From: Candidatus Saccharimonadota bacterium
GTDB lineage: Bacteria > Patescibacteriota > Saccharimonadia > Saccharimonadales > Saccharimonadaceae
Assembly (NCBI GenBank): GCA_017432365.1
Contig: JAFRJG010000006.1
Location: 1 to 64,000 of the forward strand
Length of the DNA stretch: 64,000 bases
Direction of reading: 5' to 3'
A program made the translations under genes and the position numbers. The notes beneath the pieces were generated by a model. It was not told the DNA's origin and did not search any database. It saw only the letters and a program-made list of their open reading frames with translations. Positions 1 through 64,000 of the stretch are shown piece by piece. The stretch's first letter is position 1. Each line of letters starts with the position of its first letter.

Positions 1-110
1 CTCTGCATGTTTGGCAGGGCGATGAAAACCATCAAGAAGATTAACCCGGCAATCGCGAGCACCAAAACGACCTCAATAATCGTAAAGCCTTTATAAGATT
101 TCAGTTTCAT
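1..110 (-). CDS. Type IV pilin (prepilin), N-terminal part only
   Basis: The reading frame begins at the ATG at 108-110 and runs off the window edge, so only about 36 residues are visible. After a short basic leader (MKLKSYKG) comes the prepilin cleavage and methylation site, G|FTIIE, followed by the hydrophobic helix VVLVLAIAGLIF. This is the class III signal that a prepilin peptidase processes for assembly into type IV pili, used for twitching, adhesion or DNA uptake. A GAAAGGA ribosome site lies about 12 nt upstream. Which pilin (major or minor) cannot be told from the fragment. Confidence 0.9.
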   Translation of the reverse strand, partial: MKLKSYKGFTIIEVVLVLAIAGLIFLMVFIALPNMQ

Positions 111-163
111 AGGGTTTAACTTGTCCTTTCTATTTATGCTTGGTTATCATTATTAGCTCCATC

Positions 164-194
164 AAAAAAAACGACCCCCGCAGGGGTCGTTTTT
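164..194 (-). terminator. Intrinsic terminator of the 68-aa gene
   Basis: Perfect 8-bp stem ACGACCCC/GGGGTCGT with a 4-nt loop. The A-run at 164-170 becomes a seven-U tail on the minus strand, just past the stop codon at 200. Confidence 0.85.
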
Positions 195-199
195 ATAGG

Positions 200-406
200 C
201 TACGAGCGACTCTTCAAATGCCAATGCTCTCCAAACTCACACTTATATACGTCAAGCCCTCCGAGAATCTGGTGGTCATGTTCTGCAACCCGCGCCGCAA
301 CCTCTGCTTCTTCCCGCGTCGGATAAGAAATCTTATGCGCCTCCCCGACCCAACATCGAGGAGGCTGAAAGGTCCCCAATCTATTAACGTCGAACTTTCT
401 GCTCAT
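200..406 (-). CDS. Small conserved-looking protein with C-terminal HWHL motif
   Basis: A 68-aa protein of unknown function. The middle is an Ala/Glu-rich helix and the end reads VYKCEFGEHWHL, a layout seen in small hypothetical proteins of actinobacteria and CPR bacteria that may bind metal through Cys/His; only two Cys are present. The gene starts inside the last 23 nt of the upstream surface-protein gene but has its own -10 box, TATAAT preceded by TGG, ending 8 nt before the ATG, and its own terminator. Those two signals are the main support that it is real. No function is proposed. Confidence 0.7.
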   Translation of the reverse strand: MSRKFDVNRLGTFQPPRCWVGEAHKISYPTREEAEVAARVAEHDHQILGGLDVYKCEFGEHWHLKSRS

Positions 407-3400
407 GGGTATAGATTATACCACAGGCCGTCGCCGCCGCTACAATCATCAAGAACGCTCCGAGTTCTTCGAACCCATAGCTCGTCTCAGGAGAACCGTT
501 GACTCCCGTGTTCGGCGCCTTGAGTTCGACCGGCTTCGCTTCCGACTCTTCCTCGGTAACTCCGCCTTGACCATCATCGGCCTTAACTTCTTCCCAAACC
601 GCGTAAAGTACAGTCTCCCCCTCGACGAAGACAAACGTCTTCCCCGGGTCATAAGTTGTATCCGGCACGGTCGCTTCCGGGTCGGTTGCCCAGCCCAAGA
701 AGTTATAACCCTCCCGCGTCGGCTGAACCGTCATAATCGTCGTCTCAGTCGTAATTCGCCCGCCGTCGACCATAAAGTCCTCGCAACCTTCATAATTGCA
801 GTCATAGATGAGACCTCCATAAATCGGCGCCCATGTCGCGGTCAGGATTCTCCCGCCGGAAACGAGCTCAATCTCACTCCCTGCCTCGACCATATTCCCC
901 TCCTCGTCAATCCAGCCCACGAACTGATAGGTCTCCATCGAAAACCCGTTCTCGGCGACCGTTGTCGTCTCCCCAACGAGACCTTCCGTTCCCTCGGTTG
1001 CTCCTGTCGCCGTCTCTTCGAGTTCCTCGTCGCCGGCCATATAAATTACAAAGCTCTCTTCGTCCCAAATCGCATAAAGCTCATTCGTATCTCCGAGCGA
1101 CAGTGCGAGCATCTCCCCCGCTTCGTAGCTCTTTCCGCTACCGTCGGCTTTCGTATTCCACTCCTTGAACTGGAACCCGTCACGGACAAACTCGTTCTCG
1201 CGAATCTCATAATCGTGATTGTTCTCGACTACTTCTTCCTCGCTCACGCTCGTTTCGGTCCCATCATTCGCAAAGTACGTAATTGAGGCTTTCTCGATTT
1301 CTTCGCCATACTGCGCGACGAGCTTAATCATATTCTCTGCATCTGCGAGAGCTTTTAGAATCTCAAACGTCTCGTTCGGCAGTAGTGTTTCGCCATTCAG
1401 TAGCCAACCGATAAAGACTTTTTCGAGGTTTTCATACTCCGCGACAACTGCTTCCGCGCCTTCGATATACTGTTTTTTGTCGGTCGTTAGCTCGGTTGTT
1501 CCGTCTTCGTCAAGGTAAACAACTGTATATTTGTCTTTAATGTCAATCCACTTCGCGACAAGTACGAGGTCTTCCGTTACCGGTGTTTTCTCAAAGTTAA
1601 ACGGCGTTCCGTCTTCGAGTGTCCAACCCGCAAATTCGTATCCGTCCCGCGTCGGGTCGCTCGTTGGTTTCTTAGCCAGCTCACCATACTTGGCAGATTC
1701 GTCCTCAATCTCCCCTTCGCCGCCGTTCATATCAAACGATACAGTAAACGTCTTTGGTTCGAATTTCGCGAACAACATTAAGCTATTTTTCGGCATCGTC
1801 GCTCCGGAAAAGTCAAACTCGTTCAATCTCTCGCTCTCCATGAACCAACCGACAAACTCCATACCTTCCGGCGCTTCCGGCGTAAAGTCTTTTCCGGAAA
1901 TATCCGCCCCGTGCTTCAGTTCCTCGGTCTTAATCTGCTGGTTATTTTCGTCGTTAAACGTGAGCGAGAACTTATCGCGCTTATAATAGAACTTCAGTGT
2001 ACTTCCGTTGCGATAGTTCGAGTAGGAACTCTGGTGTCCGTTCGAAGCGTCAACAGTGAAGCCTTCGATATTCTTCGCGCTAAATGTCCCGCCGCTCACC
2101 CGAACGTTGTTCTGGCTTAACTCGGTCGACAGGGAATAGCCCTCGTCCTCCGCATTCTCGAGATAATACTCGACATTAACCACGACATTCCCGCCGTACT
2201 CCGCCGAATAAACTGTTTTTCGCGAGTTATCCGTGTTATAAATCATGTCTTTAGTCAGGTTCACCCGCTTCGTCACGTTCAGCGTACCTTGCGAACCGCT
2301 CGCCGAAGATTTTGGACCTCGCCACCCCTCGAAGTTGCTAGCATTTTTTATCTCTGTCGGCCAAAGGCTCGAAATATCTTGCCCGAGCTTCGCCGTAAAC
2401 GACGGCGCCTGTGCTCCGCGCGTATTTCTATATGTCGTTCCGTTAATCGTCATTTCATAGTTGCTATACCAAGTCGTATTCGCGTTAAAATCAAACTCAA
2501 TCGTATATGCTTTCCGCGTATAATATACCTTCAAAATCGCCGAACCATCACCCTCGACCGTTACTGTCGTCTCGGATTTATCCGCGTCATATTCATAATA
2601 ATCCTTATCCGTAAAATCCCCGACGAGTTGACGAATTGACGCCTCGGAATGAGTCTGCTCCGTCCCCGCTTTTGCAGTTCTCTCAATCGTCTTAATCACA
2701 TGATAATCCCCCGTCTCGGATTCCGACTCATCTTCCTTATAGATATAAATCTGATATTTAACATTTTTCGCTTCCCACTTCGCGTAAAGAGTCTTATCGT
2801 CCGTAATTGCCGCATTTGTGTCGAAAGCCGTCGAAAGCCCCTCGTCTTCATACCACCCCTTGAACGTATAACCGTCGCGTGTCGGTTCCGGCATCGCCGC
2901 TCCTCCGAGCGTCATATTCGCACTATCGCCCGGCTTGACCGCGACCGGCATCACTTCCGTTCCGCCGTTAGATTCAAATGTCAACCATTTCACCTTCGCA
3001 ATCACCGGATAAAGTTCATAGACAAACTTGCCGGTCTCTTCGGAAAAGACAATCGTATCGTCAAGTTTATAACTCGGCTCCGTCGCGCCTTCGCTCTCCG
3101 CCCAACCAAGCAATGCTTCGTCGCTCTTGACCGCGAACTCGACGTCGGTCGCCACCGTCTCTCCCTCGACGCCAGATTCCTGACGGTAAACTGTCCACTC
3201 GTCCATCAACTCACGCAAGAACGTGACGACGAAAATCCGGTCAAACTTCGCATAAACAAGCTGGACCTCGTTATCGGTCTCAATATCATTAACCGTCGCC
3301 GTAAAGTCAATCGGATTGTCGCTTTCATCAACCCAACCAGCGAAACGATATCCTTCCTTGACGGGAGTCGCCGGGTCAAGGAGCGTGCCGCCGTTTTTAA

Positions 3401-3665
3401 TAACCTGCTCGTCCCAGATGTCGAAATCTTCGCCATCCGTGACTACGAATCTATATGTTCGCCGCTTTGTCTGTTCTTTAGTCTCAATATCATAAACAAC
3501 TGCGGCTTCTTCCTGGTTCTCGGTTTGCGACTGGTCGTCGTTTCCGTCTGTCGTCTCCGGCGTATCGGTTTCTTCCGCGAACGTCGACTTTGCGCTAAGT
3601 CCGACAATTAAAAAACTCGCCAAAACTGCGAGGAAGCCTAGTTTAGATTTTTTCTTTAAGCTCAT
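384..3665 (-). CDS. Sortase-anchored surface protein with InlB-type B repeats
   Basis: Secreted protein of 1,093 aa. The start at 3663-3665 is preferred over one 14 codons upstream because an AAAGGG ribosome site precedes it and a signal peptide follows (KKKSK, hydrophobic core, cleavage after TFA). The body holds about ten Listeria-Bacteroides B repeats, recognisable by (G)Y-x-F-x-GW cores such as GYTFKGWYED and GYNFLGWATD and by ...LYAKW strand ends. Two stretches resemble MucBP-like modules (near YHVIKTIERT and YYLENAEDEG). The C-terminus has APNTG, a hydrophobic segment and a basic tail (HEQKVRR): a cell-wall sorting signal with Asn in place of the usual Glu. A sortase is encoded at 26500. 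The likely role is adhesion; the ligand is unknown. Confidence 0.85.
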   Translation of the reverse strand: MSLKKKSKLGFLAVLASFLIVGLSAKSTFAEETDTPETTDGNDDQSQTENQEEAAVVYDIETKEQTKRRTYRFVVTDGEDFDIWDEQVIKNGGTLLDPATPVKEGYRFAGWVDESDNPIDFTATVNDIETDNEVQLVYAKFDRIFVVTFLRELMDEWTVYRQESGVEGETVATDVEFAVKSDEALLGWAESEGATEPSYKLDDTIVFSEETGKFVYELYPVIAKVKWLTFESNGGTEVMPVAVKPGDSANMTLGGAAMPEPTRDGYTFKGWYEDEGLSTAFDTNAAITDDKTLYAKWEAKNVKYQIYIYKEDESESETGDYHVIKTIERTAKAGTEQTHSEASIRQLVGDFTDKDYYEYDADKSETTVTVEGDGSAILKVYYTRKAYTIEFDFNANTTWYSNYEMTINGTTYRNTRGAQAPSFTAKLGQDISSLWPTEIKNASNFEGWRGPKSSASGSQGTLNVTKRVNLTKDMIYNTDNSRKTVYSAEYGGNVVVNVEYYLENAEDEGYSLSTELSQNNVRVSGGTFSAKNIEGFTVDASNGHQSSYSNYRNGSTLKFYYKRDKFSLTFNDENNQQIKTEELKHGADISGKDFTPEAPEGMEFVGWFMESERLNEFDFSGATMPKNSLMLFAKFEPKTFTVSFDMNGGEGEIEDESAKYGELAKKPTSDPTRDGYEFAGWTLEDGTPFNFEKTPVTEDLVLVAKWIDIKDKYTVVYLDEDGTTELTTDKKQYIEGAEAVVAEYENLEKVFIGWLLNGETLLPNETFEILKALADAENMIKLVAQYGEEIEKASITYFANDGTETSVSEEEVVENNHDYEIRENEFVRDGFQFKEWNTKADGSGKSYEAGEMLALSLGDTNELYAIWDEESFVIYMAGDEELEETATGATEGTEGLVGETTTVAENGFSMETYQFVGWIDEEGNMVEAGSEIELVSGGRILTATWAPIYGGLIYDCNYEGCEDFMVDGGRITTETTIMTVQPTREGYNFLGWATDPEATVPDTTYDPGKTFVFVEGETVLYAVWEEVKADDGQGGVTEEESEAKPVELKAPNTGVNGSPETSYGFEELGAFLMIVAAATACGIIYTHEQKVRR
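415..423 (-). promoter_or_regulatory. Extended -10 of the 68-aa gene
   Basis: TGG-TATAAT on the minus strand, 8 nt before the ATG at 406; predicts a leaderless transcript. Confidence 0.6.
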
Positions 3666-3782
3666 TTTCTCTACCCTTTGATAAAACTTAAAATTATTGC
3701 CTAACATATATCAAACTACTTAAAAACTTGCAATCATGAGCGTAATATGGTTTAACATAAGCTAGAAAAATCATCTCGCCTA

Positions 3783-3791
3783 TGCTAAAAT
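3783..3791 (+). promoter_or_regulatory. Extended -10 of potABCD
   Basis: TGC-TAAAAT followed by exactly 6 nt and the potA ATG. No upstream ribosome site fits in that space, so the operon mRNA is predicted leaderless. Confidence 0.65.
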
Positions 3792-3797
3792 CAAAAC

Positions 3798-4574
3798 ATG
3801 AACTCGGAGGTCCTCGTTCGACTCGAAAAAGTCGTAAAAAGTTTTGGCGAAAAAACGATTATTGAAAATCTCTCCCTCGATATTTTTGCGGGCGAGTTTC
3901 TGACTCTCCTCGGGCCTTCCGGCTGCGGGAAAACGACCGTTCTCCGGATGATTTCCGGTCTCGAATCCGTCTCGAGTGGTCGCGTTTTTCTCGAAGGGAA
4001 AGACGTTACTGACCTCCCTGCCGCGAAACGCGAAGTAAATACAATTTTTCAGGATTTCGCCCTCTTTCCCCATCTTACCGTCTGGGAAAACGTCAACTTC
4101 GGTCTGAAAATGAAAAAAGTCTCGAAACTTGATAGCGAAAAACGGATAAAATCCGCTCTTCGTCTCGTGAAGCTCTCCGGGTTTGAAGACCGTTACCCGT
4201 CTCAGCTCTCCGGCGGTCAGAAACAGCGTGTCGCGATTGCTCGCGGAATCGTCATGGATCATTCTATCCTCCTTCTCGATGAATCGCTTGCGTCTCTCGA
4301 CTTGAAATTGAAGCGCGAGATGCAGCTTGAGCTGAAAAAACTCCAGAAAACCCTCGAAATGACCTTCGTTTACGTTACTCATGACCAAGACGAAGCTTTA
4401 ACCATGTCCGACCGAATCGCGATTATGAACGCCGGGCGGATTGTCCAACTCGGAACTCCGGAAGAAATCTACAAAAACCCGAAAAACGCCTTCGTCAAGT
4501 CCTTTATCTCCGACATTGACCTCATCAACTTCAAGAAAACTCGCATGTCTCGCTATGACCAGAGTAAAAAATAA
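3798..4574 (+). CDS. potA: Polyamine ABC transporter ATP-binding protein (PotA-like)
   Basis: Cytoplasmic ATPase (258 aa) driving the importer built with the next three genes. Motifs: Walker A GPSGCGKTT at 39-47, Q-loop Q85, signature LSGGQ at 137-141, Walker B ILLLDE ending at E162, switch His195. The protein ends soon after the nucleotide-binding domain, about 100 residues shorter than typical PotA, so it lacks most or all of the C-terminal TOBE regulatory domain. The order ATPase, two permeases, binding protein is the classic potABCD layout. Spermidine/putrescine specificity is inferred from that order and from PotD resemblance. Confidence 0.88.
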   Translation: MNSEVLVRLEKVVKSFGEKTIIENLSLDIFAGEFLTLLGPSGCGKTTVLRMISGLESVSSGRVFLEGKDVTDLPAAKREVNTIFQDFALFPHLTVWENVNFGLKMKKVSKLDSEKRIKSALRLVKLSGFEDRYPSQLSGGQKQRVAIARGIVMDHSILLLDESLASLDLKLKREMQLELKKLQKTLEMTFVYVTHDQDEALTMSDRIAIMNAGRIVQLGTPEEIYKNPKNAFVKSFISDIDLINFKKTRMSRYDQSKK

Positions 4575-5493
4575 CCATAACCGCCCCTTCTCGTCAACTT
4601 CCGAATTGCGCGAGAAGACTCCGAAACTTTCCTCGTCAAAAACCGTTTTTGACGGGATAAAAGTTTTATTTACGCTCCCGGTTATTCTTTATGCGCTCCT
4701 GCTTATCTTTCTCCCCTTGGTTTATATTTTCTTCTTGAGTTTTCTAAAATCCGATAGCTACGGCGGTTTTCTCTTCGAAATTACCCTCGATAATTACCTC
4801 GAGAGCTTTGATCCGACATACCTCGGCATCTTTGGAAAAAGCGTCGCAATCGGTCTGGTAACGACCGCGCTTTGTCTGCTCATTTCGTATCCCTTCGCGA
4901 TTTTTCTCCGTGATAAACCAGAACGTACCCGAAGTCTGATTATTACCCTCGTCATGATTCCGTTCTTGACGAACTCGATGATTCGAACCTATGGCTGGAT
5001 TACGCTCCTTAGAAAAAACGGCGTAATAAACTCCGCTCTGCTCGGACTCGGCATAATCGACGCTCCGCTCTCGCTCATGTATAACTCTCTCGGAATTATT
5101 ATCGGTATGACTTATACTCTCCTCCCCTTCATGATTCTGCCGGTCGTCTCTGCCGTTTCGAAAGTTGACCAGTCCCTCCTTGACGCCGCGGAAGACCTCG
5201 GTGCCGGTCCGCTGAAAAAGTTTACTAAAGTTTATCTCCCGCTGACGCTTTCCGGCGCCTTTAACGGTTCGCTCATGGTCTTTATTCCCGCCATTGGCTA
5301 TTTCTTCATCGCCGATATTCTCGGCGGCGGAAAAGCCATGATAATCGGAAACCTGATTAAAAATCAGTTCTTAACCGCGCGGAACTGGCCTCTCGGTGCC
5401 GCCCTCTCGATTTTGCTCCTCATCTTAACCTTCGGTCTCGTGAAACTATACGAAAAAATCGGGGGCGACCTCGACGAACTCGGAGGCGCTTAG
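4555..5493 (+). CDS. potB: Polyamine ABC transporter permease (PotB-like)
   Basis: Inner-membrane permease of about 312 aa with six predicted helices. The BPD_transp_1 coupling region (EAA loop) appears as DAAEDLGAGPLKKFTKVYLPL. The start chosen, ATG 4555, overlaps potA by 20 nt; the open frame extends further upstream, but that part has no membrane or family character and would overlap potA by over 130 nt. The first 40 residues are a Ser/Lys-rich cytoplasmic tail of uncertain length. Confidence 0.85.
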   Translation: MTRVKNNHNRPFSSTSELREKTPKLSSSKTVFDGIKVLFTLPVILYALLLIFLPLVYIFFLSFLKSDSYGGFLFEITLDNYLESFDPTYLGIFGKSVAIGLVTTALCLLISYPFAIFLRDKPERTRSLIITLVMIPFLTNSMIRTYGWITLLRKNGVINSALLGLGIIDAPLSLMYNSLGIIIGMTYTLLPFMILPVVSAVSKVDQSLLDAAEDLGAGPLKKFTKVYLPLTLSGAFNGSLMVFIPAIGYFFIADILGGGKAMIIGNLIKNQFLTARNWPLGAALSILLLILTFGLVKLYEKIGGDLDELGGA

Positions 5494-6351
5494 ATGCCGG
5501 CGCTTGTTCTAAAAGATTATGAACCTCTCCTCGAACGTTACGCCGTGGAAAAACCCGGCAACCGACCGCGTCGTGGTTTCTGGAAAAACCTTTATCTCCT
5601 TCTCGTTCTCGTTTTTCTCTTTCTCCCAATTTTTATTCTCGTGATTTTTAGCTTTAACGAGTCAAAATTAAACGTCGTTTTTACCGGTTTTACGTTCGAC
5701 TGGTATAAATCCCTCTGGGGTAACGCCGACCTTCTCGAAGCCTTCCGAAATACCTTGCTCCTTGCCGCCGTTTCGACGGCAGTCTCGACCGTCCTCGGGA
5801 CGCTCGCTGCTGTCGGTCTGAAAAAATACCATTTCCCTGGAAAAAAGTTTATCGACAAACTCCTCTATATTCCTATCGTCATTCCGGAAATCGTCCTCGG
5901 TATCTCTCTCCTCTCGGTCATCTCCCTCTTGAACCTCGAGCTTGGTTTCTGGTCGGTTTTCCTCGCCCATATTACCTTCTCGACCCCGTTCGTTTTAACT
6001 AGCGTTCGCTCGACTCTCTTCGCGCTCCCGCCTTCGGTTGAGGAAGCCGCCGCCGATCTCGGCGCTTCTCGCCTTCAAGTTTTCTTCCGCGTTACGCTCC
6101 CCTTGCTAAAACCCGGGATTCTCTCCGGCGCGATTCTCGCTTTTACGCTCTCCCTTGACGATGTTGTCGTTTCTTATTTTACCGCCGGACCCGGAACGAA
6201 TACCCTCCCTCTCTATATTTACAGCATCATCAAAACCGGTATCACCCCCGACGTTAACGCCCTGACGACGCTCATGCTCCTCGCGACGATTCTTCTTCTC
6301 GTTCTCTCGAACCGAATTAAAACCAAACGCCTAGAAAAGAGGGAACTATGA
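5494..6351 (+). CDS. potC: Polyamine ABC transporter permease (PotC-like)
   Basis: Second permease (285 aa), whose ATG follows the potB stop without a gap. Its EAA loop reads EEAAADLGASRLQVFFRVTLPLL, placing it in the PotC half of the pair. Six hydrophobic helices are visible from LYLLLVLVFLFLPIF onwards. It forms the membrane channel with PotB and is energised by PotA. Confidence 0.87.
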   Translation: MPALVLKDYEPLLERYAVEKPGNRPRRGFWKNLYLLLVLVFLFLPIFILVIFSFNESKLNVVFTGFTFDWYKSLWGNADLLEAFRNTLLLAAVSTAVSTVLGTLAAVGLKKYHFPGKKFIDKLLYIPIVIPEIVLGISLLSVISLLNLELGFWSVFLAHITFSTPFVLTSVRSTLFALPPSVEEAAADLGASRLQVFFRVTLPLLKPGILSGAILAFTLSLDDVVVSYFTAGPGTNTLPLYIYSIIKTGITPDVNALTTLMLLATILLLVLSNRIKTKRLEKREL

Positions 6352-7421
6352 ACACTTTTCGTGATTTTCTAACTTCGAAAAAGTTGCTCCTGCTTTTCCT
6401 CTTCTCCCTTTTGGTTATTTCTTTCGCTTCGGTTTTTTTCGTCAACTTCCGTTCTCGCTCCGACGCTGACGAACCGACTTCTGAAAAGGTTCCGACCCTG
6501 AACGTCTTAAACTGGACAAGCTATATTCCGAGCGAAGTTATTTCCGACTTTGAAACCGAATACGGGGTTAAGGTTAATTACGGGACCTACTCCTCGAACG
6601 AAGAGCTTCTCGCGAAAGTCTCGAGCGCAAAATCCGGAACCTACGATTTAATCTTCCCGTCGGACTATATGGTTGATTTAATGTCTTCTCGTGACCTTCT
6701 CGAAACCCTCGACAAGTCTAAGTTGAAAAACCTCGACAACCTCAACCCTCGCTTCCTGTCTCAAAGCTACGACGAAAATAATCTCGTCTCGCTCCCTTTT
6801 CTCCTTGCAACTTCTGTGATTCTTTATGACTCGGAAAAAATCTCCACTCCGCTCACGTCTTATCATGACCTCCTCCGAGAAGATTTCCGTGATAATCTCG
6901 TTCTACTCGACGACGAACGAATTACTATCGGTAGCTTCCTGCTCGCTTCCGGCGCCGACCTGAACTCTGTCGAAACTACGGCTCTCGAAAACTCCCTCGC
7001 CTTTTACGAAAAATTAAAACCGAACGTGAAAGCTTTTGATTCCGACTCTCCGAAAACCTTTTTTATCACCGGTGAAGTTGACGCCGGGATTATCTGGAAC
7101 GCCGAGGCGCTCCTCGCTCAAACTGAACGAGAAAATCTCAAAATCGTCTATCCTTCCGAAGGCTTCGCCCTCTCGATGGATAACTATTGTATCTTGAAAC
7201 ACGCGAAAAATCCCGACCTCGCCTATCTTTTCATTGATTATCTCCTCCGCGACGACGTTTCTCAAGCCATCGTTGATGAATATCCGTATATCTCCCCGAA
7301 CCGTAGCGTGACCTCCCTGCCCGATTCGGAACTCGAGACAATCCTCGCGCGCGGTACTTACGTCAAAAACGTCGGTAACGACATTAAAAAATTCGATAAA
7401 CTCTGGGCAAAATATAAATAA
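6348..7421 (+). CDS. potD: Polyamine-binding protein (PotD-like), membrane-anchored
   Basis: Extracytoplasmic substrate-binding protein (357 aa), overlapping potC by ATGA. The fold signature matches PotD/PotF: LNVLNWTSYIPSEVISDFE near the start of the mature part, then GTYDLIFPSDYMV and GIIWNAEA. The N-terminus is one hydrophobic segment (LLLLFLFSLLVISFASVFF) with no lipobox Cys, so the protein appears tethered by an uncleaved helix and not by lipid. Substrate choice (spermidine, putrescine or another cation) cannot be set from sequence alone. Confidence 0.85.
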   Translation: MNTFRDFLTSKKLLLLFLFSLLVISFASVFFVNFRSRSDADEPTSEKVPTLNVLNWTSYIPSEVISDFETEYGVKVNYGTYSSNEELLAKVSSAKSGTYDLIFPSDYMVDLMSSRDLLETLDKSKLKNLDNLNPRFLSQSYDENNLVSLPFLLATSVILYDSEKISTPLTSYHDLLREDFRDNLVLLDDERITIGSFLLASGADLNSVETTALENSLAFYEKLKPNVKAFDSDSPKTFFITGEVDAGIIWNAEALLAQTERENLKIVYPSEGFALSMDNYCILKHAKNPDLAYLFIDYLLRDDVSQAIVDEYPYISPNRSVTSLPDSELETILARGTYVKNVGNDIKKFDKLWAKYK

Positions 7422-7423
7422 CC

Positions 7424-7432
7424 TGCTAAACT
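7424..7432 (+). promoter_or_regulatory. -10 of thyA with leader and strong RBS
   Basis: TGC-TAAACT, then a 25-nt stretch containing GGAGG at 447-451 (7447-7451), 6 nt before the ATG. Unlike many genes here, this one has a normal leader. Confidence 0.5.
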
Positions 7433-7457
7433 AAAATCAGCTAATCGGAGGTAAACC

Positions 7458-8414
7458 ATGAGTAAATTCGACGACCAATATATCGACCTTTGCCGTCGGA
7501 TTCTCGCGGAGGGGGAAGAAATTAGAAACTACAAATCCTCCGACTCTCGCGAAAAGTCTGTCGCCTCTGCTATCCCGAACCACGCGGCCCAAGGCGCTTC
7601 CTCTTCGGAAACTATTCGGCTCCCCCATGAAGTCTTACGCTTTGACCTCGAAGACGAGTTCCCGATTCTCGTCACGAAAAAAGTCGCGTTCAAAACCGCT
7701 GTTCTTGAACTTCTCTGGATTTTCCAAGTCGCTCGAAACGATGTCAAGTGGCTTAAAGACCGTAACGTGAAAATCTGGAATGAATGGGAAATCCCGGAAT
7801 CCGGACTCTACGAAGGAAAAGATTATAAAAAACTATATAAAGAAAAGGGAATTGCCGGCTCTCCCGTCGGTACAATCGGCACGGCGTACGGCTGGGTTGT
7901 CAATCGTTATAGCTTGGTCAAAAACCTCCTCGCGACTCTGAAGGAAAATCCCGGGAACCGCCGTATGGTTCTCTCCCTTTGGCAAAACGAATGGCTAGAA
8001 ACTGCTGCGCTCCCGAGCTGCGTTTGGAACTCAATGTGGAACGTAACGAACGGTCGCTTGAACGCTCTCGTAACCTCGCGTTCCTCCGACGTCCCCCTCG
8101 GCCTCCCCTTTAACGTTGTTCAATACTCCGTTCTTTGTGCCCTTCTGGCGCAAGCTTCCGGCTTTCGTCCCGGAAAACTGACTTTTATCACGAACGACGC
8201 CCACATTTACAAAAACCAAATCGACGGGATAAAAGAGCAAATCCGTCGCTATGATGAAGCGAAAAAATCCGGAACTCTCCCGCCTCCGCCGACCCTCTGG
8301 CTCAATCCCGAAATTACCGATTTTTATGCTTTTGATAATTCAAAGGATTTGAAGGACATCCGTCTCGAAAACTATAATCATCTCGGCGTGATAAAAATGC
8401 CGGTTACGGAGTAG
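7458..8414 (+). CDS. thyA: Thymidylate synthase
   Basis: Makes dTMP from dUMP using methylene-tetrahydrofolate (318 aa, cytosolic). Catalytic Cys188 sits in ALPSCVWNSMW, the phosphate-binding Arg pair at NRRM (168-170), and the folate/dUMP loop in RSSDVPLGLPFNVVQYS, with GDAH replaced by NDAH. The LPxC context is SC here, whereas the usual form is PC. Next to dihydrofolate reductase and serine hydroxymethyltransferase it completes the thymidylate cycle in one cluster. Confidence 0.95.
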   Translation: MSKFDDQYIDLCRRILAEGEEIRNYKSSDSREKSVASAIPNHAAQGASSSETIRLPHEVLRFDLEDEFPILVTKKVAFKTAVLELLWIFQVARNDVKWLKDRNVKIWNEWEIPESGLYEGKDYKKLYKEKGIAGSPVGTIGTAYGWVVNRYSLVKNLLATLKENPGNRRMVLSLWQNEWLETAALPSCVWNSMWNVTNGRLNALVTSRSSDVPLGLPFNVVQYSVLCALLAQASGFRPGKLTFITNDAHIYKNQIDGIKEQIRRYDEAKKSGTLPPPPTLWLNPEITDFYAFDNSKDLKDIRLENYNHLGVIKMPVTE

Positions 8415-8417
8415 TTA

Positions 8418-8426
8418 TGATATAAT
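8418..8426 (+). promoter_or_regulatory. Extended -10 of folA-glyA
   Basis: TGA-TATAAT just past the thyA stop; the ~35-nt leader carries a GAGAGGGAA ribosome site before folA. Confidence 0.5.
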
Positions 8427-8468
8427 TCCTCGCCCCCGTCAAACTTATTACTCTAAAGAGAGGGAATT

Positions 8469-8963
8469 ATGTCTTTTTCTATCATCGCCTGCATCGGTCA
8501 AAACTCTGAACTCGGTCGTGAAAACGGTCTCATTTTCCACCTCCCGGAAGACATGCAATTTTTCCGTGCCATAACCAAGGGACATAAAGTCCTCATGGGC
8601 TACAATACCTGGCAATCGATTGGTCGCCCCCTGAAAAACCGCGAAAACTTCGTCCTCTCCCGTCACGACCATGTTTTCCCGCCCGAAGTTGTCCAGATTC
8701 GCGACCTCTCGGAGTTCGTCTCTCGTTATTCTACTGCGCCTGAAGAAGTGTTCATTATCGGCGGCGCCAACGTCTATCGCCAATTCCTCCCGTTTGCGAA
8801 AACTTTATATTTAACCGAAGTTTTTGCAGTAGATAAAACCGCCGACGTCTTCTTCCCGCCTTTTGACCGCCAAAAGTTTCAGGAAAAAACCTTAAAAACC
8901 GGTACCGACCCCACGACCGGTTTAAGCTACTCAATTATTAAATATCTTAGAAAGGAAATCTAA
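8469..8963 (+). CDS. folA: Dihydrofolate reductase
   Basis: NADPH-dependent reduction of dihydrofolate made by thymidylate synthase (164 aa, normal length). Family markers: start MSFSIIACIGQNSELGRENGLIFHLPEDM with the active-site Glu/Asp region, GYNTWQSIG (usual MGRxTxxSIG) and EVFIIGGANVYRQFLP (the GG nucleotide-binding turn). Its stop overlaps the glyA start by one base (TAATG), so the two are translationally coupled. Confidence 0.94.
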   Translation: MSFSIIACIGQNSELGRENGLIFHLPEDMQFFRAITKGHKVLMGYNTWQSIGRPLKNRENFVLSRHDHVFPPEVVQIRDLSEFVSRYSTAPEEVFIIGGANVYRQFLPFAKTLYLTEVFAVDKTADVFFPPFDRQKFQEKTLKTGTDPTTGLSYSIIKYLRKEI

Positions 8964-10330
8964 TGTCCGACCCTGTTTTTAACCTTATTAACTCCGAAAA
9001 AACTCGTCAACAAGAAGGTCTCGAGCTGATTCCGAGCGAAAACTACGTCTCGAAAGCCGTCCTCGAAGCCGCCGGCTCCGTTTTAACTAATAAATACTCC
9101 GAAGGCTATCCGAGTTTCGATGGCATCGGCAAAGATGGCGAATTCTGGGACGAAGCCCGCGTCGCCGAAGAACAACTCAAAAACTTCCGCTATTATGGCG
9201 GTCAAGAAAACATCGACCGTATCGAACGCCTCGCTATCTCTCGTGCCTGCCGTCTCTTTCACGCCGACCACGCCAATGTCCAACCCCACTCTGGCGCCAA
9301 CGCTAACGAGGCGGTTTATTGGGCTTGGTGTAAACCCGGCGATAAAATCCTCGCGATGAACCTGTCCGCCGGCGGACATCTCACTCATGGCTCCCCCGTC
9401 ACTCGCTCCGCTCATATTTATCACTTCCTCGCTTATGGCGTTGATGCCTCCGGCGACATCGACTATACCGCGCTCGAAAAAATCGCCCTTGCAGAAAAAC
9501 CGAAAATTATTCTCGTCGGTTATTCCGCCTTCATGAAAATCCCTGACTTCGCCCGGATTGCAAAATTAAAAGACAAACTTCCCGATACGCTCTTCATGGC
9601 AGATATGGCGCACGTCGCCGGTCTCATTGCCGGCGGCGTCCACCCCAATCCGCTCGATTTCGGCTTCCACGTCATGACAACGACGACTCATAAAACCCTT
9701 CGCGGACCTCGTGGCGGGATGATTCTCTCGAAAGGTAATGTCGCCTCGCCCCTGAAAAAACCGGAACATACTCTCGAAAATATCCCGATTCTTATCGACC
9801 GCTCCGTTTTTCCCGGTACTCAAGGCGGTCCGCTTGAACATATTATCGCTGCGAAAGCCGTTGCTTTTGGTGAAGCGTTAAAACCTGAGTTCAAGACCTA
9901 TGCTAAAAACATCGTAAAAAACGCGAAGGCTCTCGCCGATGCCCTGAAACAAGAAGGCTTCGTACTCGAGGGTGACGGAACCGAAAATCATCTCGTCCTT
10001 GTTAACGTTAAGCAGAGCTTCGGTATCGACGGTAAGTTTTTCGAAAAAGCCCTCGACTGCGTCGGACTGAATCTGAACGCTAACGCCGTCCCGAGCGACA
10101 AAGGCGCCGCCTTCCGTCCTTCCGGCGTCCGTCTCGGTACGCCCGCGATTACGACCCGCGGACTCGGCGTCGCGGAAATGAAAGTGATTGCCCATTGGAT
10201 GAAACGCGTTATCAATATCTGTGTCGGCATAGGCGAGGAAGCTCGCCTTGACCTCGGAGAAGCGGAGTTCGCGGAAATCAGAAAAGAGGTTAAAAACCTC
10301 GCGCTCAAGTTTCCTGTTCCCGGAATCTAA
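8963..10330 (+). CDS. glyA: Serine hydroxymethyltransferase
   Basis: PLP enzyme converting serine and tetrahydrofolate to glycine and methylene-THF, the one-carbon donor for ThyA. The PLP lysine is K244 in TTTTHKTLRGPRGG; the His/Asp pocket is in FMADMAHVAGL. At 455 aa it is longer than the usual ~415-420. Most of the difference is an insert of about 24 residues between the conserved EGYP and YYGGQENID stretches near residues 50-76. AAAGGAAATC precedes the start. Confidence 0.95.
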   Translation: MSDPVFNLINSEKTRQQEGLELIPSENYVSKAVLEAAGSVLTNKYSEGYPSFDGIGKDGEFWDEARVAEEQLKNFRYYGGQENIDRIERLAISRACRLFHADHANVQPHSGANANEAVYWAWCKPGDKILAMNLSAGGHLTHGSPVTRSAHIYHFLAYGVDASGDIDYTALEKIALAEKPKIILVGYSAFMKIPDFARIAKLKDKLPDTLFMADMAHVAGLIAGGVHPNPLDFGFHVMTTTTHKTLRGPRGGMILSKGNVASPLKKPEHTLENIPILIDRSVFPGTQGGPLEHIIAAKAVAFGEALKPEFKTYAKNIVKNAKALADALKQEGFVLEGDGTENHLVLVNVKQSFGIDGKFFEKALDCVGLNLNANAVPSDKGAAFRPSGVRLGTPAITTRGLGVAEMKVIAHWMKRVINICVGIGEEARLDLGEAEFAEIRKEVKNLALKFPVPGI

Positions 10331-10335
10331 TTTTA

Positions 10336-10344
10336 TGTTATAAT
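10336..10344 (+). promoter_or_regulatory. Extended -10 of tRNA-Ala(CGC)
   Basis: TGT-TATAAT, 9 nt upstream of the mature tRNA 5' end. Confidence 0.6.
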
Positions 10345-10353
10345 CAGAGTGTC

Positions 10354-10429
10354 GGGGACGTAGCTCATCTGGTAGAGCGCAGCATTCGCATTGCTGAGGT
10401 GGTCGGTTCGAGTCCGATCGTCTCCACCA
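10354..10429 (+). tRNA. tRNA-Ala (anticodon CGC)
   Basis: 76-nt cloverleaf. The acceptor GGGGACG/CGTCTCC carries the G3:U70 wobble that marks alanine tRNAs. Anticodon loop TTCGCAT, normal T-loop TTCGAGT, encoded CCA. Confidence 0.95.
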
Positions 10430-10442
10430 TCTCTGATTTATC

Positions 10443-10469
10443 AAAAAGCCCGGGAATCCGAGCTTTTTT
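10443..10469 (+). terminator. Terminator after tRNA-Ala
   Basis: Imperfect stem AAAAAGC-c-CGG / CCG-a-GCTTTTT with a GAAT loop, ending in six Ts. Confidence 0.7.
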
Positions 10470-10479
10470 CGTGCGGTTA

Positions 10480-10488
10480 TGCTAAAAT
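10480..10488 (+). promoter_or_regulatory. -10 and RBS of the CAP-domain gene
   Basis: TGC-TAAAAT with a short leader holding AAGGAGG at 10498-10504. The strong RBS fixes the start at 10508. Confidence 0.6.
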
Positions 10489-10507
10489 AGAAATATTAAG
10501 GAGGTTT

Positions 10508-11473
10508 ATGGCTGCCGCAGCCGCGATGCTGAAACAAACTCGAATCACGATTCTTCTATCCGTTAACGCCGCGGCGATTTTGATTGCCGGCGTTTTGATT
10601 GCTGCTGCTCTCTGGGGTGGAGAACACGAGTTTCGCGCCGTGAACGAACGTTCCGACGACGTGAGTGACTCTCTGGAGAACGTTGAACTGATAAAATCCG
10701 TCTCCGACTCGACCGAAGGAACGAGCGTCGGCAACGGTGGCGCCGGCTCCGGAAATTATAGTATCGGCGCGAACGGTTGGATTTCTAACGACCCGGTCGG
10801 CAGTAGCGAACTCTGGAATGAAACCTCGGTGACAATTTATATAACCGCCGATATTGACCTCTGTGTTGGTGGCGGGCTTTCCGACCTCGGCTCAATGTAC
10901 TGGCAGTCCTCCGACCCTTCCGTTATCTCCGGTTTTTATTCCTCCGCTCGTACTTGGCTCGGCTATTCTTCCGACGTCTGCCGTTACCCCGTGATAAAGG
11001 GAACCGGAACCACGACCGTGACCGCCGGTACTTATGACGGGCGTCGTCGCGACTCGATAACTGTCACCGTCATCGATGTTCCGGTCGAATCCTGGAAACG
11101 CGAAGTCCTCGACCTCGTTAATCGAGAGCGAGAAAAGAACGGACTCGACGCTCTTGCCTGGGGAACGACCTGCGAAGCCGCTGCTGATGTCCGCGCCCGG
11201 GAACTGATGTCAAGCTACTCTCATATCCGTCCTGACGGCTCGAGCTGGGAAACGGTCTGTCCGTTGCCCGACTCTGGCGGAGTCGCCGGAGAAAACTTGA
11301 TGGCGGGAAACGCCGCCGTCTCGCCGGAAACTGTCGTCAACGCCTGGATGAACTCCCCTGACCACCGCGCGAATATTCTCAATTCCAACTTTACCAAACT
11401 CGCCGTCGGTTTTGTCTTTGACCCCGATAGTCAGTATAAAACCTACTGGTCTCAATACTTCTCGACCTATTAA
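10508..11473 (+). CDS. Secreted CAP (SCP/PR-1) domain protein
   Basis: 321 aa with an N-terminal hydrophobic anchor or signal (residues ~15-38) after a poly-Ala start. A ~170-residue linker region contains a BIG2-like stretch (WQSSDPSVISG...GTGTTTVTAGTYDG). The C-terminal CAP domain begins at WKREVLDLVNREREKNGL and includes AAADVRARELMSSYSHIRPDG, GENLMAGN and WMNSPDHRANILN, with the conserved His and Glu residues. CAP proteins are secreted and have varied roles; function here is unknown. The start is set by the AAGGAGG site, not by an upstream frame that crosses the tRNA gene. Confidence 0.85.
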   Translation: MAAAAAMLKQTRITILLSVNAAAILIAGVLIAAALWGGEHEFRAVNERSDDVSDSLENVELIKSVSDSTEGTSVGNGGAGSGNYSIGANGWISNDPVGSSELWNETSVTIYITADIDLCVGGGLSDLGSMYWQSSDPSVISGFYSSARTWLGYSSDVCRYPVIKGTGTTTVTAGTYDGRRRDSITVTVIDVPVESWKREVLDLVNREREKNGLDALAWGTTCEAAADVRARELMSSYSHIRPDGSSWETVCPLPDSGGVAGENLMAGNAAVSPETVVNAWMNSPDHRANILNSNFTKLAVGFVFDPDSQYKTYWSQYFSTY

Positions 11474-11541
11474 AATCAATCCCGCCTCAACCGCTCATGC
11501 TTTTGTACTGCACGCGCCCCCTATTCGCCATAATATATATA

Positions 11542-12558
11542 TTACTCTAGCTCAAGATAAGCGGCCAGCGCCTCATCAACCAGACTCCCGAACTCCCGAA
11601 TCCGGTCAACTGTCGGGAACTTCCGCGACAGGAATGCAATCACAAAATGCCGGTTATATTGTGGGTACTCCACAATCATCACATCGTTCCAAGGCGTCCA
11701 ATAAATCCCGTTCCACCCCCAGCCGACTTTATTATAAACTTTCGCCGTCTCGGAAAAACCCGCCGGAACCCCCATTCGCCAATCACAAACTCCCCCTTCG
11801 CAGTCTTCGCTCTCGGTTTTTGGCTGGTTCAACATCGAATCGGCTAACTTCGCATAACTCGCCTCTGATAATTCCTTATGCTTATAAACTCTCGTCATAA
11901 ACTTCGCCATGTCGCTCGCCGTTGTTACGAGTCTTTCGACTGACGTATTTTCGAGTCCATACTGGCTCCGTATAATCTCGTCAAGCTTCTGCTCTCCAAT
12001 CCGCGCCAACAGATTCTCTGCGCACCCCGAATGACTCTCGCGAATCGCCTTGTCAAGACAGTCCCCGACCGTCATCCCGCCATAGCTCTCGTCCGTTTCT
12101 TTCCACTCTCCAAGCTCAACCCGTTGATAGCCTTCGTAAACTACAAATAACTTATACAGGCTCGCCGTATCAAATTGCTCGTTCTCGTCCAAGTTACCAA
12201 CCACGCGCTCGTTCTCGAGGTCATAAATCACGATTCCTTTTTCCGTCTCCCGCGAGAAGCTCGAAAACCAAGAATTGATGACCGACTGTAAAGTTATCTC
12301 TCGAGTCTCTTCTTCGTCGTCCTCTTCCTCAACCGGCGCCGTGACGACCGTCGGATTATTTTTTTCGGTATTTTCCGGTTTCACGTTCGTCAACTTGAAC
12401 ATCGCAAATGTCGCTCCCGCCACTAACAACACTACTAACGCATCGAGCGCCAACGTTAGTCCTCTCTTTTTCTTCTCCCCGTTTTTTTTCGTTGCGTTCG
12501 GACCCTTTTTCGGGGTATAAACGAGCGGTCCCGCATCATAATTAGTTCGTCCTAGCAT
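11542..12558 (-). CDS. Membrane-anchored class A beta-lactamase-like serine hydrolase
   Basis: 338 aa: basic cytoplasmic tail, one membrane helix (~37-56), acidic linker (EEEDDEEET), then an extracellular serine-hydrolase domain. The SxxK catalytic pair is S133-LY-K136 in FDTASLYKLFVVYEGY; a KxG-type motif is in YNKVGWGWNG. The middle motif lies around SHSGCAENLL and is not a clean SDN. Such proteins act as D,D-peptidases or lactamase-like enzymes on peptidoglycan; activity cannot be decided. Its ATG sits inside the last 17 nt of the CapA-like gene, so the two are coupled. The 68-nt gap to the convergent CAP gene shows no clear terminator. Confidence 0.78.
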   Translation of the reverse strand: MLGRTNYDAGPLVYTPKKGPNATKKNGEKKKRGLTLALDALVVLLVAGATFAMFKLTNVKPENTEKNNPTVVTAPVEEEDDEEETREITLQSVINSWFSSFSRETEKGIVIYDLENERVVGNLDENEQFDTASLYKLFVVYEGYQRVELGEWKETDESYGGMTVGDCLDKAIRESHSGCAENLLARIGEQKLDEIIRSQYGLENTSVERLVTTASDMAKFMTRVYKHKELSEASYAKLADSMLNQPKTESEDCEGGVCDWRMGVPAGFSETAKVYNKVGWGWNGIYWTPWNDVMIVEYPQYNRHFVIAFLSRKFPTVDRIREFGSLVDEALAAYLELE

Positions 12559-14038
12559 TGTTCAACCTTTCAATAAAATTCATTTCTTCCTCCTCGGTCA
12601 TCAGCCTTGTTTGTAGCTCCGCATCATAAACCGTTCCGAACCGCCGCGTCTGCAATACCTTTCCGTTCCAAATATAATGAATCAGTCCCAAGCTCCGTGT
12701 TGTCCCTGGCCACCAACTCTGGTCAAACAAGAGATTCCCTAGCCCATAATAAATCTCCCCCTCCTGATATTTTTCATAAGTCTGAGGCTGGTGCGCACTT
12801 GTCCCGACAACCACGTCCGCCCCCATCTCAATCAACCCGCGAAACCGCCCAATCTGGTCTCCAGCACTTGAATCGGCATAATCACAGGTCGTATCTTCCG
12901 TCGTGCTTGCGTACTCGCTACATTCATAGTATTGCATATCGACAATTACTACGTCCCCCGCCGCTTTCGCCTCTGCAATCCGCGTCCGTGCATCTTCCTC
13001 ATCAAACGGATTCGCCCCCGGCTCGTCGCCACTTGTCGCTCCTCCCGTACTCTCGTTATAGCCCAACAGCGTTACCGTCACTCCGCTTTTATGAGTTTCT
13101 TCATCTGTCAATTTCAAAGGATGTCGCGCGTCTTCTAAATCCTCGCCGCCACCGAAATACAATATCTCATTCGCCTTCAAACTTTCAACCGTCGCAATCG
13201 CGTCGCTCGCTCCGCAGTCAACATTATGATTTCCAGTCAACTCCACAATATCAAGCGACAAATCTAAAAACGTTGTTAAAAATCTCGGGTCCGAACAAAT
13301 GTTTTCTCCTGTCGCCATGTCAGAAAACGAACTTTCGTTGCTCGTATGAACGAGGTCAAATTTCCGGAAAAACTCGCGCAATCCTGAAGAAAAATAAGTC
13401 GCGTCCCCAACTTCGTTTAATTTCGTGTTCATCCGCCGCGCTAACGCCGTTACTCCCGTCTGAACTAACGATAACGTCGTCGTCTGCCCCGGGAACTTCT
13501 CCTCCGCTCCGCCGAACTTTGGATTTAACGCCTCAGTTACCGCCGCCACATCTTCCGTATTCTCCCCCTCCACGTTCAAATATTCAAACTCCGCCCCGCT
13601 CGAAAACGTGTCCAAAAAATACTCGTCTCCGACCGCGAGCAACTTCACGCTCGAATCGAGTTTCGTCACGGACATTACCGACTCGTCATTCTTCGCGACT
13701 AGCTCTCGAAACTCCTCCTGAGAAATTCGCTCTTTTGTCTCATAAAAATCCGTGGTCGGAACTAAAATCTCGGTCAAAAACCCAGTCTCTTTCGTCGTCT
13801 CCGACATACTATAAAAAATCTTCACGTCTTCCGTCAGTTTCAGCTCGGCTAAAAGCCCTCGTATCTCTTCCGCTTTCTCCTCCGTTACGGTCTCGTCGAA
13901 AACCACTTCTCCTTTCCCTCCGAAGAGCTTTCCTAAGATTTCCGACGCCCCTCCGCTCAAGACCAACTTCAAGCCGAAAAATCCCATCACCCCTGCCAGA
14001 AGAAAACAAACCGCTCCGACTATTAACTTCTTCTTCAT
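12542..14038 (-). CDS. CapA-family (metallophosphatase-fold) membrane protein
   Basis: About 498 aa: N-terminal helix (KKKLIVGAVCFLLAGVMGFFG), an extracellular region of ~200 residues, then a CapA/PgsA-like domain. Markers are DIVELTGNHNVDCG and VVVGTSAHQPQTYE, followed by YYGLGNLLFDQ. Family members are linked to poly-gamma-glutamate or capsule work, but many are uncharacterised. The start at 14036-14038 is preferred because the earlier in-frame ATG lies inside the predicted -10 box. Confidence 0.78.
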   Translation of the reverse strand: MKKKLIVGAVCFLLAGVMGFFGLKLVLSGGASEILGKLFGGKGEVVFDETVTEEKAEEIRGLLAELKLTEDVKIFYSMSETTKETGFLTEILVPTTDFYETKERISQEEFRELVAKNDESVMSVTKLDSSVKLLAVGDEYFLDTFSSGAEFEYLNVEGENTEDVAAVTEALNPKFGGAEEKFPGQTTTLSLVQTGVTALARRMNTKLNEVGDATYFSSGLREFFRKFDLVHTSNESSFSDMATGENICSDPRFLTTFLDLSLDIVELTGNHNVDCGASDAIATVESLKANEILYFGGGEDLEDARHPLKLTDEETHKSGVTVTLLGYNESTGGATSGDEPGANPFDEEDARTRIAEAKAAGDVVIVDMQYYECSEYASTTEDTTCDYADSSAGDQIGRFRGLIEMGADVVVGTSAHQPQTYEKYQEGEIYYGLGNLLFDQSWWPGTTRSLGLIHYIWNGKVLQTRRFGTVYDAELQTRLMTEEEEMNFIERLNNARTN

Positions 14039-14046
14039 ATATAAAT

Positions 14047-14055
14047 ATATTATCA
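14047..14055 (-). promoter_or_regulatory. Extended -10 of the CapA-like gene
   Basis: TGA-TAATAT on the minus strand, 8 nt before the ATG at 14038; predicts a leaderless mRNA. It lies ~40 nt from the divergent GH97 promoter. Confidence 0.55.
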
Positions 14056-14093
14056 CGAAACGCCCCGCGACTAGTCATTTTCTCAAAATCATA

Positions 14094-14099
14094 TATAAT
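14094..14099 (+). promoter_or_regulatory. -10 of the GH97 gene
   Basis: TATAAT followed by 6 nt and ATG; leaderless. Confidence 0.6.
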
Positions 14100-14105
14100 G
14101 TTCTT

Positions 14106-16094
14106 ATGGCAAAATCGCGTAAAGGTTTCTGGAGGTGGCTTGATTATTGGCGTCGCCCGAACTCTGATATTGAAAAAAAAATCCTTTCTCCGAATCGGCA
14201 CGTCTGTCTCCATGTTTCTCTTCGTCAGGGTCATATTACGTACTCCGTCACTAAGGATAACGCCGCTATCGTCCGCGAATCTCGTCTCGGGCTTTCTCTT
14301 CGTAATCTTCCCGACCTCGGCGACTTCCTCGGTCTCGTCCGCGCGACCGAGCGTAACGTTTCCGACTCTTGGGAAACCGTCTGGGGGGAAGACCGCGTTA
14401 TCGAAAATAAATATCATGAACTCGCCCTCTATCTCGCGGAAATCTCCGGCGATAAGCGCCTGTTTACGCTCCGTTTTCGCGTGTTTGACAACGGTGTCGC
14501 GTTTCGTTATGAACTCCCGCCCCAGCCCGCCTTTTCTCGTCTCGAAATCGAAGATGAGCTGACCGAGTTTAACCTCGACCCGAACGCATACGCTTGGAAA
14601 ATCCCCGCGTACCAGCCTGACCGCTATGAATATAATTACGAACGCGTCCCGGTCTATGAACTAATTAGCTCCGTCCATACCCCCGTAACTTTCGAACTCC
14701 CGAATAAAAAGTTCTGTGCAATTCATGAAGCCGCACTTTACGATTACGGGGAAATGACTCTGAAGCTTGACGACTGGAAAGCTCTCCGCTCCGATATTAC
14801 TCCGCTCTCCGACGGATTGAAGGCTCGCGTCGAACTCCCCTTTAATACCCCTTGGCGCATGATTCTTATCGCTGATCGCGAAATCGACTTAATTACGAAT
14901 CGTATGATACTGAACCTAAACGACCCTCCGAAAGAAGATTTTTCCTGGGTGAAGCCCCTGAAGTTTCTTGGGATTTGGTGGGCAATGTTCGTTGGCGAAT
15001 GGACTTGGGCGCCCGGTGAGCGTCACGGCGCGACGACTGAACACGCGTTTGATTATATCAACAGTTGCCGCCGTCTCGGGATTCCCGGGTTGTTGATTGA
15101 AGGTTGGAACGACGGTTGGGACGGCGACTGGCTCGTCAACGGAAAAACCACGAATTTCCTCGCCGCCCAGCCCGACTGCGACATGTCGCGCATTTGTAGC
15201 TACGCTCGCCAGATGGGGGTCGAAATCATCGGTCATAACGAAACTGTCGGCTTTGTCGATAATTACGAATCCCAAATGGAAAATGCTTTTCAATATTATC
15301 AAGATTTAGGGATTCATTATCTAAAGCCCGGTTACGCCGGTTCGATGATGATGATTCAAGGAAACAAAGAATATCATCATTCCCAGCTCGGCGTTCGCCA
15401 TTACCAAAAGACGCTCGAACTCGCCGCGAAACATCATATCTGCCTCGACGTTCACGAACCAATCAAGGGAACCGGTATCGAACGAACTTTCCCGAACCTC
15501 CTGACCCGAGAAGGCGCCCGAGGTCAAGAATACGAAGGCGGCGCCCTGAATCCGTCTCACGCCTGTATTCTCCCGTTTACTCGTCTCCTCTCCGGCGCCA
15601 TGGATTATACCCCTGGGATTTTTGACATTACAAATAACGTCCGACGTCTCTCTTCGACCCTCGCGCGCCAGCTCGCCCTGTTCGTAACGATTCCGTCTGG
15701 GATGTTAATGGCGGCAGACCGCCCCCGGTTTTATGAAGAAGTAAACCCCGCCGCGTTCAAGTTCATCCACGATGTCCCCGTCAACTGGGATAAAACCGTT
15801 CCTCTGCTTGGAAAAATCGGTGAATATTACGTCGTCGCACGTAAAGACCGCGCCTCGGATAACTGGTATGTTGGCGGACTGACTAACGATACTGCCCGGA
15901 AAATCCGTCTTGATTTTAGCTTCCTCCCGGAAGGACGCTATGTCATCGAAATCTTCCGTGACGGAGAAAATGCTCATTTCCGCGATAACCCTCTCGCTAT
16001 AAAAATCGAGTCCCGCGATATTTCTCGCACGACTCCTCTCGACCTTTGGCTCGCTCCCGGCGGCGGTTTTGCTCTCCGAATTATTCCAGCATAA
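14106..16094 (+). CDS. Glycoside hydrolase family 97 (alpha-glucosidase-like)
   Basis: 662 aa with GH97 layout: N-terminal beta-sandwich (ITYSVTKDNAAIVRESRLGLSL, then the VWGEDRVIENKYHELAL stretch), a central TIM barrel and a C-terminal domain. Barrel landmarks: WWAMFVGEWTWAPGERHGATT, LLIEGWNDGWDGDW, HEPIKGTGIERTFPN and ARGQEYEG, which supplies a conserved catalytic Glu in the family. No signal peptide is visible, so it is probably cytosolic, unlike the periplasmic SusB enzymes. It likely releases glucose from alpha-glucan ends. An inverting or retaining mechanism cannot be settled here. Confidence 0.88.
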   Translation: MAKSRKGFWRWLDYWRRPNSDIEKKILSPNRHVCLHVSLRQGHITYSVTKDNAAIVRESRLGLSLRNLPDLGDFLGLVRATERNVSDSWETVWGEDRVIENKYHELALYLAEISGDKRLFTLRFRVFDNGVAFRYELPPQPAFSRLEIEDELTEFNLDPNAYAWKIPAYQPDRYEYNYERVPVYELISSVHTPVTFELPNKKFCAIHEAALYDYGEMTLKLDDWKALRSDITPLSDGLKARVELPFNTPWRMILIADREIDLITNRMILNLNDPPKEDFSWVKPLKFLGIWWAMFVGEWTWAPGERHGATTEHAFDYINSCRRLGIPGLLIEGWNDGWDGDWLVNGKTTNFLAAQPDCDMSRICSYARQMGVEIIGHNETVGFVDNYESQMENAFQYYQDLGIHYLKPGYAGSMMMIQGNKEYHHSQLGVRHYQKTLELAAKHHICLDVHEPIKGTGIERTFPNLLTREGARGQEYEGGALNPSHACILPFTRLLSGAMDYTPGIFDITNNVRRLSSTLARQLALFVTIPSGMLMAADRPRFYEEVNPAAFKFIHDVPVNWDKTVPLLGKIGEYYVVARKDRASDNWYVGGLTNDTARKIRLDFSFLPEGRYVIEIFRDGENAHFRDNPLAIKIESRDISRTTPLDLWLAPGGGFALRIIPA

Positions 16095-16096
16095 AC

Positions 16097-16121
16097 AAAA
16101 AGCCCGCGACAGCGGGTTTTA
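16097..16121 (+). terminator. Terminator of the GH97 gene
   Basis: AGCCCGC-gaca-GCGGGTT stem with a T-run. Confidence 0.75.
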
Positions 16122-16127
16122 TATAAC

Positions 16128-16203
16128 TGGCATGGGTGGAGGGACTTGAACCCCCGACACTCGGTTTTGGAGACCGATGCTCTACCAACTGAGCTACACC
16201 CAT
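16128..16203 (-). tRNA. tRNA-Trp (anticodon CCA)
   Basis: 76 nt, acceptor ATGGGTG/CACCCAT, anticodon loop CTCCAAA, discriminator G, encoded CCA. Confidence 0.95.
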
Positions 16204-16213
16204 ATCCACTAAA

Positions 16214-16222
16214 ATCTTACCA
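16214..16222 (-). promoter_or_regulatory. Extended -10 of tRNA-Trp
   Basis: TGG-TAAGAT on the minus strand, 10 nt before the tRNA. Confidence 0.5.
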
Positions 16223-16249
16223 TATTTTCCGCCTTTTTAGAAGCGTTTG

Positions 16250-16258
16250 TGCTAAAAT
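16250..16258 (+). promoter_or_regulatory. Extended -10 of the GT4-GH57-CotH operon
   Basis: TGC-TAAAAT, 7 nt before the ATG at 16266; leaderless. Confidence 0.6.
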
Positions 16259-16265
16259 AAAAAAG

Positions 16266-17501
16266 ATGAAGATTTTGATGTTGGGTTGGGAACTCCCCCC
16301 GCATAACTCCGGAGGACTTGGCGTTGCTTGTCTGAATCTTTCTCGCGCCCTCGCGAAAGACGGCGCCGAGATTGACTTTGTCGTCCCCTATGAAGCGACC
16401 CATGAAGACATAACTTTCATGCGTGTCCTCTCCGCGTCTCATCTCGACCCGCTCTTCCGCTATGGCATCGGCGCTTATGACACGAAATATATCGAAGACT
16501 TGATTATTCCCGACGTTCGTATCCCCGACGCTATCTCTCAAGACCAAATTTCCATCCGCCATATTCAAAAAACCTATTGTGACTTCGTCGAAAAGTATCT
16601 CATGGAATATCGTCCCGACCTTGTTCATGCTCATGATTGGCTCACGTTTGAAGCTGGCGTCCTCGCGAAGAAAAACTTCGGGATTCCGCTCGTCGCTCAT
16701 GTCCACGCGACCGAATTTGACCGCGCCGGCGGTAACGGCGGTAATCCGCTCGTCCACGAAATCGAATACGAAGGCTTAACCCTCGCCGATAAAATCCTCG
16801 CTGTTTCCGAATCAACCAAACGGATTATCGAAGAAAAATACGGTATTCCCGGCGAAAAAATTGATGTCGTTTATAACTCCCTTGATGAAACCTTCTTAAA
16901 CTCCGTCTACTCTCTCGATTCCGAAGAATATCTTTACCTCAGACAGCTCAAATCCGCTGGCTTTACGATTGTCTCGACCGTCGGTCGCTTCACGATTCAG
17001 AAGGGCCTTTCTCATCTCCTCCGTGCCGCCGCGAAAGCCGTTCGAAAAAACCCGAAGCTCCTCTTCGTCTTCGCTGGCGACGGGGAAGAACGCAACGAGC
17101 TTGTTGCTCGCGCCGCCGAACTTGGCATCTCGAAAAACGTTATCTTTACCGGCTTTATCCGTGGGAAACAACTCCGTGATATTTACGAGCTCTCCGACGT
17201 CTTTGTTATGTCCTCAATTTCCGAACCTTTCGGTTTGACTGCCCTTGAAGCTGCCCATCACGGCGACGTCTTAATTTTGACAAAACAGTCCGGCGTTTCC
17301 GAGGTCATTCGCTCCTCTCTTAAATACGATTTTTGGGACGAGAATAAGCTCGCGAATGCGATTCTCTCAGTCGCTAATTCTCCCGCCCTCCGTGAAACCC
17401 TAAAAGACGGCATCAGAGCCGAATATCAAAAAATCAGCTGGGGTGACGTTGCGCAAAAATGTCTGAACGCGTATAATAATATAAAACATAAACGAGTTTA
17501 A
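16266..17501 (+). CDS. Glycosyltransferase family 4, starch/glycogen-synthase-like
   Basis: 411-aa two-domain GT-B enzyme. The start MKILMLGWELPPHNSGGLGVACLNLSRAL carries the GGL loop typical of glycogen-synthase-like GT4/GT5 enzymes. HAHDWLTFEAGVLAK is the HDW acceptor motif. TVGRFTIQKGLSHLLRAAAK opens the C-terminal domain, and SSISEPFGLTALEAAHHG holds the E-x7-E nucleotide-sugar site. It is followed after one base by a GH57 gene. The upstream in-frame extension crosses the tRNA-Trp gene and is rejected. Alpha-glucan synthesis is inferred from family and neighbours; the acceptor could also be a surface glycan. Confidence 0.82.
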   Translation: MKILMLGWELPPHNSGGLGVACLNLSRALAKDGAEIDFVVPYEATHEDITFMRVLSASHLDPLFRYGIGAYDTKYIEDLIIPDVRIPDAISQDQISIRHIQKTYCDFVEKYLMEYRPDLVHAHDWLTFEAGVLAKKNFGIPLVAHVHATEFDRAGGNGGNPLVHEIEYEGLTLADKILAVSESTKRIIEEKYGIPGEKIDVVYNSLDETFLNSVYSLDSEEYLYLRQLKSAGFTIVSTVGRFTIQKGLSHLLRAAAKAVRKNPKLLFVFAGDGEERNELVARAAELGISKNVIFTGFIRGKQLRDIYELSDVFVMSSISEPFGLTALEAAHHGDVLILTKQSGVSEVIRSSLKYDFWDENKLANAILSVANSPALRETLKDGIRAEYQKISWGDVAQKCLNAYNNIKHKRV

Positions 17502-17502
17502 A

Positions 17503-18696
17503 ATGCGCGGTATTTGTCTCTATCTTCATATCCATCAGCCTTTTCGCTACCGCGGTTACTCGATTTTTGACGTTGGTGCGAACGAGAATTATTTTTTTGA
17601 CCCAGATTATAACTCTAAACAATCCAACGAACGAATCTTCAAAAAGGTTGCCGAAAAAAGTTATTATCCGACTTTTTCTCTCCTCGAAAAAAATCTCAAG
17701 CAACACCCTGGCTTTAAGTTCTCTCTCTCGATAACCGGTACTTGGCTCGAGCAGGCGGAAATGTGGGCGCCTGACTTGATTGAACGTTTGAAAAAAATGA
17801 TAAAAACCGGTCGCGTTGACCTCGTCGCCGAAACTTATTATCATTCCATGTCATACTTTTACAATCTCGACGAGTTCAAGTCCCAGGTCGAGAAACAGGT
17901 CTCGACGTTTAAGCGCCTTTTTGACTACTCCCCGAAAGTCTTTCGCGGAACCGAGCTGACCTATAACGATTCCATGGGAAAAGTCGTCGAATCTCTCGGG
18001 TTTAAGGCTTGCCTCGCCGAAGGCTGGGACAAAATCCTCGGCTGGCGTTCTCCGAACTTCGTTTATTCCGCCGCCGGAACAAAGAGCTTAAAACTCCTGC
18101 TGAAAAATTACCGTCTCTCCGACGACCTTGCCTTCCGCTTCTCTGACAAAAACTGGAAAGATTGGCCTTTGACCGTTGAAAAATACGAAGCTTGGCTTAA
18201 CGACGCTTGCTTGAACGGTAATGTGATAAATCTCTTCATGGACTTCGAGACCTTCGGCGAACACCAATGGAAAGACACCGGGATTTTCGAATTCATGGAT
18301 CGCCTGATTGCCTCTTGGCTTTCGAAATTCGACAACCAGTTCTTGACCGTCTCCGACCGCGCCACGGAATCGCCAGCGGGCGAGCTGTCTTTCCCCTGGA
18401 CTGTTACCTGGGCGGATACCGAACGCGACCTCTCCGCTTGGATGGGCAATAAACTCCAGGACGAAGCCATGTCGAATCTTTACGCCCTCCGTGACCGAAT
18501 TTATCAGTCCAAAAATCCGGAGCTAATCGAAGATTTCCGGAAACTGACCACTTCCGACCACGCCTATTACATGTGCACAAAATACTGGAACGACGGCGAT
18601 GTTCATGCCTACTTCTCCGCCTATGACTCCCCCTATGACGCTTTTATGTATTTTCTAAACATTCTTCATAGTTTAGAATATAGATTGTCCTCATGA
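17503..18696 (+). CDS. Glycoside hydrolase family 57 (alpha-amylase-like)
   Basis: 397 aa, cytosolic. Conserved regions of GH57 are present: HIHQPFR at 9-15, the nucleophile Glu151 in FRGTELTYND, and the acid/base Asp247 in FMDFETFGEHQW. Members cleave or rearrange alpha-1,4 or alpha-1,6 glucosidic bonds (amylase, branching enzyme, 4-alpha-glucanotransferase). The short length favours amylase over branching enzyme. It follows the GT4 gene after one base, a pairing that suggests shared glucan metabolism. Confidence 0.87.
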   Translation: MRGICLYLHIHQPFRYRGYSIFDVGANENYFFDPDYNSKQSNERIFKKVAEKSYYPTFSLLEKNLKQHPGFKFSLSITGTWLEQAEMWAPDLIERLKKMIKTGRVDLVAETYYHSMSYFYNLDEFKSQVEKQVSTFKRLFDYSPKVFRGTELTYNDSMGKVVESLGFKACLAEGWDKILGWRSPNFVYSAAGTKSLKLLLKNYRLSDDLAFRFSDKNWKDWPLTVEKYEAWLNDACLNGNVINLFMDFETFGEHQWKDTGIFEFMDRLIASWLSKFDNQFLTVSDRATESPAGELSFPWTVTWADTERDLSAWMGNKLQDEAMSNLYALRDRIYQSKNPELIEDFRKLTTSDHAYYMCTKYWNDGDVHAYFSAYDSPYDAFMYFLNILHSLEYRLSS

Positions 18697-20096
18697 AATG
18701 GTTATACGACCGACTAGAGTATTTCTGCATCATCTTCCTTTTTGGTGCTCTCTTTTTTTTTATTCTCACCCATTACTCCCCCTCGCTCGCCACTAAAACC
18801 TATGCTGAAACCCTCTTCGACACTTCCCGCGTCCACCGTATCGACCTAATTCTCGCCGCTTCCGACTTTGACCAAATCCTCGAAAATCCGACCGAAAAAA
18901 TTAAATATCATGCCGACATCACGATTGACGGAGAAACCATCCATGACGTCTCTGTCGCGACTCGTGGTAACGCTACGTTGTTCTCCGCTGCTGCCCTCGA
19001 CGACTTCTCAGCTTATTCCTATAAAATCAATTTTGAGAAATGGAACGAAGCGACGAATTATCGCGGACTTGACGCCCTTTATCTCAATAACTTTTTCAGC
19101 GACCCGAGCTACCTGAAAGATTTTCTCGCGTTTGAACTGATGCGCTCCGCCGGCGTAGCGACGCCGCTCGTCGCCTATACTGAAGTTTATATCAACGACT
19201 CTCTCCAGGGGCTTTATCTCGCCGTCGAGGGTTACGATAAATCCTTCCTCGCTCGAACCGGAAGCGAGTCAACCGCCGCCCTGCTCAAGCCCGAACCGCT
19301 TGCTCATGACAACTTCCGCCTCAATGCTTTATCCTCGAACTCTCCCGACGAAGCGAGCCTGATTGTCCGCGACATTTATGACGAAGGCTACGACACCGGC
19401 GGCGCCGACCTTAAATATCGCGATGATAATCCCGCAAGCTACCCTGCGATTTTTGAAAATAGCCTCACCAAACTCACCTCCCGCGACCAGGCTCAAGTTA
19501 TCTCCGCGCTCAAGTCTCTCGAGACTGGCGACGCTCGAGAGTATTGGGACTTCGACGCCCTCGCGCGTTATCTCGCCGTCCATAATTTCATCGTCAGCGA
19601 CGATTCCTATATTGGTCTCATTCCTCACAACTTCGTTCTCAGGCTCTCTCAAGACCGGCTTTCCTTCCTCCCTTGGGACTATGACATCGCCTATCGCGTT
19701 AACTGGGATATTGAAGCCTATCCGACCTTTGAAAATCTCGTCAATATCTCTCTCGACTCTCCGCCTATTGGTCTCCCCGAAGAAAGTCGTCCGCTCTGGG
19801 CAGTCCTTAAACATGACCAAGCTTTCCAAAGTCAATACTTCTCCATCGCGCGCGACTTGCTCAGTCGCGAAGTTCTCTCCGGCGCCCTCTCCGAGAAAAT
19901 TACTGCGACTCGAGGGCTGATTTATAATTACGTCCTCGAGGACCCGAGTCGCCGCAGCGATATGTCCGAGTTTGAGTCTAGCGTTGACTATCTTGATGAA
20001 TTTCTCTCTCTCCGCGCCAGCTTCTTGATTGACGACCTTAATAGCTCCGAACTTCTGACTTCTCTCGACCTCCGTGCTTCTCCTGCCGAGTTTTAA
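18693..20096 (+). CDS. Secreted CotH-kinase-like protein
   Basis: 467 aa, overlapping GH57 by ATGA. An N-terminal hydrophobic helix (FCIIFLFGALFFFIL) anchors or exports it. CotH fold markers: RIDLILAASDFDQIL, VSVATRGNATLFSA, YKINFEKW, LDALYLNNFFSDPSYLKDFLAFELMRSAGV, GLYLAVEGYDKSFL, VHNFIVSDDSYIG and LPWDYDIAYR, whose DYD is the likely metal-binding segment. CotH proteins are atypical kinases in spore coats and many secreted systems; its target is unknown. Its place after two glucan genes is odd and may reflect only transcription. Confidence 0.8.
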   Translation: MKWLYDRLEYFCIIFLFGALFFFILTHYSPSLATKTYAETLFDTSRVHRIDLILAASDFDQILENPTEKIKYHADITIDGETIHDVSVATRGNATLFSAAALDDFSAYSYKINFEKWNEATNYRGLDALYLNNFFSDPSYLKDFLAFELMRSAGVATPLVAYTEVYINDSLQGLYLAVEGYDKSFLARTGSESTAALLKPEPLAHDNFRLNALSSNSPDEASLIVRDIYDEGYDTGGADLKYRDDNPASYPAIFENSLTKLTSRDQAQVISALKSLETGDAREYWDFDALARYLAVHNFIVSDDSYIGLIPHNFVLRLSQDRLSFLPWDYDIAYRVNWDIEAYPTFENLVNISLDSPPIGLPEESRPLWAVLKHDQAFQSQYFSIARDLLSREVLSGALSEKITATRGLIYNYVLEDPSRRSDMSEFESSVDYLDEFLSLRASFLIDDLNSSELLTSLDLRASPAEF

Positions 20097-20101
20097 GCCT
20101 T

Positions 20102-20129
20102 AAAAAAGCCCCGATTGCTCGGGGCTATA
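20102..20129. terminator. Shared terminator between convergent genes
   Basis: Stem GCCCCGA/TCGGGGC with loop TTGC. The A-run at 20102-20107 gives a strong U-tail for the minus gene; the plus side is weaker. Confidence 0.75.
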
Positions 20130-20134
20130 TTTAG

Positions 20135-20923
20135 TTAGTAGAGTTTTTTCAGTTCGCTTGGGACTTCGCGTCCGAGCCGCCGATATAGCGCCTCAACAAC
20201 AAGAATCAGAATCGACCGATAAAAGTACCCCCGGGTTAAAATTAGCCAGCCGGCATAAGCCAGGCTCACGCCGTCGCCCTGCCGTTTTAGCTTATCGCCG
20301 AGAATCCGAAATGCTCGCTTGTCGTACGGTCCGAACCCATACAACTTCTCCGCCAATTCGAAATCCGGACGACTCCCCTTCAGTTCATACCAGCCAATCG
20401 TCATAACGAACGCTAGCTTGTCCATGACGAAGAGAAATCCTTTGTCACGATAAAACGGCTCCATCGTCCTCAAAATCCGCCGACGTGTTTCGGACGGGTA
20501 GAACTTCAGGTATCGCTGCATCAGCTTCTCTTCGACTCTATTCTTCTCGTTGCGGTCGCCTTCTCCGTTATGGGGAATATCCCCCAGCAGGTTTTCCGGC
20601 ACATCGTGCAGTTTCGCTGCTTCGCTTTCATGAGCGAAGTTAACACCGGGCATCCACGCCCCGTAAAACTCGCCCGTGAGCCAAATTAAAAAGTCCACCA
20701 TTAGTGTATGCTCATAATCATTTTCTTGATGTGGCTCCGCCTTGCGCGTCTCGGGGTCCACTTCATCGTAACGAATACGTCGAAAGCATAACCTTTGAAA
20801 CCCTACCCTCGGAATCAACACCAAGTCCGTATGCTCGATAAACGCCGCAACCAAATAATCCGCCATTACCTCCGGGCTTTCATACTCAAACGACTGAATC
20901 GTCTCTACGTTAAAGTACTCCAT
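20135..20923 (-). CDS. HD-domain hydrolase (YfbR-like)
   Basis: 262 aa. The HD signature is spread over DYEHTLMVDFLIWLT (first His) and EAAKLHDVPENLLGDIPHN (HD pair plus GDIP), matching the HD_3/5'-nucleotidase YfbR-like group; HD proteins often hydrolyse nucleotide phosphates. A hydrophobic stretch near the C-terminus (YRSILILVVEALY) could be a helix against the membrane. The start at 20921-20923 is set by AAAGGTGG about 10 nt upstream; the open frame before it crosses the tRNA-Ala gene. Substrate unknown. Confidence 0.72.
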   Translation of the reverse strand: MEYFNVETIQSFEYESPEVMADYLVAAFIEHTDLVLIPRVGFQRLCFRRIRYDEVDPETRKAEPHQENDYEHTLMVDFLIWLTGEFYGAWMPGVNFAHESEAAKLHDVPENLLGDIPHNGEGDRNEKNRVEEKLMQRYLKFYPSETRRRILRTMEPFYRDKGFLFVMDKLAFVMTIGWYELKGSRPDFELAEKLYGFGPYDKRAFRILGDKLKRQGDGVSLAYAGWLILTRGYFYRSILILVVEALYRRLGREVPSELKKLY

Positions 20924-20990
20924 AAACCTACCACCTTTCTCTAGGAAACTTCGATCAACGGGAACCCCCTCACTATACCATACCTCCCCT

Positions 20991-21021
20991 AAAAATAAAA
21001 ACAGAACCCAAACGGATTCTG
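20991..21021 (-). terminator. Terminator of tRNA-Ala(GGC)
   Basis: Minus-strand hairpin CAGAA/TTCTG with an inner CC/GG pair, followed by a long U-rich tail. It lies between the tRNA and the HD gene. Confidence 0.6.
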
Positions 21022-21027
21022 AAAAGT

Positions 21028-21103
21028 TGGTGGAGTGCAGGAGATTCGAACTCCTCACCTCTTCCATGCCATGGAAGCGCTCTACCAAATGAGCTAGCAC
21101 CCC
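21028..21103 (-). tRNA. tRNA-Ala (anticodon GGC)
   Basis: 76 nt; acceptor GGGGTGC/GCACTCC with G3:U70, anticodon loop ATGGCAT, T-loop TTCGAAT, encoded CCA. Confidence 0.95.
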
Positions 21104-21131
21104 AAACACCTTTTTATAGTACCACGTCTTG

Positions 21132-21140
21132 TGTTAAAAT
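21132..21140 (+). promoter_or_regulatory. Extended -10 of trpS
   Basis: TGT-TAAAAT, 6 nt before ATG; leaderless. Confidence 0.6.
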
Positions 21141-21146
21141 GGAAGT

Positions 21147-22160
21147 ATGAAAACAATCCTCACCGGTCTCCGCGTTAATAGTGAACTCCACCTCGGACAT
21201 TACCTCGGCGTTATCAAAAAACTGGTCGCTCTCTCGAACCGCTACTCTAAAACAGGCTACGAAATCAACCTCTTCATTCCCGACCTTCACTCTATCATCA
21301 CCCCGGTTGATGACGACCTCCAAACTAATACCCTGAAAAACATTAAATACTTCCTCGCCTCCGGTCTCGAGCTGAATGACCACGTTCATATTTATCGCCA
21401 GTCCCGCGTTCCCGCACATGCCGAACTTGCCTGGGTTTTGAACTGTTTCGCGACGACCGGAGAACTTTCCCGTATGACCCAGTATAAGGATAAAAGTGCC
21501 GGAAAGACCTCAGTCGGCGTCGGGATTTTTGATTATCCGGTTCTGATGGCAGCCGACATTCTCCTTTATGACGCCGAATATGTCCCCGTTGGCGAAGACC
21601 AGTTCCAACATCTCGAGTTAACTCGCACCCTCGCGGAACGCTTTAATCATCGCTACGGGGAAACTTTTACTCTCCCTCTCGCCCCGAAACAGCAGGTTGA
21701 GTTTATGAACCTTGAGGCTGGCGTCCGGATTCGCGACCTCGTCAATCCTGAGAAGAAAATGTCAAAATCGACCCCCGCAGAGAACTCAAAAATCATGTTG
21801 AGCGACTCTCCCGAACAGGTAAAGAAGAAAATCATGTCCGCTACGACCGACTCTTTCGGAGAAATTGACTTCGACTTCAAAACCCGCCCAGGTATCTCCA
21901 ACCTTCTCGTGATTGAGTCTCTCTTGAAAGACGAACCTCTCGAAACAACCCTCAGTCGTTGGCGGGGAACGACGCGCTATGGCGACCTAAAAGCCTCCGT
22001 TGCCGGAACGCTAGCTGCCTTCCTTTCTAATCTCCAGTCCAAGGCTGCCGAGATTCCTGACGCTGACGTCCTCGCTATCTTCCCGGAGGGCGAAGCCTAC
22101 GCTAATAACCTCGCTAACCAAAAACTAACTAAAGTCTACGAAAAACTCGGACTTCGCTAA
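21147..22160 (+). CDS. trpS: Tryptophanyl-tRNA synthetase
   Basis: Class I synthetase (337 aa) charging tRNA-Trp, whose gene lies 5 kb upstream. HIGH-type motif LHLGHYLG near residue 14-21, the TrpRS signature ADILLYDAEYVPVGEDQFQHLELTR, and KMSKS in NPEKKMSKSTPAEN. Length is normal for bacterial TrpRS. Confidence 0.95.
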   Translation: MKTILTGLRVNSELHLGHYLGVIKKLVALSNRYSKTGYEINLFIPDLHSIITPVDDDLQTNTLKNIKYFLASGLELNDHVHIYRQSRVPAHAELAWVLNCFATTGELSRMTQYKDKSAGKTSVGVGIFDYPVLMAADILLYDAEYVPVGEDQFQHLELTRTLAERFNHRYGETFTLPLAPKQQVEFMNLEAGVRIRDLVNPEKKMSKSTPAENSKIMLSDSPEQVKKKIMSATTDSFGEIDFDFKTRPGISNLLVIESLLKDEPLETTLSRWRGTTRYGDLKASVAGTLAAFLSNLQSKAAEIPDADVLAIFPEGEAYANNLANQKLTKVYEKLGLR

Positions 22161-22170
22161 CCTCTAAATC

Positions 22171-23103
22171 ATGATAATCACCGGCAAAAAATTCTCCAAA
22201 CCCGCCATGTCTCGCGTTATCAACGGCGATACCGTCTTGAAATCCGCCGCCGAAAAACCCGAAAAGACTCGCCTCGACCTCCTGCTCGTCGAAAAATATC
22301 CCGAATATAACCGCTCCTCGCTTCAAACTTTCATCAAATCCGGCTTCGTTAAAGTCAACGGAAAAATCGCTCAAAAACCGAACGAACTTTTCGAAAAAAC
22401 CTCTGTTAATCTCGAACTTTCCGTCCCCGAAAAGCGCGTTTGTAGCGCGGATGAAATCCCCGAAATCCTTTTTGAAGATAATAACGTCAAAGTCCTCAAT
22501 AAGCCCGCTGGACTCCTCAGCATGACCAAGGGCGAATACTGCCCCGAACCAACTCTCGAGGATTTTGGTCTTCTCGTCCATCGTCTCGACCGCGACACTT
22601 CTGGTGTTGTTATTCTCGCCAAAAACCCCGAAACCCAGACTTCCCTCAGAAAACAATTCCAAGACCGAAAAACTCATAAAACCTATCTTGCCGTCGTCGC
22701 CGGTCGCCCGAAACTCGACGCCGCCAAAATCGACCTCCCGCTTGCGCGCAATCTGAAACGCCCGACAACTTTTCGCGTTGACCCTAACGGTAAGCCTGCT
22801 ACGACTTTTTACAAAGTTCTCAAGACTTCCGGCGACCTCTCTCTCCTTGAATTAAAGCCCGTGACCGGTCGTACTCATCAACTCCGTGTTCATCTCGCCT
22901 ATCTCGGAACTCCTATTCTCGGCGATTCGGTCTATAAAACCTCCGCTTCCGAGAAACTTCTCGCCGTCCTCGAGAAAACTCGCCCGAACTTCCAGCGTCG
23001 TCTCTTTCTCCATGCTCAGAGCCTCGAAATTACCATTCCAAAAGGGAATCGCCGAACGTTCGAAGCTCCCGTCCCGCCCGACTTTCTTAATCTCTTCAGT
23101 TAA
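22171..23103 (+). CDS. RluA/RluD-family pseudouridine synthase
   Basis: 310 aa. An N-terminal S4-like RNA-binding part (RLDLLLVEKYPEYNRSSLQTFIKSGFVKVNGK) precedes the catalytic domain with HRLDRDTSGVVILAKN, whose Asp is the nucleophile, then KTYLAVVAGR, PVTGRTHQLRVHLAYLGTPILGD and LFLHAQSL. It converts uridines in rRNA or tRNA; the exact site is unknown. A copy of the 27-bp dispersed element lies in the linker (residues ~90-98, VCSADEIPE) just before the conserved ILFEDNNVKVLNKPAG. No strong ribosome site is seen, so the start could be a few codons later. Confidence 0.88.
   Translation: MIITGKKFSKPAMSRVINGDTVLKSAAEKPEKTRLDLLLVEKYPEYNRSSLQTFIKSGFVKVNGKIAQKPNELFEKTSVNLELSVPEKRVCSADEIPEILFEDNNVKVLNKPAGLLSMTKGEYCPEPTLEDFGLLVHRLDRDTSGVVILAKNPETQTSLRKQFQDRKTHKTYLAVVAGRPKLDAAKIDLPLARNLKRPTTFRVDPNGKPATTFYKVLKTSGDLSLLELKPVTGRTHQLRVHLAYLGTPILGDSVYKTSASEKLLAVLEKTRPNFQRRLFLHAQSLEITIPKGNRRTFEAPVPPDFLNLFS
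22439..22465 (+). repeat. Dispersed 27-bp element, copy 1 (inside RluD-type gene)
   Basis: TTTGTAGCGCG, spacer GATGA, AATCCCCGAAA. Preceded by GCGCG, as in copy 3. Confidence 0.85.
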
Positions 23104-23104
23104 T

Positions 23105-23788
23105 ATGTTTTTCTCCGACCTCTCGCAACTCCCCTCACTCGCGCGAAAAACTAACTTTTCTATCTTCGCTGTTGACCCCGCCGCTGTCCGCCCCCTCTTA
23201 GAAAAAGTCTATCAAACCTCTTGTCTTTTCTTTTCTCCCGATGAAAAAACCGGCAAACTCTCCGTCGAGACAATCCGCGACCTCTCGGCGCTCACCGATT
23301 CTCAGGAAACCGCCGACCGCTTTTTCTGCGTTGAATTCGCCGAGACCATGACTCCTGCTGCTGCTAACGCCTTCCTCAAAAACCTTGAAGAGCCTCGCCC
23401 TTTTTGTCATTTTGTCTTCCTTACTCCGTCTCCGTCTGCCCTCCTACCGACCGTTCTCTCTCGCGCTCAAGTCTTCTTTCTAAAAAACCCTTCCTCGCTC
23501 GACGCCCCCGTTGCCGCCGATGAAAAAACCAAAGCTCTCGCTAAACAGCTTATCGTTGCTGACCCGAAAGCCCTCATCTCCCTAGGTAACGACCTCTCCA
23601 AGAAAAAAGATAATGCCCGCGCCCAAACTCTTGCCGTCGTCGGCACCGCTATCGAAATCCTCTATAAAAGCTATTTTAAAACCAATCAGGAGAAGTTCCT
23701 CAGCCGCCTGCCGAACCTCTTGAAACTCTACGAAAATCTTTCCAAAAACGGTCATATCAAGCTTCATCTCGTTGCTGATATGATATAA
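23105..23788 (+). CDS. holB: DNA polymerase III delta-prime-like protein
   Basis: 227 aa, starting 1 nt after the RluD-type stop. The visible match is to the clamp-loader delta-prime family: AANAFLKNLEEPRPFCHFVFLTPSPSALLPTVLSRAQVFFL, with the LEEP and SR(A/C)Q signatures. No Walker A is present, which is usual for delta-prime, and the protein is shorter than E. coli HolB (334 aa), so domain III may be reduced. Delta-prime loads the sliding clamp onto DNA. The next gene's -10 box overlaps this gene's stop codon. Confidence 0.75.
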   Translation: MFFSDLSQLPSLARKTNFSIFAVDPAAVRPLLEKVYQTSCLFFSPDEKTGKLSVETIRDLSALTDSQETADRFFCVEFAETMTPAAANAFLKNLEEPRPFCHFVFLTPSPSALLPTVLSRAQVFFLKNPSSLDAPVAADEKTKALAKQLIVADPKALISLGNDLSKKKDNARAQTLAVVGTAIEILYKSYFKTNQEKFLSRLPNLLKLYENLSKNGHIKLHLVADMI

Positions 23789-23789
23789 T
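23781..23789 (+). promoter_or_regulatory. Extended -10 of the TPR gene
   Basis: TGA-TATAAT overlapping the holB-like stop codon, 6 nt before ATG; leaderless. Confidence 0.6.
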
Positions 23790-23795
23790 GTCCTT

Positions 23796-24554
23796 ATGTT
23801 AGGCGCTTTGCTTATCTTGTTATTCCTCGTCTTCCTTATTTTTGTCTATCCGCCGCTCCTCGCGAAGAAAAAGGTCGAAACTTCGAAATCCCCGCGTTTT
23901 GACGCTCAAATGAAAAAACTCTGGAGCATTGCTCAAGAATCCATCAAAGACCGAAAGCCTCTCCGTGCCGAAAAAGCTCTCTTGACGATTTTGAAGTTTG
24001 ACGAAAAAAACGCCGCCGCTTATAACCGCCTCGGGATTCTTTACGCTAAAGAACAGAAGTTCAAGGAAGCTATCGAATGTTTTGAAATCGCCCAATCCCT
24101 CGATAATAACCCGTCCTCGCTTCATAACGCCGGTTTGATTTACCTCGAAACTGGTGCTTATGAAAAAGCTGCTATGGCGTTTTCTCAAGCCCTCGAACTC
24201 GAAGGCGGAATCCCCGCACGTTTCCTCGCCCTTGCTAAGGCTTATGAAAAGCTCGGTCGGACGAGCGAGGCAATTGAAGCCCTCGAATCCGCCTATGAAC
24301 TTGATGCCTCGACTACGACCCTACGCCAAATCCTCGCCCTCTATGAAGCCTCCGGCGATAAAGAGGGAATCGAAACGACAACCCTCCGAATCAACAATCA
24401 GCTCGCTGCTCTCGAAAAGAAAAAACGTCTCGCCGCCTCGAAACACCGCCTGATTCGTCGCCCCGGATACGCCCGAGCTACGAAACCCGCCGTAAAATCC
24501 GCCAAGCCTGCCGTTAGACCCCTCCCCCCGCGCCTCTCCCGCCCGAAAAAATAA
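23796..24554 (+). CDS. Membrane-anchored TPR protein
   Basis: 252 aa: one N-terminal helix (LLILLFLVFLIFVYPPLL), then about four tetratricopeptide repeats, e.g. AAAYNRLGILYAKEQKFKEAIECFEIAQ and PSSLHNAGLIYLETGAYEKAAMAFSQALE. The tail is basic and Pro/Lys-rich (KPAVKSAKPAVRPLPPR). TPRs form protein-protein scaffolds. The domain would lie on the cytoplasmic or outer face depending on orientation, which is not clear. Partner unknown. Confidence 0.8.
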   Translation: MLGALLILLFLVFLIFVYPPLLAKKKVETSKSPRFDAQMKKLWSIAQESIKDRKPLRAEKALLTILKFDEKNAAAYNRLGILYAKEQKFKEAIECFEIAQSLDNNPSSLHNAGLIYLETGAYEKAAMAFSQALELEGGIPARFLALAKAYEKLGRTSEAIEALESAYELDASTTTLRQILALYEASGDKEGIETTTLRINNQLAALEKKKRLAASKHRLIRRPGYARATKPAVKSAKPAVRPLPPRLSRPKK

Positions 24555-24574
24555 TTGTAAAATTCGCCTAGATT

Positions 24575-24583
24575 TGTTAAGAT
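24575..24583 (+). promoter_or_regulatory. Extended -10 of the tRNA-Thr/tRNA-Tyr transcript
   Basis: TGT-TAAGAT; the predicted start near 24590 lies about 70 nt upstream of tRNA-Thr, immediately before a stable hairpin. Confidence 0.5.
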
Positions 24584-24590
24584 ATTCATA

Positions 24591-24658
24591 TGTCATGACG
24601 GTTTAGTCTCTGAAAGGGAGGCTGTCGTGACGGCGCATCCGCGCATAGCGCATTGTAT
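24591..24658 (+). ncRNA. Structured leader (or small RNA) upstream of tRNA-Thr
   Basis: An 8-bp outer stem pairs 24592-24599 with 24624-24631 (one G:U). Then comes a 5-nt bulge on the 5' side and a 7-bp inner stem, 24605-24611 with 24617-24623, closed by a GAAAG loop. A GC-rich second stretch (GCGCATAGCGC) follows. It may be a tRNA-precursor leader cleaved by RNase P or an independent RNA; no known family was recognised. Confidence 0.35.
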
Positions 24659-24734
24659 GCCGTGATAGCTCAGTTGGTAGAGCGCATCCATGGTAAGGAT
24701 GAGGTCCCGGGTTCAAATCCCGGTCACGGCTCCA
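24659..24734 (+). tRNA. tRNA-Thr (anticodon GGT)
   Basis: 76 nt; acceptor GCCGTGA/TCACGGC, anticodon loop ATGGTAA, T-loop TTCAAAT, encoded CCA. Confidence 0.95.
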
Positions 24735-24746
24735 CAATTATTGGCT

Positions 24747-24831
24747 GCTGGAATCGTGTAGCGGCAATCACAGGAGACTGTAAATCTCCCGCCTTCGGGC
24801 TTCGTAGGTTCGAGTCCTACTTCCAGCACCA
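24747..24831 (+). tRNA. tRNA-Tyr (anticodon GTA)
   Basis: 85 nt with a long variable arm (CGCCTTCGGGCTTC), acceptor GCTGGAA/TTCCAGC, anticodon loop CTGTAAA, encoded CCA. Co-transcribed with tRNA-Thr(GGT), 12 nt apart. Confidence 0.95.
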
Positions 24832-24844
24832 ACCCAATAAAACC

Positions 24845-24866
24845 GACCCGAAGGGTCTCTTTTTAT
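24845..24866 (+). terminator. Terminator of the Thr-Tyr tRNA pair
   Basis: GACCC-gaa-GGGTC followed by TCTTTTTATT. Confidence 0.75.
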
Positions 24867-24939
24867 TGCGAGATAAACAGAGAATATTGAGCCCGATCTC
24901 CGGATTATCTATATATCTATATCAAGACCCCAAGCCAAG

Positions 24940-24960
24940 AAAAACCCCGCCGAAGCGGGG
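24940..24960 (-). terminator. Terminator of the DegV-like gene
   Basis: CCCCGC-cgaa-GCGGGG with an A-run on the plus strand that becomes the U-tail. Confidence 0.85.
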
Positions 24961-24966
24961 AACTAT

Positions 24967-25863
24967 TCATCTCAGAAAGTCGAGGTATGCGTGCCAAGCC
25001 AAGACTGGTCCCGTGTGAACCATAATCGGCTGAGACAACCACTGAATCTCCGGCTTTGCACCGACTTTCGTCAACATTTTCGCAAACTTGTTCGCAAGCT
25101 CAAACTCATGCTCGCCCGCAAACTCAATAATCACCTCCGGTCGAACTGAACATTCTTCGAACAATCCTGCCCAGATAGCCAACATCCGCTTCTCCGTATG
25201 CAACCTGGAAAAGTCCACCTTCAGGGAGTTGTCGAAGGGCAAGAACATCCACGGTAGCCAACGATGCGCCTTCATGAGCGTTGCCGCTCCCGATACGAGC
25301 GTCCGACCAATCCCATTATATCGCCCAGACCTCACGGCAAAGCTTAAATCCGGTTCAGTAAACGTATGATGGATATGGCGAGAAGCCAGCATAATCGCAT
25401 TGTCGTCTGCTAGGTCAACTTCCCCGGAGTCCATCAACTTCAAGAGCAATACCTGCCCGTGGCTCGTTGCTCGCGAATCGACATAGCGAATGTTCTTTCG
25501 ACCAGTTTCTTCAGTAACTGTGTTTACCGCGTTCATCATCACAGACGCAAGCGAGCTAGAAATATAGCTCGACGTAGAAAGCACAATAATTGCGCCAGAA
25601 AACGACTGTGCGGCCTCGCGGACTACATCCGCCGCAGCCTCCAAACTTGCGCTCGCACTTTTCAAGCGCCCGGGCTGATATTTTCCGGACTCAATCCTCG
25701 CCGACAACTCTTCTGACGATAATTCAATTTCCTCGTCGTCATAAGTTATCCGCGCCTTGACAAGTTCTGGGAAAATCCGACTTCGGGGATTCTTTCGCAA
25801 ATATTCCTCAAGCTCTGGCTCGGAAAAACCCGCGTTGTCGCTAACGATTAAAAAATCATCCAT
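24967..25863 (-). CDS. DegV-family (fatty-acid-binding-like) protein
   Basis: 298 aa. DegV proteins bind fatty acids, some acting with a fatty-acid kinase. Markers: LIVSDNAGFSEPELEEYL at the start, an EIELSSEELSARIESG stretch, KSASAS (in place of the usual TSQPS), IIVLSTSSYISSSLASV, VRSGRYNGIGR, and the end motif VHTGPVLAWHAYLDFLR. Start ATG 25863 has GAGGTG 5 nt upstream; a GTG two codons earlier is less likely. Substitutions at the ligand-contact motif make lipid binding uncertain. Confidence 0.72.
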   Translation of the reverse strand: MDDFLIVSDNAGFSEPELEEYLRKNPRSRIFPELVKARITYDDEEIELSSEELSARIESGKYQPGRLKSASASLEAAADVVREAAQSFSGAIIVLSTSSYISSSLASVMMNAVNTVTEETGRKNIRYVDSRATSHGQVLLLKLMDSGEVDLADDNAIMLASRHIHHTFTEPDLSFAVRSGRYNGIGRTLVSGAATLMKAHRWLPWMFLPFDNSLKVDFSRLHTEKRMLAIWAGLFEECSVRPEVIIEFAGEHEFELANKFAKMLTKVGAKPEIQWLSQPIMVHTGPVLAWHAYLDFLR

Positions 25864-25916
25864 TCTCACACCTCACTTTCTTATAAAAGAGCTTTTCTAT
25901 CTAGAGAATCCCAAAA

Positions 25917-25922
25917 ATTATA
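25917..25922 (-). promoter_or_regulatory. Putative -10 of the DegV-like gene
   Basis: TATAAT on the minus strand, about 53 nt upstream of the start. The remaining ~140-nt intergenic stretch shows nothing else on this strand. Confidence 0.45.
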
Positions 25923-25993
25923 CAACAAAACTTGAAAATCGTCCACCTTAAGCTCCATATCCACATCGAGACCTTGACCGACAAATCCCCAAA

Positions 25994-26002
25994 TGCTAGA
26001 CT
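25994..26002 (+). promoter_or_regulatory. Extended -10 of tRNA-Thr(TGT)
   Basis: TGC-TAGACT, 8 nt upstream of the tRNA. Confidence 0.45.
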
Positions 26003-26010
26003 AAACCCAT

Positions 26011-26086
26011 GCCGTGTTAGCTCAGTTAGTAGAGCAGCCGCCTTGTAAGCGGCAGGTCGTCGGGGCAGAGCCGACACACGGCTCCA
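26011..26086 (+). tRNA. tRNA-Thr (anticodon TGT) with unusual T-loop
   Basis: 76 nt with a perfect acceptor stem (GCCGTGT/ACACGGC), normal D-arm, anticodon loop CTTGTAA and encoded CCA. The T-stem GTCGG/CCGAC pairs fully, but its loop reads GGCAGAG instead of the near-universal TTCRANT. U54, U55 and A58 are lost; C56 remains. The other six tRNAs in the window have ordinary T-loops. Confidence 0.9.
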
Positions 26087-26118
26087 ACTCGCAAATTGTT
26101 TACAAATTTAATTAGATA

Positions 26119-26127
26119 TGTTAAGAT
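26119..26127 (+). promoter_or_regulatory. Extended -10 of rpmG
   Basis: TGT-TAAGAT, 11 nt before the ATG; leader of only a few nt. Confidence 0.5.
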
Positions 26128-26138
26128 AAAACCCAATT

Positions 26139-26348
26139 ATGGCTAAGAAAAATAATACCAAGCGTAAACTCGTCGGTCTCGTCTCGGAAGAATCCGGAAT
26201 CCGTCAGTATTATACCAAGAAAAACACGATGAATACCCCGGATAAGCTCTCGCTGAAAAAGTATGACCCGGTTCTCCGTAAACACGTTATTTTTACAGAA
26301 ACGAAAAAGAACCTCGGTCGCAACGAAGTTAAAGAAAAGAAACGCTAG
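26139..26348 (+). CDS. rpmG: 50S ribosomal protein L33
   Basis: 69 aa, start [29 protein letters not shown], then [23 protein letters not shown]: the L33 core. It has no cysteine, so it is the zinc-free (C-) form. A ~15-residue basic tail ([12 protein letters not shown]) extends beyond the usual end. Monocistronic, with its own promoter and terminator. Confidence 0.92.
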
Positions 26349-26386
26349 ACATTTTCGCTTTGATATCCTAAAATACCCTTACAGCG

Positions 26387-26420
26387 CCTTGGCCTGGATT
26401 CGTTCCCGCCAAGGTTTTTT
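26387..26420 (+). terminator. Terminator after rpmG
   Basis: CCTTGGC / GCCAAGG with a 14-nt loop and six Ts. Confidence 0.8.
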
Positions 26421-26461
26421 GATGCAAGATTTATTCCGCCCTTGCTTACTTGACGGCCGTA

Positions 26462-26470
26462 TGATATAAT
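26462..26470 (+). promoter_or_regulatory. Extended -10 of the sortase gene
   Basis: TGA-TATAAT, with a ~22-nt leader containing GGGAG before the ATG at 26500. Confidence 0.5.
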
Positions 26471-26499
26471 TATGTTATCTACTTAATTGGGAGTAGTCT

Positions 26500-27111
26500 A
26501 TGAATCTACGGGTCATATACTCATATTATTCAATCTTATTCCTGCTTTTCCTCGGTCTCGCCGGGCTTTCTTCCCGTTATAATTTCTCTTTGAATCATTC
26601 CACGGCTATTCGTGACACTTCCGACTTCTCTACCGACCTCGGCGAAGTCGCAAAAATCAACCTCGACCGAAAAACCGAGTCTGTCGCGACTTCCTTTGTC
26701 GCTCCGGCGACATCTTCCGTCTCTCCTGCTCGAACCTCTTCAAGCCCCTCTTCCTTTGTTATATCGAATCCTTCGCCCGTCTCCGACCCCTCTATCGATG
26801 CTGGAACCGGCATCAAACGTTACGGCTCCCGGTTTCTCTATGGTCATTCTTCGCTCGCCTTCAGCCCCTTAAAAACCCTCTATGTCGGCGATACGTTAAC
26901 CGTCGAAATCAACGGAGAAGCCAAAACCTACGCCGTCTCGCGTCGCGAAGTCTTCTCGAAAGCTTCTCTCGATACCAATTCCGCTCTTCGTAGCTCGATT
27001 TACTCTGCCAACTTCCGCGGCAACTCTTATGACCTCGCGCTCATGACCTGTGGCAACGGCTCCAACGACGACCCGACCTCTCGTCTCGTCCTCTTCATCT
27101 CTCAAGTCTAG
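26500..27111 (+). CDS. Sortase (class unclear)
   Basis: 203 aa: N-terminal membrane helix (~8-24), a long Ser/Thr/Pro-rich stalk (~60-105), and a small C-terminal sortase domain. The catalytic triad can be read as His116 (LYGHSSLAF), Cys184 (LALMTCGNG) and Arg195 (PTSRLVLF). The TC...R spacing and the GD-x-(L/I)-x-(V/I) strand (VGDTLTVEINGEAKTYAV) fit the family. Sortases cleave LPXTG-like signals and join the protein to wall peptides. The two APNTG-bearing proteins in this window (384-3665, 50262-51545) are candidate substrates. The compact domain resembles class D/E/F enzymes; class not assigned. Confidence 0.8.
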   Translation: MNLRVIYSYYSILFLLFLGLAGLSSRYNFSLNHSTAIRDTSDFSTDLGEVAKINLDRKTESVATSFVAPATSSVSPARTSSSPSSFVISNPSPVSDPSIDAGTGIKRYGSRFLYGHSSLAFSPLKTLYVGDTLTVEINGEAKTYAVSRREVFSKASLDTNSALRSSIYSANFRGNSYDLALMTCGNGSNDDPTSRLVLFISQV

Positions 27112-27177
27112 CCCGCCTCCAATATCCTCGGAAACCAACGCAGAACCACCTCAACCCTCCACCAACCGAAACGCAGC

Positions 27178-27723
27178 TCACACCCCCGGAGAAAACCCTT
27201 TAAGTCTCCGGCGATGTTCTTTATATTTAGCATCGTGCCGAAACACCTCCGCCCAAAACGCTTCGCTATGGTCCATATGGTTCAAATGCGCCAGCTCATG
27301 TACAATCACATAATCACGTAATACCTCCGGCACATTCATCAATCCAATGTTCAAGGAAATCGTCCGATTACTCGAACAACTCCCCCATCTCGTGTTCGCA
27401 TGCGACAATCGACATTTCTCATATTCGTATCCATATAACTTCGCCAAATACTCTAACCGATACGGCAAGTATTCTCGCGCCTGCCTCATCAATATCTTCT
27501 TTTTCGCATCACGCGCTCTTTGCGCGGTCGGGTCAGCAAGCGGCAACTTTTCTCGAATCAGCTCCCGGTTCCGTTTCAAAAACCTCCGTGCTAAAAACTC
27601 ACTTGTCCCGCTCGGTACCGACATTGCAAGCCGTCCGCTTGTCGAAACCGAAAATTTTACCCCCTTCGACAGGGGATTTTTTCGTACTACCACCTCACCA
27701 AATTCCTCATCTTTCAAAATCAT
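27178..27723 (-). CDS. YgjP-like zinc metallopeptidase (M48-related, DUF45)
   Basis: 181 aa. The zinc site is HELAHLNHMDHSEAFW near residues 141-156 (HExxH plus downstream His), with TRWGSCSSNRTISLNIGLM just before it, the signature of YgjP/DUF45 proteins. The start is taken at ATG 27723, since a TTG two codons earlier has no better ribosome site. It lies 42 nt after the P-loop gene on the same strand and is probably co-transcribed. Substrate unknown. Confidence 0.82.
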   Translation of the reverse strand: MILKDEEFGEVVVRKNPLSKGVKFSVSTSGRLAMSVPSGTSEFLARRFLKRNRELIREKLPLADPTAQRARDAKKKILMRQAREYLPYRLEYLAKLYGYEYEKCRLSHANTRWGSCSSNRTISLNIGLMNVPEVLRDYVIVHELAHLNHMDHSEAFWAEVFRHDAKYKEHRRRLKGFSPGV

Positions 27724-27765
27724 CTTCAAAAACAGTCAACACCCCCTGAAGAAACCGCCCGAACT

Positions 27766-28248
27766 CTATGCCAACTGCGTCAGCACGTGCCTTAACTGCG
27801 TCTCAAACGTATGCTTGCCTGACAGCACAATCGGCGCCTCAATTTCGCTCGGCGCTTCCATTCCTTCAATTCTCGTCTCATACTCCGCCTTCGCCTTCGC
27901 TGCACTCCGATTCTTTATCTTGAGCCGCTGCTTGATTGTCTGGACATCAGTCTGAATCCAAACCAACGACGGATTATATCCCGCTCGTCGCAACACATTT
28001 CGCACTTCCGTCCGCTCCTGTTCCGTGTCTAAAATCCCCTCAATCACGAGCGTCACGTTTGTCCTCGCCACCTGCTCCAAAACAAACAACGTCGTATTTC
28101 GGTCTAACTGATTCTCTCGTTCTAGCTCGCCCAAGTCGAAAAACGCCGCGTGGAACTTCTTGCTAAACCTCTCGGAAAAAGTCGATTTCCCGCTCCCCGG
28201 CGCTCCGAAAACTAAAATCGCTCTTGGTTGTACCTTATTACCTTCCAT
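27766..28248 (-). CDS. P-loop kinase-like ATPase (AAA_33 type)
   Basis: 160 aa. Walker A GAPGSGKST occupies residues 15-23; LVIEGILDTEQERTEVRNVLRRAGYNPSLVWIQTD resembles the middle of small predicted kinases, and IKQRLKIKNR a lid region. Promoter TGG-TAAAAT ends 9 nt before the ATG, with AAGGA between. The substrate cannot be predicted. Confidence 0.7.
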   Translation of the reverse strand: MEGNKVQPRAILVFGAPGSGKSTFSERFSKKFHAAFFDLGELERENQLDRNTTLFVLEQVARTNVTLVIEGILDTEQERTEVRNVLRRAGYNPSLVWIQTDVQTIKQRLKIKNRSAAKAKAEYETRIEGMEAPSEIEAPIVLSGKHTFETQLRHVLTQLA

Positions 28249-28257
28249 ACTATCCTT

Positions 28258-28266
28258 ATTTTACCA
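28258..28266 (-). promoter_or_regulatory. Extended -10 of the P-loop kinase gene
   Basis: TGG-TAAAAT on the minus strand, 9 nt before ATG. Confidence 0.5.
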
Positions 28267-28314
28267 CACCTTCCTAGAAAAATCCTAGATAAAATCAACA
28301 ATTCTGTCAGAATC

Positions 28315-30045
28315 TTAGAACAAATACTCTAAATAATCTTTCAACATCCGCGTCCCGGAAATTATCGGCAGATAGTTCGTCAGCTGCTTCTTTACCCAAA
28401 ACTCAAGGTCAAAATCATTCTCCCAAGCCCTCGCTGCCTCGTCCATTCTCGCATACAAACTCTCTACCTCTTCCGTCTCGTTCTTTCCCGCCACGGTCAA
28501 ATAACTCTCCGTCGGCGCATCTGCCACTCCTCCGTCATGCGTAGAAACCAACAGACACATATTCGCCACATCTTTTTCCCAACTCGTCCCGCACGCCTCA
28601 AGCCCCACAATCGGTACGTTGATTGAAACATTACTCCCGACCGACAGCGCCCGCGCTAACTCCTCATCATAATCCGGAATATAATGAACATGCTCACGTA
28701 AATACTCGTCACTCCGTATCTTCTCTAAAACCTCATCTAGCCGTCGCATCATCCGTTCATCTCCCTGATGTACTCGTCCGGTTAAAATATAACTCGCCCG
28801 ATGACTTTCCAAAATCGTTCTCAGCCGTTTCAAATCCGTAAACGGCAACCACGGACGTTTATAATCCACAAACCGCCGCTTAAAATCAAACACAATCTCC
28901 CCTGGCTCGAACCTCAGCACGCGCCCCTCTTGGTCTGGACGCCCCGCCAACACTTCATTCATCGCCTCGCGTCCCCGTTTCTTTATCTCACGAATCTGCC
29001 CCGCTTCAATCTTCGCCACTTGCGACTCATACGCCTCTGTCGGTAAACAAAACTTATCTAAAATCTCTGAATCTTTATAAAATCTCACTACATCTGGCAA
29101 CGTCCAATAAGGAATATCAATTCCGTTAGTTACGGCTTTGAATTTTACTTTTTCTCCCGACAAATCATGATAATTCGCCACCCGCGCATGCAACTTCGAC
29201 ACCCCGCTCTTTAACTCTGCAATCTCAATCGTCACCGACGACAGTCGAATCCGCCCTTCTTCGAATTTATCTCGAAGCCACTTCCGTACTGCTCGCGATT
29301 TCAGATTCGGAAAGACAAATCGTTCGAACTGCTCCAGAGAGAACGACGCCTCCGCTGCCTGAACTAAGGTATGATTCGTATATAACGTATGTTTTCGGGT
29401 ATAAACAACTGCCTCATAAAAATCCATTCCGTTCGTCGCCAACTCGTCCAACCTCGCCAACGCCGCGAAAAACGTCGCCACTTCATTAAGTTGCATAATC
29501 GCCGGTTTCAGCCCAACCAACTTCAGCGCCTGATACCCGCCGAACCCGAGCGCCACTTCTTGATACAAGCGGTGGTCTCCGCACGAATCTCCAGAATATA
29601 GCTCCCCAAAGTTCGGCTCCGTAATCGCCAAAATCCGCGTTGACTTAAACGCCTTCTCAATCACTTCTAGCCGACAAAGTTGCCCGTTACATTTGATATT
29701 GACCGTATCGACCAGCTCAAATCCGAACCCACGATAATCAACTTTTCGACTCTCATCAACACTCCGCCCATTTTCCATTTTCTGGTGTAACTCACTCGGA
29801 TAAAACGGCGTCAACAACACAAACGGCACATTCATCTCCTCCGCCACCCTCCTCGTATCAGCGGCAAGAATCCCCAATCCACCTCCGCCCCGAATCCCGT
29901 TTTTCTGGTCGTATAATTCAATCGTCCAATACGTATAAGGTCGCTCTTCCGACAGCGCCTTCGTCAAATGCGTTCGCTGAATCGCATTATAAAACTCTTC
30001 TACGTCTTCAATATTATCTAACCTATGCCGAGCATTAAAAACCAT
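28315..30045 (-). CDS. Alpha-glucan (glycogen/maltodextrin) phosphorylase, short form
   Basis: 576 aa, GT35-like. Markers: GGGGLGILAADTRRVAEEMNVPFVLLTPFYP near the start, QLNEVATFFAALARL (equivalent of the NEGH loop), TNGIDIPYWT, and the PLP segment VGLEACGTSWEKDVAN, where Lys fits the PLP lysine. The enzyme releases glucose-1-phosphate from alpha-glucan ends using phosphate. At 576 aa it belongs to the shorter archaeal/bacterial AlgP-like forms, not the 800-aa muscle/E. coli type. It complements GH97, GH57 and GT4 at 14-18.7 kb. The start is leaderless (6 nt after TGA-TAATAT). Confidence 0.85.
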   Translation of the reverse strand: MVFNARHRLDNIEDVEEFYNAIQRTHLTKALSEERPYTYWTIELYDQKNGIRGGGGLGILAADTRRVAEEMNVPFVLLTPFYPSELHQKMENGRSVDESRKVDYRGFGFELVDTVNIKCNGQLCRLEVIEKAFKSTRILAITEPNFGELYSGDSCGDHRLYQEVALGFGGYQALKLVGLKPAIMQLNEVATFFAALARLDELATNGMDFYEAVVYTRKHTLYTNHTLVQAAEASFSLEQFERFVFPNLKSRAVRKWLRDKFEEGRIRLSSVTIEIAELKSGVSKLHARVANYHDLSGEKVKFKAVTNGIDIPYWTLPDVVRFYKDSEILDKFCLPTEAYESQVAKIEAGQIREIKKRGREAMNEVLAGRPDQEGRVLRFEPGEIVFDFKRRFVDYKRPWLPFTDLKRLRTILESHRASYILTGRVHQGDERMMRRLDEVLEKIRSDEYLREHVHYIPDYDEELARALSVGSNVSINVPIVGLEACGTSWEKDVANMCLLVSTHDGGVADAPTESYLTVAGKNETEEVESLYARMDEAARAWENDFDLEFWVKKQLTNYLPIISGTRMLKDYLEYLF

Positions 30046-30051
30046 ATTATT

Positions 30052-30060
30052 ATATTATCA
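30052..30060 (-). promoter_or_regulatory. Extended -10 of the phosphorylase gene
   Basis: TGA-TAATAT on the minus strand, 6 nt before ATG 30045; leaderless. Confidence 0.6.
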
Positions 30061-30084
30061 TAAGCGTTTTCTCGCCTCAAGCCC

Positions 30085-30113
30085 TTGAAATTTCTCCCTA
30101 AACTCGGTATAAT
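30085..30113 (+). promoter_or_regulatory. Promoter of tRNA-Gln
   Basis: -35 TTGAAA (30085-30090), 17-bp spacer, -10 TATAAT (30108-30113): a textbook housekeeping promoter. Confidence 0.75.
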
Positions 30114-30126
30114 ACGAATCACCCGT

Positions 30127-30201
30127 TGGGGATTCGCCAAGTGGTAAGGCAGTGGGTTCTGGTCCCACCATTCGGGGGTTCGAATCCCTCATCCCCAGCC
30201 A
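30127..30201 (+). tRNA. tRNA-Gln (anticodon CTG)
   Basis: 75 nt; acceptor TGGGGAT/ATCCCCA, anticodon loop TTCTGGT, T-loop TTCGAAT, discriminator G, encoded CCA. Confidence 0.95.
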
Positions 30202-30250
30202 CAGACAACCACGGAATGTAAAAATAACCCTTCCCAACTTCCTGCTTTCG

Positions 30251-30259
30251 TGATATAAT
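30251..30259 (+). promoter_or_regulatory. Extended -10 of secE-nusG
   Basis: TGA-TATAAT; predicted start near 30266. Confidence 0.6.
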
Positions 30260-30268
30260 CCCCTTGAC

Positions 30269-30291
30269 AGTCTGGTAACAGACTATTTTTA
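30269..30291 (+). promoter_or_regulatory. Attenuator-like hairpin in the secE-nusG leader
   Basis: AGTCTG-gtaa-CAGACT followed by ATTTTTATT, lying between the promoter and secE. It has terminator form and could limit expression of the operon. Confidence 0.5.
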
Positions 30292-30310
30292 TTGGAAAGA
30301 AAGGACTCGC

Positions 30311-30634
30311 GTGGCTAACATCACCAAAATCAAAGCCGAAGACAAAGACTCCGAAAAGCCGAAACCGACCAAGGTCGTCAAAAAATCCGCAAAAGCTTCG
30401 AAAGCGGCAAAACCGACCAAGTCCAAAAAACCGTTTCTCCTCTTTCGCCCGTTTGTCGCTCTCGGTCGTTATCTTAAAAACTCATGGAAAGAGCTTCGCC
30501 AAGTCCACTGGCCCACACGAAAAGCGACCTGGAAGATGGTTCTCGCTATTTTCGTGTACACCTTCCTGTTTGGCGGCTTCCTCGTCGCCCTCGATATTTT
30601 ATTCGATTTCATATTTTCTAAATTATTAGGATAA
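30311..30634 (+). CDS. secE: Preprotein translocase subunit SecE
   Basis: 107 aa with a GTG start after AAAGGA. The first ~50 residues are Lys/Ala-rich (KPTKVVKKSAKASKAAK). The SecE core follows: YLKNSWKELRQVHWPTRKATWKMVLAIFVYTFLFGGFLVALDILFD, with the conserved VxWP(T/S) loop and one transmembrane helix. It stabilises SecY in protein export. Adjacent nusG is the standard bacterial order. Confidence 0.93.
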   Translation: MANITKIKAEDKDSEKPKPTKVVKKSAKASKAAKPTKSKKPFLLFRPFVALGRYLKNSWKELRQVHWPTRKATWKMVLAIFVYTFLFGGFLVALDILFDFIFSKLLG

Positions 30635-30647
30635 GGAGAGAAAACCT

Positions 30648-31193
30648 ATGGCAGTTAACCGTTATGATGATACCCGCGCTTGGTACGCAATTTCGACCTA
30701 TGGCGGATATGAAGATAAAGTCGCCGACTCAATTCGTCAGCGTATTGACTCAATCGAATTTGCCGATAAAATCTTCGACGCTATCGTCCCGAAAGAAAAA
30801 CAAATCGAAATTAAAAACGGCAAGCGTAAAATCGTCGATAAAAAGATTTTCCAAGGCTACGTCCTCGTTGAAATGAAACTTTCTGATGAGACCTGGTATA
30901 TTATCCGCAACACCCCTGGCGTTACCGGCTTTATCGGTAACGGAACTCAGCCAACCCCCGTTTCTGAAAAAGAAATTACCAAAATCAAAAAGCGCATGGG
31001 CGTTGAAGACCCGAAATATAGCGTCAGCTACGAAATCGGCGAAGTCGTCTCAATTACCGACGGTCCGTTCAAGGGCTTTGATGGCTCCGTCTCCGAAATC
31101 GACCAACAAAAGGGCAAGCTCAAGGTCATGGTCTCCATGTTCGGTCGCGAGACCCCCGTCGAACTCGACGCTCTTCAAGTTGCCAAACTCTAA
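30648..31193 (+). CDS. nusG: Transcription termination/antitermination factor NusG
   Basis: 181 aa. NGN domain: RAWYAISTYGGYEDKVADSIRQRI, GYVLVEMKLSDETWYIIRNTPGVTGFIG. KOW domain: GEVVSITDGPFKGFDGSVSEID. Normal length and position between secE and rplK. SD AAGGAGAGAAAA. Confidence 0.95.
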   Translation: MAVNRYDDTRAWYAISTYGGYEDKVADSIRQRIDSIEFADKIFDAIVPKEKQIEIKNGKRKIVDKKIFQGYVLVEMKLSDETWYIIRNTPGVTGFIGNGTQPTPVSEKEITKIKKRMGVEDPKYSVSYEIGEVVSITDGPFKGFDGSVSEIDQQKGKLKVMVSMFGRETPVELDALQVAKL

Positions 31194-31199
31194 AAATTT

Positions 31200-31208
31200 T
31201 GATATAAT
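31200..31208 (+). promoter_or_regulatory. Extended -10 of rplK-rplA
   Basis: TGA-TATAAT a few nt after the nusG stop, with a ~35-nt leader and AAGGAT ribosome site before rplK. Confidence 0.55.
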
Positions 31209-31246
31209 TATAAAGTTACGCATTCTTCTTTAATTAAGGATATTTT

Positions 31247-31672
31247 ATGGCAAAACAAGTTATTGGCAATCTCAAACTCCGCGTCATGGGCGGAAAAGCA
31301 ACCGCCGGTCCGCCAGTTGGCTCGACCCTCGGTCAATGGGGTCTGAACATGATGGACTTCATTAACCCGTTTAACGAAGCCACTAAAGAATACATGGGTA
31401 AAAACGTCATCGTTCATATCCGTGTTTATGACGACCGAACCTTCGACTGGACCTGCCTCGGTCAGCCAGTTGACGACTTAATCCGCGAAGCAATTAAAAT
31501 CCCCAAAGGCTCCGGAAAACCGAACACCGAAAAAGTCGGTAAAATCTCTCGAAAACAACTCGAAGAAATCGCCGAGAAAAAGATGAGCCAGCTCAACGCC
31601 ATCGACCTCGAAGGCGCCGTTAAAGTCGTCGCCGGAACTGCCCGTTCCATGGGCGTTGAAGTCGTCGATTAG
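31247..31672 (+). CDS. rplK: 50S ribosomal protein L11
   Basis: 141 aa, normal length. KLRVMGGKATAGPPVGSTLGQWGLNMMDFINPFNEAT is the L11 N-terminal signature (usual PPVGPALGQxGxN; here PPVGSTLGQWG). LEEIAEKKMSQLNAIDLEGAVKVVAGTARSMGVEV is the RNA-binding C-terminal domain. Confidence 0.95.
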   Translation: MAKQVIGNLKLRVMGGKATAGPPVGSTLGQWGLNMMDFINPFNEATKEYMGKNVIVHIRVYDDRTFDWTCLGQPVDDLIREAIKIPKGSGKPNTEKVGKISRKQLEEIAEKKMSQLNAIDLEGAVKVVAGTARSMGVEVVD

Positions 31673-31695
31673 CTAGTCACTAAAATAATTTAACA

Positions 31696-31724
31696 GTGGG
31701 AGAGCTTAACCTCGCTAGAACCAC
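31696..31724 (+). promoter_or_regulatory. Probable L1 autoregulatory leader between rplK and rplA
   Basis: GUGG...CCAC ends close a stem around an inner GAG/CUC pairing, resembling the rRNA-mimic site that L1 uses to repress its own mRNA in many bacteria. The AAAGGA ribosome site of rplA follows directly. Confidence 0.5.
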
Positions 31725-31736
31725 GAAAGGAATCTT

Positions 31737-32681
31737 ATGAACGAATCAGAAAAGCAAACCGCTCCGGAAACTGAAGCGCCAGAAACCGTCGCAACTCCGG
31801 TTGCCGAAACCGAAGCCGTTGAAACTCCGGAAACGACTGAAAAATTTGCCAAGTCCGGTAAAAAGTCCAAAAAACATCTTGAAGAAGTTAAAGCCGAAGA
31901 AGAACGCCAAGCTCGTAAAGTCGAACGCGCCAAAGAAGAGGCTGAAGCCGCGGAAAAACCGAAAGGCGCCACCCCGATTGTCCGCCCGCTTATCGAACGC
32001 CGCGGTAAGAACTATCGCGCCTCTTTCGCTAAAATCGAAAAGGACAAAGTTTATTCTCTCGCCGATGGCTTAAAACTCGCAACGGAAACGTCTCCTGTGA
32101 AGTTTGACGCCACGGTCGAGGCTCACGTCCGTCTCGGTGTTGACCCGCGCCAAGCTGACCAGAACATCCGCACGACCGTCGTTCTCCCGAACGGCAACGG
32201 AAAAACCGTTCGCGTCGCCGTCTTCGCCCCGCTCGACCTCGCCAAACAAGCCAAAGCCGCTGGTGCCGACCTCGCCGAAGACGAAGAGTTCTTGAAGCGT
32301 CTCGAAAAGGGAACTATCGACTTTGACGTTCTCATCTCAACCCCGACTTACATGCCGAAACTCGGTAAGTTCGCTCGTCTTCTCGGACCGAAAGGTCTCA
32401 TGCCGAACCCGAAAGCCGGAACCGTCACAACCGACCTCGAAAAAGCCGTCAAAGAAGCAAAAGCCGGAAAAGTCGAATACCGCGTCGATAAACAGTCTAT
32501 TGTCCATATCGGACTCGGCAAGGTCTCCTTCGGCGCCGAAAAGCTCCTCGAAAACGCCAACGTCTTCTTCGACTCCCTCAAGAGTCAAAAGCCCGCCTCC
32601 CTCAAGGGCAACTACGTCAAGAGCGTTTATCTTTCGACCTCTATGGGTCCCTCGATCCAAATCGAGAATATCTACGGCTAA
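31737..32681 (+). CDS. rplA: 50S ribosomal protein L1 with long N-terminal extension
   Basis: 314 aa against a usual ~230. The first ~85 residues are a low-complexity Glu/Pro/Thr then Lys/Glu/Ala-rich extension (ETPETTEKFAKSGKKSKK, EEERQARKVERAKEEAEAAEK). The L1 fold then starts at YSLADGLKLATETSPVKFDATVEAHVRLGVDPRQADQNIR and ends ...SLKGNYVKSVYLSTSMGPSIQIE; MPKLGKFARLLGPKGLMPNPKAGTV is the family signature. Function: ribosome E-site stalk and translational repressor. Confidence 0.94.
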   Translation: MNESEKQTAPETEAPETVATPVAETEAVETPETTEKFAKSGKKSKKHLEEVKAEEERQARKVERAKEEAEAAEKPKGATPIVRPLIERRGKNYRASFAKIEKDKVYSLADGLKLATETSPVKFDATVEAHVRLGVDPRQADQNIRTTVVLPNGNGKTVRVAVFAPLDLAKQAKAAGADLAEDEEFLKRLEKGTIDFDVLISTPTYMPKLGKFARLLGPKGLMPNPKAGTVTTDLEKAVKEAKAGKVEYRVDKQSIVHIGLGKVSFGAEKLLENANVFFDSLKSQKPASLKGNYVKSVYLSTSMGPSIQIENIYG

Positions 32682-32692
32682 TTTCGCTCGAA

Positions 32693-32720
32693 AGAACCCC
32701 CGACCGGGGGTTCTTTTTTT
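32693..32720 (+). terminator. Terminator after rplA
   Basis: AGAACCCCC-gacc-GGGGGTTCT followed by six Ts. Confidence 0.9.
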
Positions 32721-32721
32721 G

Positions 32722-32730
32722 TGTTATACT
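32722..32730 (+). promoter_or_regulatory. Extended -10 of the HNH nuclease gene
   Basis: TGT-TATACT, 8 nt before ATG; leaderless. Confidence 0.6.
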
Positions 32731-32738
32731 AATGCTAA

Positions 32739-33527
32739 ATGAAGAAGAAATCTCAAAGAGTCCTCGTCGCCCTTGCCGGAACCGCCGCTCTCGCCGCGTT
32801 CATCGCCTTGAACCCGAACTCCTATGAAACTTCTCTTAGAACAACCGACTCGCTCGAATCTTCCGCGACTAATCCCGTCGCAAACTCCTCTGCCTCCGAT
32901 GACACGCTTGCCCCGCTCGGAGAATCGACCTCAAACGTCTCAACTTCTACTCTTCTCGCTCGCGACCTCCTCGACCGCCTCGAAGTTAAAGGTCGCTCCG
33001 CTAAAACCGGCTACGACCGGACAAAGTTTTATTCTTCTTGGCCCACCCTCGACGGCTGTTCTCTCCGCCAACGCATTATTAAACGCGAACTCGGCGATTC
33101 CGCCGTCCTCGACTCGAGCGATAACTGTACTGTCGTCTCTGGCGAATTTGACGAACCTTATACCGGTTCCCACATGATTTTCTATCAAAAATCCGACTTC
33201 ACAAAAGGTCTTCAAATCGACCATGTCGTTGCTCTCTCTGACGCCTGGCAAAAGGGTGCCAAAAACCTCTCCTCTGAAGAACGCTACAATCTCGCAACCG
33301 ACCCCCTGAATCTGCTCGCTGTCGATTCAAAAACCAACCAAGGCAAGTCCGACGGCGACGCCGCGACTTGGCTTCCTCCCAATAAAAAGTTCCGTTGTAC
33401 TTACGTCGCTCGCCAAGTCAGTGTCAAATATAAATACTCTCTCTGGGTCACTTCTGCCGAAAAATCCGCGATTGAATCCGTCCTTGAATCCTGTCCGAAC
33501 GAACCCGCCGTCGGAATTACCGAATAA
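32739..33527 (+). CDS. Secreted HNH endonuclease (GmrSD/DUF1524-type)
   Basis: 262 aa: N-terminal basic-hydrophobic signal (KKKSQRVLVALAGTAALAAFIAL), a Ser/Thr linker, then the nuclease domain. The active-site region is QIDHVVALSDAWQKGAKN...YNLATDPLNLLAVDSKTNQGKSDGDAATWLPPNKKFRCTYVARQVSVK, with the DHVV His and downstream Asn typical of DUF1524 nucleases secreted by actinobacteria. Four Cys residues may form disulfides outside the cell. Likely role: degrading environmental or host DNA to salvage nucleotides. Confidence 0.87.
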   Translation: MKKKSQRVLVALAGTAALAAFIALNPNSYETSLRTTDSLESSATNPVANSSASDDTLAPLGESTSNVSTSTLLARDLLDRLEVKGRSAKTGYDRTKFYSSWPTLDGCSLRQRIIKRELGDSAVLDSSDNCTVVSGEFDEPYTGSHMIFYQKSDFTKGLQIDHVVALSDAWQKGAKNLSSEERYNLATDPLNLLAVDSKTNQGKSDGDAATWLPPNKKFRCTYVARQVSVKYKYSLWVTSAEKSAIESVLESCPNEPAVGITE

Positions 33528-33536
33528 TGTTATAAT
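33528..33536 (+). promoter_or_regulatory. Extended -10 of smpB
   Basis: TGT-TATAAT, 7 nt before ATG; leaderless. Confidence 0.6.
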
Positions 33537-33543
33537 AAACCTT

Positions 33544-33957
33544 ATGAAATCCCCGAAAACCCCGGCTTCCGTTACCGTTAACCGCCGCGCTCGCTTCGAC
33601 TATGTTTTAGGCGACGAGCTAACCGTCGGTCTCTCCCTCTCTGGACCCGAAGTTCGCCTGATTCGCGACCATCATGTCACTCTGAAAGGTTCTTTCGTCA
33701 CCGTTCGGAATCACGAACTCTGGCTCAATAATCTCACTCTCGGCTCTGATACCGCCCGCAATCTCCGTCTTCTCGCAACCAAAAAACAAATCCTCGCTCT
33801 CGAAAAACAAAAAACTGCCGGTCTCACTATCGTCCCCGTTAAACTCCTCGCCGGCGGTCGCCATATCAAGCTCGTCATCGCTCTCGGCAAGGGAAAGAAA
33901 AAATACGACAAACGCGAGACTATCAAACAGCGCGACCTCGACCGTGGAAGGTTTTAA
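33544..33957 (+). CDS. smpB: SsrA-binding protein SmpB
   Basis: 137 aa. Partner of tmRNA in rescuing stalled ribosomes. Markers: NRRARFDYVLGDELTVGLSLSGPEVRLIRDHHVTLKGSFVTVRNHELWLNNL, where the usual EVKS(L/I)R is EVRLIR, then R-LLATKKQI (usual RKLLLHKxEI), and the basic end GKGKKKYDKRETIKQRDLDR. No tmRNA gene is visible in the window. Confidence 0.93.
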   Translation: MKSPKTPASVTVNRRARFDYVLGDELTVGLSLSGPEVRLIRDHHVTLKGSFVTVRNHELWLNNLTLGSDTARNLRLLATKKQILALEKQKTAGLTIVPVKLLAGGRHIKLVIALGKGKKKYDKRETIKQRDLDRGRF

Positions 33958-33958
33958 C

Positions 33959-34798
33959 ATGTCCGCCTCCTTGACTTCGCTTCGACTCTTCTCTTGGAAC
34001 GTCAACGGACTCCGCGCCGTCCTTAAAAAACACGCCCTCCAAGACTTCCTCGCCCAACACTCTCCCGACGTCCTCTGCCTCCAAGAAATCAAATGTCGCC
34101 CCGACCAGCTCGCTCCGCTCGAACTCCACGAACTCGAACAATCCTATCAAATCTTCTGGCACCCCGCCCAACGCCCCGGCTACTCCGGCACAGCGATATT
34201 GATAAGAAAAGCAATTACAAAACATAGTTTGTTTTCTGAGTATAAGGAGTCTAAAATTGCGAAGCAAATAAATATGTTTTGTAATTTATCAATAGCCGAA
34301 GGTCGTGTCCAAATTCTCGATTGCGGACGCTTTTTCCTCATCAACGTCTATACCCCAAACAGCAAACCCGACCTCTCCCGTCTTCCCCTCCGCCAAACCA
34401 CTTGGGACCCCGCCTTCCTCCATCTTCTCAAATCCCTAGAAACAAAAAAGCCCGTCATCACTTGTGGTGATTTTAACGCCGCCCACACCGACCTCGACCT
34501 CGCCCGCCCGAAACAAAACCAACACAACGCCGGCTTCACACCCGAAGAACGCCTCGGAATCGATAATCTCCTCTCGGCCGGCTTCCTCGATACTTTCCGT
34601 CTGTTGAACCCCGACGCTAAGCGCTACACTTGGTGGTCTCACTGGGGTCAAGCCCGAGCGAACAACGTCGGCTGGCGCATTGATTATTTCTTCACTTCCG
34701 CCTCGCTGAAACCCCTCATCAAATCCGCTAACATCCACGAATCTGTCCTCGGCTCCGACCACTGCCCCGTTTCGCTCGAACTCGCCCTCCCCGCCTAG
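33959..34798 (+). CDS. xth: Exodeoxyribonuclease III family AP endonuclease
   Basis: 279 aa. DNA repair nuclease: RLFSWNVNGLRAVLKK, CLQEIKCRPDQL (catalytic Glu), INVYTPNSK, TCGDFNAAHTDLDLA, WRIDYFFTS, SVLGSDHCPVSLEL. GGAAGG lies 8 nt before the chosen ATG, which follows smpB by 1 nt. Residues 80-113 are encoded by an AT-rich 98-bp inverted-repeat segment with codons (ATA, AGA, TTA) unlike the rest of the gene. This region replaces a shorter variable loop seen in B. subtilis ExoA-type proteins. The stop directly abuts the stop of the convergent gene at 34799. Confidence 0.92.
   Translation: MSASLTSLRLFSWNVNGLRAVLKKHALQDFLAQHSPDVLCLQEIKCRPDQLAPLELHELEQSYQIFWHPAQRPGYSGTAILIRKAITKHSLFSEYKESKIAKQINMFCNLSIAEGRVQILDCGRFFLINVYTPNSKPDLSRLPLRQTTWDPAFLHLLKSLETKKPVITCGDFNAAHTDLDLARPKQNQHNAGFTPEERLGIDNLLSAGFLDTFRLLNPDAKRYTWWSHWGQARANNVGWRIDYFFTSASLKPLIKSANIHESVLGSDHCPVSLELALPA
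34197..34294. repeat. AT-rich nested inverted repeat inside the exonuclease III gene
   Basis: Outer arms TATTGATA (34197-34204) / TATCAATA (34287-34294); inner arms AATTACAAAACATA (34213-34226) / TATGTTTTGTAATT (34273-34286); an 8-nt bulge on the left; a 46-nt centre. All perfectly complementary and read through in frame. Confidence 0.85.
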
Positions 34799-35605
34799 TT
34801 ATTTATACATTACCCCTGCGACGAGCGCCTCGACTCGTTTCTTCGGATTGAACTTCAAGAATGTCCCGACTTTCGCGGCAACTTCTCCGCCCCAAAGCGT
34901 TATCGGACTATATTCCGTCTCCTCAATCGGCACAGAAATTACCTTTCCGTCCGCCGCCGCCAAGACCTGTCCTTCATGAAACGTCACTATGAGCGTCCGA
35001 TACGACAACGTAAACTTATGCAACGTCTCGACAACCGGAAACAACGGCTGACTCAAGAGTAACGGTCGCGGATAATACGTCGCTTTTAACACCTTCTGTA
35101 ACTGCGCCAAGCTCCCAACCAACACTAGCTCTTCTCGCTCCAAAATCCGCTCCATCTCCGCCACGACCAAGTCAATCGTATCTCGCGTCAAAACCGTTAA
35201 AACTGCATCGTTTCGCTTTAGCGTCTCCACCACCGCGATTGCCGTCTCGCTATTTCGAGAAAAATCTCCCGAGAAAATCGCTACGTCCGCTTTTAACAGG
35301 GAATTATATAACTCCGTGCTTCGCGCGAATCCACCCGCTTCTGTTGCCGGCGCAAACTCTAGCCCCACAAGCCCGCTCGGAAACTTCGTTTTTAAGCTCT
35401 CCGGAAACACATTTTTTATTTCTCGGAAAAACGGTAACTTCTGGGCAATATATTCCGCCAATTTCACCTCGAGAGAAAACCCCGCCGTGCTTCCGCCCAA
35501 AATCGTCACCTCCCCCGTCTTCTGCTCTGGAAAGTTCCAGAGCAGCTCCTCTGCTAACTTTAACTTCTCCCCATGTTTCGTCCAATATGTCGGCGTTTCT
35601 ATCAT
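34799..35605 (-). CDS. Unrecognised protein, possibly ribokinase-like (YjeF-C/NnrD-type) fold
   Basis: 268 aa, no signal peptide. A Gly/Ser loop VTILGGSTAGFSLEVKLAEYIAQKLPFF, then ADVAIFSGDFSRNSETAIAVVETLKRN and ELVLVGSLAQLQKVLKA, ending GEVAAKVGTFLKFNPKKRVEALVAGVMYK. The strand-loop-helix rhythm recalls the ADP-dependent NAD(P)HX dehydratase/carbohydrate-kinase group, but its GAGD-type anion loop is missing. This is a guess at fold only. Leaderless start (6 nt after TGA-TATAAT). The reading frame is intact and uses codons like its neighbours. Confidence 0.6.
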   Translation of the reverse strand: MIETPTYWTKHGEKLKLAEELLWNFPEQKTGEVTILGGSTAGFSLEVKLAEYIAQKLPFFREIKNVFPESLKTKFPSGLVGLEFAPATEAGGFARSTELYNSLLKADVAIFSGDFSRNSETAIAVVETLKRNDAVLTVLTRDTIDLVVAEMERILEREELVLVGSLAQLQKVLKATYYPRPLLLSQPLFPVVETLHKFTLSYRTLIVTFHEGQVLAAADGKVISVPIEETEYSPITLWGGEVAAKVGTFLKFNPKKRVEALVAGVMYK

Positions 35606-35611
35606 ACGACT

Positions 35612-35620
35612 ATTATATCA
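35612..35620 (-). promoter_or_regulatory. Extended -10 of the gene ending at 34799
   Basis: TGA-TATAAT on the minus strand, 6 nt before ATG 35605; in the 32-nt gap after the giant gene. Confidence 0.6.
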
Positions 35621-35637
35621 GCCTCGCCCAGAAACCC

Positions 35638-38600
35638 TTAATATCTCGTCGGCATACTCTTGAGGTAAGTCACGCTCGGTTCGCCGACTTGGGCTTCGTT
35701 ACCAGCAAAGAGGAGGGAAGTTCCGGAGAGGGCCGAGCGTTCACCTTCCTCGGCAACCATTGAGGGACTGGCGGAGTTATCTGCTCCGTATGTCCGAGTC
35801 AGGTTTAGCGTTCCGCCGACGACCGGTCCGTTGATGATGAGTCGGTTCGTGCAGTAATTGGCGCTCAGGCGTCGGTTGCCAGCCGCTGTCGTGCCGCTTG
35901 TTTGGTAGGTCTTTTCTGTACTGCCGTCGGTATAGGTACAGGTATCGACGGTACCATTGGCGATAAGCCAAGCATCGACTCGGGTTACCGCTTCGTTGAC
36001 ATAAATATTGCCGTCCGCGATAATCACAACTTGCGGAATCGCTCCGGAACTAGTGTAGCTTCCTATGTTTTCGATATTGTTCTTAATCACGCAGTTTCCG
36101 CTACAATAGACAACCTTCGCTCCGCCTCCCGCCGGGATTGGTCCGTTCGTCACGCCGGTGCCACTCTTGGCAATACCTTGAGCTAAGTCTGCCGCGAAGT
36201 CAACGTTGGTCACGTACCGAGCGTTGGAGGCATCAACATATTTAGCTTTCATCTTCTCGTAGATGTTGACGTTACTCTCGAAGCCGGCGTTTCCGACTGG
36301 GTTACTGCCGGAACAGCCCGTGTTCGCAATTGTGAGCGGAGAATAGGCTTTGCTACAAGGTAACCCACCGTAACCGCTGACCTTGGTTCCGTTAGTGCTC
36401 GCCCGACCCGAGGACATCTTATTGACGGCTCCCGTCGCAATAATTCCGAGGTCAGTCCAAGAGCCATACGGACGTTTATTATTTCCGCCGCTCGGATCCA
36501 CATTCGTTGTCGACGTTTTTATAGCTCCGCCGGCGGAAACTGACCCTCCCCAGACATGGGCGCTCGGTTTCTTGACCACGTTTGTACAGTACGAGGCAGA
36601 AATTACTGCGTTAGTACTGGTTGAGCTTTTTCTTGAAGCGCCAACCGCTACACAGAACTTATACCCAGGCTTGATGTTCGGCACGGCCAGGTTATCCTGA
36701 GTTAAGGTACCGTGATAGCCGTCATCCGTTCCGGTTGCAGCTTTAACCCAGTTCTGCCCGGTTACGCCCGTAACGTCATAATCAAAGTGTCTTTCCGTGG
36801 TGTCCATCTGGCAGCCATATTCTCCAGTCCCATCGGCAAGATAACTGCCGAGCTTGCTCTTGAAGAAGCTACAATAAGAGTTCGGGCTACTCGCGTTATT
36901 GTTATAGGTTGCTCCGACTAAGTCTCCGTCCGTAGCACTCTCTAGGGTCGTATAGTAGTTGTCGTCCGTCCCGCTTCTGCTTTTGACAACATAAGTAATC
37001 ACGGTCAATTTCTCGTCTTCTCCGGTACCGGTAATATAGCGACGGTTCAGGGCGCTCGTCCAACCATAGCCCGAGGCGCTTGTATCGTAAGCATTCCAAC
37101 CACTGTCTTTCTTAATCCCTGCGGTAAAGGTCACTGAGAAATCTTCTCCGGCGGCGAGAGTCTCGTTATCGCCACTGTTCGGCAAGAAAGAGTTAATTGC
37201 AAAGTTGTAATCTCGGCGAATCGTCCCCTTTAGCTCGGCAGAAGTCGCGTTTGTACTCGTATCTTCCGCCAAAGTTGTCCCGCCGCGTTTGGTGTTCACA
37301 TAATATTTCTCGCCTCCCGACGCTGCCGTCGCATCACAAGTTCCTGCTGCATAGACGTTCGAACAATATGCCTCGACGCGGTATTTATCGGTATAGCTCA
37401 GAGTCCAAGTCTTTGACTGGTTATAGACTTTCTGGGCAAATTCTTTCTCATCTCCCGCGTTGATGTTTCTCCAAGCGTTCGTTCCGGTCAAACCGTAACT
37501 AAGTGTCATGGTTGTCCAACCATTCTCCGTCGTACCGCCCGCTGCCGCTGCCGCGTCATAGTTAGTGGATTTCCAAGTCGTAGAGGCAGAAGTCCCTGAA
37601 CTCCAGGTCGGCGCGCTAATGGAATCGGTCGCAAACAATCCAGTCGAGTTATCACCGCCTTGAGGTTTAACGTCATGACTACCACTCGTTCCGACTCTGG
37701 CAATCCCTTTGTAGTTCGTAACAACTCCCCAATTGCTGATTGCCGGAGAGGAAGCAAATATTCGGTTGACTGCTCCAGACGAATCGGTAACGCTTCCCGG
37801 AGCAGCTTCGTTGAACCCACTATCGGTTCGGGTCATAGCGTGCTTGAACCGAGCAGTAGCAGATACGCTCTTCATGACGTATTTACTCTGAGTCGATGAC
37901 CAGACCGCGCCAGGGACGCTTGACTCCGTGGTAAAGCCTGCCCATTTGGGAGTGTTTCCTGTCACCGTTACTGTTCGAGTATTAGTATCGCCGTCAGTAT
38001 TGTTCCAAGCAGGATTGCGGATAATCACACAAGCCTCGCTTGAACTTGTCTCGCCACTTACGCCCGTACGTTTACCGATTTTACTACTGACTTTCTCACT
38101 AGAATAGTTAGCAGTACCATAATACGCCAATCGCTGACAGACGCGAGCATACTTACCGCTTCCTGGCAAGTCAAGATCGACTGTATCGGTTATGGCACTT
38201 CCCCAGGTATCTTGAGCGACTGACAAAGAGTGGTTGGTATAGACAGACGTTACATCCGTCCAGCTCGTACTGCCGCCCACACGTTGCTGGATTTTATACT
38301 GAGTCGAGGGATTATTCTCAAGCCAAGAAGGTTTGGCAGTATATTTGAGGTAATGGTTGAACTTGACGAGATAATGACCAGTTCTGCTTCGTTGAGTGTA
38401 TTTGAGCTGCGCTTCGATTGAGGAATAACTGCTCGTCGTCGGACCGCTGTCGAAGTTGAAGGTGTTAACTTTCTGGAGATAAGAGGTGTTAAGTCCGCCA
38501 GTACCGGTTCCAGTATAGAGTCCGGCTTTGGAGAGACCGGAAAAACTTGCTGAACCGGTCTGAGCAGTGTTGTAGAGATTAATACAGGCTTTGGCGGTAC

Positions 38601-40776
38601 CGGTATTAGCCGCAGCTGGTGGACGGGTACTGGAAATCGTACCGTCAGTCCAGGTAACGGTCTTCTCGAACCGGAAGGCGCTACAGACAGTCACAGGAGA
38701 GGAGGAGGTGGTGCCAATGGGGACGGAAATATCGGATTTTGTCTTCGTGCTTGCCCGCGACTTGTAGTCCGTCACTCCGCTTGATGTCGTATATGGGAAA
38801 TTATTCGCTAACGCACAGGTACTCGAGTTATTAGATAGAGCCGACGCCGCCGGCGCTGTTGCACTCCAATCAGAAATTCGACAATAAGGTTTAACGGTCG
38901 TCCCAGTAGGAAAAGTGCTTTCTGAATATAGCTTATGCGTCGCCTTCACATCAACAGTATCCGTTAACCCCCCGAGGTCATGACTATACGTCCGATTCCC
39001 CTCCGAGCCGGAAGCAGAACCTTTGTTAAAAGTGACGTCACCTTTGAAAGTAACGGACTGCACCGTCTGGGAACGAACCCAAATACAAGCGTTCGACGTA
39101 CTCTTCGTACTATCTGCCCGAACAGTTTCCGAAGCAACGTTAACAACTCCGTCAGTTGTCGTATAAGAAACCCCCTTCACCGACGTCGCCGCACACACCT
39201 TCGTCGCTGTCGCCGTAATACTTTTCGTAAAACTATTCGTTTTTACCTGAGTATAGCTACTGCTTTTCTGCATATTAGGCTGCTTCGTCCAACTCGGACT
39301 CGACGGCGCCGAATCCGTATCTGTCCCTGCCCACCAATAAAGCGGCGCTTTCGTCGGAGAGTTCGAATCCGTTCGGCGAATTTTATGTGTCGTCGCAAAG
39401 GTATAAGTCCCCGCCGACGAAACTACATACGGGTCGCTCTCCGACCCCGACCCCGAAGTTGCTGTCGTCCCCGATAGCGCAATTGTTGTACTCGTGCTTC
39501 CGGCAACATTGACACTCCCTGATACTGGAACGTGTGTCGGACCTTTCACATAAATACATTTTTGGTGGGTTCTCCCAGCTTTCGTTCCCCAAGCAATCGG
39601 ATTACCCCAGCTCGAACCGTTCCACTTATTATAATAAGACCAGGTCTTTCCGCAAATCTGTTGTGCACTGTCATCCTCCGCCACAGCCACCGTCAATGTC
39701 GTCGTAAAATACTTTGAACCGCCACGCGCAATCGTTTGACCAGACTTCGTCTCGCTAAAATCATTGGTACTACTAGATGGCGCACCCCCTTTCCGAGCAC
39801 GTCCAATATACTGGAACTTGCTTCCCGAAGCGCTAACCGAATCGTCTCGTGTTACCTTAAACGTAAAATTAATCGTTTTGTTTCCTGCCGAACTAAACAC
39901 GTACGGGTCTGTGCTTGTTCCCGACCCCGTATAGTCCGTCCCCGCCGGCGTTACTGTTGTCGTCGGTTTTGGAGAAACATATTCTTCCGTCGTTGTCGTT
40001 CCGTCTGTCGTTCCGCAGAAGTACGAATAAACGCTATCAACAAAAATCTCGTTCTTCGGACTTTTATATGTTCCACTATAATCGCTGATATAGCCATAAC
40101 AAGAATTTGCGCCACTCCCCCAACATTGTCCTAAGCCCGTCGAGGTGTCATCTCCAGTATATACCCCCTGCGTACTTGCCGGGCCGAAGGGCAACGGACT
40201 CGTCTTTCCTGCCGGAATCAATGCACTGTTAATTGCGCTATTATTATAAATCTCATCGTAAATCACCTTAAAATTCAAAGGTGTCACAATTCTATCTGGC
40301 TCTACTACGTCGTTATAGTTATCACTATTCACCATATTCTTCGCCGTAGCACCCGTTGCGTCTGGTAAATAGCTGGCGAAGCCGTTATTCGCCGCTTTCA
40401 TCTCCCCTAACGTCGCAGAAGGTCTCGCACTACCTCCCGCCTTGTTTGTACTTAAATCCGCCCATTCCACATGCCAAAACCCGCCCACTGCTCGACAATC
40501 GTTACTAATCGTTGTGCTGTTCGCCCCCATTGGACTACTCGACGTCCCTACGACTGCCGTTCCAGAAGTCTTCACATATTTATAATGGACCAACGCCGCA
40601 CCAATACTACCCCCACCTCCGCCTCCGGACGGCTGAGTTCCGTCTCCCCCAATTACTGCATACGCTTCATGAGTACCAAAAACTACCCCCACTCCCGAGA
40701 GCATCATGAAGCCTAACAAAAACAGCCCGCTAATTTTTCCATAGCCCCCTCGACTCAAGCGTGCTCGACGCTTCAT
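35638..40776 (-). CDS. Giant secreted repeat protein (1,712 aa)
   Basis: Signal peptide at the start (KRRARLSRGGYGK, hydrophobic core, cleavage after HEAYA), then an N-terminal region with GGGGGG, and several repeats of roughly 130-200 aa rich in Thr/Ser/Gly. Each carries a Cys pair about 30-45 residues apart: ICGKTW...KCIYVKGP, VCAATS...ACIWVRS, VCSAFR...ACINLYN, VCQRLA...ACVIIRNP, FCVAVG...YCTNVVKKP. The last ~170 residues (VVIIADGNIYVNEAVTRVDAWLIANGTVDTC...) look like a beta-helical cap and end in TYLKSMPTRY. There is no sortase signal and no C-terminal helix. SD AGGAGG. It is probably an extracellular adhesin or fibre; no named family is assigned. Confidence 0.8.
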   Translation of the reverse strand: MKRRARLSRGGYGKISGLFLLGFMMLSGVGVVFGTHEAYAVIGGDGTQPSGGGGGGSIGAALVHYKYVKTSGTAVVGTSSSPMGANSTTISNDCRAVGGFWHVEWADLSTNKAGGSARPSATLGEMKAANNGFASYLPDATGATAKNMVNSDNYNDVVEPDRIVTPLNFKVIYDEIYNNSAINSALIPAGKTSPLPFGPASTQGVYTGDDTSTGLGQCWGSGANSCYGYISDYSGTYKSPKNEIFVDSVYSYFCGTTDGTTTTEEYVSPKPTTTVTPAGTDYTGSGTSTDPYVFSSAGNKTINFTFKVTRDDSVSASGSKFQYIGRARKGGAPSSSTNDFSETKSGQTIARGGSKYFTTTLTVAVAEDDSAQQICGKTWSYYNKWNGSSWGNPIAWGTKAGRTHQKCIYVKGPTHVPVSGSVNVAGSTSTTIALSGTTATSGSGSESDPYVVSSAGTYTFATTHKIRRTDSNSPTKAPLYWWAGTDTDSAPSSPSWTKQPNMQKSSSYTQVKTNSFTKSITATATKVCAATSVKGVSYTTTDGVVNVASETVRADSTKSTSNACIWVRSQTVQSVTFKGDVTFNKGSASGSEGNRTYSHDLGGLTDTVDVKATHKLYSESTFPTGTTVKPYCRISDWSATAPAASALSNNSSTCALANNFPYTTSSGVTDYKSRASTKTKSDISVPIGTTSSSPVTVCSAFRFEKTVTWTDGTISSTRPPAAANTGTAKACINLYNTAQTGSASFSGLSKAGLYTGTGTGGLNTSYLQKVNTFNFDSGPTTSSYSSIEAQLKYTQRSRTGHYLVKFNHYLKYTAKPSWLENNPSTQYKIQQRVGGSTSWTDVTSVYTNHSLSVAQDTWGSAITDTVDLDLPGSGKYARVCQRLAYYGTANYSSEKVSSKIGKRTGVSGETSSSEACVIIRNPAWNNTDGDTNTRTVTVTGNTPKWAGFTTESSVPGAVWSSTQSKYVMKSVSATARFKHAMTRTDSGFNEAAPGSVTDSSGAVNRIFASSPAISNWGVVTNYKGIARVGTSGSHDVKPQGGDNSTGLFATDSISAPTWSSGTSASTTWKSTNYDAAAAAGGTTENGWTTMTLSYGLTGTNAWRNINAGDEKEFAQKVYNQSKTWTLSYTDKYRVEAYCSNVYAAGTCDATAASGGEKYYVNTKRGGTTLAEDTSTNATSAELKGTIRRDYNFAINSFLPNSGDNETLAAGEDFSVTFTAGIKKDSGWNAYDTSASGYGWTSALNRRYITGTGEDEKLTVITYVVKSRSGTDDNYYTTLESATDGDLVGATYNNNASSPNSYCSFFKSKLGSYLADGTGEYGCQMDTTERHFDYDVTGVTGQNWVKAATGTDDGYHGTLTQDNLAVPNIKPGYKFCVAVGASRKSSTSTNAVISASYCTNVVKKPSAHVWGGSVSAGGAIKTSTTNVDPSGGNNKRPYGSWTDLGIIATGAVNKMSSGRASTNGTKVSGYGGLPCSKAYSPLTIANTGCSGSNPVGNAGFESNVNIYEKMKAKYVDASNARYVTNVDFAADLAQGIAKSGTGVTNGPIPAGGGAKVVYCSGNCVIKNNIENIGSYTSSGAIPQVVIIADGNIYVNEAVTRVDAWLIANGTVDTCTYTDGSTEKTYQTSGTTAAGNRRLSANYCTNRLIINGPVVGGTLNLTRTYGADNSASPSMVAEEGERSALSGTSLLFAGNEAQVGEPSVTYLKSMPTRY

Positions 40777-40886
40777 ATATGACCTCCTGTCCGCTCTCGC
40801 GTAAACAATTCTATAGCTTATTTCTTACTCTAACTTTACCATAAGCTCCGTCAATTTTTCAAGCACTTTATTTTTTTCACCAAATA

Positions 40887-40895
40887 TGCTAAAAT
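40887..40895 (+). promoter_or_regulatory. Extended -10 of rpsJ
   Basis: TGC-TAAAAT; leader of about 90 nt to the ATG. Confidence 0.6.
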
Positions 40896-40933
40896 ACCCC
40901 TCACAAAATCATTAACATATCTCTCTCTAAAAA

Positions 40934-40970
40934 CTCACCGGCTCGGAACTTCTTTCTCTCCGAACCTGAG
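40934..40970 (+). promoter_or_regulatory. Structured leader of rpsJ
   Basis: CTCA/TGAG closes a hairpin with inner GG/CC and TCGGA/TCCGA pairs and an 11-nt pyrimidine-rich loop. Candidate translational control site for S10; no family recognised. Confidence 0.35.
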
Positions 40971-40992
40971 ATTATAGAGAAGAAAGGAAACC

Positions 40993-41319
40993 ATGCCTGA
41001 AAAAAACAAAGACGAAGGTCTTAAAATTCGTATCCGCCTCAAGGCTTATGACCATCGCGTCATTGACCAAAGCGCAAAACAAATCGTTGATACGGCGATT
41101 CGTACCGGCGCAACCGTCTCCGGTCCCGTCCCTCTCCCGACGAAGCGTTCAACTTTCACCGTCGTTAAATCCCCGCACGTTTATAAAACCGGCGGCGAAG
41201 CTTTCGAAATGAAAGTTCACAAACGCCTCATCGACATTTCTAACGCCACCCCGAAGACAATCGAGTCCCTTCAAAACCTCGCCCTTCCCGCCGGCGTCGA
41301 TGCTGAAATTAAAATGTAA
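40993..41319 (+). CDS. rpsJ: 30S ribosomal protein S10
   Basis: 108 aa, normal length: [65 protein letters not shown]. In most bacteria rpsJ opens the S10 operon (rplC, rplD...). Here it is alone between its own promoter and a strong terminator, followed by a MurF-like gene. Confidence 0.96.
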
Positions 41320-41324
41320 AGACA

Positions 41325-41353
41325 AAAAACTTGCCGAGTCGGCAAGTTTTTTT
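41325..41353 (+). terminator. Terminator after rpsJ
   Basis: ACTTGCC-gagtc-GGCAAGT with a seven-T tail and preceding A-run. Confidence 0.88.
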
Positions 41354-41354
41354 A

Positions 41355-41363
41355 TGCTATACT
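41355..41363 (+). promoter_or_regulatory. Extended -10 of the five-gene envelope operon
   Basis: TGC-TATACT, 8 nt before ATG; leaderless. Confidence 0.6.
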
Positions 41364-41371
41364 AGAACAAT

Positions 41372-42649
41372 ATGAGTCCGAAACGAAAGCTTAAACAGCG
41401 ATTTTACCTAATCTTCGCGCGCTACTTCCGTTTCTTCGCCAACTTCTCCCTGAAACGCTGGAACCCTCGAATTATCGCCGTCACCGGCTCTGCCGGAAAA
41501 ACGACGATGCTGAACATGCTCGAATTTGAACTTGGCTCCGAAGCTCATTATTCCCACGACGCCAACTCTGCCTTTGGTATCGCCTTTGACCTCCTCGGAC
41601 TCCGCGGAATTACCGGCTCCAAACTCAAATGGCTCTTTCTCGTCTTCGCCGCCCCTGTCCGTGCGCTCTACTTCTCGCATAAAGAGCCTTATTATATCGT
41701 CGAAATCGACGGCGAACGCCCGAAAGAAACCAAATTCCTCGCCTCCTGGCTGAAGCCCGAAATGACCCTCTGGATTTCCTTCGGTCTCTCCCATGCTATC
41801 CAATTCGAAGAAGAAGTTAGAACCGGAAAGTTTCCCACTCTCGAAGCCGCCATCGCTGACGAATTTGCCGAACTCCCCCGCCATACCTCCTCGCTCGTTT
41901 TTATCGACGCCGACTCTGAACCGATGAAAAAATACACCTCCTCCCTCCCGACCAAAGCGAAAGTGATAAAAATCGACAAGTCCGCCATGAAAAAATACCT
42001 AGTGTACCCGACTCGGACTGAATTCGCCACGCTCGATACCGTCTTTCGTTTTCCGAACCCCGAACCGCGCGACCTCGCCGTCCAGCTCCTTATGTTAAAG
42101 GAACTCATGAAATATCTCTCCCGCCCGCTAAAAACCGACTTCTCCGCTATGTCCTTCCCGCCTGGTCGCAGCACTTTTCTCGAAGGTAAAAAGGGAATTA
42201 AAATCATCGACAGTTCGTACAATGCTCATTTAATCTCCATGGAAAGTATCCTCGATATGGCGCGCTCGCTTCATGCCGCCCATAAATGGCTCGTCATCGG
42301 CGACGTTGTTGAACAGGGAAGTATCGAAGGCGCCGAACATACTCGCCTCGCCGATTTAATCGCCCGTGTTAATCCCGAAGAAGTTATTCTCGTCGGTTCC
42401 CGAACCAAAAAATACACCGCCCCCCGTCTAAAAGAACTCGGTCTCTCCCCGAAAACTACCGTTGATCCGAAAAAGGCGCTCGAATATCTCGAAACTCATC
42501 TCACCGGTTCCGAAACCGTCATCTTTAAGGGGTCTCAATATCTCGAATGGCTCATCGAAAAACTCCTGAAAAATCCGGAAGATGCCGGAAAACTCTGCCG
42601 TCGTGAACCCGCCGCAAAAAAGCGCCGCGAAAAGAAAGGACTTTACTAA
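41372..42649 (+). CDS. MurF-like Mur ligase family protein
   Basis: 425 aa. P-loop VTGSAGKTT at 38-45, central ligase region (EIDGERPKETKFLASWLKPEM in place of the usual E-G), and C-terminal FLEGKKGIKIIDSSYNAHLISMESIL matching the MurF DxYNA(N/S)P block, with IGDVVEQGS and VILVGSR. MurF adds D-Ala-D-Ala to the UDP-MurNAc tripeptide. The basic N-terminus followed by FYLIFARYFRFFANF is hydrophobic, and conserved positions differ, so this may be a paralogue acting on another substrate. It heads an operon whose next four genes overlap stop-to-start. Confidence 0.78.
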   Translation: MSPKRKLKQRFYLIFARYFRFFANFSLKRWNPRIIAVTGSAGKTTMLNMLEFELGSEAHYSHDANSAFGIAFDLLGLRGITGSKLKWLFLVFAAPVRALYFSHKEPYYIVEIDGERPKETKFLASWLKPEMTLWISFGLSHAIQFEEEVRTGKFPTLEAAIADEFAELPRHTSSLVFIDADSEPMKKYTSSLPTKAKVIKIDKSAMKKYLVYPTRTEFATLDTVFRFPNPEPRDLAVQLLMLKELMKYLSRPLKTDFSAMSFPPGRSTFLEGKKGIKIIDSSYNAHLISMESILDMARSLHAAHKWLVIGDVVEQGSIEGAEHTRLADLIARVNPEEVILVGSRTKKYTAPRLKELGLSPKTTVDPKKALEYLETHLTGSETVIFKGSQYLEWLIEKLLKNPEDAGKLCRREPAAKKRREKKGLY

Positions 42650-43365
42650 TGTCAGCGATGCCGAGTTTCCAAAAATCCGGTTCAAAAAAGCTCTCCCGGA
42701 AAACATTATATATTATCCACGGCTGGACTTATACCGTTGAACCCTGGAATAAGACCCTCGCCCTTCTCAAAAAGGCGGGCGTAACCGTGAAAATGCTTCA
42801 TGTCCCCGGCTTAACCGCTAAAAGCGATAAAATCTGGACTATTCATAACTACGTCGCCTGGGCAGACAAAAATCTCCCCGAAGACGCTATCGTCCTCGGG
42901 CATAGCAACGGCGGTCGTATCCTCCTGAATCTTTGCTCGAAAAACCCGACCAAACTCGCTCATCTTATTCTTCTTGATTCCGCCGGAGTTTATGAACCCT
43001 CGAAAAAACGCGATTTCCTCAAAAAACTCGCCAAGCTCGGCGCTCCCCTAAAAAAAGTCCCTCTCTTCGCCAAAGTATTTCATAAGCTCATCGGTGCTTC
43101 CGATTATGACCGCGCCCCCGAAAACATGAAACAAACTCTCGCGAACATGCTCGAAAGTGATAAGAAACTCGTCCTCTCCTCCGTCGTGACCCCGACAACG
43201 ATTCTCTGGGGCGAAAACGACACAATAACCCCTCCGCGTCAAGCCGAAATCTTAAACTCGAAACTCCCCAACTCCACTCTGAAAATCTTCCCCGATTGGA
43301 CTCATGCCCCCTATATTTCCGACCCCGCCGGACTCGCCAAAGCTATCCTCGAGAGTCTCCAGTGA
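42649..43365 (+). CDS. Alpha/beta hydrolase
   Basis: 238 aa, coupled to the upstream gene by TAATG. Oxyanion region YIIHGWTYTVEPW, nucleophile elbow GHSNGG with Ser86, acid in WGENDTITP, and His in FPDWTHAPYI. Substrate unknown. Its setting suggests an ester or amide in envelope precursor metabolism, but that is inference. Confidence 0.85.
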   Translation: MSAMPSFQKSGSKKLSRKTLYIIHGWTYTVEPWNKTLALLKKAGVTVKMLHVPGLTAKSDKIWTIHNYVAWADKNLPEDAIVLGHSNGGRILLNLCSKNPTKLAHLILLDSAGVYEPSKKRDFLKKLAKLGAPLKKVPLFAKVFHKLIGASDYDRAPENMKQTLANMLESDKKLVLSSVVTPTTILWGENDTITPPRQAEILNSKLPNSTLKIFPDWTHAPYISDPAGLAKAILESLQ

Positions 43366-44540
43366 TTTTCCTCGGCCTCGCCTCGAACTACTCGTTTCAG
43401 GACGTCCTACGTCATTCTTTTGCTCTCGGATCAAATCGCGACTATAACAATCTCGAGCGCGCCCTCGCCGAAAAATATGCCGCCCCTCTCGAAAAAACCT
43501 CTCTCATTTATTCCGGTCGCTCCGCTATCTCCCTCGCATTAAAATCCTTTATCGCCTCCGGAAAACTTCATACAGGCGACTCTGTCGTCATCAATTCCTT
43601 TACTTGTCATGCCGTCCTTGAAGCCGTCAAGTCCGCCGGACTAAAACCCGTTTTTGCCGACCTTGAACGTCTCAAAACCGGCGAAATCCTCCCGAATTAT
43701 TCCGCAACAACTCTCGCATCCCTCGTCAAAACCAATAAAACCGTCAGGGCTTTCATTCTCCAAAACACCTTCGGACTCCCCGTCAATATCAAGTCCTTCG
43801 AAACCGTCCGCAAAAAATATAATCTACTTCTCCTCGAAGACCTTGCTCATTGTGCCGGTCGTAAATATCCCGACGGTCGCGAAATCGGTACAGTCGGCGA
43901 CGCAACTTGTCTCTCCTTTGGCAAGGGAAAAAGCCTCGACACAATTACCGGCGGCGCCGTCCTCCTTCGGAACCCCGACCTTTCTTTCCCGAAATCCTTT
44001 TCTAAATCCGCTCTCAAAAAACGTCGGAAAACCGGCGACGTTCCTCGCGCCTCTTGGTATCCTCTCCTCGGCGCTATCGCTCGCGGCTTATCTTATCTCC
44101 ATCTAGAAAAGTTCTGGCTCGGTTTCCTCTTAAAAACTCATTGGCTCGAGCGCTCTGCCGATACAAAACTCGACGAAAGCACAACCGTTACGAACTGGCA
44201 ATCAAGACTCGCCCTCCGTCAACTCGAAACCCTCTCGACAACCGCGAAAACTCCGCTCCGTCGCTATTTTCTCGTTGACGACCGCGACACTTGCCTGAAA
44301 GAACTTCGCAACCACGGCGCTCGCCTCGAAGAGTCCTGGTATGAAGTCCCCGTTTCTCCCGTTCGTTATTATCCGTCTGTCCATTTCCCTGAAACCTCTT
44401 GCCCGAACGCCGTCTTTTTCGCAAGTCACGTTATCAATCTCCCAACTTGGTACACTTCTCCCGCGAAACAAAAACAGGTTAAGCTCGCCGAAAAAATCCT
44501 TAAATCTCACGCTTTAAAACCGGAGGACCAACATGCCTAA
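43362..44540 (+). CDS. DegT/DnrJ/EryC1-family aminotransferase
   Basis: About 392 aa from a GTG start that overlaps the hydrolase stop (GTGA). PLP-fold landmarks: YSGRSAISLALKSF, VVINSFTCHAVLEAVKSAGLKPVFAD, LLLLEDLAHCAG, and the PLP lysine in CLSFGKGKSLDTITGGAVLL. Such enzymes usually make amino sugars of surface glycans. The C-terminal third (WLERSADTKLDESTTVTNWQSRLAL) is adapted, and the amino acceptor cannot be named. A longer upstream frame would overlap the hydrolase gene and is not used. Confidence 0.78.
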   Translation: MIFLGLASNYSFQDVLRHSFALGSNRDYNNLERALAEKYAAPLEKTSLIYSGRSAISLALKSFIASGKLHTGDSVVINSFTCHAVLEAVKSAGLKPVFADLERLKTGEILPNYSATTLASLVKTNKTVRAFILQNTFGLPVNIKSFETVRKKYNLLLLEDLAHCAGRKYPDGREIGTVGDATCLSFGKGKSLDTITGGAVLLRNPDLSFPKSFSKSALKKRRKTGDVPRASWYPLLGAIARGLSYLHLEKFWLGFLLKTHWLERSADTKLDESTTVTNWQSRLALRQLETLSTTAKTPLRRYFLVDDRDTCLKELRNHGARLEESWYEVPVSPVRYYPSVHFPETSCPNAVFFASHVINLPTWYTSPAKQKQVKLAEKILKSHALKPEDQHA

Positions 44541-45507
44541 TTTCCCCGAAGCCAATTTTCTTCAAAGCCCGCTCTGGGCAGAAATGAACCGTCTCCTCGG
44601 TCATAAAACCGTCAGCGAAACTTTTTCCGATTCCGCCTCTTTTCTCGGTATCGTGAAGGACGCAAAGCGCGGCCGCTATCTCGAAATCCCCGGCGGTCCG
44701 CTCCTCGACTGGACTGACAAAAAACTCGCCAAAACCGTTTTTATGAAAATCGCTGATGTCGGAAAAACTGAAAAATGCGTTTTTGTCCGTTTTCGTCCTC
44801 AGCTCGAAAACTCTCCTGAATCTCTCCGCCTCGTTCGCGACGCCGCCAAAGCCGCTTCTCTCGACCTTCGCCCCGCCCCAATGCATCTCCACGCTCAAAA
44901 CACCGTAATTCTCGACTTAACTCAGTCTCTCGACGATCTTCTCATGTCCTTCCGTCGCCAAACCCGTTATGAAGTCCGCCGTGCAGAAAAGCTCGGTCTC
45001 GAAGTTTCCCGCGACGAGTCCGAAGCCGCGTTTAAAACCTTCCACGAAATCCAGCTCAAAACCGCTAAACGTCAAAACTTCGTCCCCCCTTCCTTAAAGG
45101 AACTCCTCGCCGAGCGTGAGGCGTTCGGTGATAACGCCCGTCTTTATCTTTCCCAGACTCAAGACCATGAACCCCTCGCTTACGGTCTCATTCTCGGAGC
45201 CGAAAAAGAAGCCGCATATTTCGAAGCCGCCTCAACCGACCTCAATCGGAAGCTCCCTGGAACTTATGCCCTCCTCTGGACAGCTATCAAAGACCTGAAA
45301 GCCGCCGGCTTTGAACGTTTTAACCTCTGGGGAATCGCACCCCCCGGTGTCGAACATCATCGTTACTCCGGCGTAACTACTTTCAAAACCGGCTTCGGCG
45401 GTCAAATCGTCGAATTTGTCCCCGCCCAAGACATCGTTCTGAATAAACTCCGCTATAAGCTCGACGAACTCGTCGAAACCGCTCGTAAGAAAAAAAGGAA
45501 TCTCTAA
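44533..45507 (+). CDS. FemX/FemAB-like peptidoglycan aminoacyltransferase, copy 1
   Basis: 324 aa, double-GNAT fold. Features: FLQSPLWAEMNRLLGHK at the start, RGRYLEIPGGPLLDWTD, DLLMSFRRQTRYEVRRAEKLGLEV, RLYLSQTQDHEPLAYGLILG, YALLWTAIKDLKAAGFERFNLWGI and YSGVTTFKTGFGG. These enzymes move an amino acid from tRNA onto lipid II or related stems to build cross-bridges. GGAGG is 6 nt from the ATG, which overlaps the aminotransferase end by 8 nt. The substrate residue is not predictable. Confidence 0.85.
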   Translation: MPNFPEANFLQSPLWAEMNRLLGHKTVSETFSDSASFLGIVKDAKRGRYLEIPGGPLLDWTDKKLAKTVFMKIADVGKTEKCVFVRFRPQLENSPESLRLVRDAAKAASLDLRPAPMHLHAQNTVILDLTQSLDDLLMSFRRQTRYEVRRAEKLGLEVSRDESEAAFKTFHEIQLKTAKRQNFVPPSLKELLAEREAFGDNARLYLSQTQDHEPLAYGLILGAEKEAAYFEAASTDLNRKLPGTYALLWTAIKDLKAAGFERFNLWGIAPPGVEHHRYSGVTTFKTGFGGQIVEFVPAQDIVLNKLRYKLDELVETARKKKRNL

Positions 45508-46580
45508 TGCCCGCCTCAAACGCCATCCAATCTAAAGTAACCTCCTCAAAATCCCGAACCGTCACCTTCCGTGACGCGACCGACCGCGCCGCCTGGGACG
45601 CGTTCGTCACCTCCGACCCAACCGCGAATTTTCTCCAATCCTGGGATTTTTACGAGTTCCACCTCTCTCGCGGTAAACAAGTCGTTCGTCGTCTCGCCCT
45701 TGACGACTCCGGAAAGCTCCTTGCCGCTTATGCCGGCGTCGTCGAAACCGCCAAGCGCGGCACATATCTCGCTATCGCTGGCGGTCCGCTCCTCGACTGG
45801 ACTGATAAACCTCTCATCAAAAAGGTTTTCGCCGACATCAAGGAACAGGGAACTATTCATCATTGTACCTTCGTCCGCGTCCGTCCTCAGCTCGAACTTT
45901 CGGAAAACTCCCTCCGGCTCATGTCTTCTCTCGGTCTAAGAAAAGCTCCGATGTATCTCTCTGTCGAATACGCCGGCATCCTCGACCTTCATCAATCCGA
46001 AGCCGAAATCCTCAAAAACGCTTCTCAAGGCTTCCGTCGAAAACTCCGTAAAGCGGAAAAATCCGATATAAAAATCGAAGTCTCTGCCGCCGACTCTGCT
46101 ATCGCCGCTTTCTGTGATCTCGAAACTCTCCATGCCAAACGTCAAAGCTACGTCCCCTTCTCGCGCAGTTTTCTCGAAAAACAATTCGCCGCGTTTAAAA
46201 AGCACAACGAAGTTCTTATCTATACCGCGACAAAAGACAACGAAATCCTCGCCATGAACTTCATGATTTTCTATGGTCCCGAAGCTAGTTACCACTACGG
46301 CGTCTCCTCTGAACTCGGCACAAAATACTCCGCTGCCCCCCTCCTTCATCTCAAAGCCATGGCAGAAGCTCGCGACCGCGGCATCTTCCGCTATAACCTA
46401 TGGGGTATCGTCGATCAAGATGACACGAGCCATCGCTTCTTCGGCGTCTCCGAATTCAAGCGCTCGTTCGGCTGTCAAGAATTAAAATATACTCCCGCCC
46501 ACGACCTCGTTCTCTCGCCTCTGAAATATCAGCTCACCAAAGTCGTCGAAACTACACGTAAAAAAATCCGCAAAGTTTAG
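45507..46580 (+). CDS. FemX/FemAB-like peptidoglycan aminoacyltransferase, copy 2
   Basis: 357 aa, coupled to copy 1 by TAATG. The two share RGTYLAIAGGPLLDWTDK and the same end motif (FFGVSEFKRSFGCQELKYTPAHDLVL), pointing to tandem duplication and divergence. Copy 2 has ~35 extra N-terminal residues. In FemA/FemB systems sequential residues of a bridge are added by different paralogues, so the pair may make a two-residue bridge. Confidence 0.85.
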   Translation: MPASNAIQSKVTSSKSRTVTFRDATDRAAWDAFVTSDPTANFLQSWDFYEFHLSRGKQVVRRLALDDSGKLLAAYAGVVETAKRGTYLAIAGGPLLDWTDKPLIKKVFADIKEQGTIHHCTFVRVRPQLELSENSLRLMSSLGLRKAPMYLSVEYAGILDLHQSEAEILKNASQGFRRKLRKAEKSDIKIEVSAADSAIAAFCDLETLHAKRQSYVPFSRSFLEKQFAAFKKHNEVLIYTATKDNEILAMNFMIFYGPEASYHYGVSSELGTKYSAAPLLHLKAMAEARDRGIFRYNLWGIVDQDDTSHRFFGVSEFKRSFGCQELKYTPAHDLVLSPLKYQLTKVVETTRKKIRKV

Positions 46581-46588
46581 CTTGAATC

Positions 46589-46597
46589 TGCTATAAT
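46589..46597 (+). promoter_or_regulatory. Extended -10 of the ABC exporter operon
   Basis: TGC-TATAAT, 9 nt before ATG; nearly or fully leaderless. Confidence 0.55.
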
Positions 46598-46606
46598 ATA
46601 TAGTCT

Positions 46607-48358
46607 ATGTTCAAACTGCTCAAGTATCTGAAGCCCTACTGGCTCTCCGTCTTCCTGCTGGTTACGACCCTTGCCGGTCAAGTTTTCTGTACTCTCCAGC
46701 TCCCCGCTCTTATGTCCAAAATCGTCAACGACGGCATTCTCACGGAGAACCCCGATATTACCTGGAAAATCGGGGTCAACATGCTCGGCTTTACTCTCCT
46801 CTCTATTCTCTTTGCGCTCGCGACTCATTTCTTCTCCGCCCGCGTTGGCGCTGCCTTCTCGCGCGACCTGCGCAACGCTTTTTATCGCCACGTCCTCTCC
46901 CTCTCCTCTTCTGAAATCGAAAAGTTTTCTACCGCCTCTTTGATTACCCGTACCACAAACGACATTTCTCAAGTCCAGAGCGCGACTATGATGATGTTGA
47001 CCATGCTCCTACGCGCTCCGCTCATGGGAATCGGCGCCATTATCCAAGCTTTCCGTACCGCCCCCGATATGACCTGGATTATCGCTCTCGCCGTCATTGC
47101 GATTTTAACTTTCTCCATCTCCATTCTCGCCGTCGTTATTCCGAAATTTAAAATCTTCCAAAAACTCCTCGATAAAATTACTCTCCTCGCCCGCGAAAAC
47201 TTAACCGGTCTCCGCGTTATCCGCGCCTTTAACAATGAGAAAACAGAACAGTCAAAGTTCTCCGCCGCCAATTCCGAACTGACCAAGCTCAATCTGTTTA
47301 TCTCCAAGCTCATGTCGCTTGAAGACCCGCTTATTGGCATCGTTTTGAATGGCACGACACTCCTCGTCGTCTGGGTCGGTCTCCGCCATCTCGAAACTGA
47401 CCTGTCCTACCTCGGTAACACTATCGCCTTTGTCCAATACGCCACGAGCGTCATCATCTCCTTCTTAATTCTCACCATGCTCTTTGTCGTCCTCCCCCGC
47501 GCCAACGTCTCCGCCGGACGTATTAACGAAGTTTTCAAAACCAAATCAAAAATCAAATTCCCCGAAACCACCGCCGGCTCTCCCGATAAAACTCCTTCAA
47601 TCGAGTTCAAACACGTCTCCTTTGCCTATCCCGGCGCCGAAGCTGACGTCCTCTCCGATATTTCTTTCTCCGCCCATTCCGGCGAAACAACCGCTTTTAT
47701 CGGCTCAACCGGCTCCGGAAAATCGACCCTGATTTCTCTCGTCCCCCGCTTCTTTGACCCGACCTCCGGCGAAATCCGCCTGAATAACCTCCCCTTAAAA
47801 GCGTATAGCGAAACCGACCTCATGCAAAAAATCGGTTACGTCCCCCAGCGCGGCGTCCTCTTCTCTGGAACCGTTAAATCCAATATCGCTTTCGGCGTCG
47901 AAAACCCCGACGATGCCCTCCTGAAAACCGCTGCGAAAATCTCCCAATCTGAAAACTTTATCGCGAAACTCGACAAAAAATACGACGCCCATATCGCCCA
48001 AGGCGGCACAAACGTCTCCGGCGGACAAAAGCAGCGTCTTTCGATTGCTCGCGCCATCGCTAAGCGTCCCGAAGTTTATATCTTCGATGACAGTTTCTCT
48101 GCTCTCGACATGAAAACCGACAAGACTCTCCGCGCCGCCTTAAAGCCCGAAACAAAAAACTCTATCGTCCTTGTCGTTGCCCAAAGAATCAACACCATCA
48201 AAGACGCCGACCAAATCATCGTCCTCGATAACGGTAAAATCGTCGGCAAAGGAACTCACTTCTCCCTCTTAAAATCCTGCCAAACTTACCGCGAAATCGT
48301 CAAAAGTCAATTCTCAGAAACTGAATACGAAAGGGAACTACGCCATGCCTCGAAATAA
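46607..48358 (+). CDS. ABC exporter half-transporter, degenerate-site subunit
   Basis: 583 aa: six-helix exporter domain then nucleotide-binding domain. Walker A GSTGSGKST, signature VSGGQKQRLS, but Walker B reads VYIFDDSFSALD, with Asp where the catalytic Glu normally stands. This is the hallmark of the BmrC/TM287-type partner of heterodimeric exporters. It overlaps the next gene by 14 nt, the presumed partner. Substrate may be a drug, lipid or peptide. Confidence 0.87.
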   Translation: MFKLLKYLKPYWLSVFLLVTTLAGQVFCTLQLPALMSKIVNDGILTENPDITWKIGVNMLGFTLLSILFALATHFFSARVGAAFSRDLRNAFYRHVLSLSSSEIEKFSTASLITRTTNDISQVQSATMMMLTMLLRAPLMGIGAIIQAFRTAPDMTWIIALAVIAILTFSISILAVVIPKFKIFQKLLDKITLLARENLTGLRVIRAFNNEKTEQSKFSAANSELTKLNLFISKLMSLEDPLIGIVLNGTTLLVVWVGLRHLETDLSYLGNTIAFVQYATSVIISFLILTMLFVVLPRANVSAGRINEVFKTKSKIKFPETTAGSPDKTPSIEFKHVSFAYPGAEADVLSDISFSAHSGETTAFIGSTGSGKSTLISLVPRFFDPTSGEIRLNNLPLKAYSETDLMQKIGYVPQRGVLFSGTVKSNIAFGVENPDDALLKTAAKISQSENFIAKLDKKYDAHIAQGGTNVSGGQKQRLSIARAIAKRPEVYIFDDSFSALDMKTDKTLRAALKPETKNSIVLVVAQRINTIKDADQIIVLDNGKIVGKGTHFSLLKSCQTYREIVKSQFSETEYERELRHASK

Positions 48359-50132
48359 ATTCGCCGAATCGAAACCTAAAAACTTCAAGACCTCGCTCCG
48401 CCTCCTTTTTGGCTCTCTGAAATCCTATCGCTTCGCCCTTCTCGTTCCTCTCGTCCTCGCCGTCGCCTCGAGTCTCCTCACTCTCCTCGGACCCAAAATC
48501 CTCGGCAACATGACCAACTCCGCCGTCGCAAGCGTTACTTCGACCGGCTCGCTCGACCTCGCCTTCTTAAAAACCTCCGCACTCCAGCTCCTCGCACTCT
48601 ACGCCCTCGTTGCCGTCCTGAGCTATTTCGAAAGCTATCTGCTCGCTCGTCTTACCGCCCTCTATACAAAAAACCTCCGCGAAAAGATTATCGAAAAACT
48701 CGCTCATCTCCCGATTTCTTATTTCGACCAACACCAATTCGGTGACACCTTGAGTATTCTCAGCAACGACGTTGACGTCCTTTCTAGCTCTCTCTCCGAG
48801 GAACTCGTCCAAATCCTTACCAATCTCACGACCGTCGTCGGTTGTCTTATCATGATGTTCATTATCTCCCCGACCCTGACCCTCGTCGCCCTCGTCGTCC
48901 TCCCGCTCTCAACCTTCGCCGTCGCCAAAACCGCCAAACGCGCCCAGTCCCATTTCACCTCCCAGCGCACCGTTCTCGGCAAACTTAACTCCCATATCGA
49001 AGAGGATTATTCCGGTCAACTTATCATCAAGGCTAATTCCCACGTCCCCGCCTCTGTCGCCGAGTTCGAAAAAACCAACCAAACCCTCTACGAAGATTCT
49101 TGGCGCGCCCAATTCCTCGGCTCCCTCGCCTTCCCCGTTGTTCATTTCTTCACTAATCTCGGCTACGTCGCTATCTGCGTCCTCGGCGGCAACTTCGTCC
49201 TCGAGGGCAAGCTCCTCGTCGGTGGAGTTCAAGCTTTTCTTCAGTACGTTTCTCGCTTTAACGAACCCCTAACTAGCCTTTCTCAAATCATCGCCACCGT
49301 CCAACAAACCCTCGCCGCCGCCGAACGTGTCTTTACCTTCCTCGCTGAACCCGAAGAACTCCCCGATCCCGTCCCCGCCAAGACCGTTTCCAAGGTCAAG
49401 GGCGCTATCGAATTTCACGACGTTTGTTTCTCCTACGATAAACAAACCGAAATCATCAAACACTTCTCCGCTAAAATCGCCCCTGGTTCTCAAGTCGCCA
49501 TTGTCGGTCCGACCGGTGCCGGAAAAACCACTATCATCAACCTCCTCATGCGTTTTTATGACCCTGACTCCGGTTATATTACCATCGATGGCGTTCCGAC
49601 CCGCGAAATGACCCGCGCCTCTGTCCGTGCCCTCTTCGGCATGGTTCTTCAAGACACTTGGCTCTTTTCCGGCTCCGTCAAGGACAACCTCGCCTATGGT
49701 AACCCGAAGGCAACCTTAAAAGACATTCGTCGTGCGACCTCCGCCGCTGGCATTGACCACTTAATCGAGTCCATGAAAGGCGGCTATCGCGCCGAAATCT
49801 CTGAAGACTCCGACAACATCTCCGCCGGCGAAAAACAACTCTTAACTATCGCTCGCGCCATGGTCGAAAACCCGCCCATGCTCATTCTCGACGAAGCAAC
49901 CTCGAACGTCGACACTCGCGCCGAAGAGCTCATTCAACAAGCTTTCGAAAGACTCACCCGCGGTCGTACCTCTTTCGTAATTGCTCATCGCCTCTCGACC
50001 ATTCGCAACGCCGACCTTATCCTCGTCATGAAGGACGGCAACATTATCGAGCAGGGAACTCACGATTCGCTCCTGAAACAAAACGGCTTTTATGCCGAAC
50101 TCTATAACTCCCAGTTCGCCGACGCCGACTAA
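48345..50132 (+). CDS. ABC exporter half-transporter, catalytic-site subunit
   Basis: 595 aa, exporter domain plus nucleotide-binding domain. Walker A GPTGAGKTT, signature ISAGEKQLLT, Walker B MLILDEATSNVD with the normal Glu, H-loop IAHRLSTI. The non-canonical signature (SAGE) and normal Glu complement the degenerate partner upstream, as in BmrD/TM288. GAAAGGGAA precedes the start. Confidence 0.88.
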   Translation: MPRNKFAESKPKNFKTSLRLLFGSLKSYRFALLVPLVLAVASSLLTLLGPKILGNMTNSAVASVTSTGSLDLAFLKTSALQLLALYALVAVLSYFESYLLARLTALYTKNLREKIIEKLAHLPISYFDQHQFGDTLSILSNDVDVLSSSLSEELVQILTNLTTVVGCLIMMFIISPTLTLVALVVLPLSTFAVAKTAKRAQSHFTSQRTVLGKLNSHIEEDYSGQLIIKANSHVPASVAEFEKTNQTLYEDSWRAQFLGSLAFPVVHFFTNLGYVAICVLGGNFVLEGKLLVGGVQAFLQYVSRFNEPLTSLSQIIATVQQTLAAAERVFTFLAEPEELPDPVPAKTVSKVKGAIEFHDVCFSYDKQTEIIKHFSAKIAPGSQVAIVGPTGAGKTTIINLLMRFYDPDSGYITIDGVPTREMTRASVRALFGMVLQDTWLFSGSVKDNLAYGNPKATLKDIRRATSAAGIDHLIESMKGGYRAEISEDSDNISAGEKQLLTIARAMVENPPMLILDEATSNVDTRAEELIQQAFERLTRGRTSFVIAHRLSTIRNADLILVMKDGNIIEQGTHDSLLKQNGFYAELYNSQFADAD

Positions 50133-50148
50133 CTCTCTCCCCTCGTTT

Positions 50149-50196
50149 TCTGCGTTTTTTGTAGCGCGGACAAAATCCCCGAAAAAATCTGCGTTT
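50149..50196 (+). repeat. Dispersed 27-bp element, copy 2 (intergenic), with flanking 9-bp direct repeats
   Basis: Core at 50158-50184: TTTGTAGCGCG, spacer GACAA, AATCCCCGAAA. TCTGCGTTT flanks it at 50149-50157 and 50188-50196, like a target-site duplication. On the minus strand the same bases would encode FGDFVRATKN. It lies in the 129-nt gap between the exporter and the PNTG gene, which holds no other gene. Confidence 0.85.
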
Positions 50197-50246
50197 AACC
50201 CCTGTTATTTTCATCCCGCTTAACTTTGAGTTGAAAACGCTTTGAA

Positions 50247-50255
50247 TGTTATCCT
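50247..50255 (+). promoter_or_regulatory. Extended -10 of the second PNTG gene
   Basis: TGT-TATCCT, 6 nt before ATG; leaderless. Confidence 0.5.
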
Positions 50256-50261
50256 TGTCCC

Positions 50262-51545
50262 ATGAAACGTTTTCTTTTTTATCTCTTCTCTTCCGCCTCT
50301 CTTATCACTTTAAGTCTCTCCAGTCTTGCCCCTCTCTCCGCCGTTGCGACCGAATCCCCCGACCCCGCCGCTTACTCCGGCTCACTCACGACCAAACTCG
50401 AAACCGACATCAACCTCGCAACCGTTACTCTCGACAACTACGTCGGTCCTGAATTTAACATCGACTATTCCTACGTCGTCATTTCTTATTCCGGCGACAA
50501 CACAATTACCTTAACCGCTAAAGACGGTCTCTCCGCCCCAACTGCGACCGGTGTCTCCTTCGCTCCTCGCGACGCTGATTCTCGCCTGACCATTATTCAA
50601 CCTTCCTCTGACCCCGATTCTCTCGCCCTCAACTGTCCCAACGCCATTTTCTCTGCCGACGGAAGCAACATCCTCAAAATCTCCGCCGACCACTCTCGCG
50701 TCGCCGTCAACGCCCGCAGTTTCATGACCTCCGTTTCTGGCGTTCGTTTCATCAACACCGACCCCGGCTACGAATTTTATACCGTTAATTTCGATAAAAT
50801 CGTCGAAATCTCCTCTCTCGCCTCCGCCCGCTCGCCTTTTTCTTTCGGTCTTCCCGGAACCGACATCGACTCCGACCACTTCTCCTATGACCAACCCAAT
50901 ATCACATATTCCTACTCTATCAACAACGGCGTCGGCACTTTCTCCCTCCTTCACGAAATCCGCGGCGTCAACGCCAAGCTCCCTCTTGACAACCTCCCCG
51001 AGTTTCCTGACCTCGCTTCCGCCGAGACTTATCTCAAATCCACTCTCTCTCGCGACGACGATAACCCCGCTGTCCTTGAAGACGATATCTCCGCTCAAAC
51101 TATCAACCCCTACTACGAAATCGATCTTGAAACCTCTCGTCTCCTCGAGACTGCCGACGGCTCTTTCATCTTCCGCCTCACCTTCCGCTCCCTCGACCCG
51201 AAATATGGCTTCACTAACCTCTCCGACTTCTGTCCTATCGCTTGTTTAACCCTTAATGGCGAAACCTCCGAAGGTAGTGTTTACTCTCGCACTCGCTCCG
51301 ATGACGGCTACCTCGAGACTTTCGACCTTCCCGTCTCTCTCCGCCTTTCCACCCCCGTCGAACCAGAAGAACCAGAAGAACCAGAAGAACCAGAAGAGCC
51401 AGAAGAACCAGATACCCCCGACGAAGAACCAGACGACACTCCAGACGAAGAACCCGAACAAACCGAACAAGAAACGCCCGAACAACCCGAACAAACCACT
51501 ATTATAATTCCCAAAGCCCCAAATACCGGTAAAGTGCTAAAATAA
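50262..51545 (+). CDS. Secreted protein with Pro/Glu stalk and truncated PNTG sorting signal
   Basis: 427 aa: signal peptide (KRFLFYLFSSASLITLSLSSLAPLSAVA), a ~330-residue beta-rich domain with no recognised family, a Pro/Glu spacer made of EPE repeats and then PDEEPDDTPDEEPEQ, and the end PKAPNTGKVLK. APNTG matches the motif of the 1,093-aa wall protein, but the stop codon follows 4 residues later, with no hydrophobic segment or basic tail in any frame. The -10 box of tmk overlaps the final codons. Either the anchor is lost or another retention mode is used. Confidence 0.75.
   Translation: MKRFLFYLFSSASLITLSLSSLAPLSAVATESPDPAAYSGSLTTKLETDINLATVTLDNYVGPEFNIDYSYVVISYSGDNTITLTAKDGLSAPTATGVSFAPRDADSRLTIIQPSSDPDSLALNCPNAIFSADGSNILKISADHSRVAVNARSFMTSVSGVRFINTDPGYEFYTVNFDKIVEISSLASARSPFSFGLPGTDIDSDHFSYDQPNITYSYSINNGVGTFSLLHEIRGVNAKLPLDNLPEFPDLASAETYLKSTLSRDDDNPAVLEDDISAQTINPYYEIDLETSRLLETADGSFIFRLTFRSLDPKYGFTNLSDFCPIACLTLNGETSEGSVYSRTRSDDGYLETFDLPVSLRLSTPVEPEEPEEPEEPEEPEEPDTPDEEPDDTPDEEPEQTEQETPEQPEQTTIIIPKAPNTGKVLK
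51360..51410 (+). repeat. 9-bp tandem repeat (EPE coding) in the PNTG protein stalk
   Basis: About 5.7 units of GAACCAGAA, one carrying an A-to-G change; likely to vary in number between strains. Confidence 0.85.
51535..51543 (+). promoter_or_regulatory. Extended -10 of tmk
   Basis: TGC-TAAAAT, 6 nt before ATG; leaderless. It overlaps the end of the PNTG gene. Confidence 0.6.
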
Positions 51546-51549
51546 AATC

Positions 51550-52164
51550 ATGTACATCGTTATCGAAGGTCAGGACGCGACCGGAAAAGATACTCAAGCG
51601 TCCCTCTTAAAATCCTACCTCGAATCAACCGGCACTCCCGTTACTGCCTACTCAGAATCCGGAACCAACTCGCCCGACCCCTTCATCTCTTCCATCGCCA
51701 AGTTAAACTACCAGTCCGACTTAAATCTCGACAAAAAAACTCGCGTCCTCCTCTACCTCACGAACCGCTACGAACAATGGAAACGCTTCGCCGAACCAGC
51801 TCTCAAGCGTGGCGAAACCGTCATCTTGACCCGTAACTGGCTCTCGACTCTAGTTTACGAAGGCTATGGGACTGGCGTCTCGAAAACCTTGATTGAAAAA
51901 CTCCATAAAGACCTCATGCCGGAAAAATACTTCACTCCTGATAAAATCGTCCTTTTCACTCTCTCCGAATCCGAACGCAAAGACCGCCTGATTTCTCAGG
52001 GAAAACGTAGCTCTGAATTTTTCAAGTCAAAGGACGCTGAATTTCAACAGACCTTAAACCGCGCCTATCTAACCGTTGCCGAAGAATATCATGTTCCCAC
52101 TCTCTCCGCCTCCGGCGCTCCCGAAGAAGTCTTCACTCGGCTGAAAAACCTCTTTTCAATTTAG
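51550..52164 (+). CDS. tmk: Thymidylate kinase-like dNMP kinase
   Basis: 204 aa. P-loop IEGQDATGKDTQ at 5-16, TRVLLYLTNRYEQWKRFAEPALKRGETVILTRNWLSTLVYEG (the DR(Y/W) region as TRNW) and the lid/end sequence GAPEEVFTRLKNLF. It phosphorylates dTMP made by ThyA or salvage. The DGT-type P-loop is replaced by DATGKD, so a broader dNMP specificity is possible. Confidence 0.85.
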   Translation: MYIVIEGQDATGKDTQASLLKSYLESTGTPVTAYSESGTNSPDPFISSIAKLNYQSDLNLDKKTRVLLYLTNRYEQWKRFAEPALKRGETVILTRNWLSTLVYEGYGTGVSKTLIEKLHKDLMPEKYFTPDKIVLFTLSESERKDRLISQGKRSSEFFKSKDAEFQQTLNRAYLTVAEEYHVPTLSASGAPEEVFTRLKNLFSI

Positions 52165-52175
52165 CATAAACGTCA

Positions 52176-52181
52176 TATAAT
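52176..52181 (+). promoter_or_regulatory. -10 of the FAD oxidase gene / upstream ORF
   Basis: TATAAT, 7 nt before the ATG of a 9-codon ORF at 52189. Confidence 0.5.
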
Positions 52182-52188
52182 AATCTAT

Positions 52189-52218
52189 ATGTTAATCGGT
52201 GGGTCGTATAGTGAATAA
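52189..52218 (+). CDS. Leaderless 9-codon upstream ORF (MLIGGSYSE)
   Basis: Starts 7 nt after TATAAT, as most genes here do, and stops 5 nt inside the FAD oxidase gene. May be a regulatory peptide or a coupling device. It could also be the true N-terminus cut off by a frameshift, since it is one base out of frame. Confidence 0.35.
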   Translation: MLIGGSYSE

Positions 52219-53797
52219 AATCGCGATTTATCTCAATCGCCATCTTTCCGGAAATGTCTTCGATAAAGACAGTATTCTTGAAAGCTACGCGACCGACCGC
52301 TCCCCGCTAAAGATAAAGCCCCGCTTCGTCGCTCTCCCCGAATCGACCTCCGACGTCCGAAAGCTCGTCCGCTTCGTTTCTCAACTCGCCGAAAAGAAAT
52401 ATAGCCTCCCGATTTCCGTCCGCGGTTCCGGTCTCTCGAAAACCGGCGCCGACCTTTCCTCTGGTCTCGTCCTTAGTACCGAAAAAATGGATCGCGTCCG
52501 CGAGCTCGACGCCCATGACCGCCTTGTCCATGTCCAAGCAGGAATCTCTCTCGAAAAGTTAAACGCCGTCCTCGCTCCTCATGGTCTAACCCTCCCGGTC
52601 TCTGCCGACCCAAAAACAACAATCGGCTCGCTCATCTCCGAAGCCCCCCTCGATAAGTTCTCGAAAAAATACGGCGGAATCATGAATTATGTTGACCGCG
52701 TCGAAGTCGTCCTCTCCTCCGGCGACATTCTCCAGACTTCCCGGCTCTCCCGCGGAAAGCTTGCCGCAAAAAAACGTGACAAAGGTCTCGAGGGCGATAT
52801 TTACGAAAAACTCGATAAAACCCTCATCGACCGTGCCGAGTTCCTGAAAACCGTCTCCGACTCTTCTCGCCTCGGCTATCCCGCTCTTAAACACATCCGC
52901 CGTCTGAACGGTAAAGTCTTCGACCTCCTCCCCGCTTTCTTCGGCGCCGAAGGCTCTCTCGGCGTTATCACTGAGGTCATTCTCCGCGCGGAACCCCTCC
53001 CGCCCCGTCCTCATCGCCTCTTCGCCGTCTTTTCCACGTTCAAGTCCGCTCAAGAATTTGCCGAATACGCTCAAAAACTCTCTCCGCTCTCCGTCGAACT
53101 TTTTGACATGCGCATTTTTAAGACCTCTGATAAATTCGGGAAAAAGCCTGACCTCTTGACCCGTAAACTCGAAGACGGCTTCCTCGTCCTCGCCTCCTTT
53201 AACGATAAGTCCCGCCTCTCTCGGAAAAAAGTTAGAAAATGCGTCAACTTCCTCCCAAAATCCGCCTACGTCGTCCCGGAAACCCTGAAAAACTCCGCCG
53301 ACTTTGAAGATTTCGCCGCCGCTCTCGCGAGTTTCTTAAACGACGAAGCGAAAGGCGAACGCCTGAACCTGCTTCATGATTTCTTCGTCCCGCCCGAAAA
53401 ACTCGCTTCCTTCCTCCAGTCAGTAAAAACCCTCGAGGCCTCCTCGAAAACCTCTCTCGAACTTTTCGGCTCGTTCTCGACCGGGATTTACTCTTTCCGT
53501 CCCGACTTTGAACTCGAAAAAGTTGACGCTCGCCGCGCCGCCTTGACTCTCCTCCGTGACTTAAACGACGTTTTGAAACAACACGACGGCTCCCTCGTCG
53601 GCGGTCTCCCCGAAGGTCGCCTAAAGTCCATCATCATCTATCCCGACCTCTCGAAAAAAGAAAAAGACCTCTTCTCGAAAGTGAAAAAAATCTTTGACCC
53701 GAACGGTATCTTCGCTCCCGAAATAAAAACCAACTATAACGTCCGCTCGACCGTCCGCCATCTCCGAACCGAGCCCAATTCTGGTATCATCTCTTAA
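52211..53797 (+). CDS. FAD-binding oxidase/dehydrogenase (GlcD-like)
   Basis: About 528 aa from GTG 52211, which has GGTGG 9-13 nt upstream. PCMH-type FAD domain: FVALPESTSDVRKLVRFVSQ, SVRGSGLSKTGADLSSGLVLST, VQAGISLEKLNAVLAPHGLTLPVSADP, TIGSLISEAPLDKFSKKYGG and FFGAEGSLGVITEVILRAEP. C-terminal FAD-oxidase domain ending in KIFDPNGIFAPEIKTN. The GlcD/D-lactate dehydrogenase group oxidises 2-hydroxy acids; the substrate is not clear. No iron-sulfur motif is present. Confidence 0.8.
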   Translation: MNKIAIYLNRHLSGNVFDKDSILESYATDRSPLKIKPRFVALPESTSDVRKLVRFVSQLAEKKYSLPISVRGSGLSKTGADLSSGLVLSTEKMDRVRELDAHDRLVHVQAGISLEKLNAVLAPHGLTLPVSADPKTTIGSLISEAPLDKFSKKYGGIMNYVDRVEVVLSSGDILQTSRLSRGKLAAKKRDKGLEGDIYEKLDKTLIDRAEFLKTVSDSSRLGYPALKHIRRLNGKVFDLLPAFFGAEGSLGVITEVILRAEPLPPRPHRLFAVFSTFKSAQEFAEYAQKLSPLSVELFDMRIFKTSDKFGKKPDLLTRKLEDGFLVLASFNDKSRLSRKKVRKCVNFLPKSAYVVPETLKNSADFEDFAAALASFLNDEAKGERLNLLHDFFVPPEKLASFLQSVKTLEASSKTSLELFGSFSTGIYSFRPDFELEKVDARRAALTLLRDLNDVLKQHDGSLVGGLPEGRLKSIIIYPDLSKKEKDLFSKVKKIFDPNGIFAPEIKTNYNVRSTVRHLRTEPNSGIIS

Positions 53798-53801
53798 CTT
53801 A

Positions 53802-53810
53802 TGATAAAGT
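53802..53810 (+). promoter_or_regulatory. Extended -10 of tig
   Basis: TGA-TAAAGT, 6 nt before ATG; leaderless. Confidence 0.5.
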
Positions 53811-53816
53811 ATATCT

Positions 53817-55103
53817 ATGAAAATACAGTCAAAAAAGCTATCCGATACCCGGATTAAAATTACCGTCACTCTCGACGCTCAAGATTTATCCGCCGCCCGC
53901 GAAAAAGCCGTCGAACGTCTCTCGAAAGAAGTTAAACTCGAAGGCTTCCGTAAGGGAAAAGCTCCGCGCGAGCTGACCGAAAAACTCCTCGATGAAAACC
54001 GCGTGAACTCCGAAACGATTGACCATGCTGTCCGCTCGACCGTTCCTCTCGCTTTTGCCCAAGTTGAAAAATCCCCCCTCGTTGTCCCGAAAGTCGAGGT
54101 CACGAAATACGTCCCTGGCGAGTCTGCCGAATATACCGCCACCGCCGATATTCTCCCCGAAGTAAAACTCGGCAACTATAAATCCCTTAAAGTCAAAAAG
54201 ACCGAAAATAAAGTCGCCAAAAAAGACATCGACGAAATCGTTAAAAACATTCAAAAAGCCTACGCCGAAAAGAAAACCGAAAAAGCTCCTGCCGCCCTCG
54301 GCGACGAAGTGATTATCGATTTCACGGGCGAAAAAGACGGCGAACCTTTCCAAGGCGGCTCCGCCAAAGATTATCACCTCGAGCTTGGTTCTAAAAGCTT
54401 TATCCCTGGCTTCGAGGAGGGAATCGTCGGACATTCTTCCGGCGACCGCTTCGACCTCGAATTAACGTTCCCGAAAGATTATCACGAAAAAACTCTCGCC
54501 GGCGAAAAGGTCGTCTTCAAGACCCTCGTAAAACAAGTTAATAAAATCACCCTCCCTCCGCTCGACGAAGCTTTCGCGAAAAAGTGTGGTCCGTTTAAAA
54601 ACATGGACGAGCTTCGCGCCGACATCGAGAAAAATCTGAAACTTCAAAACGAGGCGAAAATCCTCGAAAAATATAAAGACGACCTCGTTGAAGCTCTCGT
54701 AAAATCCTCGACTGTCGCCGCCCCGGAAATCCTCATCGACGACCAACTCCGTCTGATAAAAGACGACATCGCTCGTAACGCTGCCGCCTCTGGCGAAAAG
54801 TTTGAAGATTATCTCAAAGCCAATAATCTCACCGCAGAAGCCTGGGAAAAAGAAGCTCGCTCGGTCGCCGAAAAACGCGTCAAGGCTTCTCTCGTTCTTC
54901 AAATCCTCGCCCGCGAAGAAAAAATCACCGTTAGCGATGACGACGTCGCTGCTCAACTCGCCGAGCTTCGTGAAGTTTATAAGAAATCCCCAGAAGCCCT
55001 GAAAAATCTTAAAGACCCCCGCGTCAAAATGGACGTCAGAAACCGCATGGTCATCGATAAAACCCTCAACTTCCTTGTCGAGTCCAATAGCGAGAAAAAA
55101 TAA
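53817..55103 (+). CDS. tig: Trigger factor
   Basis: 428 aa ribosome-bound chaperone. N-terminal ribosome-binding domain with the signature LEGFRKGKAPRELTEKLL (GFRxGxxP). A FKBP-type PPIase domain spans GDEVIIDFTGEKDGEPFQGGSAKDYHLELGSKSFIPGFEEGIVG to AGEKVVFKTLVKQV. The rest is the C-terminal helical chaperone arm. Length normal. Confidence 0.95.
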   Translation: MKIQSKKLSDTRIKITVTLDAQDLSAAREKAVERLSKEVKLEGFRKGKAPRELTEKLLDENRVNSETIDHAVRSTVPLAFAQVEKSPLVVPKVEVTKYVPGESAEYTATADILPEVKLGNYKSLKVKKTENKVAKKDIDEIVKNIQKAYAEKKTEKAPAALGDEVIIDFTGEKDGEPFQGGSAKDYHLELGSKSFIPGFEEGIVGHSSGDRFDLELTFPKDYHEKTLAGEKVVFKTLVKQVNKITLPPLDEAFAKKCGPFKNMDELRADIEKNLKLQNEAKILEKYKDDLVEALVKSSTVAAPEILIDDQLRLIKDDIARNAAASGEKFEDYLKANNLTAEAWEKEARSVAEKRVKASLVLQILAREEKITVSDDDVAAQLAELREVYKKSPEALKNLKDPRVKMDVRNRMVIDKTLNFLVESNSEKK

Positions 55104-55112
55104 CAGAAAAGT

Positions 55113-55163
55113 TTGAAAAAAATTTCCTCCTAATATATAATTAACTATAAGTATATTAGGAGG
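55113..55163 (+). promoter_or_regulatory. gapA promoter with 12-bp dyad (operator candidate)
   Basis: -35 TTGAAA (55113-55118), 17-bp spacer, -10 TATAAT (55136-55141). CCTCCTAATATA (55126-55137) and its exact reverse complement TATATTAGGAGG (55152-55163) flank the -10 and the start site; the right arm contains the gapA ribosome site AGGAGG. Confidence 0.8.
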
Positions 55164-55171
55164 TATTTTTA

Positions 55172-56179
55172 ATGATTAGACTCGCCATCAACGGCTTCGG
55201 TCGTATCGGGCGTAACGCCCTTAAAATCGCGCTTGAACGCCGCGACGTTGAAGTCGTCGCTATCAACGACCTGACCGACCCGAAAACCCTTTCGAAACTT
55301 TTAAAGTACGATTCGAGCTACGGAACGTACGACCTGCCCGTCTCCTTTGACGACACGAACATCTTAGTCGGCGATAAAAAAATCCGCGTCCTCGCGGAAA
55401 AAGACCCCGCCGCGCTCCCTTGGAAAGACCTCGGAGTCGACGTCGTTATCGAATCGACCGGTCTCTTTACCGACCCCGAAAAGGCAAAGACTCATCTCTC
55501 CGCTGGCGCTAAAAAGGTCGTCATCTCCGCTCCCACGAAAGGCGAAGGCGCGAAAACCATCGTCATCGGCGTCAACGAAGATACCCTCGACGGAACCGAA
55601 ACTATTATCTCCAATGCCTCCTGTACTACGAACTGTATCGCCCCCGTCATGAAAATCCTCGAAGACAACTTCGGAATTGAAAAGGCGATGATGACCACGG
55701 TCCACTCTTACACCGCCTCCCAGCGCCTCCAAGACGCCCCGGCGAAAGACCTCCGCGAAGCTCGCGCCGCTGCCGAAAATATCGTCCCAACGACGACCGG
55801 CGCCTCGAAAGCCGCCGCCCTGACTATTCCGACCCTAAAGGACCGCTTTAACGGTCTCTCCGTCCGCGTCCCGACCCCTGTCGTCTCCCTCGCCGATATC
55901 ACCGCCCTCGTCAAGCGCAACACTACCAAAGAAGAAATCAACTCCGTCATTAAAAAGGCTATCGCCGAACCATATTACGAAGGAATCGTTGATGCGACCG
56001 AAGAAGAGCTTGTCTCGACCGACTTCCGCGGCAACGCTCATTCCGCCGTCGTTGACCTCCCGTTGACTGACGTCGTCGGCGGGAACCTGATTAAAGTCGT
56101 CGCTTGGTACGACAACGAATGGGGCTACTCGAACCGCCTCGTCGAACTCGCTATCGACTTCGCTAAAGGAAAGGAATAA
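55172..56179 (+). CDS. gapA: Glyceraldehyde-3-phosphate dehydrogenase (type I)
   Basis: 335 aa, normal length. N-terminal NAD site INGFGRIGRNALKIAL, catalytic Cys151 in SNASCTTNC, then HSYTASQRLQDAPAKDLREARAAAENIVPTTTGASKA and WYDNEWGYSNR. Converts glyceraldehyde-3-phosphate to 1,3-bisphosphoglycerate. AGGAGG precedes the ATG. It heads a five-gene sugar-phosphate operon (rpiB, rpe-like, pfkB-like, LOG). Confidence 0.97.
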   Translation: MIRLAINGFGRIGRNALKIALERRDVEVVAINDLTDPKTLSKLLKYDSSYGTYDLPVSFDDTNILVGDKKIRVLAEKDPAALPWKDLGVDVVIESTGLFTDPEKAKTHLSAGAKKVVISAPTKGEGAKTIVIGVNEDTLDGTETIISNASCTTNCIAPVMKILEDNFGIEKAMMTTVHSYTASQRLQDAPAKDLREARAAAENIVPTTTGASKAAALTIPTLKDRFNGLSVRVPTPVVSLADITALVKRNTTKEEINSVIKKAIAEPYYEGIVDATEEELVSTDFRGNAHSAVVDLPLTDVVGGNLIKVVAWYDNEWGYSNRLVELAIDFAKGKE

Positions 56180-56180
56180 A

Positions 56181-56627
56181 ATGCCCTCGGTTTTTATCGC
56201 TGCCGACCATCGCGGTTTCGAGTTAAAAAACCGCTTATTAGCCCTCTATCCAGATTTTACCGACCTCGGTCCAAAAGCTTATAACCCCGACGACGATTAT
56301 AACGACGCCGCCCTCGCCGTCTCGCGCAACGTCCTCGAGACGCCCGACTCGTTCGGCGTTCTTATCTGTGGCTCCGCTATCGGCGTCTCGATTCAAGCCA
56401 ACCGCTTTAAAAAGGTACGCGCCGCCGTCTGTTCCTGTCCCGAATCCGCGAAGCTCTCCCGCCTTCATAACAACGCCAACATTCTCTGCCTCTCCGCTGA
56501 CCGCGTCAAGACCGACGCCGACTTCACTAAAGCCCGCGACACGCTCGGCGCCTTTCTCACGACCGCCTTCTCGAACGAACCGCGCCATCTCCGCCGGATT
56601 AACCGCCTCGACGAGGAGACTCTTTAA
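56181..56627 (+). CDS. rpiB: Ribose-5-phosphate isomerase B
   Basis: 148 aa. IAADHRGFELKNRLL, SFGVLICGSAIGVSIQANRFKKVRAAVC (catalytic Cys region CGS(G)xG) and HNNANILCLSADR. Interconverts ribose-5-P and ribulose-5-P, or possibly another aldose phosphate. 1 nt after gapA. Confidence 0.93.
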   Translation: MPSVFIAADHRGFELKNRLLALYPDFTDLGPKAYNPDDDYNDAALAVSRNVLETPDSFGVLICGSAIGVSIQANRFKKVRAAVCSCPESAKLSRLHNNANILCLSADRVKTDADFTKARDTLGAFLTTAFSNEPRHLRRINRLDEETL

Positions 56628-57277
56628 TGGCTCAAATCGTCCCCACAATCCTCACAAACGATAAAAACCTTTACCTCCGTCAATACGGTCTTTACTCGAC
56701 CTTCGCAAAACGCGTTCAGGTCGATATCTGCGACGGTATCTTTACCCCGACCCAGACTATCGACGTCTCAAACGCCTATCATCAAGCTGACTGGGCAGCG
56801 ATGGATTTACACATGATGGTCATGAGTCCGTCCCAGTTCCTCCCCTTTATCCTCAAAATCAAGCCCTCCCTCTGCATCTTCCATGCCGAAACGAACGAAA
56901 ATCTCCTGCCAACCTTCGCGACTTTAAAACAAAACGGCATCAAAGCCGGCGTTGCGATTTTGAAACAAACTTTCCCCGGTCGTATCGAACCCTATCTTAA
57001 AGAAGCTGACCATTGTCTGATTTTCGCCGGACGTCTCGGCGCTTACGGCGGAGAAGCCGACATGATGCAAGTTGAAAAAATCCCCATTATTAAAGACCTC
57101 GCTCCTCATATCGAAATCGGCTGGGACGGCGGCGCAAACCTGAAAAACGTTCGCGCTCTCGCTCGCGCCGATGTCGATATCATCAACGTCGGCGGCGCAA
57201 TTGCGAACGCTTCCGACCCGAAAGCCGCCTTCGACGAGCTAACCGCCGACCTGGAAAAGTTCGGAGTCGTGATTTAA
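56627..57277 (+). CDS. Ribulose-phosphate 3-epimerase family protein
   Basis: 216 aa TIM barrel, TAATG-coupled to rpiB. RVQVDICDGIFTPTQTIDV (metal-binding DxxDGxF), DLHMMVMSP (usual HLM), AGVAILKQTF, IEIGWDGGANLKNV (usual V(D)GG(I/V)) and DIINVGGAIANASDP. DxxDGxF and WDGG supply the catalytic Asp pair. It is diverged from canonical Rpe, so the sugar phosphate might differ, but pairing with RpiB supports pentose-phosphate work. Confidence 0.85.
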   Translation: MAQIVPTILTNDKNLYLRQYGLYSTFAKRVQVDICDGIFTPTQTIDVSNAYHQADWAAMDLHMMVMSPSQFLPFILKIKPSLCIFHAETNENLLPTFATLKQNGIKAGVAILKQTFPGRIEPYLKEADHCLIFAGRLGAYGGEADMMQVEKIPIIKDLAPHIEIGWDGGANLKNVRALARADVDIINVGGAIANASDPKAAFDELTADLEKFGVVI

Positions 57278-58254
57278 TGGCGCGTATCGTCTCTCTCGGC
57301 TCCGCCCTTGAAGATATTTATCTCATCGACCGCGATGACTTCGGCTCGATTGAATTTGAAAACCGTTCTATGTTCAAAACCCTTGAACTCGGTTCCAAGT
57401 TCGACATCGACAAAATGCGCTTTTTCATCGGCGGCGGCGGAACGAACTCCGCCGTAACGTTCGCCCGCGCTGGTCACGAAGTAATTTATCTCGGCAATCT
57501 CGGTCATGACCCCGCCGGCGAAGCAGTCCTCGAACGTCTCGACAAGGAAGGCGTCGATACGAGCTATATCTCTTACCCTCCCCGTGGCAAAACCGGCTGC
57601 TCCGTGATTCTCCTTGACTCGAAGTCCGGCGAACGCACAATCCTCACTTTTCGCGGCTCTTCCGCCAAGTTTGACAATCTCTCCCCGAAAGACCTCGAAT
57701 ACATAAATCCCGACTGGCTCTATATCACAACCCTCCGGGGCGACCTCGGAACCCTGACTAACTTCCTCTCGACCGCCAAGCGCCTCGGTACAAAGGTCAT
57801 GTTCAATCCCGGCGTCCTCGAACTCGCCAATCCCGCCCTCTTGAAAAAGACCTTTAACGACCTCGATATCCTCCTCCTGAACCGTCGCGAAGCTTCCTCG
57901 CTCGTCCCTGGCGACTCTCTTGAAGACCTCTTGAAAAACCTCAGAAAACTCGTCCCGACCGTCCTCTTGACCGCCGGTAACGACGGCGGAATTGCGACCG
58001 ACGGGAAAAAAGTTTATCGCTTCGGGATTTACGATACCGTCAAAATCAAAGACACGACCGGCGCCGGCGACGCTTTCGGCTCCGGCTTTCTCGCGAGCTT
58101 CGCCAGTGGTAAAAGTTTCAAATCCTCCCTCGTCTTCGCTTCCGCGAACTCAACCTCAACCGTCCAACATCTCGGAACAAAAGACGGGCTTCTCCCCCTC
58201 TCGACCAAGCTCCATCCCATGCCGATTCAAGAACAACTTCAAGAACAACTTTAA
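57277..58254 (+). CDS. PfkB-family carbohydrate kinase
   Basis: 325 aa, TAATG-coupled to the epimerase. N-terminal RFFIGGGGTNSAVTFARAGHEVIYLGNLGHDPAGEAVLERL (PfkB signature 1) and C-terminal DTTGAGDAFGSGFLASFASG with the catalytic Asp (signature 2). Ribose, fructose-6-P or adenosine could be substrates; ribokinase is plausible in this operon. The C-terminus ends with a short IQEQLQEQL duplication. Confidence 0.88.
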   Translation: MARIVSLGSALEDIYLIDRDDFGSIEFENRSMFKTLELGSKFDIDKMRFFIGGGGTNSAVTFARAGHEVIYLGNLGHDPAGEAVLERLDKEGVDTSYISYPPRGKTGCSVILLDSKSGERTILTFRGSSAKFDNLSPKDLEYINPDWLYITTLRGDLGTLTNFLSTAKRLGTKVMFNPGVLELANPALLKKTFNDLDILLLNRREASSLVPGDSLEDLLKNLRKLVPTVLLTAGNDGGIATDGKKVYRFGIYDTVKIKDTTGAGDAFGSGFLASFASGKSFKSSLVFASANSTSTVQHLGTKDGLLPLSTKLHPMPIQEQLQEQL

Positions 58255-58264
58255 GGACTAGATT

Positions 58265-59008
58265 ATGGAAGAAAGATTAGACGAACAAAAATTTAAACAG
58301 GCTCAAGTCGCCCTCGCCGAACTCGAGTCCGCCGACTATGACCGCGCTCAAGCTTACGCTAAAGACCTCCTCTCTGGTCTTAAAATCATTCGTACTTTCC
58401 CCCAGGGCGTAACTATCTTCGGCTCCGCCCGCCTGAAAGAATCCAACAAATACTATAAATCCGCCCGCGAACTCGGCGCTCTCCTCGCCAAAAACGGTCA
58501 TACCGTCATCACCGGCGGTGGTCCCGGTATCATGGAAGCCGCCAACCGTGGCGCCTTCGAATACGGCGGTCGTTCTATCGGTCTCAATATCACCCTCGCC
58601 CACGAGCAGTCTCCGAATCCTTACCTAACCGACGTTCTCCAGTTCGAGTATTTCTTCGCCCGAAAAGTCATGCTCGCCATGTCCGCAAAAGTCTATGTCT
58701 TTTTCCCCGGCGGCTTCGGCACTATGGACGAGTTTTCCGAAGTTCTGATTCTCATGCAAGAAAAGAAAATGCCCATCATGCCCATCTTTCTCTTCGGTAA
58801 AACTTTCTGGCGCCCTCTCGACCGTTTCTATGCCACGAAAATGACCGCCCTAAAAACCATCAATCCTTCCGACCGAAAAATCTATAAGCTGACCGACTCT
58901 GTCGAAGAAATTGTCGCCGCCGCCAACAAAATCGGTCACCCAAAAGTTAAATCCAACTACTACGACGGCTTCGCTTCTGCCCAACATTCCATTCACTCGA
59001 AAATCTGA
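58265..59008 (+). CDS. LOG-family nucleotide phosphoribohydrolase
   Basis: 247 aa. GITIFGSARLKESNKYY-like start, TVITGGGPGIMEAANRGAFE and the active site FPGGFGTMDEFSEVL (PGGxGTxxE). LOG proteins release ribose-5-phosphate from nucleoside monophosphates, which fits the upstream rpiB. A ~40-residue N-terminal helix precedes the fold. SD AAGGA. Confidence 0.88.
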   Translation: MEERLDEQKFKQAQVALAELESADYDRAQAYAKDLLSGLKIIRTFPQGVTIFGSARLKESNKYYKSARELGALLAKNGHTVITGGGPGIMEAANRGAFEYGGRSIGLNITLAHEQSPNPYLTDVLQFEYFFARKVMLAMSAKVYVFFPGGFGTMDEFSEVLILMQEKKMPIMPIFLFGKTFWRPLDRFYATKMTALKTINPSDRKIYKLTDSVEEIVAAANKIGHPKVKSNYYDGFASAQHSIHSKI

Positions 59009-59014
59009 CACTAT

Positions 59015-59037
59015 AAAAATCCCTCGCCTCGCGAGGG
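59015..59037. terminator. Terminator between convergent genes
   Basis: CCCTCGC-ctc-GCGAGGG; the A-run at 59015-59019 favours the minus gene, and TACCTTTT follows on the plus side. Confidence 0.7.
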
Positions 59038-59045
59038 AATACCTT

Positions 59046-59252
59046 TTAACCAAACAGTTGCTTCAAAAGTCCGCCTTTCGCGTCCTGCATCTCTTGCAGT
59101 CTCTTTCCAGTACTGTTGGTCGACAAATCGACACGATGACCCGCCTGATTTAATTGGTCAAGTTTGTTCTGTGCCGCGGCATAGCCACTCGAAGAATCAA
59201 AAAACGTATACGTCTTACGCGTCGTCATGTCTTTAATAAACAACTTCCCCAC
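59046..59252 (-). CDS. Small protein of unknown function
   Basis: 68 aa, GTG start with AAGGGGGTG five nt upstream and TGC-TATAAT at 59285-59293. Sequence MGKLFIKDMTTRKTYTFFDSS, an Ala/Gln helix (GYAAAQNKLDQLNQAGHRVDL), then KRLQEMQDAKGGLLKQLFG. No signal or Cys. Own promoter, ribosome site and terminator support expression; the role is unknown. Confidence 0.65.
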   Translation of the reverse strand: MGKLFIKDMTTRKTYTFFDSSSGYAAAQNKLDQLNQAGHRVDLSTNSTGKRLQEMQDAKGGLLKQLFG

Positions 59253-59284
59253 ATCTTCACCCCCTTTCGTGTGGAATAGAAAAA

Positions 59285-59293
59285 ATTATAGCA
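59285..59293 (-). promoter_or_regulatory. Extended -10 of the small 68-aa gene
   Basis: TGC-TATAAT on the minus strand, with a ~25-nt leader. Confidence 0.55.
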
Positions 59294-59317
59294 ATCTGTT
59301 ATGGGCGGAGTCAAGTT

Positions 59318-62300
59318 CTATCGGCTCAACAGCAGCTCAATAAACGCCCGAATTTCCTTCATTCCGCGACTCTTCTCCGCCTCAATAAACAACTCCTCAT
59401 CATTCAAAAACTCAAGCGACGTCGCCTGCCGATACATCGCCTTGATAATTTCCTTGAGTCGTTCCTCATCTTTTACATACCCCGCCTCGGTAAAATCGAG
59501 CGCCTTATCATAAACCCGCCCCTCCTCGTCCGGCGTCACAAACAAAATATGCCCTCGCGTTACCTGATACTTCCGATACGTCGCCGAATTTTCCAGCAAC
59601 AACTTATAAAACCCGAGCTGTAACGAATACTTATATAGCGAATTAACACTCCCCCACCTCTCCTTATGATATTTCCCAGTTTTAAAGTCATAAATCTCAA
59701 TCGTCTTCGCTTCCTCATCAATCTCGATATGGTCGAGCTTGCCCGTCGCCGGAACCCCGTCAATCTCAATATGCTCCCCCCGTAAATCAACTTCTGCTCG
59801 CGCGTTTGTAGCGCGGATAAAATCCCCGAAACTCTCTAAAGAAATCTTCAGCGCAACCTCTCCCTTCTCTAACAAACTCTTCCGCTCTCCCGGCTCCAGC
59901 TCCGCCCCCTCCGCCTCTTGGCGATACAACTTGAGCGCCTCTTCATCAGAAATCCCCTCCCGCGTCACTTTCTCAAACACCAAGTGAATCAAGTTCCCAA
60001 ACACCATACTCTCCGTCGCCGGCGGTTGTGGCGCCCGTAAAATCCGATTCTGATAAAACTCGACCGGTCCCCCGTACGCGATATCAATAAAGCTCGTCAA
60101 ATCGCTCGCCGTCAACTGATAATTTTCCATTCTCGCTCGCAGAATCGGCAACAACTCCGGCGTCCGTTTCGCATACCTCGCCCGCCAGCTCTTCCGCAAA
60201 TCGACTTCCTTCCGCACCTCTTCCATGTCTTCATAATGTGTCACAACTTTCGCCCCCAACAACGGCGACATAACCTCTCCCTCCCCGTCTTCATACTCTT
60301 GTAAATAATCCAACCGTGCCGGACTTTTTCCCGAAAAATCCTTCAGGGAATTGGTTAAAACCAACCCCCGCTTCGCCCGCGTTAACGCGACAAACAACAA
60401 CCTAAGTCGCTCATCATCCGTCATTCCCGTATGCCGAATCTGTATCACATTCTTCGGCAAACTCAACATATTATTATTCCCCTTCGCCTTCCCCCAGCTC
60501 AAATTATCTGTCGCCACCAAAAACACATGCTCATATTCCAGTCCCTTCGACTTATGCGCCGTGACAATCTGCACCGCGTCCGCCGAATCTCGATATGGCG
60601 ACGTGTTCGTAATCTCCGCCCCCGCTTCTTCATAATCCTTAACCGTCTCAATCAAGTCTTTCAGCCGCAGTCCGCCCGCCTTTTCCGCTCCTCGATGTCG
60701 AATCACCACCTCGCGCAATACTGCCAGATTTTCATACAACTCAAACGTCTCATAATCCCCCTGCTCCTGCGTATAGAACTCAACAAACCCCGACCGAAAC
60801 TCCCGCTTCCCCCGTCTTAACGCCCCCTCTTTCGTTATTAAGTCCCCCGTCTCCTCGGTCTCCGCGCTCGCCGTCGCCTCCTTCAGCTCCACCGCCGCCG
60901 TCCCGACGAAATAATCCATCATCAACTCAAGCGACGTATCGAAACTCCGCATCGCAAGCGTCGCCAAGAACTCCCCTAGTTCCCGCAACTTCGGCGAATC
61001 CGCCTTCAATAAATAATCCAGTCCGACTTTATGGTCAGCTTTCGCCCGATAAACCGCCGAAACCGCCTCCGCCGCCGGAATCTCAAAAAACGGAAAACTT
61101 AAAATCTCCAACAGCCGCGCCGACACGTTCCGTCCCTGGGATAAATCATATATAAACCGCGCCAGCGTTAAAATCTCCGCCAGTCTCGGGTCTTCAAGCA
61201 AGTTATCTTTCTTCTCATACGCAATGTTAATCCCCGCCCGCTCCTTGAGCCAGGGTAACAGCGGCGCGATATATTTATGCTTCGGCGTAATTATCGCAAT
61301 CTCGCTCTGTCTCACTCCGCTTTTTATCAAGCGCTCAATCTCCCCCGCCACAAATCGATATTCCTGGTCGCTCGTCAGAAACTCATGCCGTTCTATCGTC
61401 GCCCCCGCCCCCTTGAACGCCCTGAGTCGCTTTATCACTCCCTGCTTCTTCTCAAAACTGTCCTCAATCTGGTCTGCCACCTTCCGCGAAAAGTCTAAAA
61501 TCTCTTGATTCGACCGATAATTCTCCTCAAGATTTACGACCTTCGCCTGATAATACTGCTGAAACGACAACAAGTTCGACGCGTCCGCCCCCTGAAACTC
61601 AAAAATCGCTTGGTCGTCATCCCCGACCGCCATCACATTTGGTTTTTCATAATCCGTCAACAACTTAATCAGCTCCGCCTGACTCGGATTCGTATCTTGA
61701 AACTCGTCCAATAAAATATACTGAAACCGCTCCGTCATCGTCAGCCGGAACCCCGTATCCTTCTTCAAAATCAAAATCGCCTGCTCAATCATGTCCGAAA
61801 AATCGAACAACCCCTCGCCCTTCAACTTCTCGTCATATTTCTCCATAATCCCCCCGAGGCTCTGCAATTTCTTATTCGCAACCCGGTCTTTGAGCCGAAA
61901 ATGTCCCTCGTCGTCCTTCTCGAACGTCGCCTCTTTCCACCTCGAAAGCGGCGTTACCTTCGGCTTCTCTTTCTCCCCCTCCGCATCAATCAGCCGTTTC
62001 AGCTCCCGCGCTAAAACGTTTCCAACCGGCTCAATCTCCCCAACAATATTCTCCCCCGACGTGAAACTAGCTAGAACCTCGAGTATCGGCATATAAACCG
62101 TCTCGACCGCCTCTTGAAACCTAAGTCGTTTTCCCGCCTGCTCTAAAATCGGCGACGCCTTCCGCGAAATCTCCGCCGAATCTTTCGTGTTTCGCTCCGC
62201 AATCTTCTTCAAATCCTCTCCCGAAAGCCGCGCACTCTTCGCACTCCCAATCGCCGACACGACGTCTTTCGTCGCTGCTGATTTTAAAATATCCAGCGCC

Positions 62301-62677
62301 GAAAGCTCCCCCTGAATCTCTTTCACAATTTTAAACTGCGCCACTTCATCAATCGCCGCGTCAAGCTCCCGGTCGAACTCCTCCGCATAATTTTTATACT
62401 GACTCAACAAATCCGCCCCGAACGCATGATACGTATGAATCTCAATCCGCCTCGCCCCCGCCCCGACCGTCGAGAGGAGTCGCTCGCGCATATTCGTCGC
62501 CCCACTCTCCGTAAACGTCAAACAAAGAATGTTCTCCGGATTCGTATCGGTCACCTTCAAAATCTGTTCCACCCTCGCCGACAAGAGATGCGTCTTGCCC
62601 GTCCCCGGACCCGCCAAAACCAACAACGGTCCCTCAATATATTCAACCGCCTCTTTTTGTCGTTCATTTAACGCCAT
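59318..62677 (-). CDS. UvrD/PcrA-type helicase with C-terminal PD-(D/E)XK nuclease domain
   Basis: 1,119 aa. Superfamily 1A motifs: Q-motif LNERQKEAVEY, Walker A AGPGTGKT (22-29), LLDEFQDTN (motif II), AVGDDDQAIFEFQGAD (III), LEENYRSNQ (IV), IVTAHKSKGLEYEHVFL (V) and VALTRAKRGL (VI). The last ~260 residues start at LTASDLTSFIDI and hold a RecB-like nuclease core: GNLIHLVFE, GKLDHIEID and IEIYDFKTGK. This helicase-nuclease layout (AdnAB/RecB-like) processes DNA ends for recombination. AAGGAGG precedes the start, which overlaps gpsA by 14 nt. One 27-bp element lies in the nuclease part (FGDFIRATN). Confidence 0.9.
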   Translation of the reverse strand: MALNERQKEAVEYIEGPLLVLAGPGTGKTHLLSARVEQILKVTDTNPENILCLTFTESGATNMRERLLSTVGAGARRIEIHTYHAFGADLLSQYKNYAEEFDRELDAAIDEVAQFKIVKEIQGELSALDILKSAATKDVVSAIGSAKSARLSGEDLKKIAERNTKDSAEISRKASPILEQAGKRLRFQEAVETVYMPILEVLASFTSGENIVGEIEPVGNVLARELKRLIDAEGEKEKPKVTPLSRWKEATFEKDDEGHFRLKDRVANKKLQSLGGIMEKYDEKLKGEGLFDFSDMIEQAILILKKDTGFRLTMTERFQYILLDEFQDTNPSQAELIKLLTDYEKPNVMAVGDDDQAIFEFQGADASNLLSFQQYYQAKVVNLEENYRSNQEILDFSRKVADQIEDSFEKKQGVIKRLRAFKGAGATIERHEFLTSDQEYRFVAGEIERLIKSGVRQSEIAIITPKHKYIAPLLPWLKERAGINIAYEKKDNLLEDPRLAEILTLARFIYDLSQGRNVSARLLEILSFPFFEIPAAEAVSAVYRAKADHKVGLDYLLKADSPKLRELGEFLATLAMRSFDTSLELMMDYFVGTAAVELKEATASAETEETGDLITKEGALRRGKREFRSGFVEFYTQEQGDYETFELYENLAVLREVVIRHRGAEKAGGLRLKDLIETVKDYEEAGAEITNTSPYRDSADAVQIVTAHKSKGLEYEHVFLVATDNLSWGKAKGNNNMLSLPKNVIQIRHTGMTDDERLRLLFVALTRAKRGLVLTNSLKDFSGKSPARLDYLQEYEDGEGEVMSPLLGAKVVTHYEDMEEVRKEVDLRKSWRARYAKRTPELLPILRARMENYQLTASDLTSFIDIAYGGPVEFYQNRILRAPQPPATESMVFGNLIHLVFEKVTREGISDEEALKLYRQEAEGAELEPGERKSLLEKGEVALKISLESFGDFIRATNARAEVDLRGEHIEIDGVPATGKLDHIEIDEEAKTIEIYDFKTGKYHKERWGSVNSLYKYSLQLGFYKLLLENSATYRKYQVTRGHILFVTPDEEGRVYDKALDFTEAGYVKDEERLKEIIKAMYRQATSLEFLNDEELFIEAEKSRGMKEIRAFIELLLSR
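59805..59831 (+). repeat. Dispersed 27-bp element, copy 3 (inside helicase-nuclease gene)
   Basis: TTTGTAGCGCG, spacer GATAA, AATCCCCGAAA; read by the minus-strand gene as FGDFIRATN. Preceded by CGCGCG. Confidence 0.85.
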
Positions 62678-63533
62678 AAATCCTCCTTAAAACATCTGAT
62701 AAAATCTCCACCTCTCGCGGTATAAAAATCCCCTCGCGCGCCAGCTCCTTCGCCGCAAACACTCCCTCAACCGTCGTCTTCCGGAGAAACGCCTTCGCAC
62801 CCCCTCTGACCCCTGTTTTTCCGTTTTTTGTAGCGCGTAAGAAATCCCCGAAAAGATAGTTCCGACTTTCCCGACTCCCACAGGTCAACATCAAGTCCCC
62901 TCGCCCCGCCGCCTTCTCCACCGTCTCAACAAACCCCCCGTTATATAACAACACGTCTTTCATCTCCCCAATCGTCGTCTCAATAAACTCCCGAAACTCT
63001 CGCTCCTTCGGCATCAGTCCCCTCCGCCCCGCTTCAATCGCATACACATTTTTCAGCGCCCCGAGCAATCTCACCCCCCGAACATCTTCCGTCCGGTCAA
63101 AAATGACATTCGTGTTCCGAAAAATCACTTCCGCCAGCGTCTCCCCCGTTCCCCCCTCGGACGTTGCCGTTTCCGCCCCTTGACACGCCACCGTCAACAT
63201 CGTCTTCCGCCCCTTGACAATCTCCTCCGCGAACCCCGGACCCGAAATAATCTCATAATGCGAAAACTGTTCATAAATCCCCGGTTTTAGCAATCCCTTC
63301 GTCGCCACAATCAACGGCTTTCCCAGCCACTCCGCCGTAAACTTCCCAAGTAACTTCTCGACCGCCTCCGCCGGCGTCGCCAAAATCAGTATCTCCGCCG
63401 GTTTCACGACTGTCGTCAATCTCCGCTCAGGAAACTTATACGGGTCATAATAAACAATCTCAAACCCTTTCTTCTCTAAAACTTTTCCAAGCGCCGCCCC
63501 ATACGCTCCCGCGCCCAAAACTCCGATTTTCAC
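62664..63533 (-). CDS. gpsA: Glycerol-3-phosphate dehydrogenase (NAD(P)+)
   Basis: 289 aa (usual ~330), GTG start with GGAGG 8 nt upstream. GVLGAGAYGAALGKVLEKKG (GxGxxG), LIVATKGL, ISGPGFAEEIVKGRKT, LLGALKNVYAIEAG (catalytic Lys) and AAGRGDLMLTCGSRESRNYLFG. Makes glycerol-3-phosphate for lipids. Relative to the family the region after SRN..FG holds the 27-bp element (FGDFLRATKN). Confidence 0.92.
   Translation of the reverse strand: MKIGVLGAGAYGAALGKVLEKKGFEIVYYDPYKFPERRLTTVVKPAEILILATPAEAVEKLLGKFTAEWLGKPLIVATKGLLKPGIYEQFSHYEIISGPGFAEEIVKGRKTMLTVACQGAETATSEGGTGETLAEVIFRNTNVIFDRTEDVRGVRLLGALKNVYAIEAGRRGLMPKEREFREFIETTIGEMKDVLLYNGGFVETVEKAAGRGDLMLTCGSRESRNYLFGDFLRATKNGKTGVRGGAKAFLRKTTVEGVFAAKELAREGIFIPREVEILSDVLRRIYGVK
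62827..62853 (+). repeat. Dispersed 27-bp element, copy 4 (inside gpsA)
   Basis: TTTGTAGCGCG, spacer TAAGA, AATCCCCGAAA; read by gpsA as FGDFLRATK. Shares extra flanking similarity with copy 2 (GTTT just before the core and a CCCCT-containing stretch 5' of it on the plus strand). Confidence 0.85.
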
Positions 63534-63557
63534 TTACCAACCTCCATAACTACGACC

Positions 63558-63566
63558 ATTATACCA
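63558..63566 (-). promoter_or_regulatory. Extended -10 of gpsA-helicase
   Basis: TGG-TATAAT on the minus strand, ~24 nt before the GTG. Confidence 0.55.
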
Positions 63567-63577
63567 TATATATAATA

Positions 63578-63586
63578 TGTTATAAT
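63578..63586 (+). promoter_or_regulatory. Extended -10 of the dus gene
   Basis: TGT-TATAAT, 9 nt before ATG 63596. Confidence 0.55.
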
Positions 63587-63595
63587 ATATACACT

Positions 63596-64000
63596 ATGAC
63601 CGTCTGGGACTCCCTGAAAAAACCGATTTTTTGTCTCGCCCCGATGGAAGGCGTCACCGACCGCGCCTTTCGCGGCGTCATTGCGGCTGCCGCCCGCCCC
63701 GACCTCTTTTTTACTGAGTTTACCAACGTCTCCTCTTTCGCCTCCGAACAGGGAAGAACTAACGCCCTTAACCGCTTAAAAATCTCCGCCACTGACTCTC
63801 CAATCATCGCCCAAATCTGGGGAAAGAACCCTAACCATTTCGCCACTCTCGCGAGTAGCCTGAAATCCCTCGGTTTCTCCGGTATTGACCTCAACTTCGG
63901 TTGTCCCGACCGCCATGTCAACCGCGCCGGCGGTGGCGCCGCCATGATAAGAACCCCTGACCTCGCCATCGACTGTCTCCGTCGCGCAAAACTGAACTCA
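63596..64000 (+). CDS. dus: tRNA-dihydrouridine synthase, N-terminal 135 codons
   Basis: Open to the window end. FMN-binding TIM-barrel start FCLAPMEGVTDRAFRGVI (APMxGVTD) and the active-site Cys in LNFGCPDRHVNRAGGGAAM (usual GCPxxxVxKxGxGSAL). IIAQIWGKNPNHFATLA matches the strand with QxxG. Reduces uridines in tRNA D-loops. Divergent from gpsA. Confidence 0.92.
   Translation, partial: MTVWDSLKKPIFCLAPMEGVTDRAFRGVIAAAARPDLFFTEFTNVSSFASEQGRTNALNRLKISATDSPIIAQIWGKNPNHFATLASSLKSLGFSGIDLNFGCPDRHVNRAGGGAAMIRTPDLAIDCLRRAKLNS

Follow-up and report, generated by a model that had tools for sequence, protein, structure and literature searches.

An in-frame palindrome in the exodeoxyribonuclease III gene of a Saccharibacterium and the hairpin elements of its genus

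The exodeoxyribonuclease III gene (xth) in the window (the whole stretch of DNA analyzed, 64,000 nt of contig JAFRJG010000006.1 from a Candidatus Saccharimonadota bacterium) carries a nested palindrome within its coding sequence, which raises the question of whether a palindromic element was inserted there and became part of the protein. A precedent is found in Rickettsia, where palindromic elements are hairpin repeats of ~100-150 bp that belong to several families and lie in frame in unrelated housekeeping genes (PMC10969869, review). The host genome of the present gene is 677 kb in size and belongs to a Saccharibacteria genus whose named relatives are largely from the ruminant gut. The gene, its loop and the parts of the palindrome are as follows.

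33959-34798, + strand: xth (exoA), exodeoxyribonuclease III / AP endonuclease, 279 aa (TIGR00633, Foldseek)
34194-34298, + strand: variable loop between the GYSGTAI strand and EGRVQIL, residues ~79-113
34197-34205, no strand assigned: outer left arm TATTGATAA, pairs with 34286-34294
34206-34212, no strand assigned: asymmetric bulge GAAAAGC, on the left side alone
34213-34229, no strand assigned: inner left arm AATTACAAAACATAGTT, of which the first 14 nt pair perfectly
34227-34272, no strand assigned: AT-rich centre of 46 nt, unlike known element cores
34270-34286, no strand assigned: inner right arm AAATATGTTTTGTAATT
34286-34294, no strand assigned: outer right arm TTATCAATA, whose base 34286 is also in the inner arm

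The xth reading frame (33959-34798) is uninterrupted, and the palindrome lies in frame within it, corresponding to residues 80-112 of the product. The identity of the gene was established with the TIGR00633 profile (264.8 bits), and Foldseek matches of the protein included Mth0212, H. pylori XthA, B. subtilis ExoA and APE1. A smpB-like ORF (33540-33957) is found directly upstream of xth and would be overlapped if an alternative xth start at 33944 were used. The predicted structure had an overall pLDDT of 88 (~90 outside the loop), with residues 91-110 falling to 53-58. The preliminary description had proposed modelling whether the segment forms a surface loop, and in the predicted structure it does, at the low confidence that would be expected of an unconstrained surface loop. 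Thus, like the Rickettsia elements, the segment is in frame, free of stop codons and located in what is predicted to be a surface loop tolerated by the host gene.

Examination of the palindrome bore out the arms and 46-nt centre originally reported. The inner arms AATTACAAAACATA (34213-34226) and TATGTTTTGTAATT (34273-34286) are paired at all 14 bp; extended to 17 nt (34213-34229 and 34270-34286) they match at 94%, with one mismatch. The outer arms TATTGATAA (34197-34205) and TTATCAATA (34286-34294) span 9 bp when base 34286, common to the inner and outer right arms, is counted and 8 bp when only exclusive bases are. A 7-nt bulge (34206-34212) occurs only on the left. Fold z-scores were -4.4 as RNA and -4.5 as DNA. 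The best inverted-repeat score, 18.9, was not reached by any of 3000 dinucleotide shuffles (maximum, 15.1) or 2000 random AT-biased synonymous recodings, and a scan of the 64-kb window found no second inverted repeat of equal strength. When the loop's own synonymous codons were permuted, the mean score was 11.3 and the observed value was reached in 2 of 2000 trials; the peptide and codon set of the loop already favour pairing. The sequence is a real palindromic hairpin.

The codon usage and length of the loop are weak evidence for an insertion. The abrupt switch to AT-rich codons noted earlier is present, with a G+C content of 0.26 in the loop vs. 0.57 elsewhere in xth and a GC3 of 0.27 vs. 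0.67. It is not diagnostic, however, because the loop of the nearest relative (genome G031, locus L007; 69% protein identity to the window xth) has it too and is in fact more AT-rich (G+C 0.14-0.17, GC3 0.05), but has no palindrome. That loop covers the same span with 22 aa, vs. 36 aa in the window, and lacks an inverted repeat; the nearest relatives in general have shorter, palindrome-free xth loops. Loop length is hypervariable, ranging from 16 to >50 residues within the genus. Hence, the extra residues claimed for the window loop exist relative to canonical ExoA (~20 residues) and the closest species, but not relative to the order as a whole, where 32-33 residues are the norm and 33 is therefore unexceptional.

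A search for further copies of the palindrome in the window's own genome gave none; only short chance matches were found there and among 174 genomes of the genus, and these matches sit in ordinary genes. Similarly, nhmmer profiles of four element families found in the genus (A-D, described below) did not match the window palindrome above the level of shuffled sequences. A likeness between its left arm (TAAGAAAAGCAATTACA) and family D (TAAAGAAAATTCACA) had been entertained and was dropped when the profile search found nothing. The identified elements typically have a GC-rich core, which the window palindrome does not, and its outer stem is offset by 2 nt from the one common to other xth loops. 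Dispersal as a repeated family, a feature of the Rickettsia elements, was found for families A, B and D and not for the window copy. Searches of Rfam returned only tRNAs in the window and no matches on the element loci, and viral contigs, considered as possible carriers, gave one chance match and otherwise none.

Comparison of 123 distinct xth loops placed that of the window fourth by inverted-repeat strength. Seven others scored at least 15 (L037, L198, L199, L012, L089, L145 and L036), all of them containing long, strongly folding hairpin inserts (e.g., z-scores of -13.5 for L037, -8.2 for L012 and -5.3 for L036). Six of the seven inserts can be recognized as belonging to family A or B; the seventh, that of L145, has another core. 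The family A copies in xth run forward in L036, L198 and L199, and those in L037, L089 and L238 are in the reverse orientation; family B occurred in L012 and L234; the loops of L010, L039 and L133 look like element remnants. In most species of the genus the site is without a hairpin, and on the xth tree the element carriers are scattered, with sister species differing from one another. In sister species, genuine palindromic elements from several unrelated families have thus repeatedly inserted into the xth loop. The hairpin of the L145 / L263 loop is strong (dG -68.5), and its core resembles none of families A, B and D. Additionally, the xth matches in genomes G066, G166 and G171 each contain a single in-frame TAA codon.

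Elements of this kind extend well beyond xth. Family A was detected in 18 of 60 genomes and family B in 44 of 60; outside the genus, family B was seen in one other genus of the family and is therefore essentially genus-restricted. Family D was present in a few relatives and in the genome of the window. In that genome, a scan of 515 kb yielded 16 inverted repeats scoring at least 16, 11 of which scored at least 18, and a dinucleotide shuffle yielded none. Among these repeats, a family A copy lies in frame in polA, and two family D elements are in frame in a single valyl-tRNA synthetase gene, valS (L172; C9, ~19736-21294). In the valS of a relative, genome G116, the second of these sites also holds family D, whereas the first holds family B, and identical insertion sites have been reused in different species by different families. 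Two intergenic palindromes of the window's own genome (L157:13505 and L162:1060) have arms of another set (GGCGCCCTTAAAAAATACC), which enclose a centre resembling the family D core, and may represent one core with exchanged arms. When 58 family A and B copies were examined, 48 were inside long ORFs that the element does not interrupt and the rest were mostly intergenic. Among relatives, the genes bearing elements include polA, valS, der, tsaD, pheT, tatD, ileS and mnmA, as named from conserved motifs. Of 60 genomes of the genus, only 2 contained a Y1 transposase (PF01797); the window's own (G000) had none, and no target-site duplication was recognized for these elements.

The linker in tsaD is a second recurrent site, filled in many species and empty in others. 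Among the matches listed (99 genomes), 37 end at residue 122-140, and the examples examined have in-frame hairpins at this position. Empty alleles (n = 26) read YANWL, a short linker and FPLLA, and the window's own species has the short linker. Filled alleles (among loci L340-L359) contain unrelated in-frame hairpins with folding energies of -50 to -104 kcal/mol. One insertion is common to three sister species (L340-L342), which argues against an assembly artefact. A further family, C, with the centre TCGGACACGCTCAAGGGCGCTCGCCCAAGCTTACGGTCC, was found in tsaD of L343, L346, L348, L349 and L352.

Although cores are common between copies, each locus has outer inverted repeats of its own. Pairing between the left and right flanks of a given copy exceeded the 95th percentile for mismatched flanks in 18 of 19 cases for family A, 30 of 33 for family B and 10 of 10 for family D. 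In tsaD, the conserved FPL(L) codons at the right have their reverse complement in the left arm, over 11 nt in L348 and 10 nt in L350, while the best equivalent complement in the 26 empty alleles was 5 nt. In xth, the right side mirrors the conserved Ala-Ile-Leu codons of the left side, with 15 perfect bases in both L198 and L037. The left flank GCAATATTATTTTCCTCAG is common to L039 and the empty allele L149, which has no mirror arm. These two loci, xth and tsaD, indicate which arm is the original one, the other being a copy of conserved host codons. The outer stem of nine xth loops showed covariation, with 15 double-changed cells vs. 5.7 expected (0 of 500 shuffles), and the L198/L199 pair has matched codon changes; selection on structure, as well as arm copying, could produce such covariation.

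Several explanations of the window palindrome were weighed against this background. It is unlikely, if worth serious consideration, that no mobile element was ever involved and that an AT-rich, hypervariable loop grew its arms by template switching from a chance seed. The palindrome has no detectable homology to any element family, the loop of the nearest palindrome-free relative is also AT-rich and arms in the genus do look flank-derived, all of which would suit such an origin; however, comparable inverted repeats at the xth site otherwise occur only in long hairpin inserts, and nested arms with a one-sided bulge, like those of the family A insertions in xth, exceed what a single switch event would give. 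A palindrome arising by coincidence in an ordinary AT-rich variable loop is very improbable: the protein and local codons do constrain the sequence, as the permutations of its own codons show (mean 11.3; 2/2000), but the score was never attained by shuffling (0/3000) or random recoding (0/2000), and the palindrome is unique in 64 kb and fourth among 123 loops.

The hairpin might instead be functional as mRNA (or DNA), for example as a brake on translation or a determinant of xth expression, and be kept by selection. The covariation of the xth outer stem and the strong fold speak for this, but the site is free of hairpins in most species of the genus, and the occurrence of both orientations and of unrelated cores is better matched by turnover than by a conserved function, making a selected structure improbable. 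The chance that the insert is skipped by translational bypass or removed from the RNA, and so left untranslated, seems vanishingly small. Hairpin inserts in Magnusiomyces mitochondrial genes are bypassed, according to a work cited in PMC6649704, yet the in-gene inserts observed here are almost always in frame and stop-free, which bypass would not demand.

Taken together, the window segment is probably a decayed or unclassified member of the genus's population of small palindromic hairpin elements. Its nested arms, one-sided bulge, site, frame and strength fit that population. The proposal that an inserted element turned into coding sequence is partly supported, by the recurrent site, the shorter loops of the nearest relatives and the predicted surface loop, but not by a second copy or by homology to a family. 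Membership is probable rather than proven, given the lack of a second copy and of detectable core homology and the slip of the outer stem by two bases; with this slip, descent from the same insertion as the common xth stem is at most possible.

We propose that small hairpin DNA elements would colonize surface loops of housekeeping genes and persist because, being stop-free and in frame, they would allow the host protein to be made with a tolerated extra loop. The window copy probably descends from such an element, and its segment is presumably translated. The hairpin could seed a template switch during replication in which one host flank is copied, inverted, to the other side, so that arms would form or be maintained by flank copying, and the copy direction that survives might be the one that spares conserved codons from being overwritten. 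A tentative extension is that the insertion or maintenance of these hairpin parasites copies part of the host coding sequence, in inverted form, across the element by template switching, with the window palindrome being an old member that has lost its core. If true, every copy would acquire its own near-perfect arms in essential genes, with no dedicated transposase needed.

The Rickettsia palindromic elements and the coding palindromes of nematomorph mitochondria are the nearest relatives in kind. The former are alike in being small in-frame hairpin repeats of several families in unrelated housekeeping genes, and no shared sequence is claimed; the elements described here differ in occurring in Patescibacteria, in being read in both orientations and several frames and in having cores flanked by locus-specific inverted arms, with the window copy lacking a family. 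In nematomorph mitochondrial genes, perfect inverted repeats occur within coding sequence, the identity of their arms is maintained and template switching has been proposed (PMC6649704). Those palindromes have no shared mobile core, whereas conserved cores recur between loci here, and the window palindrome is by comparison short and imperfect. A similarity to REP/RAYT and MITE-type repeats is that these too are small dispersed palindromes, but, in contrast to REP/RAYT, the Y1 transposase is nearly absent here, copies are mostly within genes and no target-site duplication was recognized. The literature covered, which is incomplete, contained no description of such elements from Saccharibacteria or Patescibacteria.

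Coding palindromes have been known as a rarity of Rickettsia and some mitochondria. Here, in streamlined, symbiotic Patescibacteria, several families occur in the most essential genes, at recurrent sites and with many filled and empty alleles within a single genus. These alleles make comparison possible both on how elements spread without a recognized transposase and on the origin and persistence of perfect arms in coding DNA.
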